A stretch of DNA of 64,000 bases from contig NC_007760.1 of the NCBI RefSeq assembly GCF_000013385.1, positions 3,942,001 to 4,006,000 on the forward strand, written 5' to 3'. The DNA is from Anaeromyxobacter dehalogenans 2CP-C. Lineage in GTDB: Bacteria; Myxococcota; Myxococcia; Myxococcales; Anaeromyxobacteraceae. The translations under genes were made by a program, and so were the position numbers. Numbering within the stretch: position 1 is the stretch's first letter; every line of letters begins with the position of its first letter. Positions 1-64,000 of this stretch are shown here, in pieces. The notes below the pieces were generated by a model, which was not told the DNA's origin, ran no database searches, and worked only from the letters and a program-made list of their open reading frames with translations.

Positions 1-1
1 G

Positions 2-979
2 GTGGTGTGCGTGGACGAGGCGGAGGAGCTGCGCCGCGCCGGCCTCGACGCGCCGCTGCTCGTCATCGGCCACACCCCGGCGAGCGACGCGGCCCGGGTG
101 GTCGCGCTCGGCCTCCGCCCCGCGGTGGGGGCCATGGACCTGGTGGAGGCGCTCTCGGCCGAGGCCGGCCGCCGCGGCGCGGAGGTCCCCATCCACCTGG
201 AGCTGGAGAGCGGGCTCAACCGCCACGGCCTCACCCCCGACGCGCTGGTGGCGCTGGCCGAGCGGGCGCGCGCGCTGCCCGGCCTCCGGGTCGAGGGCCT
301 GTTCACGCACTTCGCGGCGGCGGAGGAGGGGGACCAGCGCTTCACCCGCGCGCAGTTCGAGGTGCTGCGCGACACCTCCCGGCGCCTGCCGTGGGTGCCC
401 GAGCGCCACTGCGCCGCCTCGGCCAGCATCCTGCTCGACCACGAGATGGCGCTCGAGGCGGTCCGGGGCGGGCTCTCGCTCTACGGCTACCGCCCCGCGC
501 CGTGGTGCGGCACCGACGCCGACCTGCGCCCGGTGATGTCGCTCCGCGCCCGCGTGGCGCGCGTCTCCGAGATCGACCGCGGCGCCACGGTGGGCTACGG
601 CCGCACCTGGGCCGCGAACCGCGCCACCCGCGTGGCGCTGGTGATGTGCGGCTACGCCGACGGGTACCGGCGCAGCTTCGGCAACCGGACCCAGGTGCTC
701 GTGCACGGCCGGCGCGCGCCGGTGGTGGGCCGCGTGGCCATGGACATGTGCATGGTGGACGTCACCGCGGTGCCGGGCGTGGCGGCCGGGGACGTCGTCA
801 CGCTCATCGGCCGCGACGGCGACGAGCGGGTGGACGCCGACGATCTCGCCACCATCGCCGACACCATCTCCTGGGAGATCCTGGCCGGCATCTCCGCGCG
901 CGTGCCGCGCCTCTACCTGCGCGGCGGCCGCGCGGTGGAGGCGAGCACGCTGGTGGAGCGGGCGCCGGTCGCGGTCTGA
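2..979 (+). CDS. alr: Alanine racemase, 5' end cut by the window edge
   Basis: Interconverts L- and D-alanine with PLP to supply D-Ala for peptidoglycan in the cytoplasm. The visible 325 residues cover most of the TIM barrel and the C-terminal beta domain. The family motif VGYGRTW holds the expected catalytic Tyr (visible residue 199), followed by CGYADGYRR and GRVAMDMCMVDVT. The N-terminal segment with the PLP lysine lies upstream of base 1, so the true start is not in the window. It converges with ilvE across only four bases. The assignment is strong. Confidence 0.93.
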   Translation: MVCVDEAEELRRAGLDAPLLVIGHTPASDAARVVALGLRPAVGAMDLVEALSAEAGRRGAEVPIHLELESGLNRHGLTPDALVALAERARALPGLRVEGLFTHFAAAEEGDQRFTRAQFEVLRDTSRRLPWVPERHCAASASILLDHEMALEAVRGGLSLYGYRPAPWCGTDADLRPVMSLRARVARVSEIDRGATVGYGRTWAANRATRVALVMCGYADGYRRSFGNRTQVLVHGRRAPVVGRVAMDMCMVDVTAVPGVAAGDVVTLIGRDGDERVDADDLATIADTISWEILAGISARVPRLYLRGGRAVEASTLVERAPVAV

Positions 980-983
980 GCGC

Positions 984-2045
984 CTAGACGGGCTCGACCC
1001 AGCCGTGCGGATCCGGCGCCTCGCCGCGCTGGATGGCGTGCACCGCCGCGCGCAGCCGCTCGCCCAGCGACTGCGGGCCGGGCGCGGGGAGGACGAGCTG
1101 CCGGCCCTCCCAGGCGAGCTCGCCGATGGGCGCCACCACCGCGGCGGTGCCGGTGCCGAACAGCTCCTCGAGCGCCCCGGCGGCGTGCGCGCGCTCCAGC
1201 TCCGCGAGCGAGACCCGCCGCTCCTCCACCGGCACGCTCCAGTCGCGCAGCAGCGTGAGGACGCAGTCGCGGGTGATGCCGGCGAGGATCGTGCCCTCGA
1301 GCGCGGGGGTGACCACGGTCGCGCCCAGCTTCGCGAACACGTTCATGGTCCCGATCTCCTCGAGATCGGCGTGCCGGGCCGCGTCGAGCCAGAGCACCTG
1401 GTCGTACCCGCGCGCCTTCGCCTCCTCGCCCGCGAGCAGGCTGGCCACGTAGTTCGCGGCCGCCTTGGACGCGCCGATGCCGCCCTGCGCCGCGCGGGCC
1501 CGCGCCCGCTCCACCCAGATGCGCAGCGCGTGCGGGCCGCCGGAGAAGTAGGCGCCGACCGGCGAGACGATCACGAGCAGCGTGTACGTCTTGGAGGGCC
1601 GCACCCCCAGGAACGCCTCGGTCGCGAACATCACCGGCCGAACGTACAGCGCGGTGCCCGGCGAGGCCGGCAGCCAGTCCGCGTCGGTGCGGAGCAGCGT
1701 GCGGATGCCCTCCAGCACCACGCCCGACTCCGGCTCCGGCATGCTGAGCCGGCGCGCGCTCGCGGCGAGGCGCGCCACGTTCGCCGCCGGCCGGAACAGG
1801 CGCATGCCGCCGTCGCGGTGGCGGAACGCCTTCAGCCCCTCGAAGATCGCCTGCCCGTAGTGGAGCACCGAGGCGGCCGGGTCGATCGAGAGCGGCCGGT
1901 ACGGCTCGACCCTCGGCGCGTGCCAGCCCTTCCCCTCGGACCAGTCGATCCGGAACAGGTGGTCGGTGAAGTGACGGCCGAAGCCGAGGTCGGCGTCGGC
2001 GGGGTGCGGCTTCGGGCTGCGGGTGCGCTCCACGGGGATGCCCAT
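984..2045 (-). CDS. ilvE: Branched-chain amino acid aminotransferase
   Basis: A fold-type IV PLP transaminase for the last step of Leu, Ile and Val synthesis, or the first step of their degradation. The 353 residues match the usual length of the long (BCAT2-like) form. PLP lysine is in GASKAAANYVAS (K194), and the family EEIGTMNVF motif follows at 229-237. An ATG start is preceded by GGAGGA at a good distance. It is divergent from the MarR gene at 2130, with a shared gap of about 84 bases that contains an inverted repeat. It could act on aromatic substrates too, which sequence alone cannot decide. Confidence 0.93.
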   Translation of the reverse strand: MGIPVERTRSPKPHPADADLGFGRHFTDHLFRIDWSEGKGWHAPRVEPYRPLSIDPAASVLHYGQAIFEGLKAFRHRDGGMRLFRPAANVARLAASARRLSMPEPESGVVLEGIRTLLRTDADWLPASPGTALYVRPVMFATEAFLGVRPSKTYTLLVIVSPVGAYFSGGPHALRIWVERARARAAQGGIGASKAAANYVASLLAGEEAKARGYDQVLWLDAARHADLEEIGTMNVFAKLGATVVTPALEGTILAGITRDCVLTLLRDWSVPVEERRVSLAELERAHAAGALEELFGTGTAAVVAPIGELAWEGRQLVLPAPGPQSLGERLRAAVHAIQRGEAPDPHGWVEPV

Positions 2046-2094
2046 CGTGTCCTCCGCCCGCCCGGTGCTACACTGGCGCCCCGGCGCGGCTCAG

Positions 2095-2109
2095 GTCAAT
2101 GCCGTTGAC
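2095..2109. promoter_or_regulatory. Inverted repeat GTCAA-N5-TTGAC between ilvE and the MarR gene
   Basis: Perfect 5-base arms (2095-2099 and 2105-2109) around TGCCG in the divergent gap. MarR-family repressors commonly bind short dyads near their own start, so this is a candidate operator. The arms are short and chance is possible. Confidence 0.35.
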
Positions 2110-2129
2110 GTATTACAGCCGCCCGGACC

Positions 2130-2600
2130 GTGAGCGTCAACATGATCGACCCGACGGACCCGCTCGACGACGCGTCCCAGCTCCTGTTCTTCGCGTTCCG
2201 CAACCTCACCGCGGAGCCGGACCGGATCCTGGCCGGGCGCGGGCTGTCGCGCGTGCACCACCGCGTGCTGTACTTCGTGCGGCGCAACCCGGGCCTCTCC
2301 CCCGGCGACCTGCTGGGGATCCTGCGCGTGTCGAAGCAGGCGCTGGCGCGGCCGCTGCGCGAGCTGGTGGCGCACGGGCTGGTCGCGTCGGCGGCGGTGC
2401 CCGACGACCGCCGGCGCCGCGCGCTCACGCTCACCGCGCGCGGCGCGGCGCTGGAGCGCCGCGTGTCCGGCGCGCAGCGGCGGCTGTTCGCGGGCGCGTT
2501 CCGGGCGGCGGGGCCGGCGGCGGCGGATGGCTGGCGCGACATCATGGCGACGCTCGGCGATCAGGCGCCCCGCGCGCGCGGCGCGCGCCGGCGCACGTAG
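2130..2600 (+). CDS. MarR-family transcriptional regulator
   Basis: A 156-residue winged-helix DNA-binding protein. The helix-turn-helix spans about residues 42-85 (GILRVSKQALARPLRELVAHG) and the wing follows at PDDRRRRALTLT (91-102), the typical MarR arrangement. The GTG start gives the longest form; ATG at 2142 (MIDPTDP) is equally plausible and removes four residues. It is divergent from ilvE, so it may control itself and possibly the aminotransferase. The ligand is unknown. Confidence 0.85.
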   Translation: MSVNMIDPTDPLDDASQLLFFAFRNLTAEPDRILAGRGLSRVHHRVLYFVRRNPGLSPGDLLGILRVSKQALARPLRELVAHGLVASAAVPDDRRRRALTLTARGAALERRVSGAQRRLFAGAFRAAGPAAADGWRDIMATLGDQAPRARGARRRT

Positions 2601-2673
2601 AGCGTCGCTCGACCGCGCGTCCGGAGGGACTCTGGCACGCCCCGGGATTAGCCGTCCCGCGCGGCGCGGTCGC

Positions 2674-2717
2674 GAGCCCGCATGGGCTGCCCGGGAGCGC
2701 CAGCGCCCGGCGGGCTC
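2674..2717. terminator. Candidate bidirectional terminator hairpin
   Basis: GAGCCCGC (2674-2681) pairs perfectly with GCGGGCTC (2710-2717) between the convergent MarR and GNAT genes, with further GC pairing inside. There is no T-run, as is common in very GC-rich genomes. The right arm overlaps the GNAT stop codon. Confidence 0.35.
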
Positions 2718-3267
2718 AGGCGGCCCCGCGCCCGCGCGGCCGGCCGTCCACGGCGGGCACGGCGAGGTCGCGCCGGAGCACGGTCACGTCGTTCACCAGC
2801 CGGCCGGCGCGCACCCGCGCGCTCGCCATCGGCGCGAAGCCCATCCGCTCCCAGAACGCCCGCGCCCGCGGGTTCTGCGCCTGCACCATGAGCTGCACCG
2901 CCCGCGCGCCGGCGGCGCGCAGCTCGCGATCCAGCTCGGCGAGCAGCGCCGCGCCCAGCCCGCGGGAGCGGGAGGCGGGCTCGAACAGCATCAGGCCGAT
3001 CCAGGTGACGCCGCGCTCGGGCCAGCCGTCGGCGGCGTCGAGCAGCCCCGCCAGCGCGCCGCCGCCCGCGGCGAGCCCCAGCAGCCGCCGGCGGTCGAAG
3101 CGCGGCGGGACGTCGTGCAGCAGCCACTCCGCCTCGTCGTCGCGCGGCGCGCGGCCGTGGATGAGCGCCCACCACTCGGCGCACCGCTCCAGCAGGTCCT
3201 GGATGCGCGCCAGATCGCGCGCGCCCAGCTCCTGGAGCTCCAGCCCGGCTGCGCGGAAGCGATCCAT
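2716..3267 (-). CDS. GNAT-family N-acetyltransferase
   Basis: A 183-residue acetyl-CoA-dependent acyltransferase. Motif A, the pyrophosphate-binding loop, is at about 96-110 (PASRSRGLGAALL, matching RxxGxG/A). Motif B is NPRARAFWERMGF at 132-144, the usual C-terminal GNAT signature. The acceptor substrate cannot be read from sequence. The start region lies back to back with the unknown gene at 3336, leaving about 68 bases for both promoters. Confidence 0.85.
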   Translation of the reverse strand: MDRFRAAGLELQELGARDLARIQDLLERCAEWWALIHGRAPRDDEAEWLLHDVPPRFDRRRLLGLAAGGGALAGLLDAADGWPERGVTWIGLMLFEPASRSRGLGAALLAELDRELRAAGARAVQLMVQAQNPRARAFWERMGFAPMASARVRAGRLVNDVTVLRRDLAVPAVDGRPRGRGAA

Positions 3268-3322
3268 CGCGGCCTCGACCCGTCCCCGCGCGCGATGGGC
3301 CCCGCGCGCGGACCTTCGACGC

Positions 3323-3328
3323 TATATT
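3323..3328 (+). promoter_or_regulatory. -10 hexamer TATATT for the gene at 3336
   Basis: TATATT ends 7 bases before the ATG at 3336, which would place transcription start at or next to the A of the ATG (leaderless mRNA). No good -35 is seen and there is no Shine-Dalgarno. Confidence 0.5.
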
Positions 3329-3335
3329 CCCACCC

Positions 3336-3722
3336 ATGCCCGTCACCGTCGAGACCGGCTCGACCCTCACGTTCGATCGCTTCTGGCGCTGGCTCAAGCG
3401 CCACCCCAACTGCATCCTGCGCGCCGGGACCCCGGACACGTTCCTCTACGACCAGGAGGATCTGCACTGGCACCTCGAGGAGGACGAGGAGCGCGTGCCG
3501 GTGGTGCAGCTCTCCCGCGGCAAGCAGACCCTGGCCGAGATCGCCATCGAGGCGCGCGAGGTGCTGTTCGTGCAGGTGCTCCCCGACCCGGACGGCGACG
3601 CCGGGCAGTTCCTGTTCGAGCTGATCGGGGGCAGCGGCGACGAGCCGTACCCCGTCTACCACTTCGTCCTCGCGCACGGCTTCGACGAGGAGGCCGGGCA
3701 CCGCGCGCAGCTCAAGCAGTGA
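3336..3722 (+). CDS. Conserved-looking small protein of unknown function
   Basis: A 128-residue acidic, soluble-looking protein with no signal peptide or membrane segment. It has aromatic-rich ends (FDRFWRWLKRHPNCILR near the start and YPVYHFVLAHGFDEEAGH near the end) and an acidic middle. I do not recognise the family. The start is supported by the -10 element immediately upstream. The coding bias matches the neighbours, so I take it as a real gene. It stands alone, about 300 bases ahead of the PheRS-like gene. Confidence 0.7.
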   Translation: MPVTVETGSTLTFDRFWRWLKRHPNCILRAGTPDTFLYDQEDLHWHLEEDEERVPVVQLSRGKQTLAEIAIEAREVLFVQVLPDPDGDAGQFLFELIGGSGDEPYPVYHFVLAHGFDEEAGHRAQLKQ

Positions 3723-3794
3723 GCGGGCGTTGCGCCGGCGCCCCCCGGCGGATATCCTCGTGACGTGGTCCTCCTGAGCGCGATCGCGCGTCGA

Positions 3795-3896
3795 TATTGC
3801 GGCCCCTCGTCCCGGCCCGGTGCCCGGACGAGCCCGTGTGCGCGATTTAGCGGCCCTCCGTCCCGGCCCGGTGCCTGGACGGACCCGCTCGCGCGG
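3795..3896 (+). repeat. Two tandem 51-base imperfect repeats, each a hairpin, in the leader of the PheRS-like gene
   Basis: The repeats run 3795-3845 and 3846-3896. Each holds a 23-base hairpin (3808-3830 and 3859-3881) with arms CGTCC/GGACG and GGC/GCC, a one-base mismatch at the same position, and loop CCGGT. Sequence differences between copies leave the stems intact. The repeat ends 124 bases before the ATG at 4021 and could be a regulatory leader. The rest of 3723-4020 holds no other feature I can name. Confidence 0.55.
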
Positions 3897-4020
3897 TGAG
3901 CAGGGGCCGCTCCGCACCATCGAGATCGTTCGGGCCGTGGCGGGGGGAGTCGTCGCTCCACCCTTCCTTCCACGGGCGCGTCCGCCGCGCGGCGCGCCCC
4001 CGGCGCTCGAGGTCCGAACC

Positions 4021-5157
4021 ATGTCGAAGCTCCCCGTCCTCTCCCCCGGCGCGCTGAAACGCGCGCTCGCCCTCCGCGATCTCACCGACCCTGCGCAGGG
4101 TCCGCACGCCGTGCAGCTCGTGCTGCGCAAGGCGGTGGACGCGCTCTCCGCCGCCTGGCGCTGCCCGGTCGCCGTGGAGCGCGCCAGCCCGGTGGTGGCG
4201 GTCGCCGACAACTACGACCGGCTCCACTACCCGCCCGGCGGCGCGGCCCGCGACGCGCGGCACACCCGCTACGTCTCCGAGACGCACCTGCTCCGCACCC
4301 AGACCACCGCCCTGGTCCCGCCGGCGCTGCGCAGGCTCGCCGCCGCGCCGCCGCGGGACGTGCTGCTCGTCTGCCCGGGCATGGTCTACCGGCGCGACGC
4401 GATCGACCGCCTCCACACCGGCGAGCCGCACCAGGTGGACCTGTGGCGCATCCGCCGCGGCGCGCCGCTCGGCGTGCACGAGCTGGCCGAGATGATCGCC
4501 GGCGCGGTCCGGGCGGTGCTGCCCGAGCTCACGCTCTCGGTGGTGCCGTCGCCGCACCCGTACACGCGCGAGGGCCGGCAGATCGACGTCCGCGTGCGCG
4601 GCGAGTGGATCGAGATCGGCGAGTGCGGCCTGGTCGCGCCCGAGGTGCTCGCCGAGGCCGGGCTGCCCGCGGACGCGAGCGGGCTGGCCATGGGGCTCGG
4701 CCTCGACCGCCTGGTGATGCTGGCGAAGGGGCTCGACGACATCCGCCTGCTCCGCTCCGACGACCCGCGCATCGCGGCCCAGATGCAGGACCTCTCGCCG
4801 TGGCGGCCGGTGTCGCGCCACCCGCCGGTGCGCCGCGACCTCTCGGTGGCGGTGGCCGCCGACGCCGGGGCGGAGGCGCTCGGCGACCGCGTGCGCGAGG
4901 CGCTCGGGCCGCGCGCCGCCGACGTCGAGGCGATCGAGGTCCGGTCGGAGACGCCCTGGGACGCGCTGCCGGAGGCGGCGCGGGCGCGGCTGGGGATCCG
5001 CCCGGGGCAGAAGAACGTGCTGCTCCGGATCGTGCTGCGCGCGCTGGGCCGGACGCTCACCGACGACGAGGCCAACCGGCTCCGCGACGCGGTGTACGCC
5101 GCGGTGCACCAGGGCACCGAGCACGCCTGGGCCTGCGGCGCGTCCCCGACCCCTTAG
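4021..5157 (+). CDS. Single-chain phenylalanyl-tRNA synthetase-like protein (PheS catalytic core plus FDX-ACB domain)
   Basis: A class II (subclass IIc) synthetase-like protein of 378 residues. Residues about 60-255 follow the PheRS alpha core: NYDRLHYPPGGAARD (64-78), LLRTQTTA (90-97), motif 2 YRRDAIDRLHTGEPHQVDLW (123-142), EIGECGLVAPEVL (198-210), and motif 3 GLGLDRLVMLAKGLDDIRLLRSDDPR (225-250). Residues 262-370 are an FDX-ACB anticodon-binding domain (RHPPVRRDLSV start), which normally ends the beta subunit. This alpha-plus-ACB layout is that of monomeric mitochondrial PheRS. Motif 2 has HQVDLW where PheS usually has HQVEG. No pheT is adjacent. Whether it charges tRNA-Phe or has another substrate is open. 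The ATG at 4021 is preferred because upstream codons look non-coding. Confidence 0.8.
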   Translation: MSKLPVLSPGALKRALALRDLTDPAQGPHAVQLVLRKAVDALSAAWRCPVAVERASPVVAVADNYDRLHYPPGGAARDARHTRYVSETHLLRTQTTALVPPALRRLAAAPPRDVLLVCPGMVYRRDAIDRLHTGEPHQVDLWRIRRGAPLGVHELAEMIAGAVRAVLPELTLSVVPSPHPYTREGRQIDVRVRGEWIEIGECGLVAPEVLAEAGLPADASGLAMGLGLDRLVMLAKGLDDIRLLRSDDPRIAAQMQDLSPWRPVSRHPPVRRDLSVAVAADAGAEALGDRVREALGPRAADVEAIEVRSETPWDALPEAARARLGIRPGQKNVLLRIVLRALGRTLTDDEANRLRDAVYAAVHQGTEHAWACGASPTP

Positions 5158-5221
5158 CTCCCGCCCCGGCGGGGGCGCGGGGCTCCCGCGTGCGCCCCGC
5201 GCCCCGCCCCGGGGCTATCCT

Positions 5222-5236
5222 GGGACGTGACGTCCC
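5222..5236. promoter_or_regulatory. Perfect palindrome GGGACGTGACGTCCC upstream of the amidase
   Basis: Two 7-base arms around a single G, ending 16 bases before the GTG start at 5253. A TATCCT hexamer (5216-5221) directly abuts it, so it would overlie the transcription start. This is a plausible operator for a dimeric repressor. Confidence 0.45.
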
Positions 5237-5252
5237 CCGGGGAGGCCACGCG

Positions 5253-6740
5253 GTGCGACTGCCGGAGTACGACCGCCTCGACGCGCTCGGCCTGGCCGAG
5301 CTGGTCGCGCGCCGCGAGGTGACGGCGCTCGAGCTGCTGGAGGCGGCCCTGGAGCGCGCCGACCGGCGCAACCCGCCCATCAACGCCATCGTCGCCCGCT
5401 ACGACGACGAGGCGCGGGCGCGCGCGCGCGGCCCGCTCCCGGCCGGCCCGCTCTCCGGCGTGCCGTTCCTGCTGAAGGACCTGCTCGCCGCGTGGAAGGG
5501 CCACCCGTACACGTGCTCCTCGCGGCTGCTGGCCGGGTTCGTGGCGCCGGAGGACGCCGAGACGGTGCGCCGCTTCCAGGCGGCGGGGCTGGTGCTGTTC
5601 GGGCAGACCAACACGCCGGAGCTGGGCGTCATGGGCGTCACCGAGCCGGCGCTGCGCGGGCCGACCCGGAACCCGTGGAACCCGGCGTTCACCTCGGGCG
5701 GCTCCTCCGGCGGGAGCGCCGCGGCGGTGGCGGCGCGGATCGTCCCCGCCGCGCACGGGAACGACGGCGGCGGCTCGCTGCGCATCCCGGCGTCGGTGTG
5801 CGGGGTGTTCGCGCTGAAGGCGACGCGCGGGCGCGTCACGCTGGCCCCGGCGTTCGGCGAGGCGCTGGGCGGGTTCGCGATCGACGGCGTGCTGACGCGC
5901 TCGGTGCGCGACTCCGCGGCGCTGCTCGACGCCATCGACGGCCCGGCGCCGGGCGACCCGTACGCGGCGCCGCCGAAGGCCCGGCCGTTCCTCGCCGAGG
6001 TGGGCGCGCCGCCGGGGCGCCTGCGCATCGCGTTCACGCGCGAGGGCCTGTTCGCGCGCGCCACCGATCCCGAGTGCGCCGCGGCGGTGGACGCGGCGGC
6101 CCGGCTCCTCGCCGACCTCGGCCACGAGCTGGTGGAGGCGCGCCCGAAGTTCCCGCGCGACGCGCTGGCGCGCGCGTACCTGGTGACGCTCGCGGCGCAG
6201 ACCGCGGCCGACGTCGCGCTCGCCGCCCGCCACGCGGGCCGCCGCCCGCGCGCCGGGGACCTCGAGCCGGAGACGGCCGCGCTCGCCGCAGGCGGCCGCG
6301 CGCTCTCGGCGCAGGACCTGGTGCTCGCCCGCGTCGAGCTGGAGCAGGCCTCGCGCGGCGTGGCGGCGTTCTTCGAGCACCACGACGCGCTGCTCACGCC
6401 CACGCTGGCGCGGCCGCCGGTCCGCGTCGGGGCGCTCGCGGCGCGCTCGCACGAGCGGCTGGCGCTGCGGCTGGTGGCGCGGTTCGGCTCGCGCCGGCTG
6501 CTGGAGCGGCTCTTCGACGACCTGGGGAGCCGCTCGTTCGACGCCACCGGGAACACCATGCTGTTCAACCAGACCGGCCAGCCGGCGATGAGCCTGCCGC
6601 TCCACTTCAGCCGCGACGGCCTGCCCATCGGCGTGCAGGTGGTGGGGCGGTTCGGGGGCGAGGCGACGCTGTTCCGGCTCGCGGCGCAGGTGGAGCAGGC
6701 CGCGCCCTGGGCCGGCCGGGTCCCGCCGCTCAGCGCGTGA
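5253..6740 (+). CDS. Amidase-signature family hydrolase
   Basis: A 495-residue amide hydrolase. The Ser-cisSer-Lys triad is visible: K75 in PFLLKD, S151 in TSGGSSGGSAAAVA, and nucleophile S175 in GNDGGGSLRIPA. Length and motif spacing fit fatty-acid-amide or aryl-amide type amidases rather than GatA, and no gatB/C is nearby. The GTG start has GGGGAGG 8 bases upstream. The 3' end overlaps the convergent transporter gene by 11 bases. The natural substrate is unknown. Confidence 0.9.
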   Translation: MRLPEYDRLDALGLAELVARREVTALELLEAALERADRRNPPINAIVARYDDEARARARGPLPAGPLSGVPFLLKDLLAAWKGHPYTCSSRLLAGFVAPEDAETVRRFQAAGLVLFGQTNTPELGVMGVTEPALRGPTRNPWNPAFTSGGSSGGSAAAVAARIVPAAHGNDGGGSLRIPASVCGVFALKATRGRVTLAPAFGEALGGFAIDGVLTRSVRDSAALLDAIDGPAPGDPYAAPPKARPFLAEVGAPPGRLRIAFTREGLFARATDPECAAAVDAAARLLADLGHELVEARPKFPRDALARAYLVTLAAQTAADVALAARHAGRRPRAGDLEPETAALAAGGRALSAQDLVLARVELEQASRGVAAFFEHHDALLTPTLARPPVRVGALAARSHERLALRLVARFGSRRLLERLFDDLGSRSFDATGNTMLFNQTGQPAMSLPLHFSRDGLPIGVQVVGRFGGEATLFRLAAQVEQAAPWAGRVPPLSA

Positions 6741-8541
6741 ACGGCCAGACCAGCGGGACCCCCAGGGTGAGCAGCGCCACGATCGCGAGCGTGAGCGGCG
6801 TCCCCACCCGCACGAAGTCGGCGAACCGGTAGCGGCCCGCGCCGTAGACCAGCATCGAGGCCGGCTCGAGCGGCGTCACGAACGAGCAGGAGCCGGCCAG
6901 CGTCACGCCGATCGCGAACGGGCGCGGGTCCACCCCGAGCCGGTGCGCGGCGGCGATGGCGACGGGCAGCATCACCAGCGCGGCGGCCTGGTTGCTCATG
7001 GGCGCGGACAGGACGATGGTGAGCACCACCAGGGCGAGCAGCACGCCGTGCGGGCCGGCCAGCGTGCCCGCCGCGGCGAGCCGCTCGCCGACGAGGCGCC
7101 CGGCGCCGCTCTCCTCCATGGCGAGCCCGAGCGCCAGCATCGACCCGACCAGCAGCACCACGCGCCAGTCCACCCGGAGGGCCCGGCGCGCGTCCACGCA
7201 GCCGGTGAAGATCATCGCGAGCAGCCCCGCCAGCCCCGCCACCGCCATGGGCATCCGCCCCGCGGTCCCGACCCCCAGCGCCGCCAGGAAGATCGCCGCG
7301 GCGAGCAGCGCCTTCCGCCGCCGGAGCGGCTCGGCGTCCACGCCGCTCAGCACGAGGAGCAGCCCGCCGTCGGCGAGCGCGCGGACCCGCTCGCGCGAGC
7401 CGCGGAGCAGCAGCAGGTCGCCGGCCGCGATGGGGAGCGCGCCGATCGACCCGCCGCGCCGGCGCCCCGGCGCGAGGAGCTGCAGCTTGGTGAGGCGCTG
7501 CACGACGGGGCGCCGGTGGATCCCCAGCACGTCGAGGCCCAGCTGCGCGGCCAGATCCGCCTCGGCCAGCGCCTTCCCGGCCAGCCGCGAGCCGGGCGGG
7601 ACCGACGCCTCCACCACCACCGGCGCGTCCGGCGCGCCCGGCGCAGGCTCCGGCGGGGCCGCCGCGGCGCCGGTGCCGAGCGCCACCCCGGGCGCGGCGG
7701 CGGCCCCGACGATCTCCTCGCGCCGGCCCTCCACCACCACGCGATCGTCCGGCGCGAGCACCGCGCCCGGCTCGGCGGGCCGCGGCTCGCCGTCCCTCAC
7801 CACCGCGACCGGGCGCGCGCCGAGCGTCGGCGCGACCTCCGAGAGCGGCTGGCCCACGTGCGGCGAGCCCGCCGGCACCGCCACCTCGGAGAGGTACGCG
7901 CGCTCCGGCACCGCCTCCGGCTCGGCGGGCCGCTCGCCGCGCCGGAGCAGCGGCCTGGCGACGAGCACCACCAGCGCGATCCCCAGCACCGCGATGGGCA
8001 GCCCGAGCGGCGCCAGCTCGGTGACGCCGATCCGGCCGAGCCCGGAGCGCGCCATGGCGGCGCTCATCACCAGGTTCGTGGAGGTCCCGAACAGGAGCAC
8101 CGTGCCGCCCAGCATCGAGGCGTACGCCATCGGCATCAGCACCTCGCGCTTGGGCATCCCCACGCGCTCGGCGCCGCTCACCGCCACCGGCAGGAACGCC
8201 GCGGCGGTGACCGTGTTCGAGACGAAGGAGGAGAACGCCGCCACGGTCACGAGCAGCGCGACGAGGAACGGGGTCGGCCCGAACCGGCCCAGGACGGTGA
8301 GCCGCTCGCCGACCGCCTTCACCACCCCGGTGGCCGCGAGCCCCTGCGTCATGGCGAGCAGGGTGAAGATGAAGATCACGGTGTCGTCGGAGAACCCGGA
8401 GAACGCCTGCCTGGGCGTGAGCACGCCGGTCGCCGCGAGCACGCAGATCACCAGAAGCGAGGTGACCTCCACCGGGACCCACTCCGTCCAGAAGAGCACG
8501 AGCGCGAGGAGCACCGTGCCGAGGACCAGGGCCGCCGCCAC
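6730..8541 (-). CDS. SLC13/DASS-type transporter with two internal RCK_C (TrkA-C) domains
   Basis: A 603-residue inner-membrane permease. Hydrophobic segments fill about residues 1-200 and 410-603. They include the two ion-transporter re-entrant motifs SFVSNTVTAAAFLPVA and APMSNQAAALVMLPVA, which carry the SNT/SNQ hairpins of this family. Between them, about 215-400, are two cytoplasmic TrkA-C-like regulatory domains. Family members carry dicarboxylates, sulfate or other anions; the substrate here is unknown. It starts with GTG 15 bases after the small RsbRD-like gene, so the two probably form an operon. Confidence 0.88.
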   Translation of the reverse strand: MAAALVLGTVLLALVLFWTEWVPVEVTSLLVICVLAATGVLTPRQAFSGFSDDTVIFIFTLLAMTQGLAATGVVKAVGERLTVLGRFGPTPFLVALLVTVAAFSSFVSNTVTAAAFLPVAVSGAERVGMPKREVLMPMAYASMLGGTVLLFGTSTNLVMSAAMARSGLGRIGVTELAPLGLPIAVLGIALVVLVARPLLRRGERPAEPEAVPERAYLSEVAVPAGSPHVGQPLSEVAPTLGARPVAVVRDGEPRPAEPGAVLAPDDRVVVEGRREEIVGAAAAPGVALGTGAAAAPPEPAPGAPDAPVVVEASVPPGSRLAGKALAEADLAAQLGLDVLGIHRRPVVQRLTKLQLLAPGRRRGGSIGALPIAAGDLLLLRGSRERVRALADGGLLLVLSGVDAEPLRRRKALLAAAIFLAALGVGTAGRMPMAVAGLAGLLAMIFTGCVDARRALRVDWRVVLLVGSMLALGLAMEESGAGRLVGERLAAAGTLAGPHGVLLALVVLTIVLSAPMSNQAAALVMLPVAIAAAHRLGVDPRPFAIGVTLAGSCSFVTPLEPASMLVYGAGRYRFADFVRVGTPLTLAIVALLTLGVPLVWPFTR

Positions 8542-8556
8542 GCGCCGCTTCCCGCC

Positions 8557-9021
8557 TCACGCGCCCGCGGACGCGGCCGCGCCGCCGGCCGCCCGCTCGC
8601 GCACGAACCTCAGCACCACCAGCGCCACCACGTGGTCGAGCTCCACCTCCATGAGGCGGACGTCGGCGGGCGCGACGCCGTCCGGCGCGGCCACCCAGGC
8701 GTCCAGCAGGCACTCGCGCAGGAGCCCGAGCTCGGCGACGACCTCGACGAGGTCGAAGCCCTGCGCGAGCCGCTCCAGCGCGTGGTGGTGGCCGAACGCG
8801 TCGCGCTCCTCCTCCGGCGCGCCGCCGTGGTCCAGCCGGTCGGCCAGCCAGCCGAGCAGCTGCGGGACGCGATCGAGCAGCGCCGGCGCGGGCGCCCGCG
8901 CCGCGCTGGCGAGCGTCCGCACGCCCGCCTCCCAGGCGGCCAGCACCTCTTCCCCGCTCTCCCGGATCCGCTCCGCCAGCCGGCTCCCCACGCGCACACC
9001 CCCACGCGAGAGGATGTCCAC
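8557..9021 (-). CDS. Stand-alone RsbRD_N-like sensor domain protein
   Basis: A 154-residue helical protein. The segment AFGHHHALERLAQGFDLVEVVAELGLLRECLLDAW (about 79-113) resembles the RsbT co-antagonist RsbRD N-terminal domain, where a conserved H...R..GF.L.....E...LR pattern is typical. It has no STAS or kinase domain of its own. It starts with GTG and precedes the SLC13-type transporter by 15 bases, so it may sense a condition tied to that transport. The family call rests on motif memory and is moderate. Confidence 0.55.
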   Translation of the reverse strand: MDILSRGGVRVGSRLAERIRESGEEVLAAWEAGVRTLASAARAPAPALLDRVPQLLGWLADRLDHGGAPEEERDAFGHHHALERLAQGFDLVEVVAELGLLRECLLDAWVAAPDGVAPADVRLMEVELDHVVALVVLRFVRERAAGGAAASAGA

Positions 9022-9058
9022 GCGGCGGCGCCCGGGTCGCCGGGCGACGGGCGGGGGC

Positions 9059-9781
9059 TCAGCGGGCGGCGGCGGGGCCGGGCCCGAGCCCGCCGGCGAG
9101 CGCCTCCAGCGCCTCGCGCGTCCCCGGGCCCGCGAGCGCGCGCGCCGGGGCGCGCAGGAGCAGCGCCGCCGCCAGCTCCGCCGAGCCGTCCAGCCAGGCG
9201 CTCACCCCCAGGGACGGGCTCCCCTCCTCGCCGAGCAGCACCAGCCCGGCCTGCGCCCGCCAGGTCTCCACGCGGACCTCGCGCAGGCGCGACCACGGGA
9301 GCAGGGCGGCGGGGCGGCCGCGCAGGCGCAGCTCGAGCCCGTCCTCGCCGAGGCGGAAGGCGCGGGCCGGGCGGAGCGCGCCCAGGGCCAGGAACAGCAC
9401 CACCAGCGCCGCCAGCCCGGCCAGGCCGAAGCCGGCGGCGCCCGGCTGCTCGCGCACCGCGCGCACGGCGACCGCGCCGAGCGCGGGCGCGAGCAGGAGC
9501 GGGAACGCGAGCCGGCGGGCCAGCCCGGCGCGCAGGATGGCGGCGCCGGACGCGTCGCGCGGCGCCCGGGCTCGGGGTGGCCGGCGCACCGCCACCATGA
9601 GCAGCGCGAACCAGCCGAGGAGCGCCGCGGCCTGCGCGGCGAGGGCGACGTCGGGGCGTCCCGTGCCGCGCCCCCACAGCACCACCGCGCCGATCGCGAG
9701 CGCGACGGCGGCCACGGACAGGGCGACGCGGCGGTTCTCCTTCCAGGGGGGCCAGGCGGCGCGGCGGCGGCGGGCGAGCAT
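9059..9781 (-). CDS. Membrane protein with PH-like C-terminal domain, function unknown
   Basis: 240 residues. Four hydrophobic stretches (about 22-40, 46-64, 92-108 and 116-135) are followed by a soluble part with FRLGEDGLELRLRGRPAALLPWSRLREVRVE, a pattern typical of bacterial PH-like domains. The ATG at 9781 is chosen because TAGACT (9790-9795) lies 8 bases upstream; the longer open frame crosses that promoter. It ends 37 bases upstream of the RsbRD-like gene and may be co-transcribed with it. Confidence 0.65.
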   Translation of the reverse strand: MLARRRRAAWPPWKENRRVALSVAAVALAIGAVVLWGRGTGRPDVALAAQAAALLGWFALLMVAVRRPPRARAPRDASGAAILRAGLARRLAFPLLLAPALGAVAVRAVREQPGAAGFGLAGLAALVVLFLALGALRPARAFRLGEDGLELRLRGRPAALLPWSRLREVRVETWRAQAGLVLLGEEGSPSLGVSAWLDGSAELAAALLLRAPARALAGPGTREALEALAGGLGPGPAAAR

Positions 9782-9789
9782 GGGCGCGG

Positions 9790-9795
9790 AGTCTA
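9790..9795 (-). promoter_or_regulatory. -10 hexamer TAGACT for the gene starting at 9781
   Basis: On the minus strand TAGACT ends 8 bases before the ATG, giving a leaderless or nearly leaderless transcript. Confidence 0.5.
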
Positions 9796-9841
9796 GCAGC
9801 CGCGGTTCCCGCTCCGGCGTGGAACGTGGCAAGCTCCCGGC

Positions 9842-10387
9842 ATGGAAGCGGCGCTGAGCCGGCTCGAGGCCCGGGTCCTCGTGTACGTGATGGAGCACGT
9901 CCCCGCCGCGGTCGGCGGCCGCGCGGTCGAGATCGCGCTCGACCCGGACGGCCCGCCGGCCGTGTTCGCGTCCGCGCCGCTCGCCCCCAGCCCGGGCGCG
10001 GCGGTGGTGTTCACGCTCGGGCGGTCCGGCCGCCGCGTGGTCGCGACGCTCACCGACGCGGATCCCGTGATCGTCGGAGCGCTGCTGGCGCGGGTGGAGC
10101 GGGCCGCGCCGGCGGGCGACCCGGTCCGCATCCTCCCGCTCGCGGAGCCCGCGCTGGTGGACGCGGGGCGCGCCGGCGTGGCGCTGCTCCCGCCCAGCGC
10201 CGGGCGCTGGTTCCCCGACCTGCCCGACGCGATCCGCTTCGACGCGGCGCTGGTGCAGGTGTCGATGGCCGTGTTCCTCTCGCCGCAGGAGCTGGCGGAC
10301 GCGCAGGCCCACGGCCCGGCGGCGCTGCTGGGCGCGTTCGGGCGCGGCGAGCGCGACCTCATCCGCTTCGGCGCGCGTCCGCGCTAG
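9842..10387 (+). CDS. Hypothetical protein, 181 residues
   Basis: A soluble-looking protein without signal peptide. Its middle (VALLPPSAGRWFPDLPDAIRFDAALVQVSMAVFLSPQELADAQAHGPAALL) faintly recalls the suppressor-of-fused-like domain, where ...E...A..HG..ALL is common, but I cannot make that assignment safely. Its stop codon interlocks with the convergent deacetylase stop: CTAG at 10384-10387 supplies TAG to both strands. Coding bias supports a real gene. Confidence 0.65.
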   Translation: MEAALSRLEARVLVYVMEHVPAAVGGRAVEIALDPDGPPAVFASAPLAPSPGAAVVFTLGRSGRRVVATLTDADPVIVGALLARVERAAPAGDPVRILPLAEPALVDAGRAGVALLPPSAGRWFPDLPDAIRFDAALVQVSMAVFLSPQELADAQAHGPAALLGAFGRGERDLIRFGARPR

Positions 10388-11358
10388 GCCGCCGGCAGCC
10401 CGGCGAGCGCGCGCACCACCTGCACCACGCCCTCGCCCAGGCGCGGCGGGACGTAGCCGCCCTCCAGCACCGCCGCGATCCGATCGCAGTCCGCCGCGGC
10501 GCAGCGCTCCACCAGCGTGCGGGTCATCGCGTGCAGGTCGGAGGGCTCGAGGTGCAGGCCGCCCTCCGGATCGCCCTCCAGCGGATCGAAGCCGGCCGAG
10601 AGCAGCACCAGGTCCGGGCGGAACTCCGCGAGCGCCGCCGCGAGCCCGTCCTCGAACAGGCGCCGCTGCTCAGGGGCGCGCGTGCCGTGCGGCACCGCCA
10701 CGTTGCGGGTCGTCCCCTCGCCCGCGCCGGCGCCGCGCTCCTCCGGCGCGCCCGTGTGCGGGTAGTGCGGCCACAGGTGCACGGAGAGCACGTAGACCGC
10801 GGAGTCCTCCCAGAAGATCGACTGCGTGCCGTCGCAGTGGTGGACGTCCCAGTCCACCACGAGCACCCGCCGCGCCAGCCCCGCCGCCTGGACCGCGCGC
10901 GCCGCGATCGCGACGTTGTTGAGCAGGCAGTACCCGCCGGCGCGGTCGGCCCAGGCGTGGTGCCCGGGCGGCCGGACCAGCGCGAACGCCGCCCGCGCCT
11001 CGCCGCGCGCCACCCGCTCGGCCGCCTCGATCGCCGCGCCGGCCGCCGCCACCGCCGCCCGCCACGAGCCCGCCGACACCGGCGTCTCCGGCTCGAGCCA
11101 GTCGAGCATCCCGGTGCGCGCGGCCGCCTCCACGTGGCCGCGCACGCGGGCGAGGTGCCCGGGCGTGTGCACGCGCAGCAGCGCCTGCTCGGTCGCGCGC
11201 GCCGCCTCGACCCGCTCCAGCACCTCCGGGCCGAGGGCGGGGTCCGCGGCGAGCGCCTCCAGCGCGGCCTCGAGCCGCGCCTGGCGCTCGGGGTGCCCGG
11301 GGCCGGGATCGTGCGCCTGGCAGTCGGGGTGGGAGACGAGGAGGACGCGCTGCGGCAT
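10384..11358 (-). CDS. Histone-deacetylase-superfamily protein (AcuC/acetylpolyamine-deacetylase type)
   Basis: A 324-residue zinc-dependent deacetylase with the arginase-deacetylase fold. Motifs in order: RPPGHHA (129-135, catalytic His pair), GGYCLLNNVAIAA (141-153), VDWDVHHCDGT (168-178, zinc ligands D171 and H173), and SAGFDPL (254-260, zinc ligand D258). The Cys in HHCDGT replaces the Gly more usual in HHGNGT. Bacterial members act on acetyl-polyamines, acetoin-pathway enzymes or other acylated substrates; which applies here is unknown. It is divergent from the DUF6064 gene. Confidence 0.9.
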   Translation of the reverse strand: MPQRVLLVSHPDCQAHDPGPGHPERQARLEAALEALAADPALGPEVLERVEAARATEQALLRVHTPGHLARVRGHVEAAARTGMLDWLEPETPVSAGSWRAAVAAAGAAIEAAERVARGEARAAFALVRPPGHHAWADRAGGYCLLNNVAIAARAVQAAGLARRVLVVDWDVHHCDGTQSIFWEDSAVYVLSVHLWPHYPHTGAPEERGAGAGEGTTRNVAVPHGTRAPEQRRLFEDGLAAALAEFRPDLVLLSAGFDPLEGDPEGGLHLEPSDLHAMTRTLVERCAAADCDRIAAVLEGGYVPPRLGEGVVQVVRALAGLPAA

Positions 11359-11421
11359 GGTTCGGCGGGCACCATACTCCCGGCGGGCGGGCGGGGGAAC
11401 CCCGGGCGGCCCGCGCGGCGC

Positions 11422-11443
11422 GTTCACTGTTTGTGATGCAACC
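11422..11443. promoter_or_regulatory. TCACTGTTTGTGA dyad between HDAC and DUF6064 genes
   Basis: TCAC-N5-GTGA followed by AAC. A close relative (GTCACTGTTAGTGAC plus AAC) occurs at 44730-44748. The match over about 20 bases in two unrelated gaps of a GC-rich genome suggests a shared regulator site. Confidence 0.4.
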
Positions 11444-11554
11444 ATCCCGGTGCGCGCGCGGCCGCGCGCGGCGGAGCCCGCGATCGGGTCGCCACGCCGA
11501 GGGCGCTCGACGCCGCCGCGCGGCGGTGCGCCTGCTGGGAGGCGGAGGTGGCCC

Positions 11555-12226
11555 ATGGGCGTCCCCTTCGGCTCGCAGCAGCTCCTCGACGCGTTCGAGC
11601 AGTTCAACCGCGCGGTGTGGCCCATGCCGCTCGTCGCGTACGCGCTCGCGCTCCTCGCGCTCGTGCTCGCGGTGCGCGGCGGGCGCGGGGCGAGCGCCGG
11701 CGCCGCGCTCGTGCTCGCGCTCCTGTGGGCGGCCGCCGCCGCGTTCCACGCGAGCGCGTTCGCGCGCGTGTCCCCGCTCGCGCCGGCGTTCGCCGCGGCG
11801 TTCGTGGTGCAGGCGGTGCTGTTCGCGACGGCGTCGGTGCGCGGGGGGCTGTCGTTCCACGCCCGGCCCGGCGGGCTCACCACCGCGGGCCTCTCGCTCA
11901 TGCTCTACGCCGCGGCCGTCTACCCGCTCGTCGGCGCGCTCGCGGGGCACGCCTACCCGCGCGCGCCCGCGTTCGGCGTGACGCCCTGCCCCAACACGAT
12001 CTTCACCCTGGGCCTGCTGCTGCTCACCGACCGGCCGGTGCCGCGCCGGCTCCTGGTGATCCCGTTCCTGTGGTCGCTCTTCGGCATCCCGGCCGCGCTC
12101 GAGCTGGGCATGACCGAGGATCTCCCGCTGCCGTTCGCCGGCGTGCTCGCCACCGGCCTCCTGCTCGGCCGCGATCGGCCGCGCGTCCACCGCCGCCCCG
12201 CCGCCCGCGGCGCGGGCGCGCGCTGA
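11555..12226 (+). CDS. DUF6064-family integral membrane protein
   Basis: A 223-residue inner-membrane protein with about six to seven hydrophobic helices. It begins with the family-like MGVPFGSQQLLDAFEQFNRAVWP and contains CPNTIFTLGLLLL and PRRLLVIPFLWSLFG, which I associate with DUF6064. The ATG at 11555 has a strong GGGAGGCGGAGG upstream; a longer frame exists but reads into repetitive non-coding sequence. Function is unknown. The ending converges with the gene at 12234-12707 with 7 bases between. Confidence 0.75.
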   Translation: MGVPFGSQQLLDAFEQFNRAVWPMPLVAYALALLALVLAVRGGRGASAGAALVLALLWAAAAAFHASAFARVSPLAPAFAAAFVVQAVLFATASVRGGLSFHARPGGLTTAGLSLMLYAAAVYPLVGALAGHAYPRAPAFGVTPCPNTIFTLGLLLLTDRPVPRRLLVIPFLWSLFGIPAALELGMTEDLPLPFAGVLATGLLLGRDRPRVHRRPAARGAGAR

Positions 12227-12233
12227 CCCGCCG

Positions 12234-12707
12234 CTACGCCTCGCCGGACCCGGGCCGCCCGCGCGCGCCGCGCAGCAGCTCCTTCACGACGTGGGCGCCG
12301 AGCGCGCGCAGGCCCTCGTCGAGCATCGCGCGGCCCGGCCCCGTCGCGAGCATGGCGCGCATCGACTCGGGGGCGATGCCGATCTCGAGGTCGAGCCGGA
12401 TGAGCGCGGCCGAGACGGCCGGCGTCGAGGGCGCGGCCCGGGCGCGCCCGCCGCGCGTCACCACGCCCGCGGAGAGCCGGTCCATGAGCGCGTCCTCCGA
12501 GGTGCGCGGCCCCTGCGCGTCGCGGAGCGCGTCGGAGATGCCGCCGTAGAGCTCGTCGAGCGCGGCCGGGGCGGCGAGCGCACGGGAGAGGCGCTCGGCG
12601 GCCTCCTCCTCGTCCACGCCGCGCGCCGCGGCGTACGTGGGCACGAGCAGGCGCACGAGGTCCTTGCGCGGCAGGACGCCAGGGAGGCGGCGGGAGAAGT
12701 GGGCCAC
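12234..12707 (-). CDS. Hypothetical protein, 157 residues
   Basis: A charged, mostly helical protein without signal or membrane segments. It starts with GTG (MAHFSRRLPGVLPRKDLVRLL), and the start is supported by a -10 element TAACAG 6 bases upstream. I do not recognise the family. It stands between the DUF6064 gene and the SMP-30-like lipoprotein gene, divergent from the latter. Confidence 0.65.
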   Translation of the reverse strand: MAHFSRRLPGVLPRKDLVRLLVPTYAAARGVDEEEAAERLSRALAAPAALDELYGGISDALRDAQGPRTSEDALMDRLSAGVVTRGGRARAAPSTPAVSAALIRLDLEIGIAPESMRAMLATGPGRAMLDEGLRALGAHVVKELLRGARGRPGSGEA

Positions 12708-12713
12708 GCGCCA

Positions 12714-12719
12714 CTGTTA
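12714..12719 (-). promoter_or_regulatory. -10 hexamer TAACAG for the gene starting at 12707
   Basis: On the minus strand TAACAG ends 6 bases before the GTG codon, so transcription would begin at the start codon. Confidence 0.45.
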
Positions 12720-12833
12720 GCACGGCGCAGGCCGCGGCCGCAGCCCACCCCAGGGCCCCCTGGCGTGGCGGCGCCCGTCACAACGCCCGCGCCGGCGCAT
12801 CGGTCCGGGGAGCCCTCTTCACGTGAGGTGACC

Positions 12834-14102
12834 ATGGCCTTCGTCGCGCGCCCGCACCCTGCCCGGCCGTTCCCGCTCGCGCTCACCCTCCTCGGGGCCG
12901 CGGCGAGCGCCCTCGCCCTCGCGTGCCAGCACGCGCCGGCCGCGCCGCCCGCGCCTGCGGCCCCGGCCGCGGCCGCGGCCGCCGCCGGTGGCGGCGCCGC
13001 GCCGCAGGATCCGGGCGATCCCGGCCTCCCCTACCTGCGGGCGTGGCTCGCCGCCGGCCAGGGCGATGCCGACGGCGCCCTGGCGCTGCTCCGGTCGCTC
13101 GACGAGGCCGGCTGGTCGAACGGGATGGATCCCGCCGACTTCCCCGCGCTGGCGGGCCGCCCCGAGCTGAAGGCGCTCGCCGCCCGCTTCGCCGCGCGCG
13201 TGCCCTCGACGCCGCACGCGCCGCTCGCCGCCACGCTGGCCGAGCCGGGCCTGGTGGCGGAGGGCATCGCGGCCGACCCGCGCGACGGCGCGCTCTACGT
13301 CGGGAGCATGCGGCTGCGGAAGATCGTGCGCGTGGACCCCGGCGGCGCGGCGCGCGACCTCGTCGGCCCCGGCGCCGGGCTCGACCAGGTGCTCGGGATC
13401 AAGGTGGACGCCGCGCGCGGCCTGCTGTGGGCGGCCACCCTCCGGCGCGCCGACGCGGCCGGCGGGACGACGGCGCGCACCCGCCTCGTCGCGTTCGACC
13501 TCGCCGGCGGGGCGCCGCGACGGAGCGCCGGGCTGGACGGGCCGGGCCACATGCTGAACGACCTCGCCGTCGCCGAGGACGGCACCGTGTACGCGACCGA
13601 CAGCGAGGGCGGAGAGGTGTGGCGGCTCGACCCCGGCGCCGACGCGCTGGCGCCCGCCGGCGGCGGGCGGCGCTGGGTCTACGCGAACGGCATCGCGTTC
13701 GCCGACGGCCGGCTCCTCGTCGCCGACGCGACGGGCCTGTGGGACCTGCCGCGCGATGGCGGCGCGCCCCGCCGCCTGCGCGGGCCCGGCCGCTTCCCGC
13801 TGACCGGCATCGACGGCCTCTCCGCCGCCGGCCGGACGCTCGTCGCCGTCCAGAACGGCGCCGGCCTCCCGCGCATCGTCCGCCTCGAGCTCGAGCCCGG
13901 CGCCGCCGGCGTCCGGACGGCCGAGGTGCTCGAGACCGCCAACCCCGGCTGGCACGTGCCCACCACCGGCGCGCTGCTGCCCGGCGCGTTCGTCTACATC
14001 GGCAACAGCCACGTGGACGGCTGGAAGGACGGGAAGCTCGCGCCCGCGGGGATGGAGCCGACGCGGATCTACCGGCTGGCCGTGGGCGGGATTGCTCCGT
14101 AG
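12834..14102 (+). CDS. Lipoprotein with SMP-30/gluconolactonase-like beta-propeller
   Basis: 422 residues. A type II signal ends at lipobox LALAC (C31), followed by an Ala/Pro linker. Residues about 130-415 form a six-bladed-propeller-like domain with repeated blades such as EGIAADPRDGALYVGSMRLRK, LNDLAVAEDGTVYATDSEGGEVWRL and VYANGIAFADGRLLVADATG. SMP-30 enzymes bind a metal and hydrolyse lactones, but family members also serve as binding proteins, so the activity is not certain. AGGTG precedes the ATG. It probably sits at the cell envelope. Confidence 0.82.
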   Translation: MAFVARPHPARPFPLALTLLGAAASALALACQHAPAAPPAPAAPAAAAAAAGGGAAPQDPGDPGLPYLRAWLAAGQGDADGALALLRSLDEAGWSNGMDPADFPALAGRPELKALAARFAARVPSTPHAPLAATLAEPGLVAEGIAADPRDGALYVGSMRLRKIVRVDPGGAARDLVGPGAGLDQVLGIKVDAARGLLWAATLRRADAAGGTTARTRLVAFDLAGGAPRRSAGLDGPGHMLNDLAVAEDGTVYATDSEGGEVWRLDPGADALAPAGGGRRWVYANGIAFADGRLLVADATGLWDLPRDGGAPRRLRGPGRFPLTGIDGLSAAGRTLVAVQNGAGLPRIVRLELEPGAAGVRTAEVLETANPGWHVPTTGALLPGAFVYIGNSHVDGWKDGKLAPAGMEPTRIYRLAVGGIAP

Positions 14103-14196
14103 CCGGATCGGCGCGGCGCAGAGCACGCTAAGGACGCAGCGAGCGGAGTGCCGGTGAGCTAGGCGGCCTGTCAGACTGGCGTCGTACCTTCGCGCG

Positions 14197-15450
14197 ATGG
14201 CGCGCGTAGAAAAGCTTGGCTCCCTGGATGCCGCCCTCGTCCAGCAACCGCTCCCACTCAAGGTTCGCAGACCGAGGCGGACTGCGCGAGCGGAACGCGA
14301 GCGGCGGGTGCTCAGCGTTGCGGGCCTGTTCGCGGGCATCGGGGGACTCGAACTCGGAATGGCACGCTCGGGGCATCACACGAAGCTCCTGTGCGAGAAC
14401 GACGCGTGTGCGCGCGCGGTTCTCGATGCCCGATTTCCCGAGGTGCCGAAGCACGGGGACATTCGAACTCTCGAGCGCCTACCCAAAGACACATCCCTCG
14501 TCACCGCGGGTTTCCCATGCCAGGACTTGAGCCAGGCGGGGAAGACGGCGGGCATTCTTGGGTCTCGATCCGGCCTCGTCGGAGAAGTGTTTCGACTGCT
14601 AGAGCAGTCCACCGTCCCGTGGATCTTGCTCGAGAACGTCCCGTTCATGCTTCAACTCAGCCGCGGGCGGGCGATGGACGTGATCGTTCAGGGGTTCGAG
14701 ACACTCGGGTATCGTTGGGCCTACCGGGTTGTGGACACGCGGGCATTTGGCCTCCCACAACGTCGGGAGCGCGTGTTTTTTCTCGCGTCGCTGGAAGAAG
14801 ACCCCCGCTCGGTCCTGTTCGCCGATGAAGCAGGAGCGCCGGAGCAGGAGGATCCCGCAGGCCTGGCCTGCGGGTTCTACTGGACGGAGGGCGTTCGCGG
14901 TCTGGGCTGGGCGGTCAACGCGGTCCCAACGTTGAAGGGGGGATCGACCATCGGGATCCCTTCTGCTCCCGCGATCTTGCTGCCGTCAGGCGAAATCGTG
15001 AAGCCTGCCCTTCGCGATCTCGAGCGCCTTCAGGGATTCCAGCCAGACTGGACGAAACCGGCTGAAGCCGTTGCCAAGCGCGGGTACCGTTGGAAGCTAG
15101 TGGGCAACGCGGTGACGGTCGATGTGGCCGCCTGGATTGGTGACCGACTCGCGCGACCACTGCCGCCCGTGAACGCAGTGGGTCAGCGCCTCCTGCCCGG
15201 TTCGGCATGGCCGCGAGCCGCCTGGAACGTCGGCGATGGTCGGTTCTGCGCGCCGCTCTCAGCCTGGCCCGTCCGTCGTCGCGGTGCGCCTCTGCATCGT
15301 TTCCTGAAGGACGATCCAGAGTTGCTGTCCGCCAAAGCCACCGCAGGTTTCCTGGGGCGCGCGCGAACGAGCACGCTCCGCTTTCCTCCGGGATTTCTCG
15401 CGTCGGTGGACGCCCACCTGAGAAGGATGCAAGCTCTCGCGGCGGCATGA
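14197..15450 (+). CDS. DNA (cytosine-5-)-methyltransferase of a restriction-modification cassette
   Basis: A 417-residue C5-cytosine methylase. Motif I is LFAGIGGLELGM, motif IV GFPCQDLSQAGK with the catalytic Cys, motif VI ENVPFML, motif VIII QRRERVFF, and motif X GNAVTVDVAAWIG. The sequence specificity cannot be read. The stop overlaps the next gene's ATG (ATGA at 15447), so the cassette is translationally coupled. Base composition is visibly lower in GC than the neighbours (the line at 14761 is 38/60 G+C), with codons such as TTT and AAA, a sign of horizontal acquisition. Confidence 0.93.
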   Translation: MARVEKLGSLDAALVQQPLPLKVRRPRRTARAERERRVLSVAGLFAGIGGLELGMARSGHHTKLLCENDACARAVLDARFPEVPKHGDIRTLERLPKDTSLVTAGFPCQDLSQAGKTAGILGSRSGLVGEVFRLLEQSTVPWILLENVPFMLQLSRGRAMDVIVQGFETLGYRWAYRVVDTRAFGLPQRRERVFFLASLEEDPRSVLFADEAGAPEQEDPAGLACGFYWTEGVRGLGWAVNAVPTLKGGSTIGIPSAPAILLPSGEIVKPALRDLERLQGFQPDWTKPAEAVAKRGYRWKLVGNAVTVDVAAWIGDRLARPLPPVNAVGQRLLPGSAWPRAAWNVGDGRFCAPLSAWPVRRRGAPLHRFLKDDPELLSAKATAGFLGRARTSTLRFPPGFLASVDAHLRRMQALAAA

Positions 15451-15893
15451 GCGAGACTCGATCGAAGCGGCACCCGGAACTCGTTCGCGACGAGGCAACC
15501 TCCAAGCGACTCGGGCGCGTCCGACAACGAGACACCGGTCCTGAGCTCATCGTCCGCCGCATGCTGCATGGCTTGGGTGGGCGATATCGGAGATCCTCGA
15601 AAAAGCTTCCTGGGTCGCCGGACATCGTGAACTGGAGCCGGCGCTGGGCCGTGTTCGTCCATGGATGCTTCTGGCACTGGCATAACGACTGCGGGAGAGC
15701 CTCCGTTCCGAAGCGGAACCGCGCATTTTGGCTCGCGAAGCTCAACGCGAACCGCAGGCGCGATTGCCGCGTGATCGCTGATCTGGAAGCGCTCGGGTTT
15801 CGAACGATGGTACTCTGGGAGTGCGAGATCGAGGAGCGGCCGCTCGACGTCGAGCGCAAGCTTTCGCGCTTCCTCGCACGCGTCGCCCGCTGA
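15447..15893 (+). CDS. vsr: Very short patch repair endonuclease
   Basis: A 148-residue nuclease that nicks 5' of T:G mismatches produced by deamination of 5-methylcytosine. The Vsr core is intact: KLPGSPDIVNWSRRWAVFVHGCFWHWH with the catalytic Asp in SPDIV, then the FWLAKLNANRRRD helix. The length is typical. It overlaps the methyltransferase stop by ATGA and lies 19 bases before the candidate restriction gene. It protects the host from the mutagenic side effect of the adjacent methylase. Confidence 0.92.
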   Translation: MSETRSKRHPELVRDEATSKRLGRVRQRDTGPELIVRRMLHGLGGRYRRSSKKLPGSPDIVNWSRRWAVFVHGCFWHWHNDCGRASVPKRNRAFWLAKLNANRRRDCRVIADLEALGFRTMVLWECEIEERPLDVERKLSRFLARVAR

Positions 15894-15912
15894 CCATCAA
15901 CTCGGAGCACGG

Positions 15913-16698
15913 ATGTCCCCGAAGCTGCCCGCATCGCCCTCGGCCAAGGCGGACCGACTCGCCAAGCTTTCGCGCATCGCGTCCATGGCCGACGTGCTGA
16001 ACTACGCCGGCCCGCGCCCAGACGGTCGGGATGGAAAGGGGCCGTACGGGGCTCGAATGTCCGACGCGCTCGCCATGCTCTTCGCTCGCGCCCTTCGAGA
16101 CGATTTTCCCGGCATTCTCCCGAGGCAAGACGGAACAGGGGGTGAATCGCGCGCCCGGACCGCGAAGGGCTTCAAGAAGCTCGACGTCAACTATTCGACG
16201 CCTGAACTCGGTCTCGCGCTCGGCGTTTCCATCAAGACGGTGAACTACCGCGACCCAGGCACGAAGCGTTACACCAAGAACTACTCACGGGTCGACAACG
16301 AGCTCCGAGCCGAGGCGATGGACTACCATGAGCGCCAACCGTACTCGGTGCTGGCTTGCGTGCTCTACCTTCCGTACGACGCTTGCGATGACGCCGGCGT
16401 GGCAAAGGGCGAAGAAGCAGGCATTTCCTCCTTCGGCGCCGCCGTGCGCTACTTCAGGAACCGCATCCCGCGCAGCGAGCCACATGACGTGCCCGATCTC
16501 TTCGAGAGGTTCTTCATCGGGCTGTATGAGACGGACGGGCCTCGGCGTGGCACGGCCGCGTACTACGACGTGGCGCGCCCGAGACCTCCGCGTGCCGGTC
16601 GCCCGGATGCTTCCCAGGTGATTCGGTTCGAGGATGTCATCCGAGAGATCCGATCGACGTACGACGATCGGAACAACCCACCGTTCGATTGGTCCTAG
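15913..16698 (+). CDS. Candidate type II restriction endonuclease
   Basis: 261 residues. Context (directly after dcm-type methylase and vsr, same strand, same lowered GC) is the main argument for a restriction role. In the protein, KKLDVNYSTPELGLALGVSIKT (88-109) has a D91...E99...K108 spacing that could be a divergent PD-(D/E)XK site, although the residue two before K108 is Ser instead of Asp/Glu. It is followed by YTKNYSRVDNELRAEAMDYHERQPY, which looks strongly conserved. No known recognition specificity can be assigned. It could instead be an accessory nuclease. Confidence 0.6.
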   Translation: MSPKLPASPSAKADRLAKLSRIASMADVLNYAGPRPDGRDGKGPYGARMSDALAMLFARALRDDFPGILPRQDGTGGESRARTAKGFKKLDVNYSTPELGLALGVSIKTVNYRDPGTKRYTKNYSRVDNELRAEAMDYHERQPYSVLACVLYLPYDACDDAGVAKGEEAGISSFGAAVRYFRNRIPRSEPHDVPDLFERFFIGLYETDGPRRGTAAYYDVARPRPPRAGRPDASQVIRFEDVIREIRSTYDDRNNPPFDWS

Positions 16699-16784
16699 CA
16701 GAAGCTGAGGATTTCGCTTCGCCAGGGCGTGCCGTCTGCCCCGAATGCCACTTCCGGCGTCTTCCGGATGTGGGGGGTGCCTGC

Positions 16785-16790
16785 TAGACA
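16785..16790 (+). promoter_or_regulatory. -10 hexamer TAGACA for dnaE
   Basis: TAGACA ends 9 bases before the dnaE ATG, so the mRNA leader would be only about 2-3 bases. Confidence 0.4.
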
Positions 16791-16799
16791 TCGGGCCCG

Positions 16800-20429
<3,630 letters not shown>

Positions 20430-20432
<3 letters not shown>

Positions 20433-20573
20433 GCGTCCCTCGACTCCGGACCGCTTCGCGGTCTCGGTCGCTCACCCTGAGCGTCCCTCGACTCCGGACC
20501 GCTCCGCGGTCTCGGTCGCTCACCCTGAGCGTCCCTCGACTCCGGACCGCTCCGCGGTCTCGGTCGCTCACCC
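20430..20573 (+). repeat. Three tandem 48-bp repeats beginning on the dnaE stop codon
   Basis: Units start at 20430, 20478 and 20526 and differ by a single base (T or C in the loop). A fourth starts at 20574 and stops after TGAGCGT. Each contains a short hairpin GACCGC-TYC-GCGGTC. Inverted pieces (CCGGAGTCGAAGGG) follow at about 20602 and 20658, so the block can fold back on itself. It fills the 285-base gap before the next gene and may act in termination. Related GACTCC/GGAGTC elements occur at 34.2 kb and 57.5 kb. Confidence 0.8.
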
Positions 20574-20717
20574 TGAGCGTAGGCCGGGCCGCCAGGCACG
20601 GCCGGAGTCGAAGGGTCGGGATGAGCGACGGATCCGCTGCCGAGCCGCAGGCACGGCCGGAGTCGAAGGGCGAGCGTGGTTTCCGGGCGTCCATCCGTAC
20701 GGTAGAGTGGCCGCCCC

Positions 20718-21485
20718 GTGACCGCTCTCCTGCTCGCCGCCGTCGGCCTCGGCGCCGGCACCCTCGGCGCCCTCATGGGCATCGGGGGCGGCATCATCGT
20801 CGTCCCGATCCTCACGGCCGGCTTCGGCCTCCCGTTCCGCCACGCGGTGGCGGTCTCGCTGGTCGTGATCATCGCGAGCTCGTCCTCCGCGGCGGCGTCC
20901 TACGTGGACCGCAAGCTCTCCGACATGCGCGTCGGCGTGGTGCTGGAGCTCGCGACCGTCACCGGCGCCATGCTGGGGAGCGCCGTCGCCGGCCTCGCGC
21001 CGGTGGGCGTGCTGAAGGCGCTGTTCGCGGCGGTGGCGGTGTACTCGGCGCTGGTGATGTGGCGCCGCCGCCCCGCCAGCCCGCAGGCCTCGGAGGGCGA
21101 GCCCTACACCGTCCGTCGATGGGGCACCGGCCTCGGCGCGAGCGCGTTCGCGGGCGCCATCTCCGGCCTCATCGGCGTGGGCGGCGGCTTCATCAAGGTG
21201 CCGGTGATGACGCTCGCGATGGAGCTGCCGTTCAAGGTCGCGGTGGCGACCTCGAACTTCATGATCGGCGTGACCGCCGCCGCGAGCGCCTACGTGTACT
21301 ACGCGCGCGGCGACCTCGAGGTCGCGGTGGCCGCGCCGGTGGTGGTGGGCGTGTTCGCCGGCGCGCGCCTGGGCGCGACGCTGCTCGGCCGCATCCCGGC
21401 GGCGCGGCTCCAGGCGGCGTTCTCCGCGCTGCTCGTCCTGCTGGGCGGCCGCATGGTGTGGGACGTGCTGCGGGAGCTGCCGTGA
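20718..21485 (+). CDS. TauE/SafE-family (TSUP) membrane exporter
   Basis: A 255-residue inner-membrane protein with about eight helices. It shows the duplicated TSUP motif: GTLGALMGIGGGIIVVPILT near residue 14 and SGLIGVGGGFIKVPVMT near 150. Family members export sulfite, sulfoacetate or other organosulfur anions; the substrate here is unknown. It starts with GTG. Its stop overlaps the GTG of the next gene (GTGA at 21482), an arrangement that strongly suggests coupled translation. Confidence 0.88.
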   Translation: MTALLLAAVGLGAGTLGALMGIGGGIIVVPILTAGFGLPFRHAVAVSLVVIIASSSSAAASYVDRKLSDMRVGVVLELATVTGAMLGSAVAGLAPVGVLKALFAAVAVYSALVMWRRRPASPQASEGEPYTVRRWGTGLGASAFAGAISGLIGVGGGFIKVPVMTLAMELPFKVAVATSNFMIGVTAAASAYVYYARGDLEVAVAAPVVVGVFAGARLGATLLGRIPAARLQAAFSALLVLLGGRMVWDVLRELP

Positions 21486-21751
21486 ACCGCACGGTGTCGC
21501 TCGCGCTCTGGGCCGGCACGCTCACCGGCGTCGGCCTCTGCGGCGCCGCCACGCTCGCGTACGCGCTCGACGTGGAGGCCGCGAGCCACCTCGCGCGCCT
21601 CGGCGTCATCGCGCTCTTCGTCACGCCGCCGCTCCGGCTCGCGGTGGCCGCCGGCGGCTTCTTCGCGGTGGGTGAACGCCGCTTCGGCGCCGCCTCGACG
21701 GTGGTGCTGCTCGCGCTGCTCGCGGCCGCGGTCCACGCCGCGAACCGCTGA
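21482..21751 (+). CDS. DUF1634-like small membrane protein, partner of the TSUP exporter
   Basis: 89 residues with three hydrophobic helices (LALWAGTLTGVGLCGAATLAY, HLARLGVIALFVTPPLRLAVAAGGFF and ASTVVLLALLAAAV). The TPPLRLAVAAGGFF stretch fits DUF1634, whose genes often follow TauE/SafE exporters. It is coupled to the upstream gene by a 4-base overlap. A role in the same transport process is inferred from context. Confidence 0.75.
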   Translation: MNRTVSLALWAGTLTGVGLCGAATLAYALDVEAASHLARLGVIALFVTPPLRLAVAAGGFFAVGERRFGAASTVVLLALLAAAVHAANR

Positions 21752-21838
21752 TCGGCGCCGACCGCGCGGGGCCCGCCGTCGCGCGGGGGCGCGCCCGGCG
21801 CGGCGCGCGTGCGTACGTTGCCGGCGGAGCCGCCGCGC

Positions 21839-22093
21839 ATGTCCTGCCCGTTCCTTCGCCGCTCGCACCCGCCCCGCTGCGGCGGGGTGGACGGAGCGGC
21901 CCAAGCGGTCCCGCACGAAGCGTCAACGTCCCTGTGCCGGGTCGCTCATCAGGGTTGCCTCGTCTTCCGGGTGATCCGCGCCACCGGACGGGCAGTGCAT
22001 CCCTCCGATTTCAGGGCATGGGTTGCCGCTTCCGTCGCACCAGGAAGGACCGGACCCGATGCGCCCACCCCCTCCGACGCAGATGCGTCATAA
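21839..22093 (+). CDS. Candidate small Cys-rich protein
   Basis: 84 residues. The first 47 carry C3, C14, C33 and C40 in the pattern MSCPFLRR...RCGG...SLCRVAHQGCLVFR. This resembles small CP[FY]-C-C-H..C proteins seen in other delta-type bacteria. The last 35 residues are low-complexity. The ATG has CGGAG upstream, and a TACGTT hexamer lies about 18 bases before it. The gap 21752-22197 otherwise shows no gene. Coding reality is uncertain. Confidence 0.4.
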   Translation: MSCPFLRRSHPPRCGGVDGAAQAVPHEASTSLCRVAHQGCLVFRVIRATGRAVHPSDFRAWVAASVAPGRTGPDAPTPSDADAS

Positions 22094-22133
22094 ACCCTCG
22101 GAACCCCGAAGGAGATCGCGACCGCTCGGGATG

Positions 22134-22147
22134 CGAGTGACCACTCG
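22134..22147. promoter_or_regulatory. Inverted repeat CGAGT-GACC-ACTCG upstream of the LuxR-type gene
   Basis: Perfect 5-base arms, 14 bases before a TAGTAT hexamer (22161-22166) that could be the -10 of the regulator gene. This is a candidate autoregulatory operator. Confidence 0.35.
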
Positions 22148-22197
22148 TTCGCAGGGCTGTAGTATGTGGGTCCTGTCTCCACACGGAGGCAAAGGGG

Positions 22198-22734
22198 GTG
22201 CTGGCCATGATGCGAGCGAACGTTCGCGTTCCCGCTCCGCGCGGGGCTGCCGCTCATTGCGACGCGGGTGGGCTTCTGCGCGCCGACCGGCAAGCGGAGG
22301 AGATGCTGAAGGTGTTCTTCGCGGATGCCGCCGACGGCGCGCTGATGCCGTCCGAGCTCCGCGGCCTCACCGACGGGGCCCAGAACGGGCCGCCCGGCGT
22401 GCGCCGCACGCTGGTGATGGAGGGCCACGGCGAGCGGCTCCGCATCGAGGTGACCGCCGTCGGGAAGGGCAAGACGCAGCTCCACCTCTGGCGTGAGCCG
22501 CTCCCGGAGCCGCTGCAGGCCGGCCCCGAGGCCGCCACCGCCACGCCGGCCGACGGCCTCACCCAGCGCGAGCGGGAGGTCGCGCTGCTCGTGGCCGACG
22601 GGCTCCGCTCCCGCGAGGTGGCCGAGCGGCTCGGGATCGCCTCCCAGACCGTGAAGAGCCACCTCAAGACCATCTTCGACAAGCTGGGCGTGCGGAATCG
22701 CGTCGAGCTCGCGCGGAGGCTGGTGCAGCACTAG
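22198..22734 (+). CDS. LuxR/GerE-type HTH transcriptional regulator
   Basis: 178 residues. The C-terminal domain (about 114-176) is a clear GerE helix-turn-helix: LTQREREVALLVADGLRSREVAERLGIASQTVKSHLKTIFDKLGVRNRVELARRL. The N-terminal 110 residues are an unassigned domain without a receiver Asp motif, possibly a ligand or protein-interaction module. The GTG start is chosen for its GGAGG 9 bases upstream; ATG codons at 22207 and 22210 are alternatives. No partner kinase is adjacent. Confidence 0.85.
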   Translation: MLAMMRANVRVPAPRGAAAHCDAGGLLRADRQAEEMLKVFFADAADGALMPSELRGLTDGAQNGPPGVRRTLVMEGHGERLRIEVTAVGKGKTQLHLWREPLPEPLQAGPEAATATPADGLTQREREVALLVADGLRSREVAERLGIASQTVKSHLKTIFDKLGVRNRVELARRLVQH

Positions 22735-22873
22735 CGACGGGCGGCCGCGGGCCGCTCGCGACGGGCCTCTCCGGCGGCGTCCGGCGCCGCCGCGACGCCC
22801 GTTCCTCGTCCGGACCGCGCGCGGGCGGCGCTTGCCGTTCGCCGGCGCGCGGCGGTAGCGTTCGCGATCCACC

Positions 22874-24085
22874 ATGGTGACGCTCCCCGACGTCCAGGCC
22901 GCGCTCGGCCGGATCCGCGACCGGATCTACCTCTCCCCCTGTGCCCGCACCGAGACCCTCTCCCGCCTGAGCGGCACCAGCGCCTTCCTCAAGCTCGAGA
23001 ATCTACAGATGACCGGCTCCTACAAGGAGCGCGGCGCCCTCAACACGCTGCTGCTGGCAGGGGAGGCCGAGCGCGCCCGGGGGCTCATCGCGGCGAGCGC
23101 CGGCAACCACGCGCAGGGGGTCGCGTACCACGCCGGTCGCCTGGGGGTGAAGGCCACCATCGTGATGCCCGAGTCCACGCCCATCATGAAGGTGGCGAAC
23201 ACCCGGGCCCACGGCGCGCGCATCGTGCTCCACGGGGCGAACTACGACGAGGCGTACGCCGAGGCGCGGCGGCTCGAGCAGGCCGAGGGGCTCACCTTCG
23301 TGCACCCGTTCGACGACCCGCGCATCATCGCCGGCCAGGGCACGGTCGGGCTCGAGATCCTCGAGCAGGTCCCGGAGGTGGACGCGATCCTGGTGCCCAT
23401 CGGCGGCGGTGGGCTCGCCTCCGGAGTGGCCGTGGCCGCGAAGGCGCTGCGCCCCGAGGTTCGGATCGTGGGCGTGGAGACCGAGGTGCTTCCCAGCATG
23501 CTCGCGGCGCTCGAGGCGGGCCGGCCGGTCACGCTCGAGCCCGCCAGCACCATCGCGGACGGCATCGCCGTGAAGCGCGCCGGCGACCTCACCTTCGACC
23601 ACGTCCGGCGCCTGGTGGACGAGATCGTCACCGTCTCGGAGGAGGAGATCGCGAGCGCGATCCTGTACCTGCTCGAGAAGGAGAAGACGGTCGCGGAGGG
23701 GGCCGGCGCCGTCGCGGTGGCGGCGCTCATGAACCGCCGGGCCGCCGGGCTCGAGGGGCGGCGCGCGGTCGCCATCGTCTCCGGGGGCAACATCGACGTG
23801 AACCTGGTCGCGCGCATCATCGAGCGGGGCCTGGTGAAGGACGGGAGGCTGGTGCGGGTGAGCGTCGCGCTCACCGACAAGCCGGGGCAGCTCGCCAAGG
23901 TCTCGGCGATCATCGCCCACCACCGCGCCAACGTGATCGAGGTCCACCACACGCGCGCGTTCGCGACGCGGTTCGGCGACACGACCCTGCAGCTCACGCT
24001 GGAGACCCGCGGCCTCGAGCACGTCCAGGAGCTCCTCCAGGCGCTGCGCGAGCGCGGGTACCAGGTGCAGCAGCTCGGGATCTGA
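22874..24085 (+). CDS. ilvA: Threonine ammonia-lyase
   Basis: A PLP enzyme that deaminates threonine to 2-oxobutyrate, the first committed step of isoleucine synthesis (or catabolic threonine breakdown). It has 403 residues. PLP lysine is in TGSYKERGA, the phosphate-binding glycine loop is PIGGGGLASG, and a single C-terminal ACT domain starts at about residue 330 (RVSVALTDKPGQLAKVSAIIAHHRANVIEVHH). The one-ACT layout is that of shorter bacterial forms. A 54-codon gene follows after one base. Confidence 0.93.
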   Translation: MVTLPDVQAALGRIRDRIYLSPCARTETLSRLSGTSAFLKLENLQMTGSYKERGALNTLLLAGEAERARGLIAASAGNHAQGVAYHAGRLGVKATIVMPESTPIMKVANTRAHGARIVLHGANYDEAYAEARRLEQAEGLTFVHPFDDPRIIAGQGTVGLEILEQVPEVDAILVPIGGGGLASGVAVAAKALRPEVRIVGVETEVLPSMLAALEAGRPVTLEPASTIADGIAVKRAGDLTFDHVRRLVDEIVTVSEEEIASAILYLLEKEKTVAEGAGAVAVAALMNRRAAGLEGRRAVAIVSGGNIDVNLVARIIERGLVKDGRLVRVSVALTDKPGQLAKVSAIIAHHRANVIEVHHTRAFATRFGDTTLQLTLETRGLEHVQELLQALRERGYQVQQLGI

Positions 24086-24086
24086 C

Positions 24087-24251
24087 GTGTCCTTCCGCGC
24101 CCGGACCGCCATCGCCGCGCTCCTGCTCGCCGCCGCGATCGGGTTCGCCGCCGGCTGGCTGGTCGGGCTGCGGTCGGACGACAGCGTGGAGGCGCGGGTC
24201 CGGGACGAGGCGCACCGGCTCCGGGAGCGCATCCACGAGCTGTCCCGCTGA
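24087..24251 (+). CDS. Tiny single-pass membrane protein downstream of ilvA
   Basis: 54 residues starting with GTG one base after the ilvA stop. It reads MSFRARTAIAALLLAAAIG..., with one transmembrane helix at about 7-28 and then a charged helical tail (EARVRDEAHRLRERIHELSR) that could form a short coiled coil. Tight spacing suggests co-translation with ilvA. The family is not recognised. Confidence 0.55.
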   Translation: MSFRARTAIAALLLAAAIGFAAGWLVGLRSDDSVEARVRDEAHRLRERIHELSR

Positions 24252-24435
24252 GGATCGCCGGCCCACGGGTCACGCCGGCCGCGCCCGCCCCTCCCTCGTC
24301 GGGAACGTCCACGCGGAGGGCCCCACCGTGCGCGCCTCGCCCATTGCGGCAAACGGCATCGTCCGTTATGGTCGGCCCTCTCCCGGCCCGTTCCCGGCCG
24401 TCCGGCCGGTCCGCGTCCTGGGGCCCCTCGCCCGG

Positions 24436-25008
24436 ATGACCGATCACGGACGCGCCGCACCGTTCCTCGAAGCCGGCGATCATCGGGGGGCCGCCGAGGC
24501 GGTGCTCCGCGAGTACGGCCCGCAGCTCCTCGGCTACCTCTCCTCGATCCTGCGCAACGACGCCGACGCGGCCGAGGTGTTCTCGCAGTTCACCGAGGAC
24601 CTGTGGCGCGGCCTCCCGGGGTTCCGCCGCGAGTGCCCGATCCGCGTGTGGGCCTACCGGCTCGCCTGGCACGCCGCGGCCCGCCACCTCCGCGACCCCT
24701 ACCGCGGCCGGGGCCGCCGCCTCGAGACCCACGAGCTCTCTCGCATCGCCGACGAGGTCCGCTCCTCCGCGCTGCTGGGGCGGCGCGAGGCGCGGCAGCG
24801 CGGGATCGATCGGCTGCGCGCGCGCCTGCAGCCGGACGAGCAGACGCTCCTGGTGCTGCGGCTCGACCGGGGCCTCTCCTGGCGCGAGGTCGCGACCGTG
24901 CTCGCCGACGAGGGCGACGCGGTGGACGAGCCGGCGCTCCGGAAGCGGTTCGAGCGCCTGAAGGAGAAGCTCGCGCGGATGGCGCGGGAGGAGGGGCTGC
25001 TCGAGTAG
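24436..25008 (+). CDS. ECF-type RNA polymerase sigma factor
   Basis: 190 residues from the ATG at 24436. Region 2 is at about 15-85 (VLREYGPQLLGYLSSILRNDADAAEVFSQFTEDLWRGLPGFR...IRVWAYRLAWHAAARHLRD), and region 4 at about 128-185 (LQPDEQTLLVLRLDRGLSWREVATVLADEG...LRKRFERLKEKL). The longer frame upstream reads through non-coding-like sequence. No anti-sigma gene is adjacent; instead a Ser/Thr kinase follows after 12 bases, as in ECF groups controlled by phosphorylation. Confidence 0.85.
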   Translation: MTDHGRAAPFLEAGDHRGAAEAVLREYGPQLLGYLSSILRNDADAAEVFSQFTEDLWRGLPGFRRECPIRVWAYRLAWHAAARHLRDPYRGRGRRLETHELSRIADEVRSSALLGRREARQRGIDRLRARLQPDEQTLLVLRLDRGLSWREVATVLADEGDAVDEPALRKRFERLKEKLARMAREEGLLE

Positions 25009-25020
25009 CGGCCGCATCCC

Positions 25021-28247
<3,227 letters not shown>

Positions 28248-28251
<4 letters not shown>

Positions 28252-28748
28252 CCGTCCGCCGCCCGCCCGCGCTCGCCGCGCTCGCGCTCGCCGCCGTCGC
28301 CACCCTCCTGCCGGCGCCGTGCGCGAGCGCCGACGCGCCCGACCGGCGGCGCGAGCCGCCGCCCAGCGCCGAGCTCCCCCCGCCCGGCGCGGAGCGGATC
28401 GAGATCGACGTCGTCTTCCCGGACTGGCAGTACACCGGCACGTTCCGGCTCCGCAGCGCCTCGGGGGCGACGCTCGACGAGGGCGTGGCTCGGGACATGG
28501 GCGGGTTCCCTGCCGGCGGCGGCGTGGTGGAGCGGGTGCTGGAGGGCGGGCGCGGCACGCTGCGCGTCCGGCTGACCACGGCGCGCAAGGGCGCGGCGGC
28601 GCCGGTGGTGGGGCGCTGGCGGCTGCTCGACGGCACCGGCGCCTACGCGACGATGACGGCGAACGGCACGTTCACCTCGTGCTCCAGCGGCAAGGCCGGC
28701 CGGAGCAGCCTGTACGAGCAGTGGTACATGCTCGGCCACGCCCGCTGA
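28248..28748 (+). CDS. Secreted protein of unknown function
   Basis: 166 residues with a cleavable signal peptide (MTVRRPPALAALALAAVATLLPAPCASADA). The mature part has beta-rich segments (RIEIDVVFPDWQYTGTFRLRS and GRWRLLDGTGAYATMTANGTFTS). It is coupled to the kinase gene by ATGA and so may be part of the same signalling unit, perhaps a ligand or envelope partner of the propellers. The family is not recognised. Confidence 0.7.
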
Positions 28749-28754
28749 GGCGCG

Positions 28755-29948
28755 CTACGCCGGCGGGCGCGGCTCGGGCGGCAGCCCCGGCAGCACCTCC
28801 GCCAGCGCCGCCAGGAACCCGTCCACCTGCGCCTCGTCGTGCGCGGCGGAGAGCGCCACCCGCAGCCGGCTCGTGCCGCGCGGCACGGTGGGCGGGCGGA
28901 TGGCGCGCACGAACCACCCGCGCTCGCGCAGCGCCGCCGCGGCCGCCAGCGCGCGCGCCTCGGTGCCCAGCACCACCGGGAAGATCGGCGACGCGACCCG
29001 CGCCACGTCGAAGCCGAGCCGTGCCAGCCCGGCCTGCATCCGCGCGCACAGCGCGAACAGCCGGGTGCGTCGCGACGGCTCGGTCGCCACCACCTCCAGC
29101 GCGGCGAGCGCGGCGGCGCAGGCGGGCGGCGGGAGCGCGGTGCTGAACACGAACGGCCGCGCCCGCGAGAGCAGCAGCTCGACCAGGCGCCGCTCGCCGG
29201 CCACGTAGGCGCCGAACGCGCCGAGCGCCTTGCCGAGCGTGCCCATGTGCACGTCCACCCGATCCTGCACGCCGAGCGCCTCCGCCAGCCCCGCGCCGCC
29301 CGGCCCGAGCACGCCGGCCGCGTGCGCCTCGTCCACGTAGAGCATGGCCCCGTGCCGGTCGCACAGGTCGGCCAGCTCGCGGAGCGGCGCGGCGTCGCCG
29401 TCCATGGAGAAGATCGCGTCGGTCACCACCAGCTTCCGGCGGGCCCGCGTCCGGGCCAGCAGCCCGGCCAGCTCCTCCACGTCGCAGTGCCGGTAGCGGA
29501 CCAGCTCGGCGCGCGAGAGCAGGCACCCGTCCACGATGGAGGCGTGGTTCAGGACGTCGGAGAACACCGCGTCGTCGCGCCCCACCAGCGCGCCGGGCAC
29601 GCCCGCGTTCGCGTGGTAGCCCGAGCCGAACAGCAGCGCCGCCTCCCTGCCCTTCCAGGCGGCGAGCCGCGCCTCGAGCGCGCCGTGCGGCGGCAGGTCT
29701 CCCGCCACCAGCCGCGCCGCGCCGCTACCCGCGCCGAAGCGCGCCGCCGCGTCGGCGGCGGCCGCGCGGACCCGGGGATCCGCGGCGAGGCCGAGGTAGT
29801 CGTTGGAGCAGAGGTTCACGAGCGCGCGGCCGCCCACCCGGACCACCGGCCCCTGCGCCGGGCCGATGGGCTCGAGCGACCGGCGCAGGCCCTTCGCGTC
29901 GAGCGCCACCAGCTCGGCGCCGATCCAGTCGAGCGCGCCGCGCGCCAT
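28755..29948 (-). CDS. bioF: 8-amino-7-oxononanoate synthase
   Basis: A PLP alpha-oxoamine synthase that condenses pimeloyl-ACP/CoA with alanine in biotin synthesis. 397 residues. The PLP lysine is K240 in [16 protein letters not shown], and [12 protein letters not shown] (204-215) gives the cofactor Asp/His. The related 2-amino-3-ketobutyrate ligase shares these motifs, but position 3 bases downstream of bioB supports bioF. It is transcribed from the BirA-type promoter ahead of bioB. Confidence 0.92.
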
Positions 29949-29951
29949 CGC

Positions 29952-31037
29952 TCAGCGGACCACCGGCAGCGCCCGCGGGCGCGGCTCCGCGGCCTTGCGG
30001 TTCCAGTCGGCGTCGGAGGGCGCGTGGCCGTCGAACGCCCAGGCCTTGCCGGTGTCGGGCGGCCGCAGCGTGAGCCCCTGCCGCTCCACCATGCCCACGG
30101 TGAGGTCGGGCGCGCGGCCGGCGCTGGTGAGGTAGTTGCCGACCATGGTCCCGTTCGCGCCGGCGCGGAAGATGAGGTGCTGCCGGTCGCCGAGGTTCAC
30201 CTCGCGCCCGCCCATCACGAAGATGTGCGCCGCCGGCATCATCAGCCGGAACACCGCCAGCGCCGCCAGGCACTCCTCCGGCGTGATGGCCTTCAGGTGC
30301 TCCATGGGCGTGCCGGCGCGCGGGTTGAGGAAGTTCACCGGCACGCAGTCCACGCCCAGGTCGCGGACCTCCTCGGCGAACTCCACCCGCTGCTCCGGCG
30401 TCTCGCCCATGCCCAGGATGCCGCCGGAGCAGAGCTTCAGCCCGAGCCCCTTCGCGGCGCGGATGGTCTCGAGCTGCTCGTCGAACGTGTGCGTGGTGCA
30501 GACGTTCTCGAAGTGGCTGCGCGCGGTCTCGAGGTTGTGGTGGTAGTGCATGAGCCCGGCGTCCTTCAGCCGCCGCAGCTCCGGCTCGCGCATGAGGCCG
30601 AGCGAGGCGCAGGGCTCGACCGCGGTCTCGGCCCGCAGCCGCCGCAGCGCGTCCTCCACGGTCGCGAGCTCCTGCTCCCGCGAGAGGCGCGTCCCGCTCG
30701 CGACGATCGAGAACTCGCGCGCGCCGGCCCGCTCCGCCTTCCGCGCCTGCTCCACGATCTCGCCGGCCCCGATCATCGGGTACACCGGGGCGTCGGCGCC
30801 CTCGAAGCGCGCCGACTGCGAGCAGAAGCCGCAGTCCTCGGGGCAGCGGCCGCTCTTCGCGTTGGTGATGCCGCACAGCGCGACCTCGTCGCCGTGCACC
30901 GCTCGCCGCACCGCCTCGGCGCGGTCGAGCAGCGCCTCGAGCTCGGGGCCGGAGGTGTGGTGGATGAGGCGGCGGGCCTCGTCGCCGGAGATCGGCTCGA
31001 TGCCGGGCGGCAGCGTCCTGGAAGCGGTCTCGCACAT
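29952..31037 (-). CDS. bioB: Biotin synthase
   Basis: A radical-SAM enzyme that inserts sulfur into dethiobiotin. 361 residues. The [4Fe-4S] ligands are C65, C69 and C72 in [20 protein letters not shown] and [12 protein letters not shown] are family hallmarks. The ATG at 31037 agrees with a promoter 10-35 bases upstream; a longer open frame would read through the operator. Followed by bioF; bioA and bioD are not in this window. Confidence 0.95.
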
Positions 31038-31046
31038 GGGGCTCGC

Positions 31047-31076
31047 ACGATAGACAGGCGGGGATCCGCTCGTCAA
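31047..31076 (-). promoter_or_regulatory. bioB promoter, -35 TTGACG and -10 TATCGT
   Basis: Read on the minus strand, TTGACG (31071-31076) and TATCGT (31047-31052) are 18 bases apart. The -10 ends 9 bases before the bioB ATG. The -35 lies within one arm of the BirA-type operator. Confidence 0.6.
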
Positions 31077-31101
31077 CCCGGCGGCCAGTGCCCGGTTGAC
31101 G
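31071..31101. promoter_or_regulatory. BirA-type biotin operator upstream of bioB
   Basis: CGTCAACC (31071-31078) and GGTTGACG (31094-31101) are perfect 8-base inverted arms separated by exactly 15 bases. The known bacterial BirA consensus is an inverted ...AACC-N14/15-GGTT... dyad, so architecture and core match. One arm covers the -35 of bioB, which fits repression by biotin-bound BirA. No birA gene is in the window. Confidence 0.75.
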
Positions 31102-31226
31102 ACGCCCCGACCCGGGCGGCCGGCGGCCCCGGCGGACGGCGCCCTGCACGGCGGGCGTGCGCCTGCCGGCGGCCCGGTTCCACCCTGCGCCGCGTGCGTA
31201 GCTTTCGAAGCAAGGGAGGGGGGCGC

Positions 31227-31379
31227 ATGCTCTGGACGATCACAGTCATCCTGCTCGTGCTGTGGGCGGTGGGCCTGGTGTCGGGCGCCACCGTGGGCTG
31301 GTGGGTGCACCTGCTGCTGATCCTCGCCGTCATCACGCTCATCCTGGCGGTGATCCGGCGCGGCTCGGCAGCCGTATAG
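31227..31379 (+). CDS. lmo0937-family (DUF5670-like) small membrane protein
   Basis: 50 residues: [18 protein letters not shown]...[22 protein letters not shown]. Two helices with the [12 protein letters not shown] motif match the tiny lmo0937-type proteins. AAGGGAGGGG precedes the ATG. Function is unknown; these are often stress-linked in other bacteria. Alone, convergent with the Vps62-like gene. Confidence 0.75.
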
Positions 31380-31395
31380 GGGGCGCGCCCGGCGC

Positions 31396-32319
31396 TCAGG
31401 GGCACGCGCCGGGCGCGCCTTCGCTGCACCAGCCACGCTGGAACGCCGGGCCCGGCGGCGGCGCGCCGCGGCTGTCGCGGCCGAACGCGCCGGTCGCGCC
31501 CCAGCGGCCGGGCCACGCGAGGAACGCGACGCGTGCCGCGCCGCGCTCGCCCACGTTCACCACGCCGCCGAAGCCCGGCGCTGCGGGCCGCCACACGGCG
31601 CAGCCCGCCGCCCCGGCGCGCGCCGGCTCCGCCTCCGGGCAGAGCCGCTCCCAGGGCGGCGCGTCGTCCGGCGACGCGTAGCTCGCGTGCGTCCCTCGCC
31701 CGGAGAGGACGGCCGGGTGGTCGCCCTCGCGGCGCAGCGCGCTCCAGGCGAACCACGGGCCGGGCTGCGCGTCGGCGTGGCGCGCCAGCCAGGCGCCGAG
31801 CGGCCGGCCCGCCGCGTCGAGGCGCACCGTGACGTGCTCCCAGTCGCCGTCGTGGTCGAACGCCCAGAACGCCTCGTTGAACGGGTACAGGAACCAGTAC
31901 TGGAGCAGGATCCCGCCGTCCGCGGCGCGGTAGGCGTGGCCGTACGCGGTCCAGTCGGCCGGGTCCGGGCTGCCGGCCTGCGCGCCGGCCTCGAGCCGCA
32001 GGCGCGCGCCCGGCTCCTCGGTGCCCGGGATGACGAGCGCGGCGAGCGCGCCCAGGGCCGAGGCCTGCAGGATGCGAGGGGGCGGTCCGGGCGCCGTCTC
32101 GAGCGCGGCGCGGGCGAGCAGCCAGGAGGCGCTCGCCGGGCGCACCGGCTCGTCGGGCGCGAGCACCACCACCGGCGCGAAGCGCGCGAGCAGCGCGTCC
32201 TCCAGCGCGTCGTCCAGCCCGTCCCGGTCGAGATCGGCGGCGCGCGCCGCGGAGGGCAGCACGGTGAGCATGGCGAGGAGCAGCGCGGCGAGCAGGCGGC
32301 GGGACGGGTGCGAGGGCAT
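31396..32319 (-). CDS. Secreted Vps62-related protein
   Basis: 307 residues with an N-terminal signal peptide (about 1-28, ending in SAARAA). It contains [27 protein letters not shown] and, later, [19 protein letters not shown], the two conserved segments of Vps62/DUF946-like proteins. An early [13 protein letters not shown] looks like a calcium-loop. The biochemical role is unknown; export to periplasm or outside is predicted. It is divergent from radA. Confidence 0.72.
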
Positions 32320-32462
32320 CGGCTGAGGTGGGAGTGCGCCCGCAGCCCGTGCGGGCTGGCGGGCGTCGAGCGGCGCGGAGGATCGTGCATCGCGGGGCGG
32401 ATCGGCAAGAGACGGCGCGGCGGGCGCCCACATGTCGGACGCGCGTGCTAACGCCTGCTTCC

Positions 32463-33851
32463 ATGTCTCGCGCCGCCCCGAAGATCCGCACCGTGTTCGC
32501 CTGCGCGGAGTGCGGGCAGCAGAGCCCGAAGTGGCTCGGCCAGTGCCCCGCGTGCAAGCAGTGGAACACGCTGCAGGAGGAGATCGCCGCCCCGGAGCCG
32601 AAGGCCGGCGCGGCGCCGCGCGGCTGGGGCACGCACGCGGCGGCGAGGCCGCTGCCGCTCCGCGAGGTGGAGGCGCGCGAGGAGCAGCGGCAGCGCACCG
32701 GGATCGGCGAGCTGGACCGGGTGCTGGGCGGCGGCGTGGTGCCCGGCGCGCTGGTGCTCCTCGGCGGCGATCCCGGCATCGGCAAGTCCACCCTCGTGCT
32801 CGCGGCGCTGGACCGCGTGGCGCAGGCCAACCCGGACCGTCCGGTGCTCTACGTCTCCGGCGAGGAGTCGGCGCGACAGGTGAAGCTCCGGGCCGACCGG
32901 CTCGGCGTCTCCGCGGCGAACCTGCAAGTGCTCGCCGAGACCGACGCGCTGAAGGTGCTGCAGGCCGTCGAGTCGCTCGCGCCGGCGGCCGTGGCGGTGG
33001 ACTCGATCCAGACGCAGTACCTGCCCGAGCTGCAGAGCGCGCCCGGCACCGTCACGCAGATCCGCGAGGTGACCGCGCGGCTCATGGCGCTCGCCAAGAC
33101 CACCGAGACGCCGGTGTTCCTCATCGGGCACGTCACGAAGGACGGCAGCATCGCCGGCCCGCGCGTGCTCGAGCACATGGTGGACACGGTCCTCTACTTC
33201 GAGGGCGGCGGCGCCCACCCGTACCGCGTGCTCCGCGCCCACAAGAACCGCTTCGGCTCGGCCAGCGAGATCGGCGTCTTCGAGATGAAGGCGGGCGGGC
33301 TGGCCGAGGTGGCGAACCCGTCGGCGCTGTTCCTGGCCGAGCGCCCCGAGGACGCGCCGGGGAGCGCGGTGACCGCGGTGCTGAACGGCACGCGGACGGT
33401 GCTGGTGGAGGTGCAGGCGCTGGTGGCGCCCACCGGGTACGGGACGCCGCGGCGGACCGCGCTCGGCGTGGACGGCAACCGCGTGGCGCTGCTCGCCGCG
33501 GTGCTCGAGAAGAAGGTCGGGCTGGAGATCCTGCCCTGCGACCTGTTCGTCAACGTGGCCGGCGGCCTGTCGGTGGACGACCCGGCCGCGGACCTCGCGG
33601 TGGTCGCCGCGCTCGCCTCGAGCTTCCGGGAGCGGGCGCTGCCGGCCCGGACGCTGGTGCTGGGCGAGGTGGGGCTGGCGGGCGAGGTGCGGGCGGTCTC
33701 GCAGCCCGGGATCCGCCTGGCGGAGGCGGCCCGCCTCGGCTTCCAGCGCGCCATCGTCCCCGCCGCGAGCCTCCGGCACGCGGACGCGCCCGAGGGCATC
33801 GAGCTGGTGGGCGTCACCACCGTCGCCGACGCCCTCGACCGGCTCGCGTAG
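32463..33851 (+). CDS. radA: DNA repair protein RadA
   Basis: A RecA-like helicase/ATPase that processes recombination intermediates. 462 residues. An N-terminal C4 zinc finger (C14, C17, C28, C31) is followed by Walker A GGDPGIGKST, the RadA-specific KNRFG motif (AHKNRFGS), and a C-terminal Lon-protease-like domain from about 290. TAACGC ends 8 bases before the ATG, suggesting a near-leaderless mRNA. Confidence 0.95.
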   Translation: MSRAAPKIRTVFACAECGQQSPKWLGQCPACKQWNTLQEEIAAPEPKAGAAPRGWGTHAAARPLPLREVEAREEQRQRTGIGELDRVLGGGVVPGALVLLGGDPGIGKSTLVLAALDRVAQANPDRPVLYVSGEESARQVKLRADRLGVSAANLQVLAETDALKVLQAVESLAPAAVAVDSIQTQYLPELQSAPGTVTQIREVTARLMALAKTTETPVFLIGHVTKDGSIAGPRVLEHMVDTVLYFEGGGAHPYRVLRAHKNRFGSASEIGVFEMKAGGLAEVANPSALFLAERPEDAPGSAVTAVLNGTRTVLVEVQALVAPTGYGTPRRTALGVDGNRVALLAAVLEKKVGLEILPCDLFVNVAGGLSVDDPAADLAVVAALASSFRERALPARTLVLGEVGLAGEVRAVSQPGIRLAEAARLGFQRAIVPAASLRHADAPEGIELVGVTTVADALDRLA

Positions 33852-33924
33852 CCCACACCCACCCCCACGGGAACGGGTCGCCGGGTTGCGCCGCCGCGAT
33901 CCCTCTCGCAAGATGATCCTGCGC

Positions 33925-34203
33925 ATGAGCCACGTCGTCCGACGCCTCCGCCCCGATGGCATCGTCGAGCTCCGGCCACGCGACGTCCGGGTGGAGCGCC
34001 CGGAATGGTACCTCGGCGCCTACACCACCTTCCTCGTCTCCGGGGCGCTGTTCATCAGCACCGCCGTCCCGGCGCAGCTCGTGGCGATCACCTTCCTCGG
34101 CTGCCTCCTCGGCGAGGTGTGCTTCGGGCTCCGCGCGCTCGTCGCGCTGCGCCGCCCGCTGGCCGAGGTCGAGGTGCTGGCGCCGATGCGGCGCGTGAGG
34201 TGA
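33925..34203 (+). CDS. Small two-helix membrane protein
   Basis: 92 residues from the ATG at 33925 (an in-frame ATG at 33913 adds four). A basic N-terminus (MSHVVRRLRPDGIVELRPRDVRV) is followed by two hydrophobic helices (about 31-50 and 51-70) and a short tail. The family is not recognised. It lies 73 bases after radA and could be its operon partner. Confidence 0.55.
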   Translation: MSHVVRRLRPDGIVELRPRDVRVERPEWYLGAYTTFLVSGALFISTAVPAQLVAITFLGCLLGEVCFGLRALVALRRPLAEVEVLAPMRRVR

Positions 34204-34213
34204 GGGGCCACAC

Positions 34214-34316
34214 ACCGCCCGCCCTTCGACTCCGCGCCCGCTGTGCGGGCGCTCCCGAGCGGACACGAAGGCCCCGCTCATGGTGAGCCCCGTCGAACCT
34301 TGAGCGGCCGGTACGG
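34214..34316. repeat. Dispersed GACTCC-type repeat element with an 8-bp hairpin
   Basis: The gap between the convergent small membrane protein gene and glpK holds CCTTCGACTCC. It also holds hairpin GCGCCCGC-TGT-GCGGGCGC (34234-34252) and a CCCCGTCGAACCTTGAGCG tail. Related elements follow dnaE (20.4 kb) and lie between the genes at 57.5 kb. A bidirectional terminator role is plausible. Confidence 0.5.
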
Positions 34317-35795
<1,479 letters not shown>

Positions 35796-35798
35796 GGT

Positions 35799-36671
35799 TC
35801 ACCTCCTGCGCCTGCGCCCGGCGCCGCCCTTCGCCTTCGGCGCCGTCGCGCCCGCCTTCCGCCGCCGGGCCGGCGCGGGCCGGTCCGCCCGCCGGCGGCC
35901 GCCCGGCACGGGCAGCGCCTCCAGGAAGCGCGCGGCCGCCTCGGCGCAGCGCTCCCGCTCCACGTCGATGCCGACGAGGTGCCAGCTCTCCGGCAGCACC
36001 CGCAGCGCGGCGGGGCCGGAGCCGATGCGCCGCGCCAGGCGGCGCGCGCCGCCGAGCGTGACGGTGTGGTCGTGCCCGCCCGCGATGACCAGCGCCGGCG
36101 CGGCGATGCCGGGCAGCTGCGCGTCCACGTGGCGCGCCAGCTTCGCCAGCTCGGCCACCGCCCCGAGCGGCACGCCCGGGAAGGCCGGGTTCGCCGCGCG
36201 CATCTCGGGGTCGCGCACGTCGGAGCCGGCCGCCTTCGGGATCACCACGCGCCGGAGCGGGCCGAGGCGCCCCAGCAGCGCGCCCAGCCGGCCCTGGAGC
36301 TGCAGCTCGAGCGCCGGGGCGAGGAGCACCAGGCCGTCCGCGCGCGCCGGGTGGTCGTGGGCGAGCGCGCACGCGACGAGCGCGCCCATCGAGCAGCCCA
36401 CCAGGAACGTCCGGCGCGCGCCGGCGAGCCGCTCCAGGTCGCGCCGGGCCTGCGCGATCCACTCGGTGTACGAGACCGCGCCGAGCGCCTCCGGACCGCC
36501 GGCGTGGCCGGCCATCCGCGGGGCGAGGCAGCGCATGCCGGCGGCGTGGAGCCGCTCCGCCACGGGGAGGACCTCGAACGTCGAGCCGGTGAGGCCGTGC
36601 AGCAGCAGGACCGCGTCGGGCCCGCCCGGGAGGTCGAACTCGTCGCCACGCGCGCTGGAGGTCCGGACCAC
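35799..36671 (-). CDS. Alpha/beta hydrolase (carboxylesterase/monoacylglycerol-lipase type) with basic tail
   Basis: 290 residues. The oxyanion region is VLLLHGLTGSTFE and the nucleophile elbow GCSMG (S94); the Asp is in IAGGHDHTV and the His in ESWHLVGID. This set is typical of Est30/carboxylesterase and monoacylglycerol lipase relatives. The last 30 residues are a Lys/Arg/Ala-rich tail, unusual for the family. GTG start. Directly upstream of glpK, so glycerol released from acylglycerols is a plausible shared theme. Confidence 0.85.
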   Translation of the reverse strand: MVRTSSARGDEFDLPGGPDAVLLLHGLTGSTFEVLPVAERLHAAGMRCLAPRMAGHAGGPEALGAVSYTEWIAQARRDLERLAGARRTFLVGCSMGALVACALAHDHPARADGLVLLAPALELQLQGRLGALLGRLGPLRRVVIPKAAGSDVRDPEMRAANPAFPGVPLGAVAELAKLARHVDAQLPGIAAPALVIAGGHDHTVTLGGARRLARRIGSGPAALRVLPESWHLVGIDVERERCAEAAARFLEALPVPGGRRRADRPAPARRRKAGATAPKAKGGAGRRRRR

Positions 36672-36802
36672 GCTCCACGAGCGTTACCCCTCGCCGGGCC
36701 GCCTTTCAATCCTCCGCTGCGGGCGGCCCCCTCGGGACGCGGGGCGAATTGACGCTTCGTGAAGCGAGCGCGGCGCGGGGCGATTCCTGCTAAGCCTGGG
36801 GC

Positions 36803-37117
36803 ATGTCCGACAAGCCCGCCTCCCCGCCGCCGCACGGGATCCCGGTGCAGATCGAGATCGACCCGATCACCGCGCAGGGCGCCTTCGTCAACATGGCCAT
36901 GGTGAACCACACCGACACCGAGTTCACGCTCGACCTCATCTACGTCCAGCCGCAGGCGCCCAAGGCGACCGTGCGCGCGCGGGCGATCACCACGCCCAAG
37001 CACATGAAGCGGCTCCTGCTCGCCATCCAGGAGAACCTGGCGCGCTACGAGGCCCGGTTCGGGCCGGTCGAGCTGGGCGACGCGCCGGCGTTCCCGCAGG
37101 GCGGGATAGTGAACTGA
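36803..37117 (+). CDS. DUF3467-family protein
   Basis: 104 residues. The core IEIDPITAQGAFVNMAMVNHTDTEFTLDLIYVQPQAPKATVRARAITTPKHMKRLLLAIQENLARYE is the complete DUF3467 pattern, a small soluble domain of unknown function. TAAGCC ends 6 bases before the ATG. It stands divergent from the hydrolase-glpK operon and is followed by a 330-base structured gap. Confidence 0.85.
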   Translation: MSDKPASPPPHGIPVQIEIDPITAQGAFVNMAMVNHTDTEFTLDLIYVQPQAPKATVRARAITTPKHMKRLLLAIQENLARYEARFGPVELGDAPAFPQGGIVN

Positions 37118-37139
37118 TCCGACGGGGACTGCGTCCCCG

Positions 37140-37269
37140 CCCCGCGAGCGGAGCTCGCGGGGGCCCACCCCTGCTTCGCGGGTCCCGTGGCCGCTCGCGC
37201 CCGCGTGCGCGGGCACGCGAGCGGTCCCCGCGGCGAGGGGTTGCACCCCTCCCCAGCCCGCGGCTGGGG
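37140..37269 (+). repeat. Array of four consecutive perfect GC hairpins
   Basis: Stems: 37140-37162 (10 bp, loop GGA), 37191-37224 (9 bp with a nested CCCGCG/CGCGGG stem), 37235-37251 (6 bp, loop TTGCA) and 37251-37269 (8 bp, loop CGC). They fill the first part of the gap 37118-37447 between the DUF3467 gene and the next gene. It may be a terminator block, a dispersed element or a structured RNA. The rest of the gap (37270-37447) shows no clear feature apart from GGAGAGG before the next start. Confidence 0.6.
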
Positions 37270-37447
37270 CCCCTCCCAGCGGCAGCGCATCGCCCTGGTC
37301 CGCGGCGCGGCCGGCGGTCCGCCGGCTGAACGCGCGTTCAAGGCCTGCCCTCCGTGTTCCCGCGGGGTTGGGGCGGGCACGCCGGCTGCTCTCCCCGGGC
37401 TCGCCGCCGCGCACCTCGCGCGGCGGTCCGAACCCACGGAGAGGCAC

Positions 37448-37699
37448 ATGAGCGACACGAACGGAAGCCGGCGGCTCGCGGTCTACGCGATCCCCGAGAG
37501 CAAGGACGGCGAGAAGCGCTACTGGCCGCGCATCGGCGCGGCCTACGTCAACCGCGACGGCAGCATCACCCTGCAGCTCGACGCGCTGCCCATCGGCACC
37601 GCCACGCTGCAGGTGCGCGAGCCCAAGCCGCCGGCCGAGCGCGGCGGGAACGCCCCCGCGCGGCGCGACGGCTTCGAGACGGTGGAGGTGCGCCAGTGA
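37448..37699 (+). CDS. Small soluble hypothetical protein
   Basis: 83 residues. KDGEKRYWPRIGAAYVNRDGSITLQLDALPIG is a compact beta-rich motif also seen in small myxobacterial proteins I cannot name. No signal or membrane segment. ATG with GGAGAGG upstream. Its stop overlaps the GTG of the helix-hairpin-helix gene at 37696, so the two are co-translated. Confidence 0.65.
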   Translation: MSDTNGSRRLAVYAIPESKDGEKRYWPRIGAAYVNRDGSITLQLDALPIGTATLQVREPKPPAERGGNAPARRDGFETVEVRQ

Positions 37700-38031
37700 G
37701 CCCGCGGTGGAGGGCGCTCGCGGTCGCGGCCGCGCTGCTCGCCGCCGCCCCGGCGCTCGCGGCGAAGAAGGCGCTCGCGCAGGGCGAGAAGGTGGACCTG
37801 AACCGCGCGCCGGTGGTGGAGCTCATGCGGCTCCCCGGCGTCGGGCAGCAGCGCGCGCAGGCGATCGTCGCGCACCGCGCCCGGCAGCCGTTCCGCCGGG
37901 TGGAGGACGTGCTCGCGGTGAAGGGCCTCGGCCCCGCCTGGCTCGCGAAGGTGCGCGCCAACGTCACCGTGGGCGGCGCCGCCGCGCCCGCGGCGCCGGC
38001 CGCGCAGCGGACCGCCTCCGCCGGGCGGTGA
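37696..38031 (+). CDS. ComEA-like secreted helix-hairpin-helix protein
   Basis: 111 residues. A signal peptide (MSPRWRALAVAAALLAAAPALAA) is followed by one tandem HhH unit: VDLNRAPVVELMRLPGVGQQRAQAIVAHRARQPFRRVEDVLAVKGLGPAWLAKVRANV. This is the DNA-binding part of ComEA-type competence proteins, with an Ala/Pro tail. GTG start in an overlap with the previous gene. A role in extracellular DNA binding is inferred from the domain only. Confidence 0.8.
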   Translation: MSPRWRALAVAAALLAAAPALAAKKALAQGEKVDLNRAPVVELMRLPGVGQQRAQAIVAHRARQPFRRVEDVLAVKGLGPAWLAKVRANVTVGGAAAPAAPAAQRTASAGR

Positions 38032-38128
38032 GCGCGTCCGGGACCGGCCGGCCGCGCCCCACGCCCGGCCGGCCGGTCCGCCATCCGCCCGCGCGCGCTC
38101 CGGAATCGGCGCGGCCCGCCCGCGGCGC

Positions 38129-38157
38129 TTGACGGGTCCCTGCGCCTCCGCTACTCC
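38129..38157 (+). promoter_or_regulatory. Promoter of the B12-uptake operon
   Basis: TTGACG (38129-38134), 17 bases, then TACTCC (38152-38157). Transcription would start near 38164, at the beginning of the cobalamin riboswitch. Confidence 0.5.
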
Positions 38158-38162
38158 GGGGA

Positions 38163-38345
38163 AGCTTTTCGGCTCGGAGGAACAGGGAAGCCGGTCCAAG
38201 TCCGGCGCGGTCCCGCCACTGTAGCCGGGGTGAAGCACCCTCGAAGTCGTCGCCACTGCCGCGGATGCCGCGGCGGGAAGGTGGAGGGTGCCTGGCGGAG
38301 CGACGCTGCTCCGCGGCCCCGGAAGCCAGGAGACCTCCCTCCGGG
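38163..38345 (+). ncRNA. Cobalamin (AdoCbl-type) riboswitch
   Basis: The conserved blocks appear in order: GGAGGAACAGGGAAGCCGGT (38176-38195), AAGTCCGGCGCGGTCCCGCCACTGTA (38198-38223, given here as the run around GCCACTG), a second GCCACTG arm region, and the terminal GGAAGCCAGGAGACC (38321-38335, B12-box side). It directly precedes the TonB-dependent receptor gene, the classic target. High B12 should shut the operon off. Ends are approximate. Confidence 0.9.
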
Positions 38346-38397
38346 TCCGCCGCGAATGGTTCGCGGCACGTGAAGTCCGCGGGTCCGAAGGAGACCC
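38343..38397 (+). promoter_or_regulatory. Candidate expression platform with RBS-containing hairpin
   Basis: GGGTC (38381-38385) pairs with GACCC (38393-38397), with AAGGA of the Shine-Dalgarno in the loop. A second GGGTC at 38343-38347 could pair with the same GACCC instead. Between them is a perfect 8-bp hairpin GCCGCGAA-TGG-TTCGCGGC (38349-38367). The competing arms suggest a switch acting on translation. Confidence 0.4.
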
Positions 38398-38403
38398 GGC
38401 GAC

Positions 38404-40410
38404 TTGGACTCGAGGCCTCCCCTCGGGCGGCGCGCGCGCGCGCTCGCCCTCGTCTTCTCCGCCGTGGTCGTCTGCGCCGGCGCCGGCCCCTTCGCCGCCG
38501 CGCGTGCCGACGACGCGCCGCCCGCCCCGGGCGACGCCGGTGCGCCCGACCCCGGCGCCGCGCCGGTCGAGCTCGACGAGCTCGTGATCCGCGTGCCCGG
38601 CGCCGAGGCGACGCGCGACCCCACCGGCGCGGTCACCGTGGTCGAGGCCGGCCGCTACGCCGGCGAGGCCAAGGCGGTCGCCGAGCTGGTCGCCACCGCG
38701 CCCGGCGTGGCGGTGAGCGCGTACGGCGGCCTCGGCCAGCTCTCCACCGTGTCCATCCGCGGCTCGAGCGCGAGCGGCGTGCTCGTGCTGCTCGACGGCC
38801 TGCCGCTCAACACGGCGTTCGGGGGCGGCGTGGACCTGTCCACGCTGCCGCGCCAGTGGATCGAGCGCATCGAGGTGCTGCGCGGCGCCGAGGGGGCGCA
38901 CTACGGCGCGGGCGCGCTGGGCGGGGTCGTGAACGTGGTCACGCGCGGCGGCGAGCCGGGGCGCTGGTCGGCCGAGGCGAGCGGCGGCTCGTTCGGCACC
39001 GCCGCGGCCTCGGCCGAGGCGGCGGCCGGCGGGGAGCGCTGGACCTTGTTCGGCGCGGCGGGCGCGGAGCGGAGCGACGGCGACTTCACCTACCGGAAGC
39101 GCCCGCAGAGCTCGCTGCCCGGCAGCCCGTACCAGACGTTCACGCGCGAGAACAACGGCAGCGCGCGCGGCGGCGGGATCGCGAAGCTCACCGCCCGCCT
39201 CGGCGAGCGCCGGCTGGACGCGCTGCTGCAGCTCTCCGGCGGCCGCCGGGAGCTGGCCGGGTGGCCCGGCAACGACACCCCCGACGACTGGCAGCGCGAC
39301 GCCCGGGCGCTCCTGTCGGTCCGGCTGTCCGGCCCCGGCCCCGCGCCCGGGCTCACCCTCGGCGCGCGCCTCACCGGGCGCGCCGACCTGCTCGACACGC
39401 GCATCGGGAGCCTGTCCGGCGGCGACCCGGTGCACCAGCGCGGCGGCGCCGCCGGCGCGGAGGCCGAGGCGGTGCTGCTCCACCGGCACGGCGCGCTCCG
39501 GGCCGCACTGGGCGCCGACGGGGAGGCGCTCCGCGCCGACGGCCTGGGCGACCCGCGGACGCGCGCGCAGCTGTCCGCCACGCTCTCCGAGGACGCCCGC
39601 CTCGCCGCCGGCCGGGTGCGGCTCTCGCCGGCGGTGCGCGCCGAGCGGGTGGGCCCGTTCGACGGGCTCTCCGCGAAGCTCGGCGGGAGCGTGCGCCTGC
39701 TCGGGCCGCTCGCGGCGCGCGCCAGCGCCGGCCGCACCTTCCGCGCCCCCGGCTTCGCGGAGCTCTACCTGCAGCAGGGCGGCGCGCTGCCCAACCCGTC
39801 GCTCCGCCCCGAGACCGGCCTCTCCGCCGACGCGGCGCTGGTCGCGGAGGGCGCGCGCGGCATGGCGAGCGTGGGCGGCCACCTCACGCGCTACGAGGAC
39901 CTGATCGTCTACCAGGCCAGCGCGCTCGGCCGGATGAAGCCGTTCAACACCGGCCGCGCCCGGGTCGCCGGCCTGGAGGTCGAGGCCGCCACCGCGCCCG
40001 CGCCGCGCCTGCTCGGCCTGGCGCTGGGCGCCGCGTACACGTACCTGCGCACCGAGACGCTGCGCGGCGAGGCGGCCGAGGTGGGCCGGGACCTGCCGTT
40101 CCGCCCGCGCCACCGCCTGTTCGCGCGCGCCGCGATCGCCCCCGGGCCGGCCGAGGCCCACCTCGAGGCCCACTACGTGGGCGCGCAGTGGCGGGACGCG
40201 CGCAACGCGGACCGCGTCGCCGAGGCGCTGCTCTGGAACGCGGGCGCCTCGGTGCGCCTCGCCCGCCGCGCCGGGCTGCGGCTCGGGCTGGAGGCGCGCA
40301 ACCTGCTCGACGACCGCACGCTGACGGACCCCATCGGAAACCCGCTTCCCGGCCGCATGGTGATGGTCACCCTGCGCGCCGGCTCGACCCCAGGAGACCC
40401 CACCCCATGA
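38404..40410 (+). CDS. btuB: TonB-dependent outer-membrane receptor, probable cobalamin receptor
   Basis: 668 residues starting with TTG, 10 bases after AAGGAG. A signal peptide (about 1-36) is followed by a plug domain at about 75-180 (LVATAPGVAVSAYGGLGQLSTVSIRGSSASGVLVLLDGLPLN...GAEGAHYGAGALGGVVNVVTR). The beta-barrel ends in ARNLLDDRTLTDPIGNPLPGRMVMVTL. B12 specificity follows from the riboswitch directly upstream and from btuFCD downstream. The stop overlaps the next ATG (ATGA at 40407). Confidence 0.88.
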   Translation: MDSRPPLGRRARALALVFSAVVVCAGAGPFAAARADDAPPAPGDAGAPDPGAAPVELDELVIRVPGAEATRDPTGAVTVVEAGRYAGEAKAVAELVATAPGVAVSAYGGLGQLSTVSIRGSSASGVLVLLDGLPLNTAFGGGVDLSTLPRQWIERIEVLRGAEGAHYGAGALGGVVNVVTRGGEPGRWSAEASGGSFGTAAASAEAAAGGERWTLFGAAGAERSDGDFTYRKRPQSSLPGSPYQTFTRENNGSARGGGIAKLTARLGERRLDALLQLSGGRRELAGWPGNDTPDDWQRDARALLSVRLSGPGPAPGLTLGARLTGRADLLDTRIGSLSGGDPVHQRGGAAGAEAEAVLLHRHGALRAALGADGEALRADGLGDPRTRAQLSATLSEDARLAAGRVRLSPAVRAERVGPFDGLSAKLGGSVRLLGPLAARASAGRTFRAPGFAELYLQQGGALPNPSLRPETGLSADAALVAEGARGMASVGGHLTRYEDLIVYQASALGRMKPFNTGRARVAGLEVEAATAPAPRLLGLALGAAYTYLRTETLRGEAAEVGRDLPFRPRHRLFARAAIAPGPAEAHLEAHYVGAQWRDARNADRVAEALLWNAGASVRLARRAGLRLGLEARNLLDDRTLTDPIGNPLPGRMVMVTLRAGSTPGDPTP

Positions 40411-41855
40411 TCCGGATCCCCCTCCCCGCCCTCCGGGCGGCCCTCGCCGCGGCGGCGCTCGCGCTCGCGGCCTGCAGCAGCGACCCCGAGATCGTCTGCG
40501 CCGCCGGCGAGCAGGTCTGCGGCGGCGCCTGCACCTCGGTCGAGATCGACTCCTCGAACTGCGGCGCGTGCGGCGCGGCCTGCGGCGCGTACCAGGAGTG
40601 CAACGCGGGCGCGTGCGAGTGCGGGCCCGGCACGGTCGAGTGCGGCGGCGGCTGCGTGGACCTCGCGTCGGATCCCGGGAGCTGCGGCGCCTGCGGCCAC
40701 GCCTGCGGCACGGGCCAGGTCTGCGCCGGCGGCACCTGCGCCAGCGCCTGCCCGGCCGGGCTGCTGTCCTGCGGCGGCGCGTGCGCGGACCCGTCGTCGG
40801 ACCGCTGGAACTGCGGCGCGTGCGGGGTGCGCTGCGACCGCGGCGAGAGCTGCCGCGAGGGCGCGTGCCGGCCGGACGTGTACGTGGCCTGCTTCGCGAC
40901 CGACGACGTGCGCCCGGCGAACGCCGCGCTGCGCGGCGGCCTGCCCCGCGCGGCCGGCGACGGCCCCATCGCGCTGGGCGTGGCGGCCGGCCGGCTCTGG
41001 GCCGCGGCCTCGCTCTCGCACTCGCTCGTGTCCTTCCCGCTCGACCTCGGCGCGGCCGGCGTCGAGACGGTGCTGGGCGGCGGCGACCTCGAGGCGCTCT
41101 CCGTCAGCGGCGACCGCCTGTGGGTCGCGAACGCGGCCGCCGGGTCGCTGGTGGTGTACGACGCCGCCGCGCGGCGCGTGGTGGACGAGGTCGTCCTCGG
41201 AACGACCGGCGTGAACCCGCGCTGGGTGGCGTTCGCGAGCGGCCGCGCCTACGCGGCGCTGTACGGCCTCGACGCGGCGTCGGGCGGCCAGGAGGTGGCG
41301 GTGATCGACCTCGCGACCGGCGGGATCGTCCGGCGCATCGACCTGCGCGCGCTCGCCGACGCCCCCGGCCTCCCCTTCCCGTCCCACGCCGTGGTGGCGG
41401 GCGGCCGCGTGTACGTCACGCTGGCCAACCTGCGCCTGGGCGAGTGGGGCTACTACACCGACCCGGCGGGCAGCGGGAAGCTGGCGGTCATCGACCCGGC
41501 GGCGGACGACGCGCTCACCTCCATCGACCTGGGCGACGGCTGCCTGAACGCGGGCGGCCTGGCCGCGAGCGCCGACGGGCGGATGCTGTGGGTGGCGTGC
41601 GGCGGGAGCGCCGCGGTGCTGCCGGTGGAGCTCGGCGACGCCGGCGCGACGCTGCACGCCCCGGTGGCCGCGCCGGACTTCTCGGCCCCGGGTAACATCG
41701 CGCTGTGCGGCGGGACTGCCTACGTCACCGATCAGTGGTCCGGCTCGGTGTGGCGCTTCGATCCTTCCACCGGCGAGCGCCTCGCCGCCGGCGAGATCTG
41801 CCCGGCCAGCCAGGCGGGGTGGGCCTGGGCCGCGGACGTCGCGTGCGCGCCGTAG
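40407..41855 (+). CDS. Cys-rich beta-propeller lipoprotein in the B12-uptake operon (BtuG-like candidate)
   Basis: 482 residues. The type II signal ends at lipobox LAAC (C23). Residues 31-154 hold three tandem Cys modules of about 38 residues, each with the core CGG.C......NCGACG..C.......C....C. Residues about 160-482 form a YncE-like propeller, with blades such as LWVANAAAGSLVVYDAAARRVV, RAYAALYGL and AYVTDQWSGSVWRFDPSTGERL. It is coupled by 4- and 13-base overlaps to btuB and btuF. In Bacteroides, BtuG is a surface propeller lipoprotein that hands B12 to BtuB; position and architecture suggest an analogue here. That role is inference. Confidence 0.75.
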   Translation: MIRIPLPALRAALAAAALALAACSSDPEIVCAAGEQVCGGACTSVEIDSSNCGACGAACGAYQECNAGACECGPGTVECGGGCVDLASDPGSCGACGHACGTGQVCAGGTCASACPAGLLSCGGACADPSSDRWNCGACGVRCDRGESCREGACRPDVYVACFATDDVRPANAALRGGLPRAAGDGPIALGVAAGRLWAAASLSHSLVSFPLDLGAAGVETVLGGGDLEALSVSGDRLWVANAAAGSLVVYDAAARRVVDEVVLGTTGVNPRWVAFASGRAYAALYGLDAASGGQEVAVIDLATGGIVRRIDLRALADAPGLPFPSHAVVAGGRVYVTLANLRLGEWGYYTDPAGSGKLAVIDPAADDALTSIDLGDGCLNAGGLAASADGRMLWVACGGSAAVLPVELGDAGATLHAPVAAPDFSAPGNIALCGGTAYVTDQWSGSVWRFDPSTGERLAAGEICPASQAGWAWAADVACAP

Positions 41856-42757
41856 CCGCCGGGTGCGCCGCGCTGGCGCTCGCGCTGGCGGCGTCGGCCG
41901 CCCGCGCCGGCGGGGTCGCGGACCTGCTCCGCCCGAGCGGCCGCGGCGCCGCCGAGGGCGGGACGGTGTGGGCCGGGCCCCGGCCCGCCACGCCGCCCCG
42001 GCGCGTGGTGGTGCTCGCGCCCAGCCTCACCGACGTGGTGCTGGCGCTCGGCCTGGGCGACCGGCTGGTCGGCGTGACCCAGCTCGACGACGCGCCGGAG
42101 GTGCGGCACGTGCCGCGCGTGGGCGGCTTCATCGATCCGAACCCGGAGGTGATCCTGGGGCTCCGCCCCGACCTCGTGCTCTGGATCTCCGACGGCGGCG
42201 CGCTGGCCGCGGTGCGCCGGGTGGCCGAGCTCTCGCAGGCCTCGTCGCGCCCGTTCCCGGTGCTCGCGATCCCGGTGGTGAGCGTGGCCGACGTGCTCGC
42301 CACGCCGCGCATCGTGGGCGAGGCGCTGGGCGCGCCGGCGGCGGGGGCGCGGCTCTCCGCGGAGCTCGCGGCGGAGGTGGAGCGGGTGCGGACGCGGGCC
42401 GCGGCGCTGCCGCGCCGGCGCGCGCTGTTCCTGGTGGGCCGCGAGCCGCTGGTGGTGGCCGGACCGGGGAGCTTCCCGGACGAGCTGCTGCGCATCGCGG
42501 GCGCGGTGAACGTGGTGGGCGGCTCCCGGCCCTGGCCGGTGTTCCCGCTCGAGCGCGCGGTGGCGCTCGATCCGGAGGTGGTGGTGGACGGCGCGCCGCA
42601 GGAGCCGGCCGAGGGCATCGTCCGGCTCTCCGCGATCCCGGCGGTGCGGCGCGGCGCGGTGGTGCGGCTCCCCGACGACGCCCTGCTCCGCCCCGGGCCG
42701 CGGATGATCCGCGGGCTGGAGACGCTGTTCCGCGGGCTGCACCCGGAGGCGCGGTGA
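41843..42757 (+). CDS. btuF: Cobalamin ABC transporter, periplasmic binding protein
   Basis: 304 residues from the GTG at 41843, which lies inside the end of the propeller gene (13-base overlap). The signal peptide (about 1-22) is followed by a class III binding-protein fold: RVVVLAPSLTDVVLALGLGDRLVGVTQLDDAPEVRHVPRVGGFIDPNPEVILGLRPDLVLW, the BtuF/FhuD-type N-lobe. B12 specificity comes from operon context. Its stop overlaps the GTG of btuC. Confidence 0.88.
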   Translation: MRAVAAGCAALALALAASAARAGGVADLLRPSGRGAAEGGTVWAGPRPATPPRRVVVLAPSLTDVVLALGLGDRLVGVTQLDDAPEVRHVPRVGGFIDPNPEVILGLRPDLVLWISDGGALAAVRRVAELSQASSRPFPVLAIPVVSVADVLATPRIVGEALGAPAAGARLSAELAAEVERVRTRAAALPRRRALFLVGREPLVVAGPGSFPDELLRIAGAVNVVGGSRPWPVFPLERAVALDPEVVVDGAPQEPAEGIVRLSAIPAVRRGAVVRLPDDALLRPGPRMIRGLETLFRGLHPEAR

Positions 42758-43800
42758 GCCTCTCGCGCCGCACCCGGCTGGCGCTGGCGCTCGCCGCCGG
42801 CGCGCTCGCCATCGCGCTCGCCGTGGCGATCTCCTGCGCGCTCGGCCCGCAGCCCATCTCGTTCCGCGCCGCCTGGGCCGGCGCCGATCCCGACGCGGCC
42901 ATCCTGTTCGGCCTGCGCCTGCCGCGCGCCGTGCTCGCCGCGCTGGTGGGCTGCGCGCTCGCCGCCGCGGGGACCGCGCTCCAGGCGCTCCTGCGCAACC
43001 CGCTCGCGGAGCCGTTCGTGCTCGGCGTCTCCGGCGGCGCCGCGCTGGGCGGCTCGCTCGTCCTGGTCGCCGCCGCGGGCGTGACCCGGCTGGCGGGGCG
43101 CGCGGGCGAGGCGCTCGGTGGGGCGCCGCCGGTCGCGGCCGGCGCGGTGGCCGGGGCCGTCGCGGCGACCGCCATCGTGTTCGGGCTGGGCCGGATCGGC
43201 GGCCGCCTGGTGCCCGAGGCGGCGCTGCTGGTGGGCATCGTGTTCAACGCGTTCGCCGCCGGCGTCATCACCCTGCTCAAGATGCTCGTCCCGCCGGAGC
43301 AGGCCGGCCGGCTCATGTACTGGCTGCTCGGCGCGGTCGGCTACGAGGCGCCGGGGACGCTGGCGCTCGGCGCCGTGCTGGTGCTGCTGTCCGTGGGCGC
43401 GCTGGTGGCGCTCTCGGCGCGGCTCAACCTGCTCACGCTCGGCGACGAGGAGGCGGCCTCGCTCGGGCTCGACGTCCGGCGCGACCGGGCCGCGGTGTTC
43501 TTCGCGGCGAGCGCCGCCACCGGCGCGGCGGTGGCGCTCGCCGGGATGGTGGGGTTCGTGGGGCTCATCGTCCCGCACCTGGTCCGGCGCGTGGTCGGCC
43601 CCGACCACCGCCTGCTCGTGCCGGCCTCGGCGCTGTTCGGCGCCGCGTTCCTGGTGCTCGCCGACGCCCTGGCGCGCCTCGCGTTCCTGCCGCTCGGCAC
43701 CGAGCCGCCGGTGGGCGCGGTGACCGCGTTCCTGGGCGGCCCGTTCTTCCTGTGGCTGCTGCGGCGGACCGGGCGGCCCGAGGCGGAGGGCGCGCGATGA
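42754..43800 (+). CDS. btuC: Cobalamin ABC transporter, permease
   Basis: 348 residues of the FecCD/BtuC family, with about ten helices. Hallmarks: LRLPRAVLAALVGCALAAAGTALQALLRNPLAEPFVLGVSGGAALG near the N-terminus and GFVGLIVPHLVRRVVGPDHRLLVPASALFGAAFLVLADALAR near the C-terminus. It starts with GTG overlapping the btuF stop, and ends with ATGA overlap into btuD. Confidence 0.92.
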   Translation: MSLSRRTRLALALAAGALAIALAVAISCALGPQPISFRAAWAGADPDAAILFGLRLPRAVLAALVGCALAAAGTALQALLRNPLAEPFVLGVSGGAALGGSLVLVAAAGVTRLAGRAGEALGGAPPVAAGAVAGAVAATAIVFGLGRIGGRLVPEAALLVGIVFNAFAAGVITLLKMLVPPEQAGRLMYWLLGAVGYEAPGTLALGAVLVLLSVGALVALSARLNLLTLGDEEAASLGLDVRRDRAAVFFAASAATGAAVALAGMVGFVGLIVPHLVRRVVGPDHRLLVPASALFGAAFLVLADALARLAFLPLGTEPPVGAVTAFLGGPFFLWLLRRTGRPEAEGAR

Positions 43801-44606
43801 GCGGGCCGGCCGGCGGCGCGGCGGCGCCCATGGTCGAGGTGCGCGGGGTCACGTTCCGCTACGGCGCGCGTGCGGCGCTCGAGGACGTGTCGTTCTCCGC
43901 GCGCGAGGGCGAGTTCGTCGGGCTGCTCGGGCCGAACGGCGCCGGGAAGTCCACGCTCGTCCGGCTCATCGCCGGCCTGGCCGCGCCCGCGGAAGGCACG
44001 GTGCGCCTGACCGGGCTCGACCCGGCCGCCGCCCCGCGGCGCGCGGTGGCGCAGGTGTGCGCGCTCGTCCCGCAGGAGCCGCGGCTGACCTGGCCATTCA
44101 CCGTCCGTGACGCCGTGATGATGGGCCGGGCGCCGCGGCAGGGGCTGCTGGCGGTGCCCTCCCGCTTCGACCACGGCGCCGTGCAGGGGGCGCTCGAGGC
44201 GTGCGACCTCGTGCACCTGGCCGGCCGCCGCCTCGACGCGCTCTCCGGCGGCGAGCGGCGCCGGGTGTTCTTCGCCCGCGCCCTCGCGCAGGAGCCCCGG
44301 GTGCTGCTGCTCGACGAGCCCACCGCGTTCCTCGACCTCGGCCACCAGGTGGCCGCCATGCGGATGGCCCGCGTGGCCGCGCGCGGCGGGCTGTGCGTGG
44401 TGGCGGTGCTCCACGATCTCAACCTCGCCGCCGCCGCGTGCGACCGCCTGGTGGTGCTCTCGCGCGGCCGCGTGGTCGCCGAGGGAGCGCCGGACGAGGT
44501 GATCACGGCCGAGCGGGTGCGCGAGGTGTGGGAGGTGCCGGTGTGGCGCGGGGAGAACGGCGTCACGGGCGCGCCGGTGGTGTTGCCGGTGCTGAAGCGG
44601 GAGTGA
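43797..44606 (+). CDS. btuD: Cobalamin ABC transporter, ATPase
   Basis: 269 residues. Walker A is GPNGAGKST (45-53), the signature LSGGERRRVFFARAL, Walker B VLLLDEPTAFLDL, and the switch His in VLHDLNLA. This composition is that of BtuD/FhuC-type ATPases. It ends the five-gene operon. The next 455 bases contain no clear gene. Confidence 0.92.
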   Translation: MSGPAGGAAAPMVEVRGVTFRYGARAALEDVSFSAREGEFVGLLGPNGAGKSTLVRLIAGLAAPAEGTVRLTGLDPAAAPRRAVAQVCALVPQEPRLTWPFTVRDAVMMGRAPRQGLLAVPSRFDHGAVQGALEACDLVHLAGRRLDALSGGERRRVFFARALAQEPRVLLLDEPTAFLDLGHQVAAMRMARVAARGGLCVVAVLHDLNLAAAACDRLVVLSRGRVVAEGAPDEVITAERVREVWEVPVWRGENGVTGAPVVLPVLKRE

Positions 44607-44729
44607 GGGGGGGTTCGACAGGGCAGCGGGGGTCGGGGGCGGTGCCGCTTGGCCGTGGGCGGGGCCGCGGGATCGGCTTGCGAGAGGCGCGCGGGCGGGG
44701 CGTTGGGCGCGGGGACGCGTGCAGAGGCG

Positions 44730-44748
44730 GTCACTGTTAGTGACTGAA
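44730..44748. promoter_or_regulatory. Inverted repeat GTCACTGTTAGTGAC plus AAC
   Basis: Perfect 6-base arms (44730-44735 and 44739-44744) around GTT, in the gap 44607-45061 after btuD. Closely similar to the dyad at 11422-11443. A candidate binding site of an unknown regulator. Confidence 0.45.
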
Positions 44749-44938
44749 CGTTTGCGGCCCACCGGGAACGCTCTGGCAACTTGACGGGGGTCGCGCGGGG
44801 CGCGGTGGTCGCGAGCGGGATCGCTGGGGCGCCGGGGCCTGGTGCGCTCGCTGGGCGCCCGTTCGGGTCGCTGCGCCTGCTGCGGCTTCGGTGGCCGGGT
44901 CCGCCGTTGCCGCGTCGCCTTCCGCGGCTCCGCACCTC

Positions 44939-44960
44939 GCGTTTCATGCGCATGAAACGC
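44939..44960. promoter_or_regulatory. 22-bp perfect palindrome upstream of the HNH gene
   Basis: The half-site GCGTTTCATGC is followed directly by its reverse complement GCATGAAACGC. It is AT-richer than its surroundings and lies 101 bases before the ATG at 45062. This is likely a site for a dimeric protein. Confidence 0.5.
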
Positions 44961-44972
44961 CGCCGCCCTCCT

Positions 44973-45005
44973 CCGCTCGCAGTGAGCCTGTCGAACTGCG
45001 AGCGG
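44973..45005. repeat. 11-bp-arm inverted repeat, dispersed-element type
   Basis: CCGCTCGCAGT (44973-44983) and ACTGCGAGCGG (44995-45005) are perfect arms around an 11-base loop containing GAGCCTGTCGA, a core often found in dispersed intergenic repeats. It immediately precedes the HNH gene region. Confidence 0.5.
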
Positions 45006-45061
45006 CGGGCCCCGCCCCGAAGCCCAGCTCCGTCGACTGGCTCGACGGCGAGCAGGCTCGG

Positions 45062-45520
45062 ATGCACCTCACCGTCTCGAAGGCCTTCTTGAAGAAGCTC
45101 GACGCGGCCCGGGACGCCCTGTCCCACGCCCTGCCGGGCGCGTCGCGCGAGAAGGTCCTCGAAGCGGCGCTCGACCTGCTCATCGCCGAGCGCGACCGGC
45201 GCAAGGGGCTTACCGCTCGCCCGCAGAAGAACGTTCGCCCGTCGAAGCCGGACCACATCCCTGCCCACGTGCGCCGCGAGGTCTGGAAGCGGGACGGCGG
45301 GCGGTGCACCTTCGTCCTCGCGTCCGGGGAGCGATGCGGCTCCACCCACCGGCTCGAGATCGACCACATCGCGGCGCGGGCGCTCGGCGGGCCCTCCACG
45401 GCGGACAACCTCCGGATCCACTGCAAGGGCCACAACCTCGCGGAGGCGCGGCGGGTCTTCGGGGACGCGCTGATCGATGCGTACGCGCCGCAGCGACGCG
45501 GCGATCAGTTGAACATGTAG
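45062..45520 (+). CDS. HNH endonuclease-domain protein, possibly a truncated family member
   Basis: 152 residues from the ATG at 45062. Residues about 1-60 form a helical lead (MHLTVSKAFLKKLDAARDALSHALPG...). The HNH domain follows at about 75-140: HVRREVWKRDGGRCTFVLASGERCGSTHRLEIDHIAARALGGPSTADNLRIHCKGHNLAEAR, with two Cys and the DH...N...H pattern. Related genomic HNH proteins usually have a long N-terminal region that is missing here; an upstream in-frame extension to 44891 crosses two palindromes and looks non-coding. The target is unknown. Confidence 0.7.
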   Translation: MHLTVSKAFLKKLDAARDALSHALPGASREKVLEAALDLLIAERDRRKGLTARPQKNVRPSKPDHIPAHVRREVWKRDGGRCTFVLASGERCGSTHRLEIDHIAARALGGPSTADNLRIHCKGHNLAEARRVFGDALIDAYAPQRRGDQLNM

Positions 45521-46380
45521 ATCTTCAGCGACAGCGCGATCTGGCGGGCGCTCGCGTCGGTCGTGCTCTGGCGGTAGCCGACGTCCAGCGCGGCGCCGCT
45601 CTGCGCGGCGATGCCGACGCCGGCGGACCACCAGTTCGTGTCGAGCGTCTCGTCCTTCATGAACCCGGCGCGGAGCGCCAGCATGCGGCCGGCGAGCACC
45701 TCGGCGCCGGCGGAGTAGCGGTTGGTGGTCTTGCCGAGCCGGTCGAGGTCGGTGCGCCAGTCGGCGGTGAGCTGCGCGCCCTGGTCGTTGCCGAGCGCCA
45801 TGCCGGCGCCGAAGCCCATGGGCGCGATCTGGTCCTGGTGGATGGCCACCAGGTTGTAGCCAGCCGCGCCCAGCGAGAACAGGTCGGACACCTGCCAGAA
45901 CAGGCCGGCGTCCACCGTCGCGGCGCGGATCTCCTCGCGGCCGAGGGCGAGGGGGCCGCGCAGGTCGAGCCACTTGCCGGCCGCGCCGATCCACATCCGC
46001 TCCACGAGCGGCGTGACGAGCGCGAGCGTGAACTGGTTGCCGACGGCGTCGCCCCTGGCGGCCCGCGTGAAGCCGAAGCCGGCCGTCACCGACGACGACA
46101 TCCCGTCCACCACCGACGCGTTCAGGAACTGCCCGGGGGACTCGGAGCCGCGACGGTCCAGCATGCCCCCCGCCTCGAACGCGTAGCGGCGCCGCGCGCC
46201 GACGGCGGCGGGGTTCACGTACAGTCCCTCGTTGTTGGCGGCCACGCCGATCGAGGCGGAGAGGCCGAGCGCCCGGGGGCCCGCCACGTCTGGGAGGCCG
46301 CCGGCGGGAGGCGGTTCGGAAGCGGCGGCGGCGCCCGCGACGAGGAGCGCGGCCGCATGACACAGGAGGCGTGCGTGCAC
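45505..46380 (-). CDS. Outer-membrane beta-barrel protein, PorV-like, function unknown
   Basis: 291 residues. Signal peptide (about 1-20) and then alternating beta-strand pattern with NNEGLYVNPAAVGARRRYAFEAGGMLDRRG, and ending in QIALSLKIYMFN with a C-terminal Phe-type strand. It resembles conserved outer-membrane barrels such as PorV/PorQ relatives or long-chain porins. GTG start supported by TATCCT 6 bases upstream. Its 3' end overlaps the HNH gene by 16 bases. Confidence 0.7.
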   Translation of the reverse strand: MHARLLCHAAALLVAGAAAASEPPPAGGLPDVAGPRALGLSASIGVAANNEGLYVNPAAVGARRRYAFEAGGMLDRRGSESPGQFLNASVVDGMSSSVTAGFGFTRAARGDAVGNQFTLALVTPLVERMWIGAAGKWLDLRGPLALGREEIRAATVDAGLFWQVSDLFSLGAAGYNLVAIHQDQIAPMGFGAGMALGNDQGAQLTADWRTDLDRLGKTTNRYSAGAEVLAGRMLALRAGFMKDETLDTNWWSAGVGIAAQSGAALDVGYRQSTTDASARQIALSLKIYMFN

Positions 46381-46386
46381 GTGCCG

Positions 46387-46392
46387 AGGATA
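46387..46392 (-). promoter_or_regulatory. -10 hexamer TATCCT for the outer-membrane protein gene
   Basis: On the minus strand TATCCT ends 6 bases before the GTG start at 46380, fitting a leaderless mRNA. Confidence 0.5.
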
Positions 46393-46473
46393 CGGGACGT
46401 GTCGCGCCCCCGGCAAGGACGCTTGTGGCGCGCGGACGCGAGCGCTAGCGTCGATCTGCACGCGGAGGTCGCC

Positions 46474-46842
46474 ATGAAGGCACGCGAGACCGAACGCTTC
46501 CGCCGCATCCTGGCGGCGCAGCTCGACACGCTGGTGGGCCAGGGCGAGCGCGCCGTGCACGAGATGGCCGACTCGGAGGGCGGCGGCGAGATCGCCATCC
46601 CGGACCCGAACGACCGCGCCACGGCGGAGGAGCGTCGCAACTGGGCGCTGCGCCTGCGCGACCGCGACCGCCGGCTGCTCGGGAAGGTGCAGGCGGCCCT
46701 GGCCCGCCTCGACGCGGGCACGTTCGGCACCTGCACCTCCTGCGGCGCGCCCATCAGCGCGGCGCGGCTGCGCGCGCGGCCGGTCACGGACCTGTGCATC
46801 GCGTGCAAGACCGAGGCGGAGCGCGTGGAGCGGCCGAGATAG
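46474..46842 (+). CDS. DksA/TraR-type zinc-finger protein
   Basis: 122 residues. An N-terminal coiled coil (about 1-75) carries IPDPNDRAT near residues 42-50, the tip region in DksA-like proteins. The four-Cys zinc finger is CTSCGAPISAARLRARPVTDLCIACK (about 87-112). DksA-family proteins enter the RNA polymerase secondary channel and tune transcription, often with ppGpp. ATG with GGAGG upstream. It is divergent from the outer-membrane protein gene. Confidence 0.85.
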   Translation: MKARETERFRRILAAQLDTLVGQGERAVHEMADSEGGGEIAIPDPNDRATAEERRNWALRLRDRDRRLLGKVQAALARLDAGTFGTCTSCGAPISAARLRARPVTDLCIACKTEAERVERPR

Positions 46843-46883
46843 GGGGGCGCCGCTCACCGGTGGTGCCTGGCCCGGGGCCGGGC

Positions 46884-46889
46884 TAGATT
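46884..46889 (+). promoter_or_regulatory. -10 hexamer TAGATT for galU
   Basis: TAGATT ends 9 bases before the galU ATG; the leader would be at most 2-3 bases. Confidence 0.45.
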
Positions 46890-46898
46890 GGCGGCACC

Positions 46899-47768
46899 AT
46901 GGCGCCCAAGAAGATCCGCAAGGCCGTGATCCCCGCCGCGGGCCTCGGCACCCGGTTCCTTCCCGCCACCAAGGCGGTCCCGAAGGAGCTGCTCCCGATC
47001 GTAGACACGCCCACCATCCAGTACATCGTGGCCGAGGCGGTCGCGGCCGGCGTCCGGGACATCATCCTCATCTGCGCGCGCGGCAAGGACTCGATCGTCG
47101 ATCACTTCGACATCGCCGGCGAGCTGGAGGACCGCCTGGAGAAGGCGGGCAAGCACGAGCTGCGCAAGCAGATGCGCGAGATCGCCCACATGGCGAACGT
47201 GCTCACCATCCGCCAGCAGGAGCCGCTCGGGCTCGGGCACGCGGTGCTGTGCGCGCGCGACGCCATCGGCGACGAGCCCTTCGTGGTGATGCTCGGCGAC
47301 GACATCATCGACGCGCCGGTGCCCGGCGCGAAGCAGCTCGCCGACTGCTGGGAGCGGCACGGGCTCGGCACGGTGGCGCTCATGGAGGTGCCGCGCGAGG
47401 ACACGCCGATGTACGGCATCGCCGCGGGCCAGGCGATGGACTCGCGCACCGTGCGCATCGAGCGCCTGGTGGAGAAGCCGAAGGCGGATCCGCCCTCCAA
47501 CCTGGCCGTGATCGGCCGCTACGTCCTGCCCCCGCGCATCTTCGAGATCCTGGAGCGCGTGAAGCCGGGCGTGGGCGGCGAGATCCAGCTCACCGACGCG
47601 CTGGCGGTGCTGGCGCGCGAGGAGGGGCTGCTCGGGTATCGGTTCGAGGGCGAGCGCTACGACGCGGGCGACCGCTTCGGCTACCTGAAGGCCAACATCC
47701 TGTACGCGATGAAGCGCCCCGAGCTGGCGGGGCCGCTCCGCGCGCTCATGAAGGAGCTCGTCAAGTGA
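46899..47768 (+). CDS. galU: UTP-glucose-1-phosphate uridylyltransferase
   Basis: Makes UDP-glucose from UTP and glucose-1-phosphate for polysaccharide synthesis. 289 residues. The nucleotide loop is AVIPAAGLGTRFLPATKAVPKELLPIVD, followed by the GalU-typical PTIQYIVAEAVAAGV, LGLGHAVLCA and VMLGDDI, and the sugar-binding VEKPKADPPSNLAVIGRYVL. The next gene's GTG overlaps the stop (GTGA at 47765). Confidence 0.96.
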   Translation: MAPKKIRKAVIPAAGLGTRFLPATKAVPKELLPIVDTPTIQYIVAEAVAAGVRDIILICARGKDSIVDHFDIAGELEDRLEKAGKHELRKQMREIAHMANVLTIRQQEPLGLGHAVLCARDAIGDEPFVVMLGDDIIDAPVPGAKQLADCWERHGLGTVALMEVPREDTPMYGIAAGQAMDSRTVRIERLVEKPKADPPSNLAVIGRYVLPPRIFEILERVKPGVGGEIQLTDALAVLAREEGLLGYRFEGERYDAGDRFGYLKANILYAMKRPELAGPLRALMKELVK

Positions 47769-48532
47769 ACCTCCGCCGCCTGGCCGCGGCCGCCGCCCTC
47801 GCGGCGGCGACGCCCTCGCTCGCCTACGTCCTCCACACCTCCGCCGTGCTGCGGCGCATGGGCGAGAAGCGCGCGTCGCTGTCCCTCTCCTCGCTCGAGG
47901 TCACGGGCACCCTCCAGGTGGAGGGACCGGCCGCGGAGCGGCTCGCCGCGTCCGCCGGGCTGCAGCGCTCGGCCACCGGCGAGGTGTCCGCGCCGGCCCG
48001 CTTCCTCATGAAGGTCCCGGGCCGCTGCCGGCTCGAGCTCACGCCCGCGGGCGTCCCCGAGGCGCAGCGCCCGGCGGTGTCGCTCGCGCGCGACGGGCGG
48101 CTGGGCGGGCGCGGCGGGCTCGACCAGGTCCCCGCCGCGGCGGCGCTGGTCCGGGCCGCCTGCGCGCTGCTCGCCACCTCGACGGCCGGCGACGCCTCGG
48201 GCGCGTACGCGGCCGCGCTCTCCCGGCGCGGCGTCGCGGTCTCGGAGATCGGCCTCGGCCGCTTCGACGGGCGCCTCGCGTACGTGATCGGCGGGCGCTC
48301 GCGCGAGGGCCGGCCGGTCGCGTTCGTGGACAAGGAGGCGTTCCAGCCGCTCCGCCTGGTCGCCGCCGAGGGCGGGGCCCTCCAGGACGTGCGGCTGCTG
48401 GGCTGGGGCTCCCCCGCCGGCGGCGACTGGTTCCCGCGCGCGGTCGAGGTGGCGGAGCAGGACGCGCTGCGGCTGCGCTTCACCACCGAGCGCGCGCACG
48501 CGAACCCCGCCCTGCCGGACGCGGGCTGGTGA
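47765..48532 (+). CDS. Exported protein of unknown function coupled to galU
   Basis: 255 residues with a signal peptide (MNLRRLAAAAALAAATPSLA). The mature part has LTGTLQVEG-like and PARFLMKVPGRCRLEL segments and ends with AFVDKEAFQPLRLVAAEGG...FPRAVEVAEQDALRLRFTTERA. These resemble outer-membrane-lipoprotein-carrier style beta sheets (LolA/LolB-like), though I cannot assign that firmly. The GTG start overlaps the galU stop, so the two are co-translated. Confidence 0.6.
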   Translation: MNLRRLAAAAALAAATPSLAYVLHTSAVLRRMGEKRASLSLSSLEVTGTLQVEGPAAERLAASAGLQRSATGEVSAPARFLMKVPGRCRLELTPAGVPEAQRPAVSLARDGRLGGRGGLDQVPAAAALVRAACALLATSTAGDASGAYAAALSRRGVAVSEIGLGRFDGRLAYVIGGRSREGRPVAFVDKEAFQPLRLVAAEGGALQDVRLLGWGSPAGGDWFPRAVEVAEQDALRLRFTTERAHANPALPDAGW

Positions 48533-48590
48533 GGGGCCCGGCCGGCGAGGCCGCGGCGGCGGCCCCGGGCCGGACGGGCGGCGGGCCGCG

Positions 48591-50056
<1,466 letters not shown>

Positions 50057-50060
<4 letters not shown>

Positions 50061-51718
50061 GGGACCGCTTCTCCTCGCTCGTGCCTCGGTTGCGCCGCCG
50101 GGAGCTCGAGCACGAAGCAGGCCCCGGGGTGCGGGCCGGGCTGCTCGAGGCGGATGGTCCCGCCGTGCTCCTCGACGATCTGGTAGCAGATGGACAGGCC
50201 CAGGCCGGTGCCCTGGCCCTCGGGCTTGGTGGTGAAGAACGGCTCGAAGATCCGCTGCGCCGCGTCCTCGGGCACGCCCGGCCCGGTGTCGGCCACCGAC
50301 AGGCGCAGCCGCCCCGTCGCGGCGGGGCCCACCGCGACGGTGACCGTACCGCGGTCGCCCATGGCCTGCAGCGCGTTCACCAGCAGGTTGACGACCACCT
50401 GCTGGAGCTGGTTGCCGTTGCCCACGGCGATCGCCGGCTCGAACCGGCGCACCACCTCGAAGCGGCCGGCGCGGAGCTGCGGCGAGAGCAGGAACAGCGC
50501 GTCGTCCACCACCTGGCGCAGGTCCACCGGCCCGCGCTCCTCCTCGCGCGGGCGGCGCGAGAAGCGCAGCAGCGACTCCACGATGCGCTTGGCGCGGTTC
50601 GCGGCGTCCTGGATGAGCCGCAGGCTCTCCATGTCCTCGGGCGAGCGCTCCTCGCGGCTCATGAGCTGCGCGAACGCCAGGATCCCGCCGAGCGGGTTGT
50701 TGATCTCGTGCGCCACGCCGCCGGCGAGCTGGCCCACCGCGGACATCTTCTCGGCGTGGAACAGGCGCCGGCTCACCTCGCGCTCGTCGGTGACGTCCTT
50801 GAACGTGACCACCAGGCCGCCGTCGCCGAACGGGAACGAGCGGATCATCCAGGTGCGATCGCCGAACGCCAGCTCGCGCTCGGCGGTGCCGCCGCGCGGC
50901 AGGTCGCAGCAGGCCGGGCACGGGAGCACGCCGAACGCGTGCTCGCGGCAGCGCAGGCCGGCGACCTGCGTGATCGCCACGCCGGCCGCGCGCGCGAAGG
51001 CGGCGTTGGCGCGCGCCACCTCGCAGCCGCCCCCGCGGAAGATCGCGAGCGGGTCGCCGATGGCGTCGAAGCTGGCGCGCCACTCCTCGGCCGCCCGCAC
51101 CAGCGCCGCGGAGCGGGCCGCGAGCTGGCCGTCGAGGTCGCGGTTCAGCTTCTCGAGCTGGGCGTTGCGCTCCGCGAGGAGCTGCTCGAGGCGCCGGTTC
51201 TCCTCCAGCATCCAGTGCTGGTCCACGGCGCTCTGGACGGTGATGCGCAGGTGCGCGTCGTCCCAGGGCTTCCAGATGAACCGGAAGATCTCCGACCGGT
51301 TCACCGCCTCCTCGATGACCGCCGAGTCGGCGTGGCCGGTGAGGAGGACGCGCTGCACGGTGGGCCAGCGCTCCTTCACGATCCGCAGCAGCTCGACGCC
51401 GGAGGTGCCCGGCATGCGGTGGTCGGAGACCACCACCTGGACCGGCTCGCGCTCGAGCAGCGCCAGCGCCCCGCTCGCGTCCCCGGCGTCGATCACGCGG
51501 CAGCGCGAGCGGCGCAGCACGCGGCCGAGCGCGCGGCGCACGTGCTCGTCGTCGTCCACCACCAGCACGGTGGAGTCGGGGCGGGCGTCCAGGGCGGCCT
51601 GGGATTCCGGGGGTGCCATCGGCTGCGCCCTCGAAGGTGCACAGAGGGGTCCAGCCGGTTCGCGTGCGGAGGGCCCTATTTCCAGGCAGTTGGGCGGTTC
51701 ACTCCCCGGGTCGTTCAT
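50057..51718 (-). CDS. Hybrid-type sensor histidine kinase with N-terminal receiver
   Basis: 553 residues. The N-terminal receiver is at about 48-165 (VLVVDDDEHV, VVSDHRMPG, FIWKPW). A coiled coil and PAS-like region (about 195-320) follow, then HisKA at about 325 (AVGQLAGGVAHEINNPLGGILAF, phospho-His) and a HATPase with NLLVNALQAM and GQGTGLGLSICYQIVEEHGG. No membrane segment, so it is cytoplasmic. ATG at 51718 is used; ATG at 51619 is an alternative start. Partner of the NtrC-type regulator. Confidence 0.9.
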
Positions 51719-51754
51719 CGCCCCCGGGTGATATCACACCCTCCGGGTTTCGGC

Positions 51755-51772
51755 GTACCGGACACACGGTAC
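51755..51772. promoter_or_regulatory. Inverted repeat GTACCG-N6-CGGTAC upstream of the kinase gene
   Basis: Perfect 6-base arms in the 70-base gap between the cyclase and the kinase. A second perfect palindrome, GTGATATCAC (51728-51737), sits closer to the ATG at 51718. Either could be a terminator or operator. Confidence 0.35.
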
Positions 51773-51788
51773 AAACACCACCCGCCCT

Positions 51789-52757
51789 CTAACGGTCGCT
51801 CGCCTCGTACCGGTACGCCTGCGCCTGGTAGAGACAAATCGTGTTGCGTCCCGCCTTCTTGGCCTGGTAGAGCGCCTCGTCGGCGTAACGGACCAGCGCC
51901 TCCGGCGATCCGATGTCCTTCGACGGATAGAACGCGATGCCCATCGACGCGGTCACCTGGATGGCGGTGTCGGGTTCCGCGGACCCAGCCGGAACGGGGT
52001 AGCTCCTCGCGGACAGCTCCTTCCAGATCCGCTCCGCGACCGCGAGCGCGCCCGAGAGGTGCGTCTTGGGGAGGATGACCGCGAACTCCTCGCCGCCGTA
52101 GCGCGCGCAGATGTCGGGGTCCCGGGTGGAGGCGCGGAGCTGCTCGGACGCGCCCCGCAGCACGAGATCGCCGAACGGGTGGCCGTAGCGGTCGTTCACG
52201 AGCTTGAAGTGGTCCAGGTCGATCATGATGAGCGACACCGGATCCGAGTAGCGGTGGGCGCGCCGGAACTCCTCCTGCAACCGCTCGTCGAAGGCGCGCC
52301 GGTTCTTGAGGCCGGTGAGGTCGTCGGTGAGCGTCTGCTCGCGCAGCCGCCGCTGCGTCTCGCGGAGCTGGTCCTGGAGCGTCTTGATGCGCAGCATCGC
52401 CGCGCAGCGCGCCAGGATCTCCGCCTCGGCGAACGGCTTCGCCAGGAAGTCGTCGGCGCCGATGCGCAGGCCCGCGACCTTCGAGTCGAGGTCGGACTTC
52501 ACCGACAGGATGATCACCGGGATGAACTGGTCCTCGGGCCGCGCCTTCACGATGCGCAGCACCTCGAGCCCGTCCATGTCCGGCAGGATCATGTCGAGCA
52601 GCACCAGGTCGGGCGGCTCGCCGCGCACCTTTCGGATCGCGTCCTTGCCGTCCGCGGCGGTCCGGACGTCGTACTCCTCGCGCTCGAGCACCCGCACCAG
52701 CCAGTCGAGCTGGGTGCGGGAGTCGTCCACCACCAGGATCTTGGCGCGCTGGGCCAT
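51789..52757 (-). CDS. Response-regulator diguanylate cyclase (REC-GGEEF)
   Basis: 322 residues. The receiver is at about 6-120 (ILVVDDSRTQL, phospho-Asp in LVLLDMILPD, Lys in FLAKPF). A linker coiled coil (TLQDQLRETQRRLREQ) leads to a GGDEF domain with DDLTGLKNRRAF and an intact active site RYGGEEFAVIL. The RDPD motif five residues before it fits the RxxD product-inhibition site. It should make c-di-GMP when phosphorylated. Lies upstream of the kinase-regulator pair on the same strand. Confidence 0.93.
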   Translation of the reverse strand: MAQRAKILVVDDSRTQLDWLVRVLEREEYDVRTAADGKDAIRKVRGEPPDLVLLDMILPDMDGLEVLRIVKARPEDQFIPVIILSVKSDLDSKVAGLRIGADDFLAKPFAEAEILARCAAMLRIKTLQDQLRETQRRLREQTLTDDLTGLKNRRAFDERLQEEFRRAHRYSDPVSLIMIDLDHFKLVNDRYGHPFGDLVLRGASEQLRASTRDPDICARYGGEEFAVILPKTHLSGALAVAERIWKELSARSYPVPAGSAEPDTAIQVTASMGIAFYPSKDIGSPEALVRYADEALYQAKKAGRNTICLYQAQAYRYEASDR

Positions 52758-52878
52758 CCGAGCCCGGAAACATACCTGCTTCCGCGCACCTCCGCCACGC
52801 ACCGGCCGCGCGAGGGCGGCGCGGCGCCGCGGTTCGCCGCCCACATCGGGAGCGTTCCTCGAGCCCCGCCCAAGGGCA

Positions 52879-52884
52879 TAGGTT
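52879..52884 (+). promoter_or_regulatory. -10 hexamer TAGGTT for the HAD gene
   Basis: TAGGTT ends 6 bases before the ATG at 52891, consistent with leaderless transcription. Confidence 0.5.
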
Positions 52885-52890
52885 CGCCCC

Positions 52891-53688
52891 ATGCCGGGGC
52901 GGGCACGCATCGAGGAGCAGGCGGCGATCCTGGCCGCGGTCCTGGCCCGCGCGCGGGCGGCCGCGCCGGGCGGCGTGGTGGTGTTCGACCTCGACTCGAC
53001 GCTGCTCGACAACCGCCCGCGGCAGGCGCGCATCCTGCGCGACTACGGGCGCGCGGCGGGCGTGCCCGCGCTCCTCGGGGCGCGCCCGGAGCACTGGACG
53101 AGCTGGGACCTCGCGGCCGCGCTCGCCGCCGCCGGGCTCCCGCCGGACGAGGTGGCGCGGCACCTGCGGCCGGCGCGCGCGTTCTGGGCCGGGCGGTTCT
53201 TCACGAGCGCCTACTGCCGCCTCGACGTGCCGCTGCCCGGGGCGCCCGGGCTGGTGCGGGCGACCGCCGGCGCCGGCGCGATCGTGGCGTACGTCACCGG
53301 GCGGCCGCTGGCCATGGAGGCGGGGACGCTGGAGGTGTTCCGGGCGGCGGGCTTCCCGCTGCCGGACGGCGCCCGCGTGCACCTGTTCCTGAAGCCGGAC
53401 GAGGCGCTCGGGGACGAGGCCTGGAAGGCGCTCGCGCGCGGCCGCGTCGAGCGCCTCGGGCCGGTGGTGGCGGCGTTCGACAACGAGCCCGCCCACGTGA
53501 ACGCCTACGCGCGGGCCTGGCCGGACGCGCTCTGCGTGCACCTCGACACCGACCACTCCGGCCGGCCGGTGGAGGTGCTCGCGCGCGTCCCCTCCATCCG
53601 CGACTTCCGCCTACCGCAGCCCCTGCATCACGTCCTCGGGGATCACCGGGGCGAGCCCGCCGCCGCCGAGGATGTTCACGATGGGTGA
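52891..53688 (+). CDS. HAD-superfamily hydrolase
   Basis: 265 residues. Motif I is VVVFDLDSTLLDNRPR (nucleophile and acid/base Asp), motif II is YVTGRP, and the later AFDNEPAHVNAYARAW gives the metal-binding Asp. This pattern is close to phosphatases of the HAD IIIB/AphA-like type. The substrate is unknown. The final 78 bases overlap the convergent ATP-grasp gene, so the extreme C-terminus is coded antisense to that gene's end. Confidence 0.82.
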   Translation: MPGRARIEEQAAILAAVLARARAAAPGGVVVFDLDSTLLDNRPRQARILRDYGRAAGVPALLGARPEHWTSWDLAAALAAAGLPPDEVARHLRPARAFWAGRFFTSAYCRLDVPLPGAPGLVRATAGAGAIVAYVTGRPLAMEAGTLEVFRAAGFPLPDGARVHLFLKPDEALGDEAWKALARGRVERLGPVVAAFDNEPAHVNAYARAWPDALCVHLDTDHSGRPVEVLARVPSIRDFRLPQPLHHVLGDHRGEPAAAEDVHDG

Positions 53689-54951
53689 CGCAGCGGCGCG
53701 GACCACCGAGCCCGACGGACGCGACGGCCCCAGGCCGCAGTAGGTGGACACGTCGCGGTACAGGTCGGACCGCGAGACGCCCTCCGGCGCGATGCGGGTG
53801 GCCGGCCGGCGCACGGCGAACACGCGCTCCTGCGCGACCCAGCCCCCGCCGCGCGGATCGGCGAGCGCCTCCTCCACCGCGCGGGCCCACGCGTCCGGCG
53901 CCGTCTCGGCGCCGAGGTGCACGCTCTTGCCGCCGTAGTCCCAGCTCCGCTTCAGCACGAACCGCTCGCGCTCCGCGACGAGCCGCGCCGCCACGTCGGC
54001 CGTGAGCCGGCGCGTCCAGGGCAGCCGGCCCGCCGCGGCCCGCTCCTCCGCGTCGAGCCCGGCGCGCTGCGCCAGCGCGGCGTCCTCGGCGCACTCCGAC
54101 AGCCGCGCGAACAGCGCCTTCGCCTCGAGGAGCCCGTTCACCGGGTTGAGGAGCACGTACCTGCCGGGCGCGCGCAGCGCCCGCGCGAACGGATCGGCCG
54201 GGTCCACCTTGTGCGCCCAGACGTGCCGGTACAGCACGTCCCACGCCTCCGGCTCGCACTCGGCCGGCACCAGGTTCTCGGCGCGGTGGCCCATCTGCCG
54301 GAAGTGCGCCGCCAGCCGGCGCAGCTCGCCGATCTGCGCGTCGCCCGGCCGGGCCACCAGCGCGATCGACGGGCGGGCCCGCTCGCCCCCGCGCGCCCGG
54401 TACGCCGCCACCAGCGCCTCGCGCAGCCGCTCCATGTGGCTGCCGCAGGCCGCCACCAGCGCCTCGGCCTCGCGCGGCGACCTGCCGCGGGCGCGCGCGG
54501 CGGCGCGGATCCAGGCGAACGCGGCCAGGTCGGCGTAGGCGGACATGGCCGGGATGGTGGCGTTCAGCTCGAGCGCCCGCGGCGCGCCGCCGCCCTCCGG
54601 CACGAGGAAGTCCACCCGCGCCATCATCACCGCGAGCGGCGCCTCGCCGAACAGGCGCGCCATCGCCTCGGCCTCGAGGCCGGAGAACGGCTCCTCCAGC
54701 GCGGCCCGGTCGCGCGCGTCGCCCGAGGCCACCAGCGCGCGCGCCAGCTTCACGCTGCCGGAGAGGATGCGCTCCGCCTCCCGCGCCAGCCCGTCGAGCG
54801 CGGCGCGCGGGAGCACCTCGGGCTCGGCCAGCAGCGGGATCGGCACCACCGTGCCGTCCGGCTTGCGCACGGTGAGGCCCTCGGCCCAGGCGCGCTCGGC
54901 GGCCTCGCGGCCGATCGCGGCGAGCGCCCCTCCCTCGAAGACGTCGGTCAT
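53611..54951 (-). CDS. ATP-grasp-type ligase-like protein
   Basis: 446 residues. RALELNATIPAMSAY (about 125-140) and FVLKRSWDYGGKSV (about 330-345) resemble the nucleotide- and metal-binding parts of circularly arranged ATP-grasp enzymes such as glutathionylspermidine-synthase-like proteins. The C-terminus NILGGGGLAPVIPEDVM also fits. The substrate is unknown. The start is supported by TAGGAC 6 bases upstream, divergent from the cobalamin adenosyltransferase gene. Confidence 0.65.
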   Translation of the reverse strand: MTDVFEGGALAAIGREAAERAWAEGLTVRKPDGTVVPIPLLAEPEVLPRAALDGLAREAERILSGSVKLARALVASGDARDRAALEEPFSGLEAEAMARLFGEAPLAVMMARVDFLVPEGGGAPRALELNATIPAMSAYADLAAFAWIRAAARARGRSPREAEALVAACGSHMERLREALVAAYRARGGERARPSIALVARPGDAQIGELRRLAAHFRQMGHRAENLVPAECEPEAWDVLYRHVWAHKVDPADPFARALRAPGRYVLLNPVNGLLEAKALFARLSECAEDAALAQRAGLDAEERAAAGRLPWTRRLTADVAARLVAERERFVLKRSWDYGGKSVHLGAETAPDAWARAVEEALADPRGGGWVAQERVFAVRRPATRIAPEGVSRSDLYRDVSTYCGLGPSRPSGSVVRAAASPIVNILGGGGLAPVIPEDVMQGLR

Positions 54952-54957
54952 GCGCCG

Positions 54958-54963
54958 GTCCTA
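54958..54963 (-). promoter_or_regulatory. -10 hexamer TAGGAC for the ATP-grasp gene
   Basis: On the minus strand TAGGAC ends 6 bases before the ATG at 54951. Confidence 0.45.
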
Positions 54964-54996
54964 CCGCGGGCGTTGCGGCGCGTCCACGGCCTCTGC

Positions 54997-55002
54997 TAGG
55001 GA
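54997..55002 (+). promoter_or_regulatory. -10 hexamer TAGGGA for the PduO gene
   Basis: TAGGGA ends 7 bases before the GTG at 55010. The two divergent promoters share a 58-base gap. Confidence 0.4.
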
Positions 55003-55009
55003 CCGCAGG

Positions 55010-55567
55010 GTGAAGATCTACACGAAGACCGGCGACGCCGGAGAGACCGGCCTGTTCGGCGGGCCGCGGGTGCGCAAGAGCGACGCGCGGGTCGAGGCCT
55101 ACGGCGAGGTGGACGAGCTGAACGCCTGCCTCGGCACGGTGCGCGCGCGCGTCGAGGACCCGGAGCTCGACGCGCAGCTCGCGCGCATCCAGGACGAGCT
55201 GTTCTGCGTGGGCGCGGAGCTGGCCACGCCGCACGGCGAGAAGGCCCGCTCGGCCATCCCGGCGGTCGAGCCGCGCTGGGCCGAGCGGCTCGAGGCGGCC
55301 ATCGACGCGTGGGAGGCGGAGCTGCCCCCGCTGCGGCAGTTCGTGCTCCCCGGGGGGACCGGCACCGCCGCGCAGCTGCACCTGGCGCGCTGCGTGTGCC
55401 GCCGCGCCGAGCGCCGGGTGGTGGCGCTCGCCGCCGAGGCGGAGGTCTCGCCGGTCGCGCTCGCCTACCTGAACCGGCTCTCCGACTTCCTGTTCGTGGC
55501 GGCGCGGATCGCGAACCACCGCGCGCGCAAGCCGGAGACGGCCTGGGACCCGCACCGGGAGAGGTGA
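55010..55567 (+). CDS. Cob(I)alamin adenosyltransferase, PduO type
   Basis: Transfers adenosyl from ATP to cob(I)alamin to make adenosylcobalamin. 185 residues. The N-terminal ATP site KIYTKTGDAGETGLFGG, then RVEAYGEVDELNACLG, the helix RCVCRRAERRVVALA and YLNRLSDFLFVAARI are the full PduO pattern. GTG start placed by the -10 just upstream. It links functionally with the B12 import operon at 38-44.6 kb. The SDR gene follows after 4 bases. Confidence 0.93.
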   Translation: MKIYTKTGDAGETGLFGGPRVRKSDARVEAYGEVDELNACLGTVRARVEDPELDAQLARIQDELFCVGAELATPHGEKARSAIPAVEPRWAERLEAAIDAWEAELPPLRQFVLPGGTGTAAQLHLARCVCRRAERRVVALAAEAEVSPVALAYLNRLSDFLFVAARIANHRARKPETAWDPHRER

Positions 55568-55571
55568 CGCC

Positions 55572-56273
55572 GTGGCCGACCGCATCGCGCTGGTGACCGG
55601 GGCCGGGGTCCGCGTCGGCGAGGCGATCGCCCGCGGGCTGGCGCGCGACGGGTGGACCGTCGCCGCGCACTACCGCACGCACCGCCCGCGCGGCTTCGCC
55701 TCCGCGCTGCAGGCGGACCTCGCCGCCGCCGACGGGCCGGCCCGGCTCGCGGCCGCGTTCCGCGCCCGGCACCGCCGCCTCGACCTGCTGGTGAACAGCG
55801 CCTCCGCGTTCGACGCGCTCCCGCTCGCCGGCACCGACGCGGCGGCGTTCGACTCGCAGATGGACCTGAACGCGCGGGCGCCGCTCCTGCTGGTCCGGGC
55901 GCTCGCGCCCCTGCTGGCGCGGGCGCGCGGCTCGGTCGTGAACGTCATCGACGTGGGCGGCGGGCTGGTGCCGTGGAAGGGCTACGCCGCCTACGCGGCC
56001 TCGAAGGCGGCGCTGGCCCGGCTGACCGAGTGCCTCGCGCTCGAGCTGGCGCCCCGGGTGCGCGTGAACGGCGTGGCGCCCGGCACCGTGCTCTGGCCGG
56101 AGCACTACCCCGCGGCGACCCGCCGCGCGCTCACGGCACGGATCCCGCTCGCGCGGCCGGGCACGCCGGAAGACGTGGCGGCGGCCGTGCGTTACCTCGC
56201 GGACGCACCGTTCGTCACCGGCGCCGTGCTGCCGGTGGACGGGGGGCGCCACCTGTCCGGACGCGCCGGCTGA
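55572..56273 (+). CDS. Short-chain dehydrogenase/reductase, pteridine-reductase-like
   Basis: 233 residues. The Rossmann loop is TGAGVRVGEAIARGLARDG (N-terminal, with the RVG variant of TGxxxGxG), then NSASAF and the active site YAAYAASKAAL with Tyr and Lys, and PGTVLWPEHYP later. The TGAGVRVG and NSAS forms are typical of FolM/PTR1-like dihydropteridine reductases. GTG start 4 bases after the PduO stop, so an operon is likely. Confidence 0.85.
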   Translation: MADRIALVTGAGVRVGEAIARGLARDGWTVAAHYRTHRPRGFASALQADLAAADGPARLAAAFRARHRRLDLLVNSASAFDALPLAGTDAAAFDSQMDLNARAPLLLVRALAPLLARARGSVVNVIDVGGGLVPWKGYAAYAASKAALARLTECLALELAPRVRVNGVAPGTVLWPEHYPAATRRALTARIPLARPGTPEDVAAAVRYLADAPFVTGAVLPVDGGRHLSGRAG

Positions 56274-56296
56274 AGGACGGGAAAACCCCTGTCGGT

Positions 56297-56312
56297 GCGG
56301 GCCCAAGCCCGC
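56297..56312 (+). terminator. Candidate terminator hairpin after the SDR gene
   Basis: GCGGGC-CCAA-GCCCGC, 6-bp stem with 4-base loop, directly followed by GTTGAAG. It lies just before the promoter of the next gene. No T-run. Confidence 0.4.
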
Positions 56313-56313
56313 G

Positions 56314-56342
56314 TTGAAGCGCTCCACCCTCCCTGTTAGACT
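56314..56342 (+). promoter_or_regulatory. Promoter of the iron-sulfur carrier gene
   Basis: TTGAAG (56314-56319), 17 bases, TAGACT (56337-56342). Transcription would start near 56349. That places the TTG at 56345 outside the mRNA and favours ATG 56393 as the start. Confidence 0.6.
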
Positions 56343-56392
56343 CCTTGCGCCACGTCAACGAGGGCGCGTCCCTCGATGGAGAACTCGAAGAA

Positions 56393-56776
56393 ATGGAAGC
56401 CACCACCGTCGCCGCCCCGACCGCACCCTCCCCCGACCTGGGGATCCCGAACTTCGTCAGCCTGACCTCGAAGGCGATCGAGATGGTGAAGGACGCCATC
56501 GCGCGCGAGGGCCTCGCGGGCTACGGCATCCGCGTCGGCGTCATGGGCGGCGGCTGCGCCGGGTTCCAGTACTCGATGGACTTCGAGAAGGACCCGCGCG
56601 ACGGCGACATCTCGCTCGAGCAGGACGGCATCAAGCTCTACGTCGATCCGATGAGCTCGATGTACCTCCAGGGCGTGACCGTGGACTACGTCGTCGGCCT
56701 GCAGGGCGCCGGGTTCAAGTTCAACAACCCGAACGCCCGCACCACCTGCGGCTGCGGCTCGTCCTTCTCGTACTAG
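56393..56776 (+). CDS. Iron-sulfur cluster insertion protein, ErpA/IscA family
   Basis: 127 residues from the ATG at 56393. The A-type carrier core VSLTSKAIEMVKDAIAREGLAGYGIRVGVMGGGCAGFQYSMDFEK is followed by FNNPNARTTCGCGSSF. The three cluster-binding Cys are present (GGCAGF and CGCG). A-type carriers hand Fe-S clusters to apo-enzymes; biotin synthase in this window is one likely client type. The region between SDR and this gene carries its own promoter. Confidence 0.93.
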   Translation: MEATTVAAPTAPSPDLGIPNFVSLTSKAIEMVKDAIAREGLAGYGIRVGVMGGGCAGFQYSMDFEKDPRDGDISLEQDGIKLYVDPMSSMYLQGVTVDYVVGLQGAGFKFNNPNARTTCGCGSSFSY

Positions 56777-56861
56777 GCATTCGCCTCGCCGGCCCGCGTG
56801 GCCGGGCGGTGCGCGCGGGCCGGAGGGGAGACCCTTCGGCCCTTCGCGTCTGGAGGAACCG

Positions 56862-57518
56862 ATGCTCGTGGTCCGCCACGCGGTGGTCGGCCCGTTCGCG
56901 GCGAACTGCTGGCTCGCCGCCTGCGGGCGGACCGGCGAGGCCGTGCTGGTCGATCCCGGCGCCGAGGTGCACCGGGCGCTCGCGCTCACCGGGCCGTCCG
57001 GCTGGCGCGTCACCCGGATCTTCTGCACCCACGGTCACATCGACCACGTGGGCGGCGGCGCCGAGGCCCGCGCCGCGACCGGCGCGCCGCTGCAGATCCA
57101 CGCGGCCGACGACGCCTGGCTCGAGGCGCTGCCCCGCCAGGCCGAGATGTTCGGGTTCGACCCGGTGGAGGCGCCGGAGGTCGATCACCACCACGTGGAC
57201 GGCGAGGCGTTCCGGGTGGGCGACTGCGAGGCGCAGGTGATCCACACGCCGGGGCACAGCGCCGGCTCGTGCAGCCTGTGGTTCCCCGGCGAGCAGGTCC
57301 TGTTCACCGGCGACACGCTCTTCGCCGGCTCGGTCGGGCGGACCGACCTCCCCGGCGGCGACTTCGAGGCGCTGGAGCGCTCGATCAAGGAGCGGCTGTT
57401 CCCGCTCGGCGACGCGGTGCGCTTCCACCCCGGCCACGGGCCGTCCGGCACGCTCGGCGAGGAGCGCCGCGCCAACCCGTTCGTGGGCGAGTCGCCGCGG
57501 CGCGGCCGGTTCATCTAG
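56862..57518 (+). CDS. Metallo-beta-lactamase-fold hydrolase, glyoxalase II-like
   Basis: 218 residues. Metal motif THGHIDHVGG (HxHxDH), later HTPGHSAGS and FTGDTLF, and a final FHPGHG. This order of ligands matches the glyoxalase II / YcbL subfamily. The substrate is most likely a thioester or related. ATG with GGAGG upstream. The gene is followed by a repeat element and converges with fabI. Confidence 0.88.
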   Translation: MLVVRHAVVGPFAANCWLAACGRTGEAVLVDPGAEVHRALALTGPSGWRVTRIFCTHGHIDHVGGGAEARAATGAPLQIHAADDAWLEALPRQAEMFGFDPVEAPEVDHHHVDGEAFRVGDCEAQVIHTPGHSAGSCSLWFPGEQVLFTGDTLFAGSVGRTDLPGGDFEALERSIKERLFPLGDAVRFHPGHGPSGTLGEERRANPFVGESPRRGRFI

Positions 57519-57625
57519 CGTCCATCGACGCCGCTCCCTCGACTCCGCGCGGCCTCGCGGCCGCGCTACGCTCGGGATGAGCGAGCGGAGTCGAAGGGTC
57601 GGGACGAGCGGACCGAGTCGAGGGC
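57519..57625. repeat. Dispersed GACTCC/GGAGTC repeat element
   Basis: CGACTCCGC (57540-57548) faces GCGGAGTCG (57585-57593), with an inner CGCGGC/GCCGCG stem and a trailing GAGTCGAGGG. It sits between the convergent MBL and fabI genes, matching the position of the related elements at 20.4 and 34.2 kb. Confidence 0.5.
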
Positions 57626-58450
57626 CTACGACATGCTCACCACGCCCATGATGTTCTGGCCGGCGTCCACGTGGAGGATCTCGCCGGTCACGTTGCGGGC
57701 GAGGTCCGAGCACAGGTAGAGGGCGGCGCGGGCGCAGTCGTCCTGCTCGATGTTCCGGCGCAGCGGCGTCTTGTCGGCGTTCTCGCCGAGCATGGAGCGC
57801 ATGCCCTTGATGCCGGCGGCGGCCAGCGTCTTGAGCGGGCCGGCGCTGATGGCGTTCACGCGGATGCCGTCCTGCCCGAGGTCCTCCGCCAGGTAGCGCG
57901 TCGAGCACTCCAGCGCGGCCTTCGCGACGCCCATCACGTTGTAGTTCCGGACCACCTTCTCGGCGCCGTAGTACGTGAGGCACACGATGGACGCGCCCGG
58001 CTTCATCATGGGCTTGAACGCCCGGGCGAGGCCGATGAGCGAGTACGCGGACACGTCGAGGGCGATGCGCCAGGTCTCGCGGGTGGTGACGTCGGCGAAG
58101 CGGCCGTCGAGCGCCTCGCGCGGCGCGTAGCCGATCGAGTGCACCAGCACGTCCACCTGCGGCCAGATCTTCCCGATCTCGGCGGCGGTGCGCGCGATGT
58201 CCTCGTCCTTCGAGACGTCGCAGTCGATGATGGCCTTCGCGCCGGCCTGCTCGGCCAGCGGGCGCACGCGCTTCCCCATCGCCTCGCCGGGATACGTGAA
58301 CGCCAGCTCGGCGCCCTCGGCGCGGAACGCCTCCGCGATGGCCCACGCGATCGACCGCTCGTTCGCGACGCCGGTGATCAGCGCGCGCTTGCCCTTCATG
58401 ATCCCGCCGAGCGGGAGGTGGGCAACCGCGGTCTCGTTCTGCTCGCTCAT
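57626..58450 (-). CDS. fabI: Enoyl-[acyl-carrier-protein] reductase (NADH)
   Basis: Final reduction of each fatty-acid elongation round. 274 residues. ALITGVANERSIAWAIAEAF is the FabI nucleotide motif (GVAN variant), followed by VLVHSIGYAP. The active site Tyr and Lys are in YYGAEKVVRNYNVMGVAKAALE (Tyr-x6-Lys) with the downstream SAGPLKTLAAAGI. The ATG overlaps the upstream TPR stop (ATGA). Confidence 0.96.
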   Translation of the reverse strand: MSEQNETAVAHLPLGGIMKGKRALITGVANERSIAWAIAEAFRAEGAELAFTYPGEAMGKRVRPLAEQAGAKAIIDCDVSKDEDIARTAAEIGKIWPQVDVLVHSIGYAPREALDGRFADVTTRETWRIALDVSAYSLIGLARAFKPMMKPGASIVCLTYYGAEKVVRNYNVMGVAKAALECSTRYLAEDLGQDGIRVNAISAGPLKTLAAAGIKGMRSMLGENADKTPLRRNIEQDDCARAALYLCSDLARNVTGEILHVDAGQNIMGVVSMS

Positions 58451-58782
58451 CCTTGAGCTCCTCTGGCGCGGACCGCCTCGAGCGCCTGGGTCAGCTCGCT
58501 CACCGCGTGTCCGTCCTGCTTGCGGGTCGCCACGGCGACCCCGTCCTGGTAGGCCTGCGCCGCCTCGCCGTCACGCCCCAGGGTCTCGAGCACCTGCCCG
58601 AGCATGAGGTAGGTCGGCACGTAGTCCGGAACGCGGCGGGCGAGCTCGCGAAACTCCTGCGCCGCCTCCTCGCCGAGGCCCGCGGAGCGCAGGGCCATGG
58701 CGAGGGAGTAGCGTGCGAAGGGGTCGTCGGGGCTCTTCTCGACGAACTTGCGGAACGTCTCGAGCCGCTGCTCCGGGGTCAT
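58447..58782 (-). CDS. Small TPR protein upstream of fabI
   Basis: 111 residues with about two and a half tetratricopeptide units: DDPFARYSLAMALRSAGLGEEAAQEFRELARRVPDYVPTYLMLGQVLETLGRDGEAAQAYQDGVAVA. No signal peptide. Likely a protein-interaction adaptor. It overlaps fabI by ATGA, so it is co-translated with it; whether it touches fatty-acid synthesis is unknown. Confidence 0.82.
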   Translation of the reverse strand: MTPEQRLETFRKFVEKSPDDPFARYSLAMALRSAGLGEEAAQEFRELARRVPDYVPTYLMLGQVLETLGRDGEAAQAYQDGVAVATRKQDGHAVSELTQALEAVRARGAQG

Positions 58783-58832
58783 GAGCCGGCCGTTTTAACC
58801 CGGATCACCCCATGGGTTCCAGCGCTCCGCGC

Positions 58833-58838
58833 TAGACT
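58833..58838 (+). promoter_or_regulatory. -10 hexamer TAGACT for mobA
   Basis: TAGACT ends 6 bases before the ATG at 58845, a clear leaderless arrangement. Confidence 0.5.
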
Positions 58839-58844
58839 CGACGC

Positions 58845-59447
58845 ATGGCGTCGATCCGGATCGCCGGCTGCACCGGGGCGCTCGTGGCGGGCGGGAAGGC
58901 CACGCGCATGGGCGGGCTCCCCAAAGGGCTGCTCCGGGTGGACGGCGAGCCGGTCGCCGGCCGCGCGCTCCGCCTGTTCCGTGCGCTGTTCGACGACGCC
59001 CTCGTCGTCGCGAACGATCCCGCGCCGTACGCGGCGCTGGGCGCGCGCGTGATCCCCGACGCCATCCCGGGCAAGGGCGCGCCCTCCGGCGTGCACGCCG
59101 CGCTCGCCGCCGCGTCCACCGGCTGGGTGTTCACCGCCGCGTGCGACATGCCGTTCCTCGCCGAGGCGCCCATCGCGTTCCTGGCCGGGCTGCGGGCCGG
59201 CGCGCCGGCGGTGGTGGTGCGCTGGGGCGGGCGGCTGCAGCCGCTGCACGCGCTCTGGTCGCGCGCGTGCCTGCCGGTGCTGGAGGCGGAGCTGCGCGCC
59301 GGGGATCCCTCGCTGCAGGGGCTGGCGCTGCGGGTGGGCGCGCGCATCGTGGAGGAGGCGGAGTGGCGCGCGGTGGATCCGCTGGGCCGCGCGTTCGAGA
59401 ACGCGAACACGCCCGAGGACGCGGCGCGGCTCGGGCTCTCCCGCTGA
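58845..59447 (+). CDS. mobA: Molybdenum cofactor guanylyltransferase
   Basis: Attaches GMP to molybdopterin to give MGD. 200 residues. GALVAGGKATRMGGLPKGLLRVDGEPV is the nucleotide-binding signature (family LAGGxSxRMGxxK), followed by ACDMPFL with the metal-binding Asp and FENANTPED near the end. The length is normal. Stands alone, convergent with crcB. Confidence 0.9.
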   Translation: MASIRIAGCTGALVAGGKATRMGGLPKGLLRVDGEPVAGRALRLFRALFDDALVVANDPAPYAALGARVIPDAIPGKGAPSGVHAALAAASTGWVFTAACDMPFLAEAPIAFLAGLRAGAPAVVVRWGGRLQPLHALWSRACLPVLEAELRAGDPSLQGLALRVGARIVEEAEWRAVDPLGRAFENANTPEDAARLGLSR

Positions 59448-59456
59448 GCGAGCCGC

Positions 59457-59837
59457 TCAGCCCGCCAGCCAGCGTACCAGCAGCGTGGCGGCGACCGCCG
59501 CGGCGAGGCAGCCCAGCACGGTGGCGAGCAGGTACCCGGCCGCCGCCGCGAGCCGGCCCTGCTCCAGCAGCGCGAGCGTCTCGTAGTTGAACGAGGAGTA
59601 GGTGGTGAAGCCGCCCATCACCCCGGCCGCCAGGAACAGCCGCAGGTCGGGCGGGAACGCCTCGCTCTGCAGGGATGCGGTCATGATGCCGGCGAGCAGG
59701 AACGAGCCGGACACGTTCACGAGCAGCGTGCCGCGCGGGAAGTCCGGGCCGAACGCCCGCAGCGCCCACGCGGACGTCAGGTAGCGCGCGCCGCTCCCGA
59801 GCGCGCCGCCCAGGCAGACGAGGAGGAGGCGGGCCAC
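59457..59837 (-). CDS. crcB: Fluoride-efflux channel CrcB/Fluc
   Basis: 126 residues with four helices. Hallmarks: [15 protein letters not shown] near the N-terminus, [15 protein letters not shown] (conserved Asn), and [12 protein letters not shown], the Phe-box region. A dimeric fluoride channel in the inner membrane. GTG start. I could not recognise a fluoride riboswitch upstream. A DUF1841-like gene ends 43 bases before it on the same strand. Confidence 0.93.
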
Positions 59838-59880
59838 GCGTCCGTTTACCTCGGCGGTGCGCTCCCGGCAACCGGGCGCG

Positions 59881-60258
59881 TCACTCCTTGCCGGCCGCGC
59901 GCCAGCCCTCGACCGTGAGCGCGTCGAGCTCGCGGGCGTAGGTGGTGGCGTCGAAGGTGCGCCCCTCCAGCGCGGCGCTGGCGGCGTTCGCGACGAGCAG
60001 GCCGATGGCGTGGACCGCCTCGTGCCGCGGCAGCCCGCCCCGCAGCAGCCGCTCCAGCGCGCGGCGCGCCTCGGGCGGCTCGCCGCTCGCGAGCTGCGCC
60101 TCGACCACCAGGTGCAGGGCGGCGTGCAGGCGCGGCTTGGGCATGCGCGCGTGCGACGTGAGGCCGGCGTGGTGCGCCTCGACCGCGCGGAGGCGCTCGG
60201 CCTCGTCCGCGGCGAGCCAGGCGCTCGGGTCGGGGGCGTGATCGGCGTCGTAGTCCAC
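59881..60258 (-). CDS. DUF1841-like protein
   Basis: 125 residues. [49 protein letters not shown] matches the DUF1841 pattern (H..VENQLA...P......L.RL...GL.RHEA.HAIG). GTG start with GGAGGAACC upstream. Soluble. Function unknown. It precedes crcB in the same direction with 43 bases between, so co-transcription is possible. Confidence 0.72.
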
Positions 60259-60336
60259 GGTTCCTCCGCGGGCGGGATCCTGTCCGGGAGCGCCCGCCGG
60301 GGCAAGGCCCGCGCGGCGCGCGGGCGTGCTCCGCGA

Positions 60337-60342
60337 TACCAT
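60337..60342 (+). promoter_or_regulatory. -10 hexamer TACCAT for the lipoprotein gene at 60349
   Basis: TACCAT ends 6 bases before the ATG at 60349. Because the hexamer contains an ATG of its own (60341) in another frame, the later one is the true start. Confidence 0.4.
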
Positions 60343-60348
60343 GCCGCC

Positions 60349-60732
60349 ATGCCTCGACGCACCCTCGCCGCCGCCGTCCTCGCCGCCGCGCTCGCGCTCG
60401 GCTGCCGCACGCCCGAGCAGAAGCTCCTCGACAGCCGCCGCGAGCTCCGCACGACGCTCGACGACCTCTACGCCGACTACCGCGAGGCCGCCGCGCCGGA
60501 GGGCGGCGAGGACGGCGGCGTGATCGGCCGGCTGTTCGGCGAGGTGGACCGCAGCTGGTTCGAGCAGCAGTGCCTCGCGCTCGGCCGCGGCGAGCGGCCG
60601 GTGGGGATGTCTGGCCGGCTGGAGACGTTCCTGCGCGAGCGGAGCAACGCGCGCGCCTGCCGGAAGGCGGCCGACCTGCAGCTGGAGATCGACGCGCTCG
60701 AGCGCAAGACCGGCGGGCGCGAGGCGCCGTAG
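60349..60732 (+). CDS. Small helical lipoprotein
   Basis: 127 residues. Type II signal with lipobox LALGC (C19). The mature protein is highly charged and helical ([25 protein letters not shown]... and [18 protein letters not shown]...). The family is not recognised. Convergent with the HExxH lipoprotein gene at 60750. Confidence 0.7.
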
Positions 60733-60749
60733 CGCGGAGGCAGCGCGGC

Positions 60750-61271
60750 TCAGCCGCCGGGCAGGTGCCGCCAGACGCTCGGGTACAGCTCGCAGGGCGC
60801 GCTGCCGTCGGGGTAGCCGATGCGACCCGCCAGCTCCTGCGCCACGCGCTCGAAGTCCATCCAGCGCGGATCGCGGTGGTCGCGGTCCCCGATCACCGCG
60901 TGGCCGATCTCGTGCACGAGCACCGTCGCCTCGACGCAGCGGAACGTGCCGATCGACGGGTCGCGCGTGGTGAGGCGGATGTCGCCGTCGAAGCAGCCGA
61001 GCGCCGTCCCCATGCCGCCGCAGGCCACGAACTGCTCGTCCTGGAACGTGACGGTCCGGTGCGCGAGCGCCTTCCAGTCGCCGCCCCAGTACGCGAGCGC
61101 GGCGGACATGGTGGACTCGAGGCGGCGCGCGAAGTCCGGGTGGTGCGCGAAGGGCGCGGTGGTGTCGAGCACGACCGCGGTCTGGTGCACGACGAGGTCG
61201 GGCCCTCGCCCGCAGGACGCGGACACCGTCAGCAAGAGCAGGGCTGGAATCGCGACGCGCACCGCACGCAC
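60750..61271 (-). CDS. Lipoprotein with HEIGH metalloprotease motif
   Basis: 173 residues. Lipobox near SASC (C20). The mature part contains VEATVLVHEIGHAVIGDRDHRDPRW: HExxH at 120-124 with H132 or D131 as possible third ligand. This resembles metzincin-type sites (HExxHxxGxxH/D) but with one extra residue. It also has a Cys pair in VACGGMGTALGCFDGDIRL. It may be a small envelope metalloprotease. GTG start. Confidence 0.65.
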   Translation of the reverse strand: MRAVRVAIPALLLLTVSASCGRGPDLVVHQTAVVLDTTAPFAHHPDFARRLESTMSAALAYWGGDWKALAHRTVTFQDEQFVACGGMGTALGCFDGDIRLTTRDPSIGTFRCVEATVLVHEIGHAVIGDRDHRDPRWMDFERVAQELAGRIGYPDGSAPCELYPSVWRHLPGG

Positions 61272-61314
61272 CCCGTGGATCTGGAGTGAAGCGTAGGCGG
61301 TGGTATGTGGACCG

Positions 61315-61330
61315 GGTAGCCACTGCTACC
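61315..61330. promoter_or_regulatory. Small inverted repeat GGTAG-N6-CTACC
   Basis: Perfect 5-base arms in the 210-base gap 61272-61481. The rest of this gap shows no gene or clear promoter. Confidence 0.25.
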
Positions 61331-61481
61331 GTGACACACGACCTCCGGACGCGATCCGGGTGCGGCGGCGCGGGACGCCGCGGAGAGGTGGGACGGATCG
61401 GAGATATCGCCGGGGCGCGGCGCCACGATCCCGCGGCGCGTCACGGCGCGGTGGCGGCGATCCGGCCGGCCCTGACCCGCG

Positions 61482-62243
61482 TCAGACCCGGGCGCGCACC
61501 GCGATGGCCCGGGCCGGAAGCGTGAACGCGCCGGAGGGACGTCCCAGCCGATCCCAGCAGCCGTCGCGGAGGAGCGCCTGCCGCTCCGGCGGCTGGGCGG
61601 CCAGGTAGGCGCCCATGGGGCCGATGCCCGCGCCGAGCGAGCGCCACAGGTCGTCCCCGAAGTCGTCGTAGCGCGCCTCGACGTCCAGCGTCCCGGCCCG
61701 CAGCTCGCGGAACCCGGCGCGCGCGAACAGCGCCTGCAGCTCCGGCAGCCGCCGGAACGGGATCCGCGCGTCGTCCGGCGCGGCGGGGTCGAGCGCGATG
61801 GCCGCGTCCCAGAACGCGGTCGCGAGCGCGAGCCCGCCCGCCTCGAACGTGCACGCCGCGACCACGCCGCCCGGGCGCACCACGCGGCCCAGCTCCGCCG
61901 CCATCCGGTCGGGCTCCTTCACGAACGAGAGCACGAGCTGCGAGAGCGCCGCGGCGAACGCGCCGTCCTCGAACGGCAGCGCCTCCCCGGACGCGCGCCG
62001 CACGTCGGCGCCGGGCACGCGCGCGCGGCACGCCTCCACGAACGGCTCCGAGGGATCGACCGCCGCCACCTGCGCGGGCCCGAGCCGCTCGGCCAGCGCG
62101 GCGGCGAGGTTGCCCGGCCCGCAGCCCACGTCGAGCGCAGGCCCCTTCCCCACGCCGGCGAAGTCGAGGAAGCGCGGCGCGAGCGGTCGCGAGTAACGGC
62201 CCATGAAGCGGTCGTAGGCCGCGGCGGGGACGGCGAAGGTCAT
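61482..62243 (-). CDS. SAM-dependent class I methyltransferase
   Basis: 253 residues. MTFAVPAAAYDRFMGRYSRPLAPRF is the common opening of this UbiE/YcgJ-like group. Motif I is ALDVGCGPGN, then VAAVDPSEPF (acidic residue binding SAM ribose) and EALPFEDGAFAAALSQLVLSF. The substrate is unknown. Alone between two gaps, on the same strand as the downstream lipoprotein. Confidence 0.85.
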   Translation of the reverse strand: MTFAVPAAAYDRFMGRYSRPLAPRFLDFAGVGKGPALDVGCGPGNLAAALAERLGPAQVAAVDPSEPFVEACRARVPGADVRRASGEALPFEDGAFAAALSQLVLSFVKEPDRMAAELGRVVRPGGVVAACTFEAGGLALATAFWDAAIALDPAAPDDARIPFRRLPELQALFARAGFRELRAGTLDVEARYDDFGDDLWRSLGAGIGPMGAYLAAQPPERQALLRDGCWDRLGRPSGAFTLPARAIAVRARV

Positions 62244-62330
62244 GCGCCGAGGGAGCGCACGCGGCGGGTCGCCGTCAACCGGCCTCCCCGGCCGAGCCGG
62301 GCAGCGGGCGCAGCGCGAACGGGAGGCGCC

Positions 62331-62678
62331 TCACTCCTCGTCGTCGGCCGCGACGCGGGTCCAGGGCACCGCCGCCAGCCGCTCGTAGGCGATGGGCTCG
62401 CCGGTGCGCTCGCTCACGCCGTACGTGCCGGCGTCCAGCTTCGCCAGCGCGCGATCGATGTCGGCGAGCAGCGCGCGCTCGCGCTCCGCCACGCCGAGGT
62501 GGTGGGCGGCCTCGGTGGAGCGCTGCGCGACCTCCTCGGGCTCGGTGCGCTCGCCCTCCGCCGGCACCGTCTCGACCGGCGTCGCCAGCAGGCGCTGCAC
62601 GCGCCTGCGCTCCGCCTCGAGCTTCCCGCGGAGCGTCTCGAGCTGCGCCGCGGTGAGCCTCCCTGCGCTGCGCACCAT
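62331..62678 (-). CDS. DksA/TraR-like protein lacking the zinc cysteines
   Basis: 115 residues. A coiled coil (LETLRGKLEAERRRVQRLL) leads to ALLADIDRALAKLDAGTYGVSERTGEPIAYERLAAVPWTRVA. That is the DksA-type finger framework (LDxGxYGxCxxxGxxIxxxRLxAxPxxxxC) with Ser and Thr in place of the Cys residues. It contains no Cys at all. It may still dock at RNA polymerase like other non-zinc DksA paralogues. Confidence 0.8.
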   Translation of the reverse strand: MVRSAGRLTAAQLETLRGKLEAERRRVQRLLATPVETVPAEGERTEPEEVAQRSTEAAHHLGVAERERALLADIDRALAKLDAGTYGVSERTGEPIAYERLAAVPWTRVAADDEE

Positions 62679-62792
62679 GACCGTCCTCCTCTCCGGCTCC
62701 CCTCGCGCGGGGGAACATCCCCAGCATAGCCCCCATCGCCGCTTCCGCCGCGTCCCCCACAGGCCTGCGGCATCGCGCGCCCCAGCGTGCCG

Positions 62793-63722
62793 TCAGCGGA
62801 TGCGCATGCCCGGCGGCCGCTCCGGGAGCGGGACGGGGTCCCGCTCACCGGGGATGGACCGGAACCGCCCGGCCCGCCAGTCGGCCGCCGCCTGCTCGAT
62901 CCGCTCGCGCGAGCTGGAGACGAAGTTCCACCAGACGTGGCGCTCGCCGTCCATGGGCTCGCCCCCGAGGAGCAGGACGCGCGCCGCCGACGGCGCGCGC
63001 AGCACCACCGGCGCTCCCCGGCGCAGCACCAGGAGCTGCCCGGACGGGAAGCGGGCGCCGTCCACCTCGAGCTCGCCGCTCGCCACCAGCGCCGCCCGCT
63101 CCTCCTGGTCCGCCGGGACCTCGAGCCGCGCGCCCGCCGCGAGCGCGGCGTCCACGTAGAGCGTCTCGGACAGGACCCGCACCGGCGAGCGCGCGCCGGC
63201 GAACGTCCCGGCGATCACCCGCACCCTCACCCCGCCCGCCTCCAGCGCCGGGAGCGCCTCGGCCGCCACGTGCGCGAACGAGGGCTCGTCCTCCTCGTGC
63301 GCGCGCGGCAGCGCCACCCAGCTCTGGATCCCGGACAGCGTGCCGCCGGCGGCCCGCGCCGCGGGCGGCGTCCGCTCGGAGTGCGCGATCCCGCGCCCGG
63401 CCGTCATCCAGTTCACCGCGCCCGGCGCGATCACCTGCACCGACCCTAGGCTGTCGCGGTGCAGCAGCTCGCCCTCGAAGAGGTACGTGACGGTGGCGAG
63501 CCCGACGTGCGGGTGCGGGGCGACGTCGAGCCCGTCCCCGCCGCGGAACAGCACCGGCCCCAGCTCGTCGAGGAACACGAACGGCCCCACCATCCGCCGC
63601 TGCATGGCCGGCAGCACGCGCCCCACCCGCACCCCGCCGAGATCGCGCGTGCGCGGGACCAGCACCGTCTCGATCGCCGGCCCGGGCCGGGCCCCCTCCG
63701 CCGCATCTTCACGCATGGTCAT
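62793..63722 (-). CDS. Pirin-family protein
   Basis: 309 residues. The bicupin pirin core is intact: [13 protein letters not shown], then [25 protein letters not shown] (metal ligands of the first cupin) and [19 protein letters not shown]. The C-terminal cupin ends in [25 protein letters not shown]. Pirins include quercetinase-like dioxygenases and iron-bound regulators; the role here is unknown. Start ATG at 63722, with ATG at 63716 also possible. Confidence 0.9.
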
Positions 63723-63798
63723 CGTCTCCGGCCCGGGCGCCCCGGTCCCGGAATCCCCGGCTTGCGCGCCGCGCCATGGGGGGGTTTAAGGGGCGACC

Positions 63799-64000
63799 AT
63801 GTCCGACACCACCCCGAAGCCGCCGCGCCGGCGCCGCTGGCTCCGCGCCGGCGCCGTCCTCGGCGCGCTCCTGGTCCTCTACACCGCCTTCGGCTTCCTC
63901 GCCGCGCCGTCGCTCGTCCGGCGGATCGCGGTGAAGCAGGCGTCGGCAGCGCTCCACCGGCCGGTGGAGATAAACCGCGTGCGGGTCAACCCGCTCGCGC
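63799..64000 (+). CDS. AsmA/DUF748-like membrane-anchored protein, 3' end beyond the window
   Basis: The first 67 residues are visible. A basic N-terminus (MSDTTPKPPRRRRWLRAG) leads to one membrane helix (AVLGALLVLYTAFGFLAAPSLV). Then RRIAVKQASAALHRPVEINRVRVNPLA, the typical opening of AsmA/DUF748 or YhdP-like envelope proteins that span toward the outer membrane. Assignment is limited by truncation. Confidence 0.65.
   Translation, partial: MSDTTPKPPRRRRWLRAGAVLGALLVLYTAFGFLAAPSLVRRIAVKQASAALHRPVEINRVRVNPLA

Follow-up and report, generated by a model that had tools for sequence, protein, structure and literature searches.

In mitochondria, phenylalanyl-tRNA synthetase (PheRS) of the FARS2 type combines a catalytic core and an FDX-ACB domain in a single chain. 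In E. coli, the bacterial PheRS (PheST) is controlled by the pheM leader, a Phe-codon attenuator. Second-copy resistant synthetases are also known, such as the MupA-type IleRS and the indolmycin-resistant TrpRS. NCBIfam has a named family without an assigned function, the 'PheS-related mystery ligase SrmL' (NF051887), whose description contains neither the avoidance of phenylalanine (F) nor the Phe leader reported here. According to the available parts of PMC3468366 and PMC4209129, some biosynthetic enzymes are low in the residue that they supply, a phenomenon called 'cognate bias'. In this study, a srmL locus of Anaeromyxobacter dehalogenans 2CP-C is compared with these systems. The window is the whole stretch of DNA analysed, 64,000 nucleotides in length (contig NC_007760.1, positions 3,942,001 to 4,006,000), and the parts of its srmL gene are as follows.

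4021..5157, + strand: srmL, single-chain PheRS-like protein of 378 residues with 0 phenylalanine (ORF from ATG to TAG)
4189..4782, + strand: class II PheRS catalytic core, residues 57-254 (Pfam PF01409, 123 bits)
4390..4446, + strand: motif 2 region, R124-W142 (R124, R125, H132, D140, and W142 identical in 89/89 SrmL)
4555..4563, + strand: H179-P-Y181, where bacterial PheRS has the FPF loop of its Phe pocket (89/89 SrmL share H179 and Y181)
4813..5112, + strand: FDX-ACB tRNA-binding domain, residues 265-364 (Pfam PF03147, 33.8 bits, cut-off 31.1)

The protein scored 529.7 bits against the NF051887 profile (cut-off 300), which makes it a member of the SrmL family and rules out a chance match. 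The initial annotation, made from the letters alone, had described a 378-residue plus-strand ORF that joins a PheRS core and an FDX-ACB domain in one protein and has HQVDLW in motif 2. This description was borne out: the ORF is real, both Pfam domains were matched, and the protein reads EPHQVDLW. The core has the motif 2 and motif 3 residues, and the FDX-ACB domain lies at the C-terminus of the same chain, as in a single-chain PheRS. The annotation had also proposed searching the genome for pheS and pheT, since srmL might have been the only PheRS gene. Both an ordinary pheS (339 bits) and an ordinary pheT (755 bits) were found elsewhere in the genome, and srmL is therefore an extra gene. The window protein stays under the curated cut-offs of both TIGR00469 pheS_mito (128.6 bits, cut-off 258.35) and TIGR00468 bacterial PheS (117.8 bits, cut-off 237.45).

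The AlphaFold2 model of SrmL, built with a 54-sequence alignment, has a mean pLDDT of 95.6. When solved structures were compared with VIA-align, the best matches were human mitochondrial PheRS structures (Z 36.2, 342 residues aligned, 2.6 A), and this match is full-length, running through residue 369 of SrmL. Bacterial PheRS alpha subunits were aligned with the core only (Z up to 26.5), and pyrrolysyl-tRNA synthetases gave a Z of about 20. SrmL thus resembles the FARS2-type enzymes in layout and in full-length structure, but it differs from them in having HPY instead of FPF, in lacking phenylalanine, in being an extra enzyme beside PheST, and in scoring under the TIGR00469 cut-off.

The absence of phenylalanine in the protein was missed in the initial annotation, as was the upstream leader ORF at 3765-3899. 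The window SrmL is a protein without PHENYLALANINE, having 0 F in 378 residues; PheS of the same genome has 17 F in its 373-residue frame. At the 15 aligned F positions of the genome's own PheS core, the window SrmL has F in 0/15, and the most conserved replacements are Y65, P136, H179, Y181, L222, and R245. The relatives analysed here were the best 80 of 424, so that the sample leans to the kin of the window, while the class and phylum genome samples mentioned below are separate. Among 89 SrmL cores, there are only 16 F in 32,004 residues (0.05%), six of which sit in one phage copy, and 78 of the cores are F-free. No F occurs in the 7,511 residues of 21 further distinct SrmL proteins, which come from 72 loci. 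Altogether, 99 of 110 distinct cores lack F and the remaining 11 contain it. For comparison, 329 flanking ORFs have a median of 3.19% F, one of them being without F. All other amino acids are present in all 89 cores, except that C is missing from one core.

Evolution was then simulated along the inferred SrmL tree (a quick tree) from an F-free root, the window protein, with 20 runs per model. The simulations yielded 372-703 F under LG and 329-606 F under a 3.2% F model, against the 16 observed, and at most three F-free proteins of 89, against the 78 observed. In the AT-rich phages L042, L124, and L126, the flanking proteins have 4.4-5.1% F and the SrmL proteins have 0 F. These results indicate that strong selection against phenylalanine acts on SrmL. 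The phage copy with six Phe is L125, on a 517 kb phage contig (srmL at 8007-9161), near which neither tRNA genes nor a leader were seen; the constraint may have been lost there.

The bacterial FPF loop is absent from SrmL, and the residues that take its place belong to a set that is invariant in 89/89 sequences (R124, R125, H132, D140, W142, H179, Y181, T182, E198, E201, G203, A223, G225, G227, and R230). The initial annotation had suggested an altered amino acid, and an altered pocket was at first considered here as a sign of a new substrate. One could imagine that SrmL loads a surrogate amino acid on tRNA(Phe) in phenylalanine starvation, Phe codons then being read by deliberate substitution. 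H179, Y181, E201, D140, and W142 give a more polar pocket, no editing domain was found in the window SrmL by Pfam, and the leader described below would respond to starvation too. E201, D140, and W142 are invariant, unlike in PheS, and are not accounted for by the removal of F. However, the idea was set back once SrmL proved F-free, because the changes from FPF to HPY and from AFG to AMG are those forced by selection against phenylalanine, and the other pocket positions are retained (T182, A223, and G225 in 89/89; Q138 in 88/89). According to the available text of PMC12447630, human cytosolic PheRS, which loads Phe, has Asn410 and Tyr412 at the FPF positions (N-P-Y), with Tyr412 anchoring the Phe ring. 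Thus, a non-FPF pocket can hold Phe, and the loading of a surrogate amino acid is unlikely.

Upstream of srmL lies a short leader ORF, whose parts in the window are as follows.

3765..3899, + strand: leader ORF of 44 codons and a stop codon, VVLLSAIARRYCGPSSRPGARTSPCARFSGPPSRPGAWTDPLAR, with a probable GTG start and the tandem units RRY-CGP and ARF-SGP
3792..3797, + strand: degenerate copy of the leader motif with CGA TAT (Arg-Tyr), the first of the two units, read from the sequence
3843..3848, + strand: leader core CGA TTT (Arg-Phe), with the proposed control codon TTT (Phe) at 3846-3848
3852..3866, + strand: segment 1, directly 3′ of the Phe codon and complementary to segment 4 (computed on the near-identical strain L043)
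3934..3948, + strand: segment 4, GCCGTGGCGGGGGGA, which pairs with segment 1 (computed on L043; the letters in the window are identical)
3942..3963, + strand: terminator-like hairpin (-11.6 kcal/mol) and then TTCCTTCC; weak, with no true U-run

The Anaeromyxobacter leader is a tandem duplication, in which unit 1 has Arg-Tyr (CGA TAT) and unit 2 has Arg-Phe (CGA TTT). The 16-mer CGATTTAGCGGCCCTC at the leader core occurs only once in the A. dehalogenans genome. A short ORF of the form M-x(n)-R-F-x-x-P was found upstream of srmL in Myxococcota, Actinomycetota, Gammaproteobacteria, one cyanobacterium, and one melainabacterium. CGATTT is present within 400 nt upstream of srmL in 72 of 88 loci, and on the opposite strand in 7 of 88. 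It lies in an in-frame short ORF in 71 loci; one of the 72 is a chance match in a phage, and one further locus has CGATTC. The R-F leader is thus present in 72 of the 82 non-phage srmL loci with enough upstream sequence and absent from the other 10. In these counts, L108 was dropped because of too little upstream sequence, the six phage copies were left out of the 82, the leader anchors of L116 and L118 were moved by hand to a nearer motif, and L096 was added by hand. In the 72 srmL genes, 225 of the 2,913 Arg codons are CGA, and Phe codons number 12 in total; CGA and TTT are rare codon choices in these GC-rich genomes. In all the leaders, the CGA before TTT is as invariant as TTT itself.

Segment 1 is C-rich and follows immediately after TTT, while segment 4 ends mostly 33-60 nt before srmL. 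The complementarity between them was assessed with one locus per genus name (47 of the 72): the locus's own pair gave -25.3 kcal/mol and swapped pairs -20.2 kcal/mol (z -12.3, 0/5000 permutations). A local hairpin between segments 1 and 2 was also detected (z -7.6). The controls, segment 1 against the srmL coding sequence (z +0.9) and the 5′ part of the leader against the downstream sequence (z -1.2), were negative, and segment 2 showed no specific covariation with the downstream sequence (z -0.8). RNAalifold found no consensus structure in the leader alignment. In AT-richer genomes (Natronospirillum, Marinagarivorans, Azotobacter, Leptolyngbya, and Melainabacteria), there is a clear terminator, complete with U-run, and segment 4 forms its 3′ arm. 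In the terminators of GC-rich leaders, a good U-run is absent. A hairpin with a T-rich stretch was found in 40 of 72 leaders against 7 of 72 coding controls, the U-run being clear in some loci only and the window case being weak. In constrained folding, a ribosome stall was favoured over a stop in 34 of 41 leaders, an outcome to which the overlap of the stop mask with segment 3 contributes.

The leader resembles attenuators of the trp/phe type, with a putative wiring in which a ribosome stalled at the TTT codon covers segment 1. In Anaeromyxobacter, segment 4 also begins the terminator-like hairpin, so that the opposite regulatory sign would be compatible with the computation. As in E. coli pheM, a Phe-codon leader peptide precedes a PheRS gene, and several srmL loci have a clear terminator. 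Unlike pheM and PheST, srmL encodes a single chain, and its leader has mostly one TTT instead of a run, a new sequence, and no Rfam match in the loci searched. The best Rfam match in the window at 3300-5400 was mir-9209 (21.1 of 90 bits), and no leader family was found in L061, L104, and L044. A leader scan by a Phe-run rule detected phage leaders only and missed the bacterial ones.

Is the leader confined to srmL? The leader motif CGATTTANCNGCCCYC was found in 41 of 195 Myxococcota genomes, once in each, and the reversed-pattern control gave 0. In 36 of the 41 genomes, srmL is present and the motif lies just upstream of it. Three Anaeromyxobacter genomes without srmL have the same leader (RFSSPPPRPGRWVGSYA-stop and alike) ahead of a chorismate mutase-DAHP synthase fusion gene.

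L153, L154, and L156 (Anaeromyxobacter genomes G034, G035, and G038): leader before chorismate mutase-DAHP synthase

These leaders share 115-150 bp at 78% identity with srmL leaders, while the surroundings differ. The chorismate mutase-DAHP synthase is an entry enzyme of Phe, Tyr, and Trp synthesis, and the leader may be a portable PHENYLALANINE sensor. The motif matches in the Myxococcota genomes G003 and G125 look accidental. An actinomycete pattern scan gave matches in 10 of 388 genomes, five of which are srmL genomes; the five matches outside srmL genomes look accidental.

The sharing of a leader by srmL and the DAHP synthase gene might mean that srmL is an ordinary Phe-metabolism gene under Phe attenuation, its low Phe content being an extreme cognate bias for mild starvation, of the kind described for biosynthetic enzymes (PMC3468366 and PMC4209129, in their available parts). 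The logic is the same, a protein low in the residue that it supplies, but the present proteins are synthetases and the loss is near-complete. The near-total absence of F over 110 proteins far exceeds a bias, and a count by eye gave ten F among the 421 residues of the DAHP synthase under the same leader. Moreover, a PheRS is useless when Phe itself is missing. An adaptation to mild starvation is therefore very unlikely.

In the genome samples, srmL was found in 43 of 195 Myxococcota genomes, 26 of 394 genomes of the actinomycete class sample, 3 of 369 of the gammaproteobacterial class sample, and 1 of 377 of the cyanobacterial phylum sample, this one being the genome on which the sample was centred. 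Among the relatives listed, a protein of Anaeromyxobacter sp. PSR-1 is 97% identical to the window SrmL. A PheS over the cut-off is also present in 43/43 SrmL genomes searched (of 44 chosen), and srmL is always an extra gene there. A Microtetraspora genome has, besides PheS and SrmL, a third PheS-like match below the cut-off (G210:C4:307028-307729, 195 bits). On the Glutamicibacter plasmid pGnB68 (L040), srmL adjoins a Cmx/CmrA (chloramphenicol) efflux gene, and on a Corynebacterium diphtheriae plasmid (L041), a 5′-truncated srmL lies between erm(X) and tet(65). Like the second-copy resistant synthetases, srmL encodes a divergent extra synthetase and is mobile, some copies being on resistance plasmids. 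Unlike the MupA-type and indolmycin-resistant enzymes, SrmL has been cleared of the amino acid that it would load, and its gene stands behind a leader for that amino acid; a role in resistance is conjectural.

No conserved gene neighbourhood or partner gene was found in bacteria among the 89 loci; the two largest neighbour clusters are antisense shadows of srmL itself. This bears on the tRNA-independent role that had been considered for the protein. The NCBIfam name 'mystery ligase' and the copies near resistance genes on two plasmids would suit a tRNA-independent ligase derived from PheRS, for example an amide or antibiotic-modifying enzyme. However, the retained FDX-ACB domain, the tRNA-Phe neighbours and the synthetase cassette seen in phages, and the lack of a conserved partner gene in bacteria speak against it. 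It is highly improbable that SrmL is such a ligase.

Six SrmL proteins are on virus or phage records. No other pheS over the cut-off was found on the SrmL phage records (eight records searched, two of them plasmids). In L037, tRNA-Phe (GAA) genes lie on both sides of srmL, and in L038, one lies ahead of it. In L124 (508 kb), srmL begins 9 nt downstream of a HisRS-like gene (hisS), and the cassette that holds them also contains LysRS, TrpRS, SerRS, and GlyRS-like genes as well as tRNA genes, among them neighbouring tRNA-His and tRNA-Phe genes. The HisRS-SrmL pair has the leader MKTLNINTHFHFHFENLELGVH, in which His and Phe alternate (HFHFHF), and then a terminator. In LR745206 (635 kb), srmL is preceded by the leader MNTNTTFNFFFSHKMV and by a terminator with which an upstream segment competes, and L126 has a Phe-rich short ORF and a terminator. 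SrmL occupies the Phe slot beside other, ordinary synthetases in the phage cassette, which argues further against a surrogate amino acid.

Taken together, srmL encodes a putative emergency single-chain phenylalanyl-tRNA synthetase, a reading to which I assign a probability of roughly 0.8. SrmL has a mitochondrial-type PheRS architecture and conserved catalytic residues and is under selection against Phe, and the gene has a leader ORF with a Phe codon, covarying segments, and a Phe-specific phage context. Among the three options of the initial annotation, a backup synthetase is the one that is supported, given the F-free protein, the Phe codon in the leader, and the relatives beside tRNA-Phe or in the HisRS-SrmL operon; the altered amino acid and the tRNA-independent role are not supported. 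When Phe-tRNA(Phe) runs short, the ribosome would stall on the leader TTT and cover segment 1, and RNA polymerase (or translation) would then proceed into srmL. Since no phenylalanine is required for SrmL, its synthesis could be completed in the absence of Phe-tRNA. The enzyme would then charge tRNA(Phe) with phenylalanine, and translation would restart. Since a PheRS is of no use without Phe, the trigger is probably the inhibition or loss of the ordinary PheST with Phe still present. The mobile srmL copies near antibiotic-resistance genes agree with such a trigger but do not prove it.

Are other phage synthetases depleted of their own amino acids? According to the available text of PMC7162821, a huge-phage genome can encode as many as 15 synthetases; its main text nowhere uses the words 'cognate', 'devoid', or 'amino acid composition'. 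I scanned 223 phage ORFs for depleted residues in an unbiased way (4,460 tests) and confirmed synthetases by NCBIfam. Many of the strongest matches are synthetases without their own amino acid, the other top matches being long structural or repeat proteins. Two near-complete sets were found.

L206-L209 (phage G197) and L220-L225 (LR745206): near-complete phage synthetase sets

In G197, the observed/expected numbers of the cognate residue are 0/30.1 D for AspRS, 0/9.6 P for ProRS, 1/12.6 Q for GlnRS, 0/29.1 V for ValRS, 1/39.8 K for LysRS, 0/2.6 W for TrpRS, 12/29.4 S for SerRS, 0/4.2 H for HisRS, 0/17.0 F for SrmL, 1/14.7 G for GlyRS, 0/9.8 A for an AlaRS-like protein, and 0/17.4 Y for TyrRS. 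In LR745206, they are 0/36.1 D for AspRS, 0/3.5 H for a HisRS-like protein, 0/14.8 F for SrmL, 0/65.9 I for IleRS, 0/27.9 N for AsnRS, 6/32.5 E for GluRS, 18/33.6 L for LeuRS, 1/15.1 G for GlyRS, 0/8.0 A for an AlaRS-like protein, 1/12.6 Q for GlnRS, and 0/13.6 R for an ArgRS-like protein assigned by a weak Pfam match only (26.4 bits). By ratio, the cognate is the most depleted of the 20 residues in 23/23 synthetases of the two phages; by binomial p, it comes first in 13/15 (TrpRS at rank 4 and W01 HisRS at rank 2) and in 8/8. Given that the two phages are relatives, as are the W01 srmL copies and pieces of both, the 23 synthetases are not 23 independent cases. SerRS of phage G195 has an ordinary composition (24 S in 506).

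Leaders were called when a terminator accompanied a short ATG-initiated ORF in which one residue fills three of six positions. By this rule, they were found for 5 of the 22 synthetase genes scanned and 0 of 118 other ORFs. They precede IleRS (IIII), ValRS (VVVV), HisRS-SrmL (HFHFHF), AsnRS-ArgRS (NNRNR), and AspRS, the last being detected by T while also having DD. For seven G197 genes (ProRS, GlnRS, TrpRS, SerRS, GlyRS, AlaRS, and TyrRS), no cognate-rich leader with a terminator was found. The open-licence literature, to which the search was confined with subscription papers outside its scope, gave no account of SrmL function or of synthetases without their own amino acid. It is likely that a general class of 'self-independent' synthetases exists, of which SrmL is the first to be recognised, each purged of the amino acid that it loads and set behind a cognate-codon leader, so that charging could start again from nothing. 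Near-complete sets of them would be present in two related huge phages, and in bacteria the PheRS member would persist as a mobile gene for emergencies or resistance.

The synthesis of a synthetase depends on that enzyme's own product, and therefore a cell without any Phe-tRNA(Phe) has no means of rebuilding PheRS. SrmL seems to offer a way out of this circle, as a PheRS that needs no phenylalanine and is switched on by the lack of it. With this reading, a family carried by NCBI as a mystery acquires a function that can be tested, and a reason is suggested for the synthetases of huge phages, namely that translation may continue after the collapse of host charging. Naturally cognate-free synthetases may also be material for protein engineering and for the study of how a fold tolerates the loss of an amino acid, as in an IleRS without Ile or a GlyRS with one Gly. 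For the bacteria, a further prediction is that PheRS inhibitors of natural origin, or stresses that target PheRS, occur often enough for srmL to be maintained in myxobacteria and actinomycetes.

Follow-up and report, generated by a model that had tools for sequence, protein, structure and literature searches.

The closest described counterparts of the protein reported here are the BtuG proteins of B. theta (BtuG1-3; 3DSM, 8BLW and 8OKV), lipoproteins with a seven-bladed beta-propeller that are encoded beside btuB (PMC6143338, PMC10404256). In B. theta, B12 is bound on the negatively charged face of the propeller, which caps BtuB, and a loop of BtuB dislodges the vitamin from BtuG on closing; a net charge of -18 has been reported for BtuG2 (PMC10404256). 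The lipoprotein export signal (LES) of Bacteroidota is specific to that phylum (PMC6143338). Both founding papers describe BtuG, or lipoprotein-capped transporters, as exclusive to Bacteroidetes, and no report of a BtuG-like protein in Myxococcota was found in the open-access literature. The assignment of BtuG to the Pfam family DUF5074 made here rests on PMC13398666, in which the neighbouring propeller domain is given as PF16819.

Another system to be considered is YncE of E. coli, likewise a seven-bladed propeller of the YVTN type encoded near a TonB-dependent receptor, and structurally close to the protein described below. The receptor is the PQQ transporter YncD/PqqU, and YncE is not known to be a lipoprotein. 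Unlike the gene studied here, yncE lies outside a B12 operon.

The btu operon of A. dehalogenans

The window analyzed here, a stretch of 64,000 bases, belongs to a complete genome of 5,013,479 bases. Its B12-uptake operon is headed by a cobalamin riboswitch and runs from btuB through the propeller lipoprotein gene to btuF, btuC and btuD (Table 1), with successive overlaps of 4, 13, 4 and 4 bases. The original prediction had placed the propeller gene between btuB and btuF, coupled to them by overlaps of 4 and 13 bases and under a cobalamin riboswitch, and both the gene coordinates and the cmscan match agree with it. BtuB, BtuF, BtuC and BtuD were each identified by Pfam or NCBIfam models; several equivalog scores fell below their cut-offs, as is expected for so distant a phylum. 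An HNH-endonuclease-like gene (PF01844) lies just 3' of btuD, at window positions 44891-45520.

A review places A. dehalogenans among the salvagers of cobamides, as a species that can neither make nor remodel them (PMC11321594). A search of six genomes, that of A. dehalogenans among them, turned up MetH and no CbiC. The species therefore depends on uptake, and efficient uptake should matter to it.

Table 1. Features of the btu operon and of the propeller lipoprotein, in positions of the window.
Feature	Position	Strand	Evidence
Cobalamin riboswitch RF00174, operon head	38155..38336	+	cmscan 73.7 bits, E 2.8e-16
btuB, TonB-dependent receptor	38404..40410	+	PF00593, PF07715; TIGR01779 E 3.8e-42 (below cut-off); E. 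coli BtuB is the closest solved relative
BtuG-like propeller lipoprotein gene, 482 aa	40407..41855	+	ATG 40407-40409, stop ends 41855
Signal peptide and lipobox, residues 1-23 (...LAAC23)	40407..40475	+	Sequence; lipobox in homologues examined
Three Cys-rich modules, residues 31-154, probable stalk	40497..40868	+	NF041328 / Stig1; missing from many homologues
Seven-bladed beta-propeller, residues 158-482	40878..41852	+	AlphaFold pLDDT mostly >90; PDB profile and fold matches
btuF, periplasmic B12-binding protein, GTG start 41843	41843..42757	+	PF01497; NF002894 E 8e-20 (below cut-off)
btuC, permease	42754..43800	+	PF01032; BtuC models E 7e-63
btuD, ATPase	43797..44606	+	PF00005; corrinoid ABC ATPase E 1.5e-75

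Domains and predicted fold of the propeller lipoprotein

The lipobox cysteine Cys23 is invariant in an alignment of 37 homologues (A1), so that the lipoprotein feature of BtuG is shared. The same alignment served as input to an AlphaFold model of the 482-residue protein (mean pLDDT 92.3, pTM 0.88), in which a seven-bladed propeller extends from about residue 158 to 482 and its last blade is completed, judging from the strand order, by the N-terminal strands. Cys23 and this confident model bear out the earlier description of the product as a lipoprotein with a YncE-like beta-propeller. From a single sequence the propeller is nearly invisible to Pfam (best E 0.015), and a PDB search with the single sequence gave no useful match. 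The net charge of the propeller is -15. Its most conserved residues include the BC loops of blades 3 and 4 (285-287 and 339-357), but conservation shows only a weak bias towards the DA/BC face (p 0.026, a test in which the residues are not independent of one another).

The Cys-rich part is strongly matched at residues 13-155 by NF041328, "MXAN_6577-like cysteine-rich protein" (E 3.5e-45, 153.5 bits vs a cut-off of 100), as it is in all 37 aligned members, and is also read as three Pfam Stig1 stretches. The NF041328 model covers the Cys-rich part only and gives no function; the propeller and the link to B12 are undescribed in it. Such modules are common in other myxobacterial proteins, several Anaeromyxobacteraceae homologues have a single one, and none was detected in the families with permuted propellers described below. 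The part is a generic, dispensable myxobacterial module and probably an optional stalk, the latter role being inferred. The original prediction was right in placing three Cys-rich modules ahead of the propeller; one correction is that, as a generic module that many homologues lack, they are decoration rather than the B12 device.

Circular permutation of the propeller

At fifteen loci the matches to the two parts of the propeller profile have changed places; permuted btuB-linked propellers were seen at L143-L150 and L158-L164. Rotating the sequence raised the single-domain score from 110 to 203 in L149, 68 to 129 in L163, 109 to 162 in L148, 76 to 125 in L159 and 118 to 139 in L143, and hardly raised it in L146, L150 and L161. 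Landmark motifs are shifted bodily in the permuted forms, such as NL..PAGPG, which lies near the N terminus in the permuted relatives grouped as A4. The matches start in four registers, near profile positions 3, 42, 160-178 and 229, and on this sequence evidence the propeller has at least four registers that are related by circular permutation. The permuted protein of L149 was again modelled as a propeller (pLDDT 80.8). Among the matches listed it is closest in structure to E. coli YncE (VIA-align Z 35), and no BtuG was among the 50 structural matches listed.

Comparison with BtuG

Failure of the propeller to match BtuG-like folds would have refuted the original prediction. In a Foldseek search of the PDB the top match was 1l0q, a YVTN surface-layer protein from an archaeon, and BtuG1-3 of B. 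theta with 3DSM took ranks 2-4, 6-12, 14-16, 18, 19 and 21, so that the expected likeness is there from rank 2 onwards; other seven-bladed propellers match too. Fold alone is not decisive, since VIA-align gave BtuG a Z of about 31, tied with unrelated seven-bladed propellers. The Foldseek ranking was rejected as proof of homology in view of this tie and of the absence of BtuG from the matches listed for the permuted model.

Sequence profiles discriminated further. Against the PDB, a propeller-only profile (A2) found 1l0q (1.8e-13), then BtuG1 (1.1e-9), with YncE more weakly matched (6e-4); the A4 profile had BtuG1 as its top match (9e-6) and also found BtuG3 (0.002), and a profile of a third register (A5) found 1l0q and then only BtuG1 (2.6e-5). 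A control YVTN propeller from a myxobacterium, not beside btuB, found 1l0q, hydrazine synthase and YncE, and no BtuG up to E 0.1 (one control, single-sequence search, which falls short of proof). These matches are to be read with the reservation that repeats blur homology and that 1l0q outranks BtuG1 in two of the three profiles. DUF5074 (PF16819) had no match in the gene product and matched one of the 37 homologues, at E 0.026. It was rejected as a family label, being unmatched by the propeller; the DUF5074 matches in the genomes belong to other genes.

The myxobacterial protein thus shares with BtuG the lipid anchor, the seven-bladed propeller and the btuB neighbour, as well as loci with cobalamin riboswitches, a net negative charge and occurrence in almost all btuB operons of the respective phylum. 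It differs in belonging to another phylum, in an identity of only 10-17%, in falling outside DUF5074, in the three Cys-rich modules that come first, in the other blade registers of many relatives, in the lack of an LES and in a BtuB partner of E. coli-like affinity. This BtuB scored 97.5 bits with E. coli BtuB vs 63.6, 54.7 and 31.7 bits with BtuB3, BtuB2 and BtuB1 of B. theta; an ancestral BtuBG pair shared by both phyla is therefore not indicated, and the sequences favour separate recruitment or a very old divergence over transfer of the pair. No surface-export signal of a known kind was recognisable in the propeller lipoprotein, and we know of no surface-export rule for lipoproteins of Myxococcota. 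An acidic residue after the lipidated cysteine was considered as such a signal and rejected; it occurs in 28 of 41 proteins overall, frequently in stalked forms and rarely in permuted ones.

Linkage of the propeller to btuB across Myxococcota

The survey comprised 146 genomes of Myxococcota, 126 of them good, and the propeller profile matched in 108 (100 of the good ones). A BtuB profile at E 1e-75 gave 120 places in 108 genomes, in 114 of which the propeller lies directly 3' of the btuB-like gene, on the same strand and at most 1.1 kb away. Five of the remaining six (L173-L177) have a divergent propeller behind btuB (E 2e-18 to 2e-8), and the sixth (L178) ends at a contig edge; all 119 places that can be tested, which span many families, thus have a propeller downstream of btuB. 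Absence of the gene from homologous B12 operons, which would likewise have spoken against the original prediction, was not encountered: it is present in essentially all. The order btuB-propeller-btuF recurs throughout Myxococcota and is therefore not a matter of chance. The homologues examined are lipoproteins by their lipobox, and the start of the propeller gene overlaps the btuB stop by 4 bases in 22 of 39 cases.

A cobalamin riboswitch was detected upstream in 52 of the 59 loci scanned. The seven without it are four second-copy cassettes (L068, L069, L090 and L171), one locus at a contig edge (L144), L154 and L165. The propellers of L174-L177, which come from Myxococcota of orders other than that of the window, are very divergent lipoproteins that scarcely match the profile. 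At L169:7053-9775 a stalked propeller is followed by btuC, and no btuB could be recognised upstream of it within the 16.7 kb read. A search of plasmids for relatives of the propeller found none.

Second cassettes and paired inheritance

A second btuB-propeller pair, lacking both a riboswitch and btuFCD, lies at C1:393506-396834 in the genome of A. dehalogenans. Two proteins directly upstream of it match the reductive dehalogenase model TIGR02486 (E about 1e-38, below cut-off), and a sigma-54 regulator with XylR_N lies downstream; the dehalogenase-linked arrangement is conserved in another genome (G036). Pfam Dehalogenase (PF13486) had no match, but the controls gave none either. Reductive dehalogenases are corrinoid enzymes, and the second cassette, adjoining genes that resemble them, hence provides an independent corrinoid context. 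In both genomes btuF and btuCD are missing from this cassette within the stretch read, which leaves btuB as the constant partner of the propeller. Dehalogenase-adjacent second cassettes outside the window were recorded as L068 (G000:C1:388000-404000) and L108:14337-16358.

In Myxococcaceae, the second copies L090, L171, L104 and L106 group with one another in BtuB as well as in the propeller, and not with the main copies L089 and L091 of the same genomes. Since the paralogous cassettes co-cluster in both genes, btuB and the propeller travel as a pair. L090 and L171 were scanned and had no cobalamin riboswitch (L104 and L106 were outside the scan). A correlation of BtuB and propeller distances (r 0.88) was set aside as evidence of pairing, because that of BtuB and BtuC is just as high (0.92) and the correlation mostly reflects species history; only the pairing of paralogues is used here.

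Proposed function and alternative explanations

By analogy with BtuG, the propeller of the outer-membrane lipoprotein would bind a corrinoid, dock on the co-encoded BtuB as a capture device or lid, and hand B12 over to it, after which BtuF and then BtuCD would carry the vitamin inward; the Cys-rich modules might form a stalk, stabilised by disulphide bonds, that links the lipid to the propeller. It is probable that the protein is such a BtuG-like capture or lid lipoprotein for BtuB outside Bacteroidota, with surface exposure, binding, docking, transfer and stalk all being inferred. Working like BtuG is the best reading, in the absence of data on B12 binding or surface exposure, and membership of the BtuG family is unproven. 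The interpretation of BtuG-like B12 capture that was originally put forward is supported as far as sequence alone can take it.

The default orientation of a lipoprotein in the outer membrane is towards the periplasm, and with its gene placed between btuB and btuF the protein could also support BtuB from inside or pass B12 from BtuB to BtuF; YncE and BamB of E. coli, both periplasmic propellers, match the permuted model. We consider this unlikely, as BtuF to our knowledge normally needs no helper and the second cassettes of A. dehalogenans and G036 keep btuB and the propeller without btuF or btuCD in the stretch read. The fold does not settle the ligand either: BtuG and YncE cannot be separated by structure alone and many ligands are bound by seven-bladed propellers, which leaves room for a surface or periplasmic accessory of BtuB with another job, directed at a B12-carrying protein or some other ligand, as in the YncE/PqqU neighbourhood. 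The riboswitch (present in 52 of the 59 loci scanned), the cassette beside the dehalogenase-like genes and the profiles that rank BtuG point to corrinoids instead and render such a job quite improbable. Finally, propeller and Stig1-module proteins are numerous in myxobacteria, and a generic YVTN-type surface lipoprotein might have entered the operon fortuitously or for reasons to do with the envelope, an explanation very hard to reconcile with a propeller behind btuB in every testable place and with the matched pairs of paralogues.

Extending the preferred reading of a BtuG-like lid, it is possible, although we hold it only tentatively, that Myxococcota evolved or inherited a phylum-wide lid-assisted B12 receptor separately from the BtuBG pair of Bacteroidota, that its propeller went through three or more circular permutations while its function stayed the same, and that in Anaeromyxobacter the receptor was duplicated to supply reductive dehalogenases with corrinoid. 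Lid-assisted scavenging of B12 may be far more widespread than gut Bacteroides, and a phylum-wide counterpart in predators and dehalogenators of soil and sediment would make the lid principle general and offer an unannotated candidate family of B12-binding proteins. The permuted registers, with or without a stalk, would represent a natural experiment on what is important in a BtuG-like lid. The same Cys-rich modules also occur in arrays at L003 and L005, on contigs that are binned as Methanomicrobiales archaea and are possibly misbinned.
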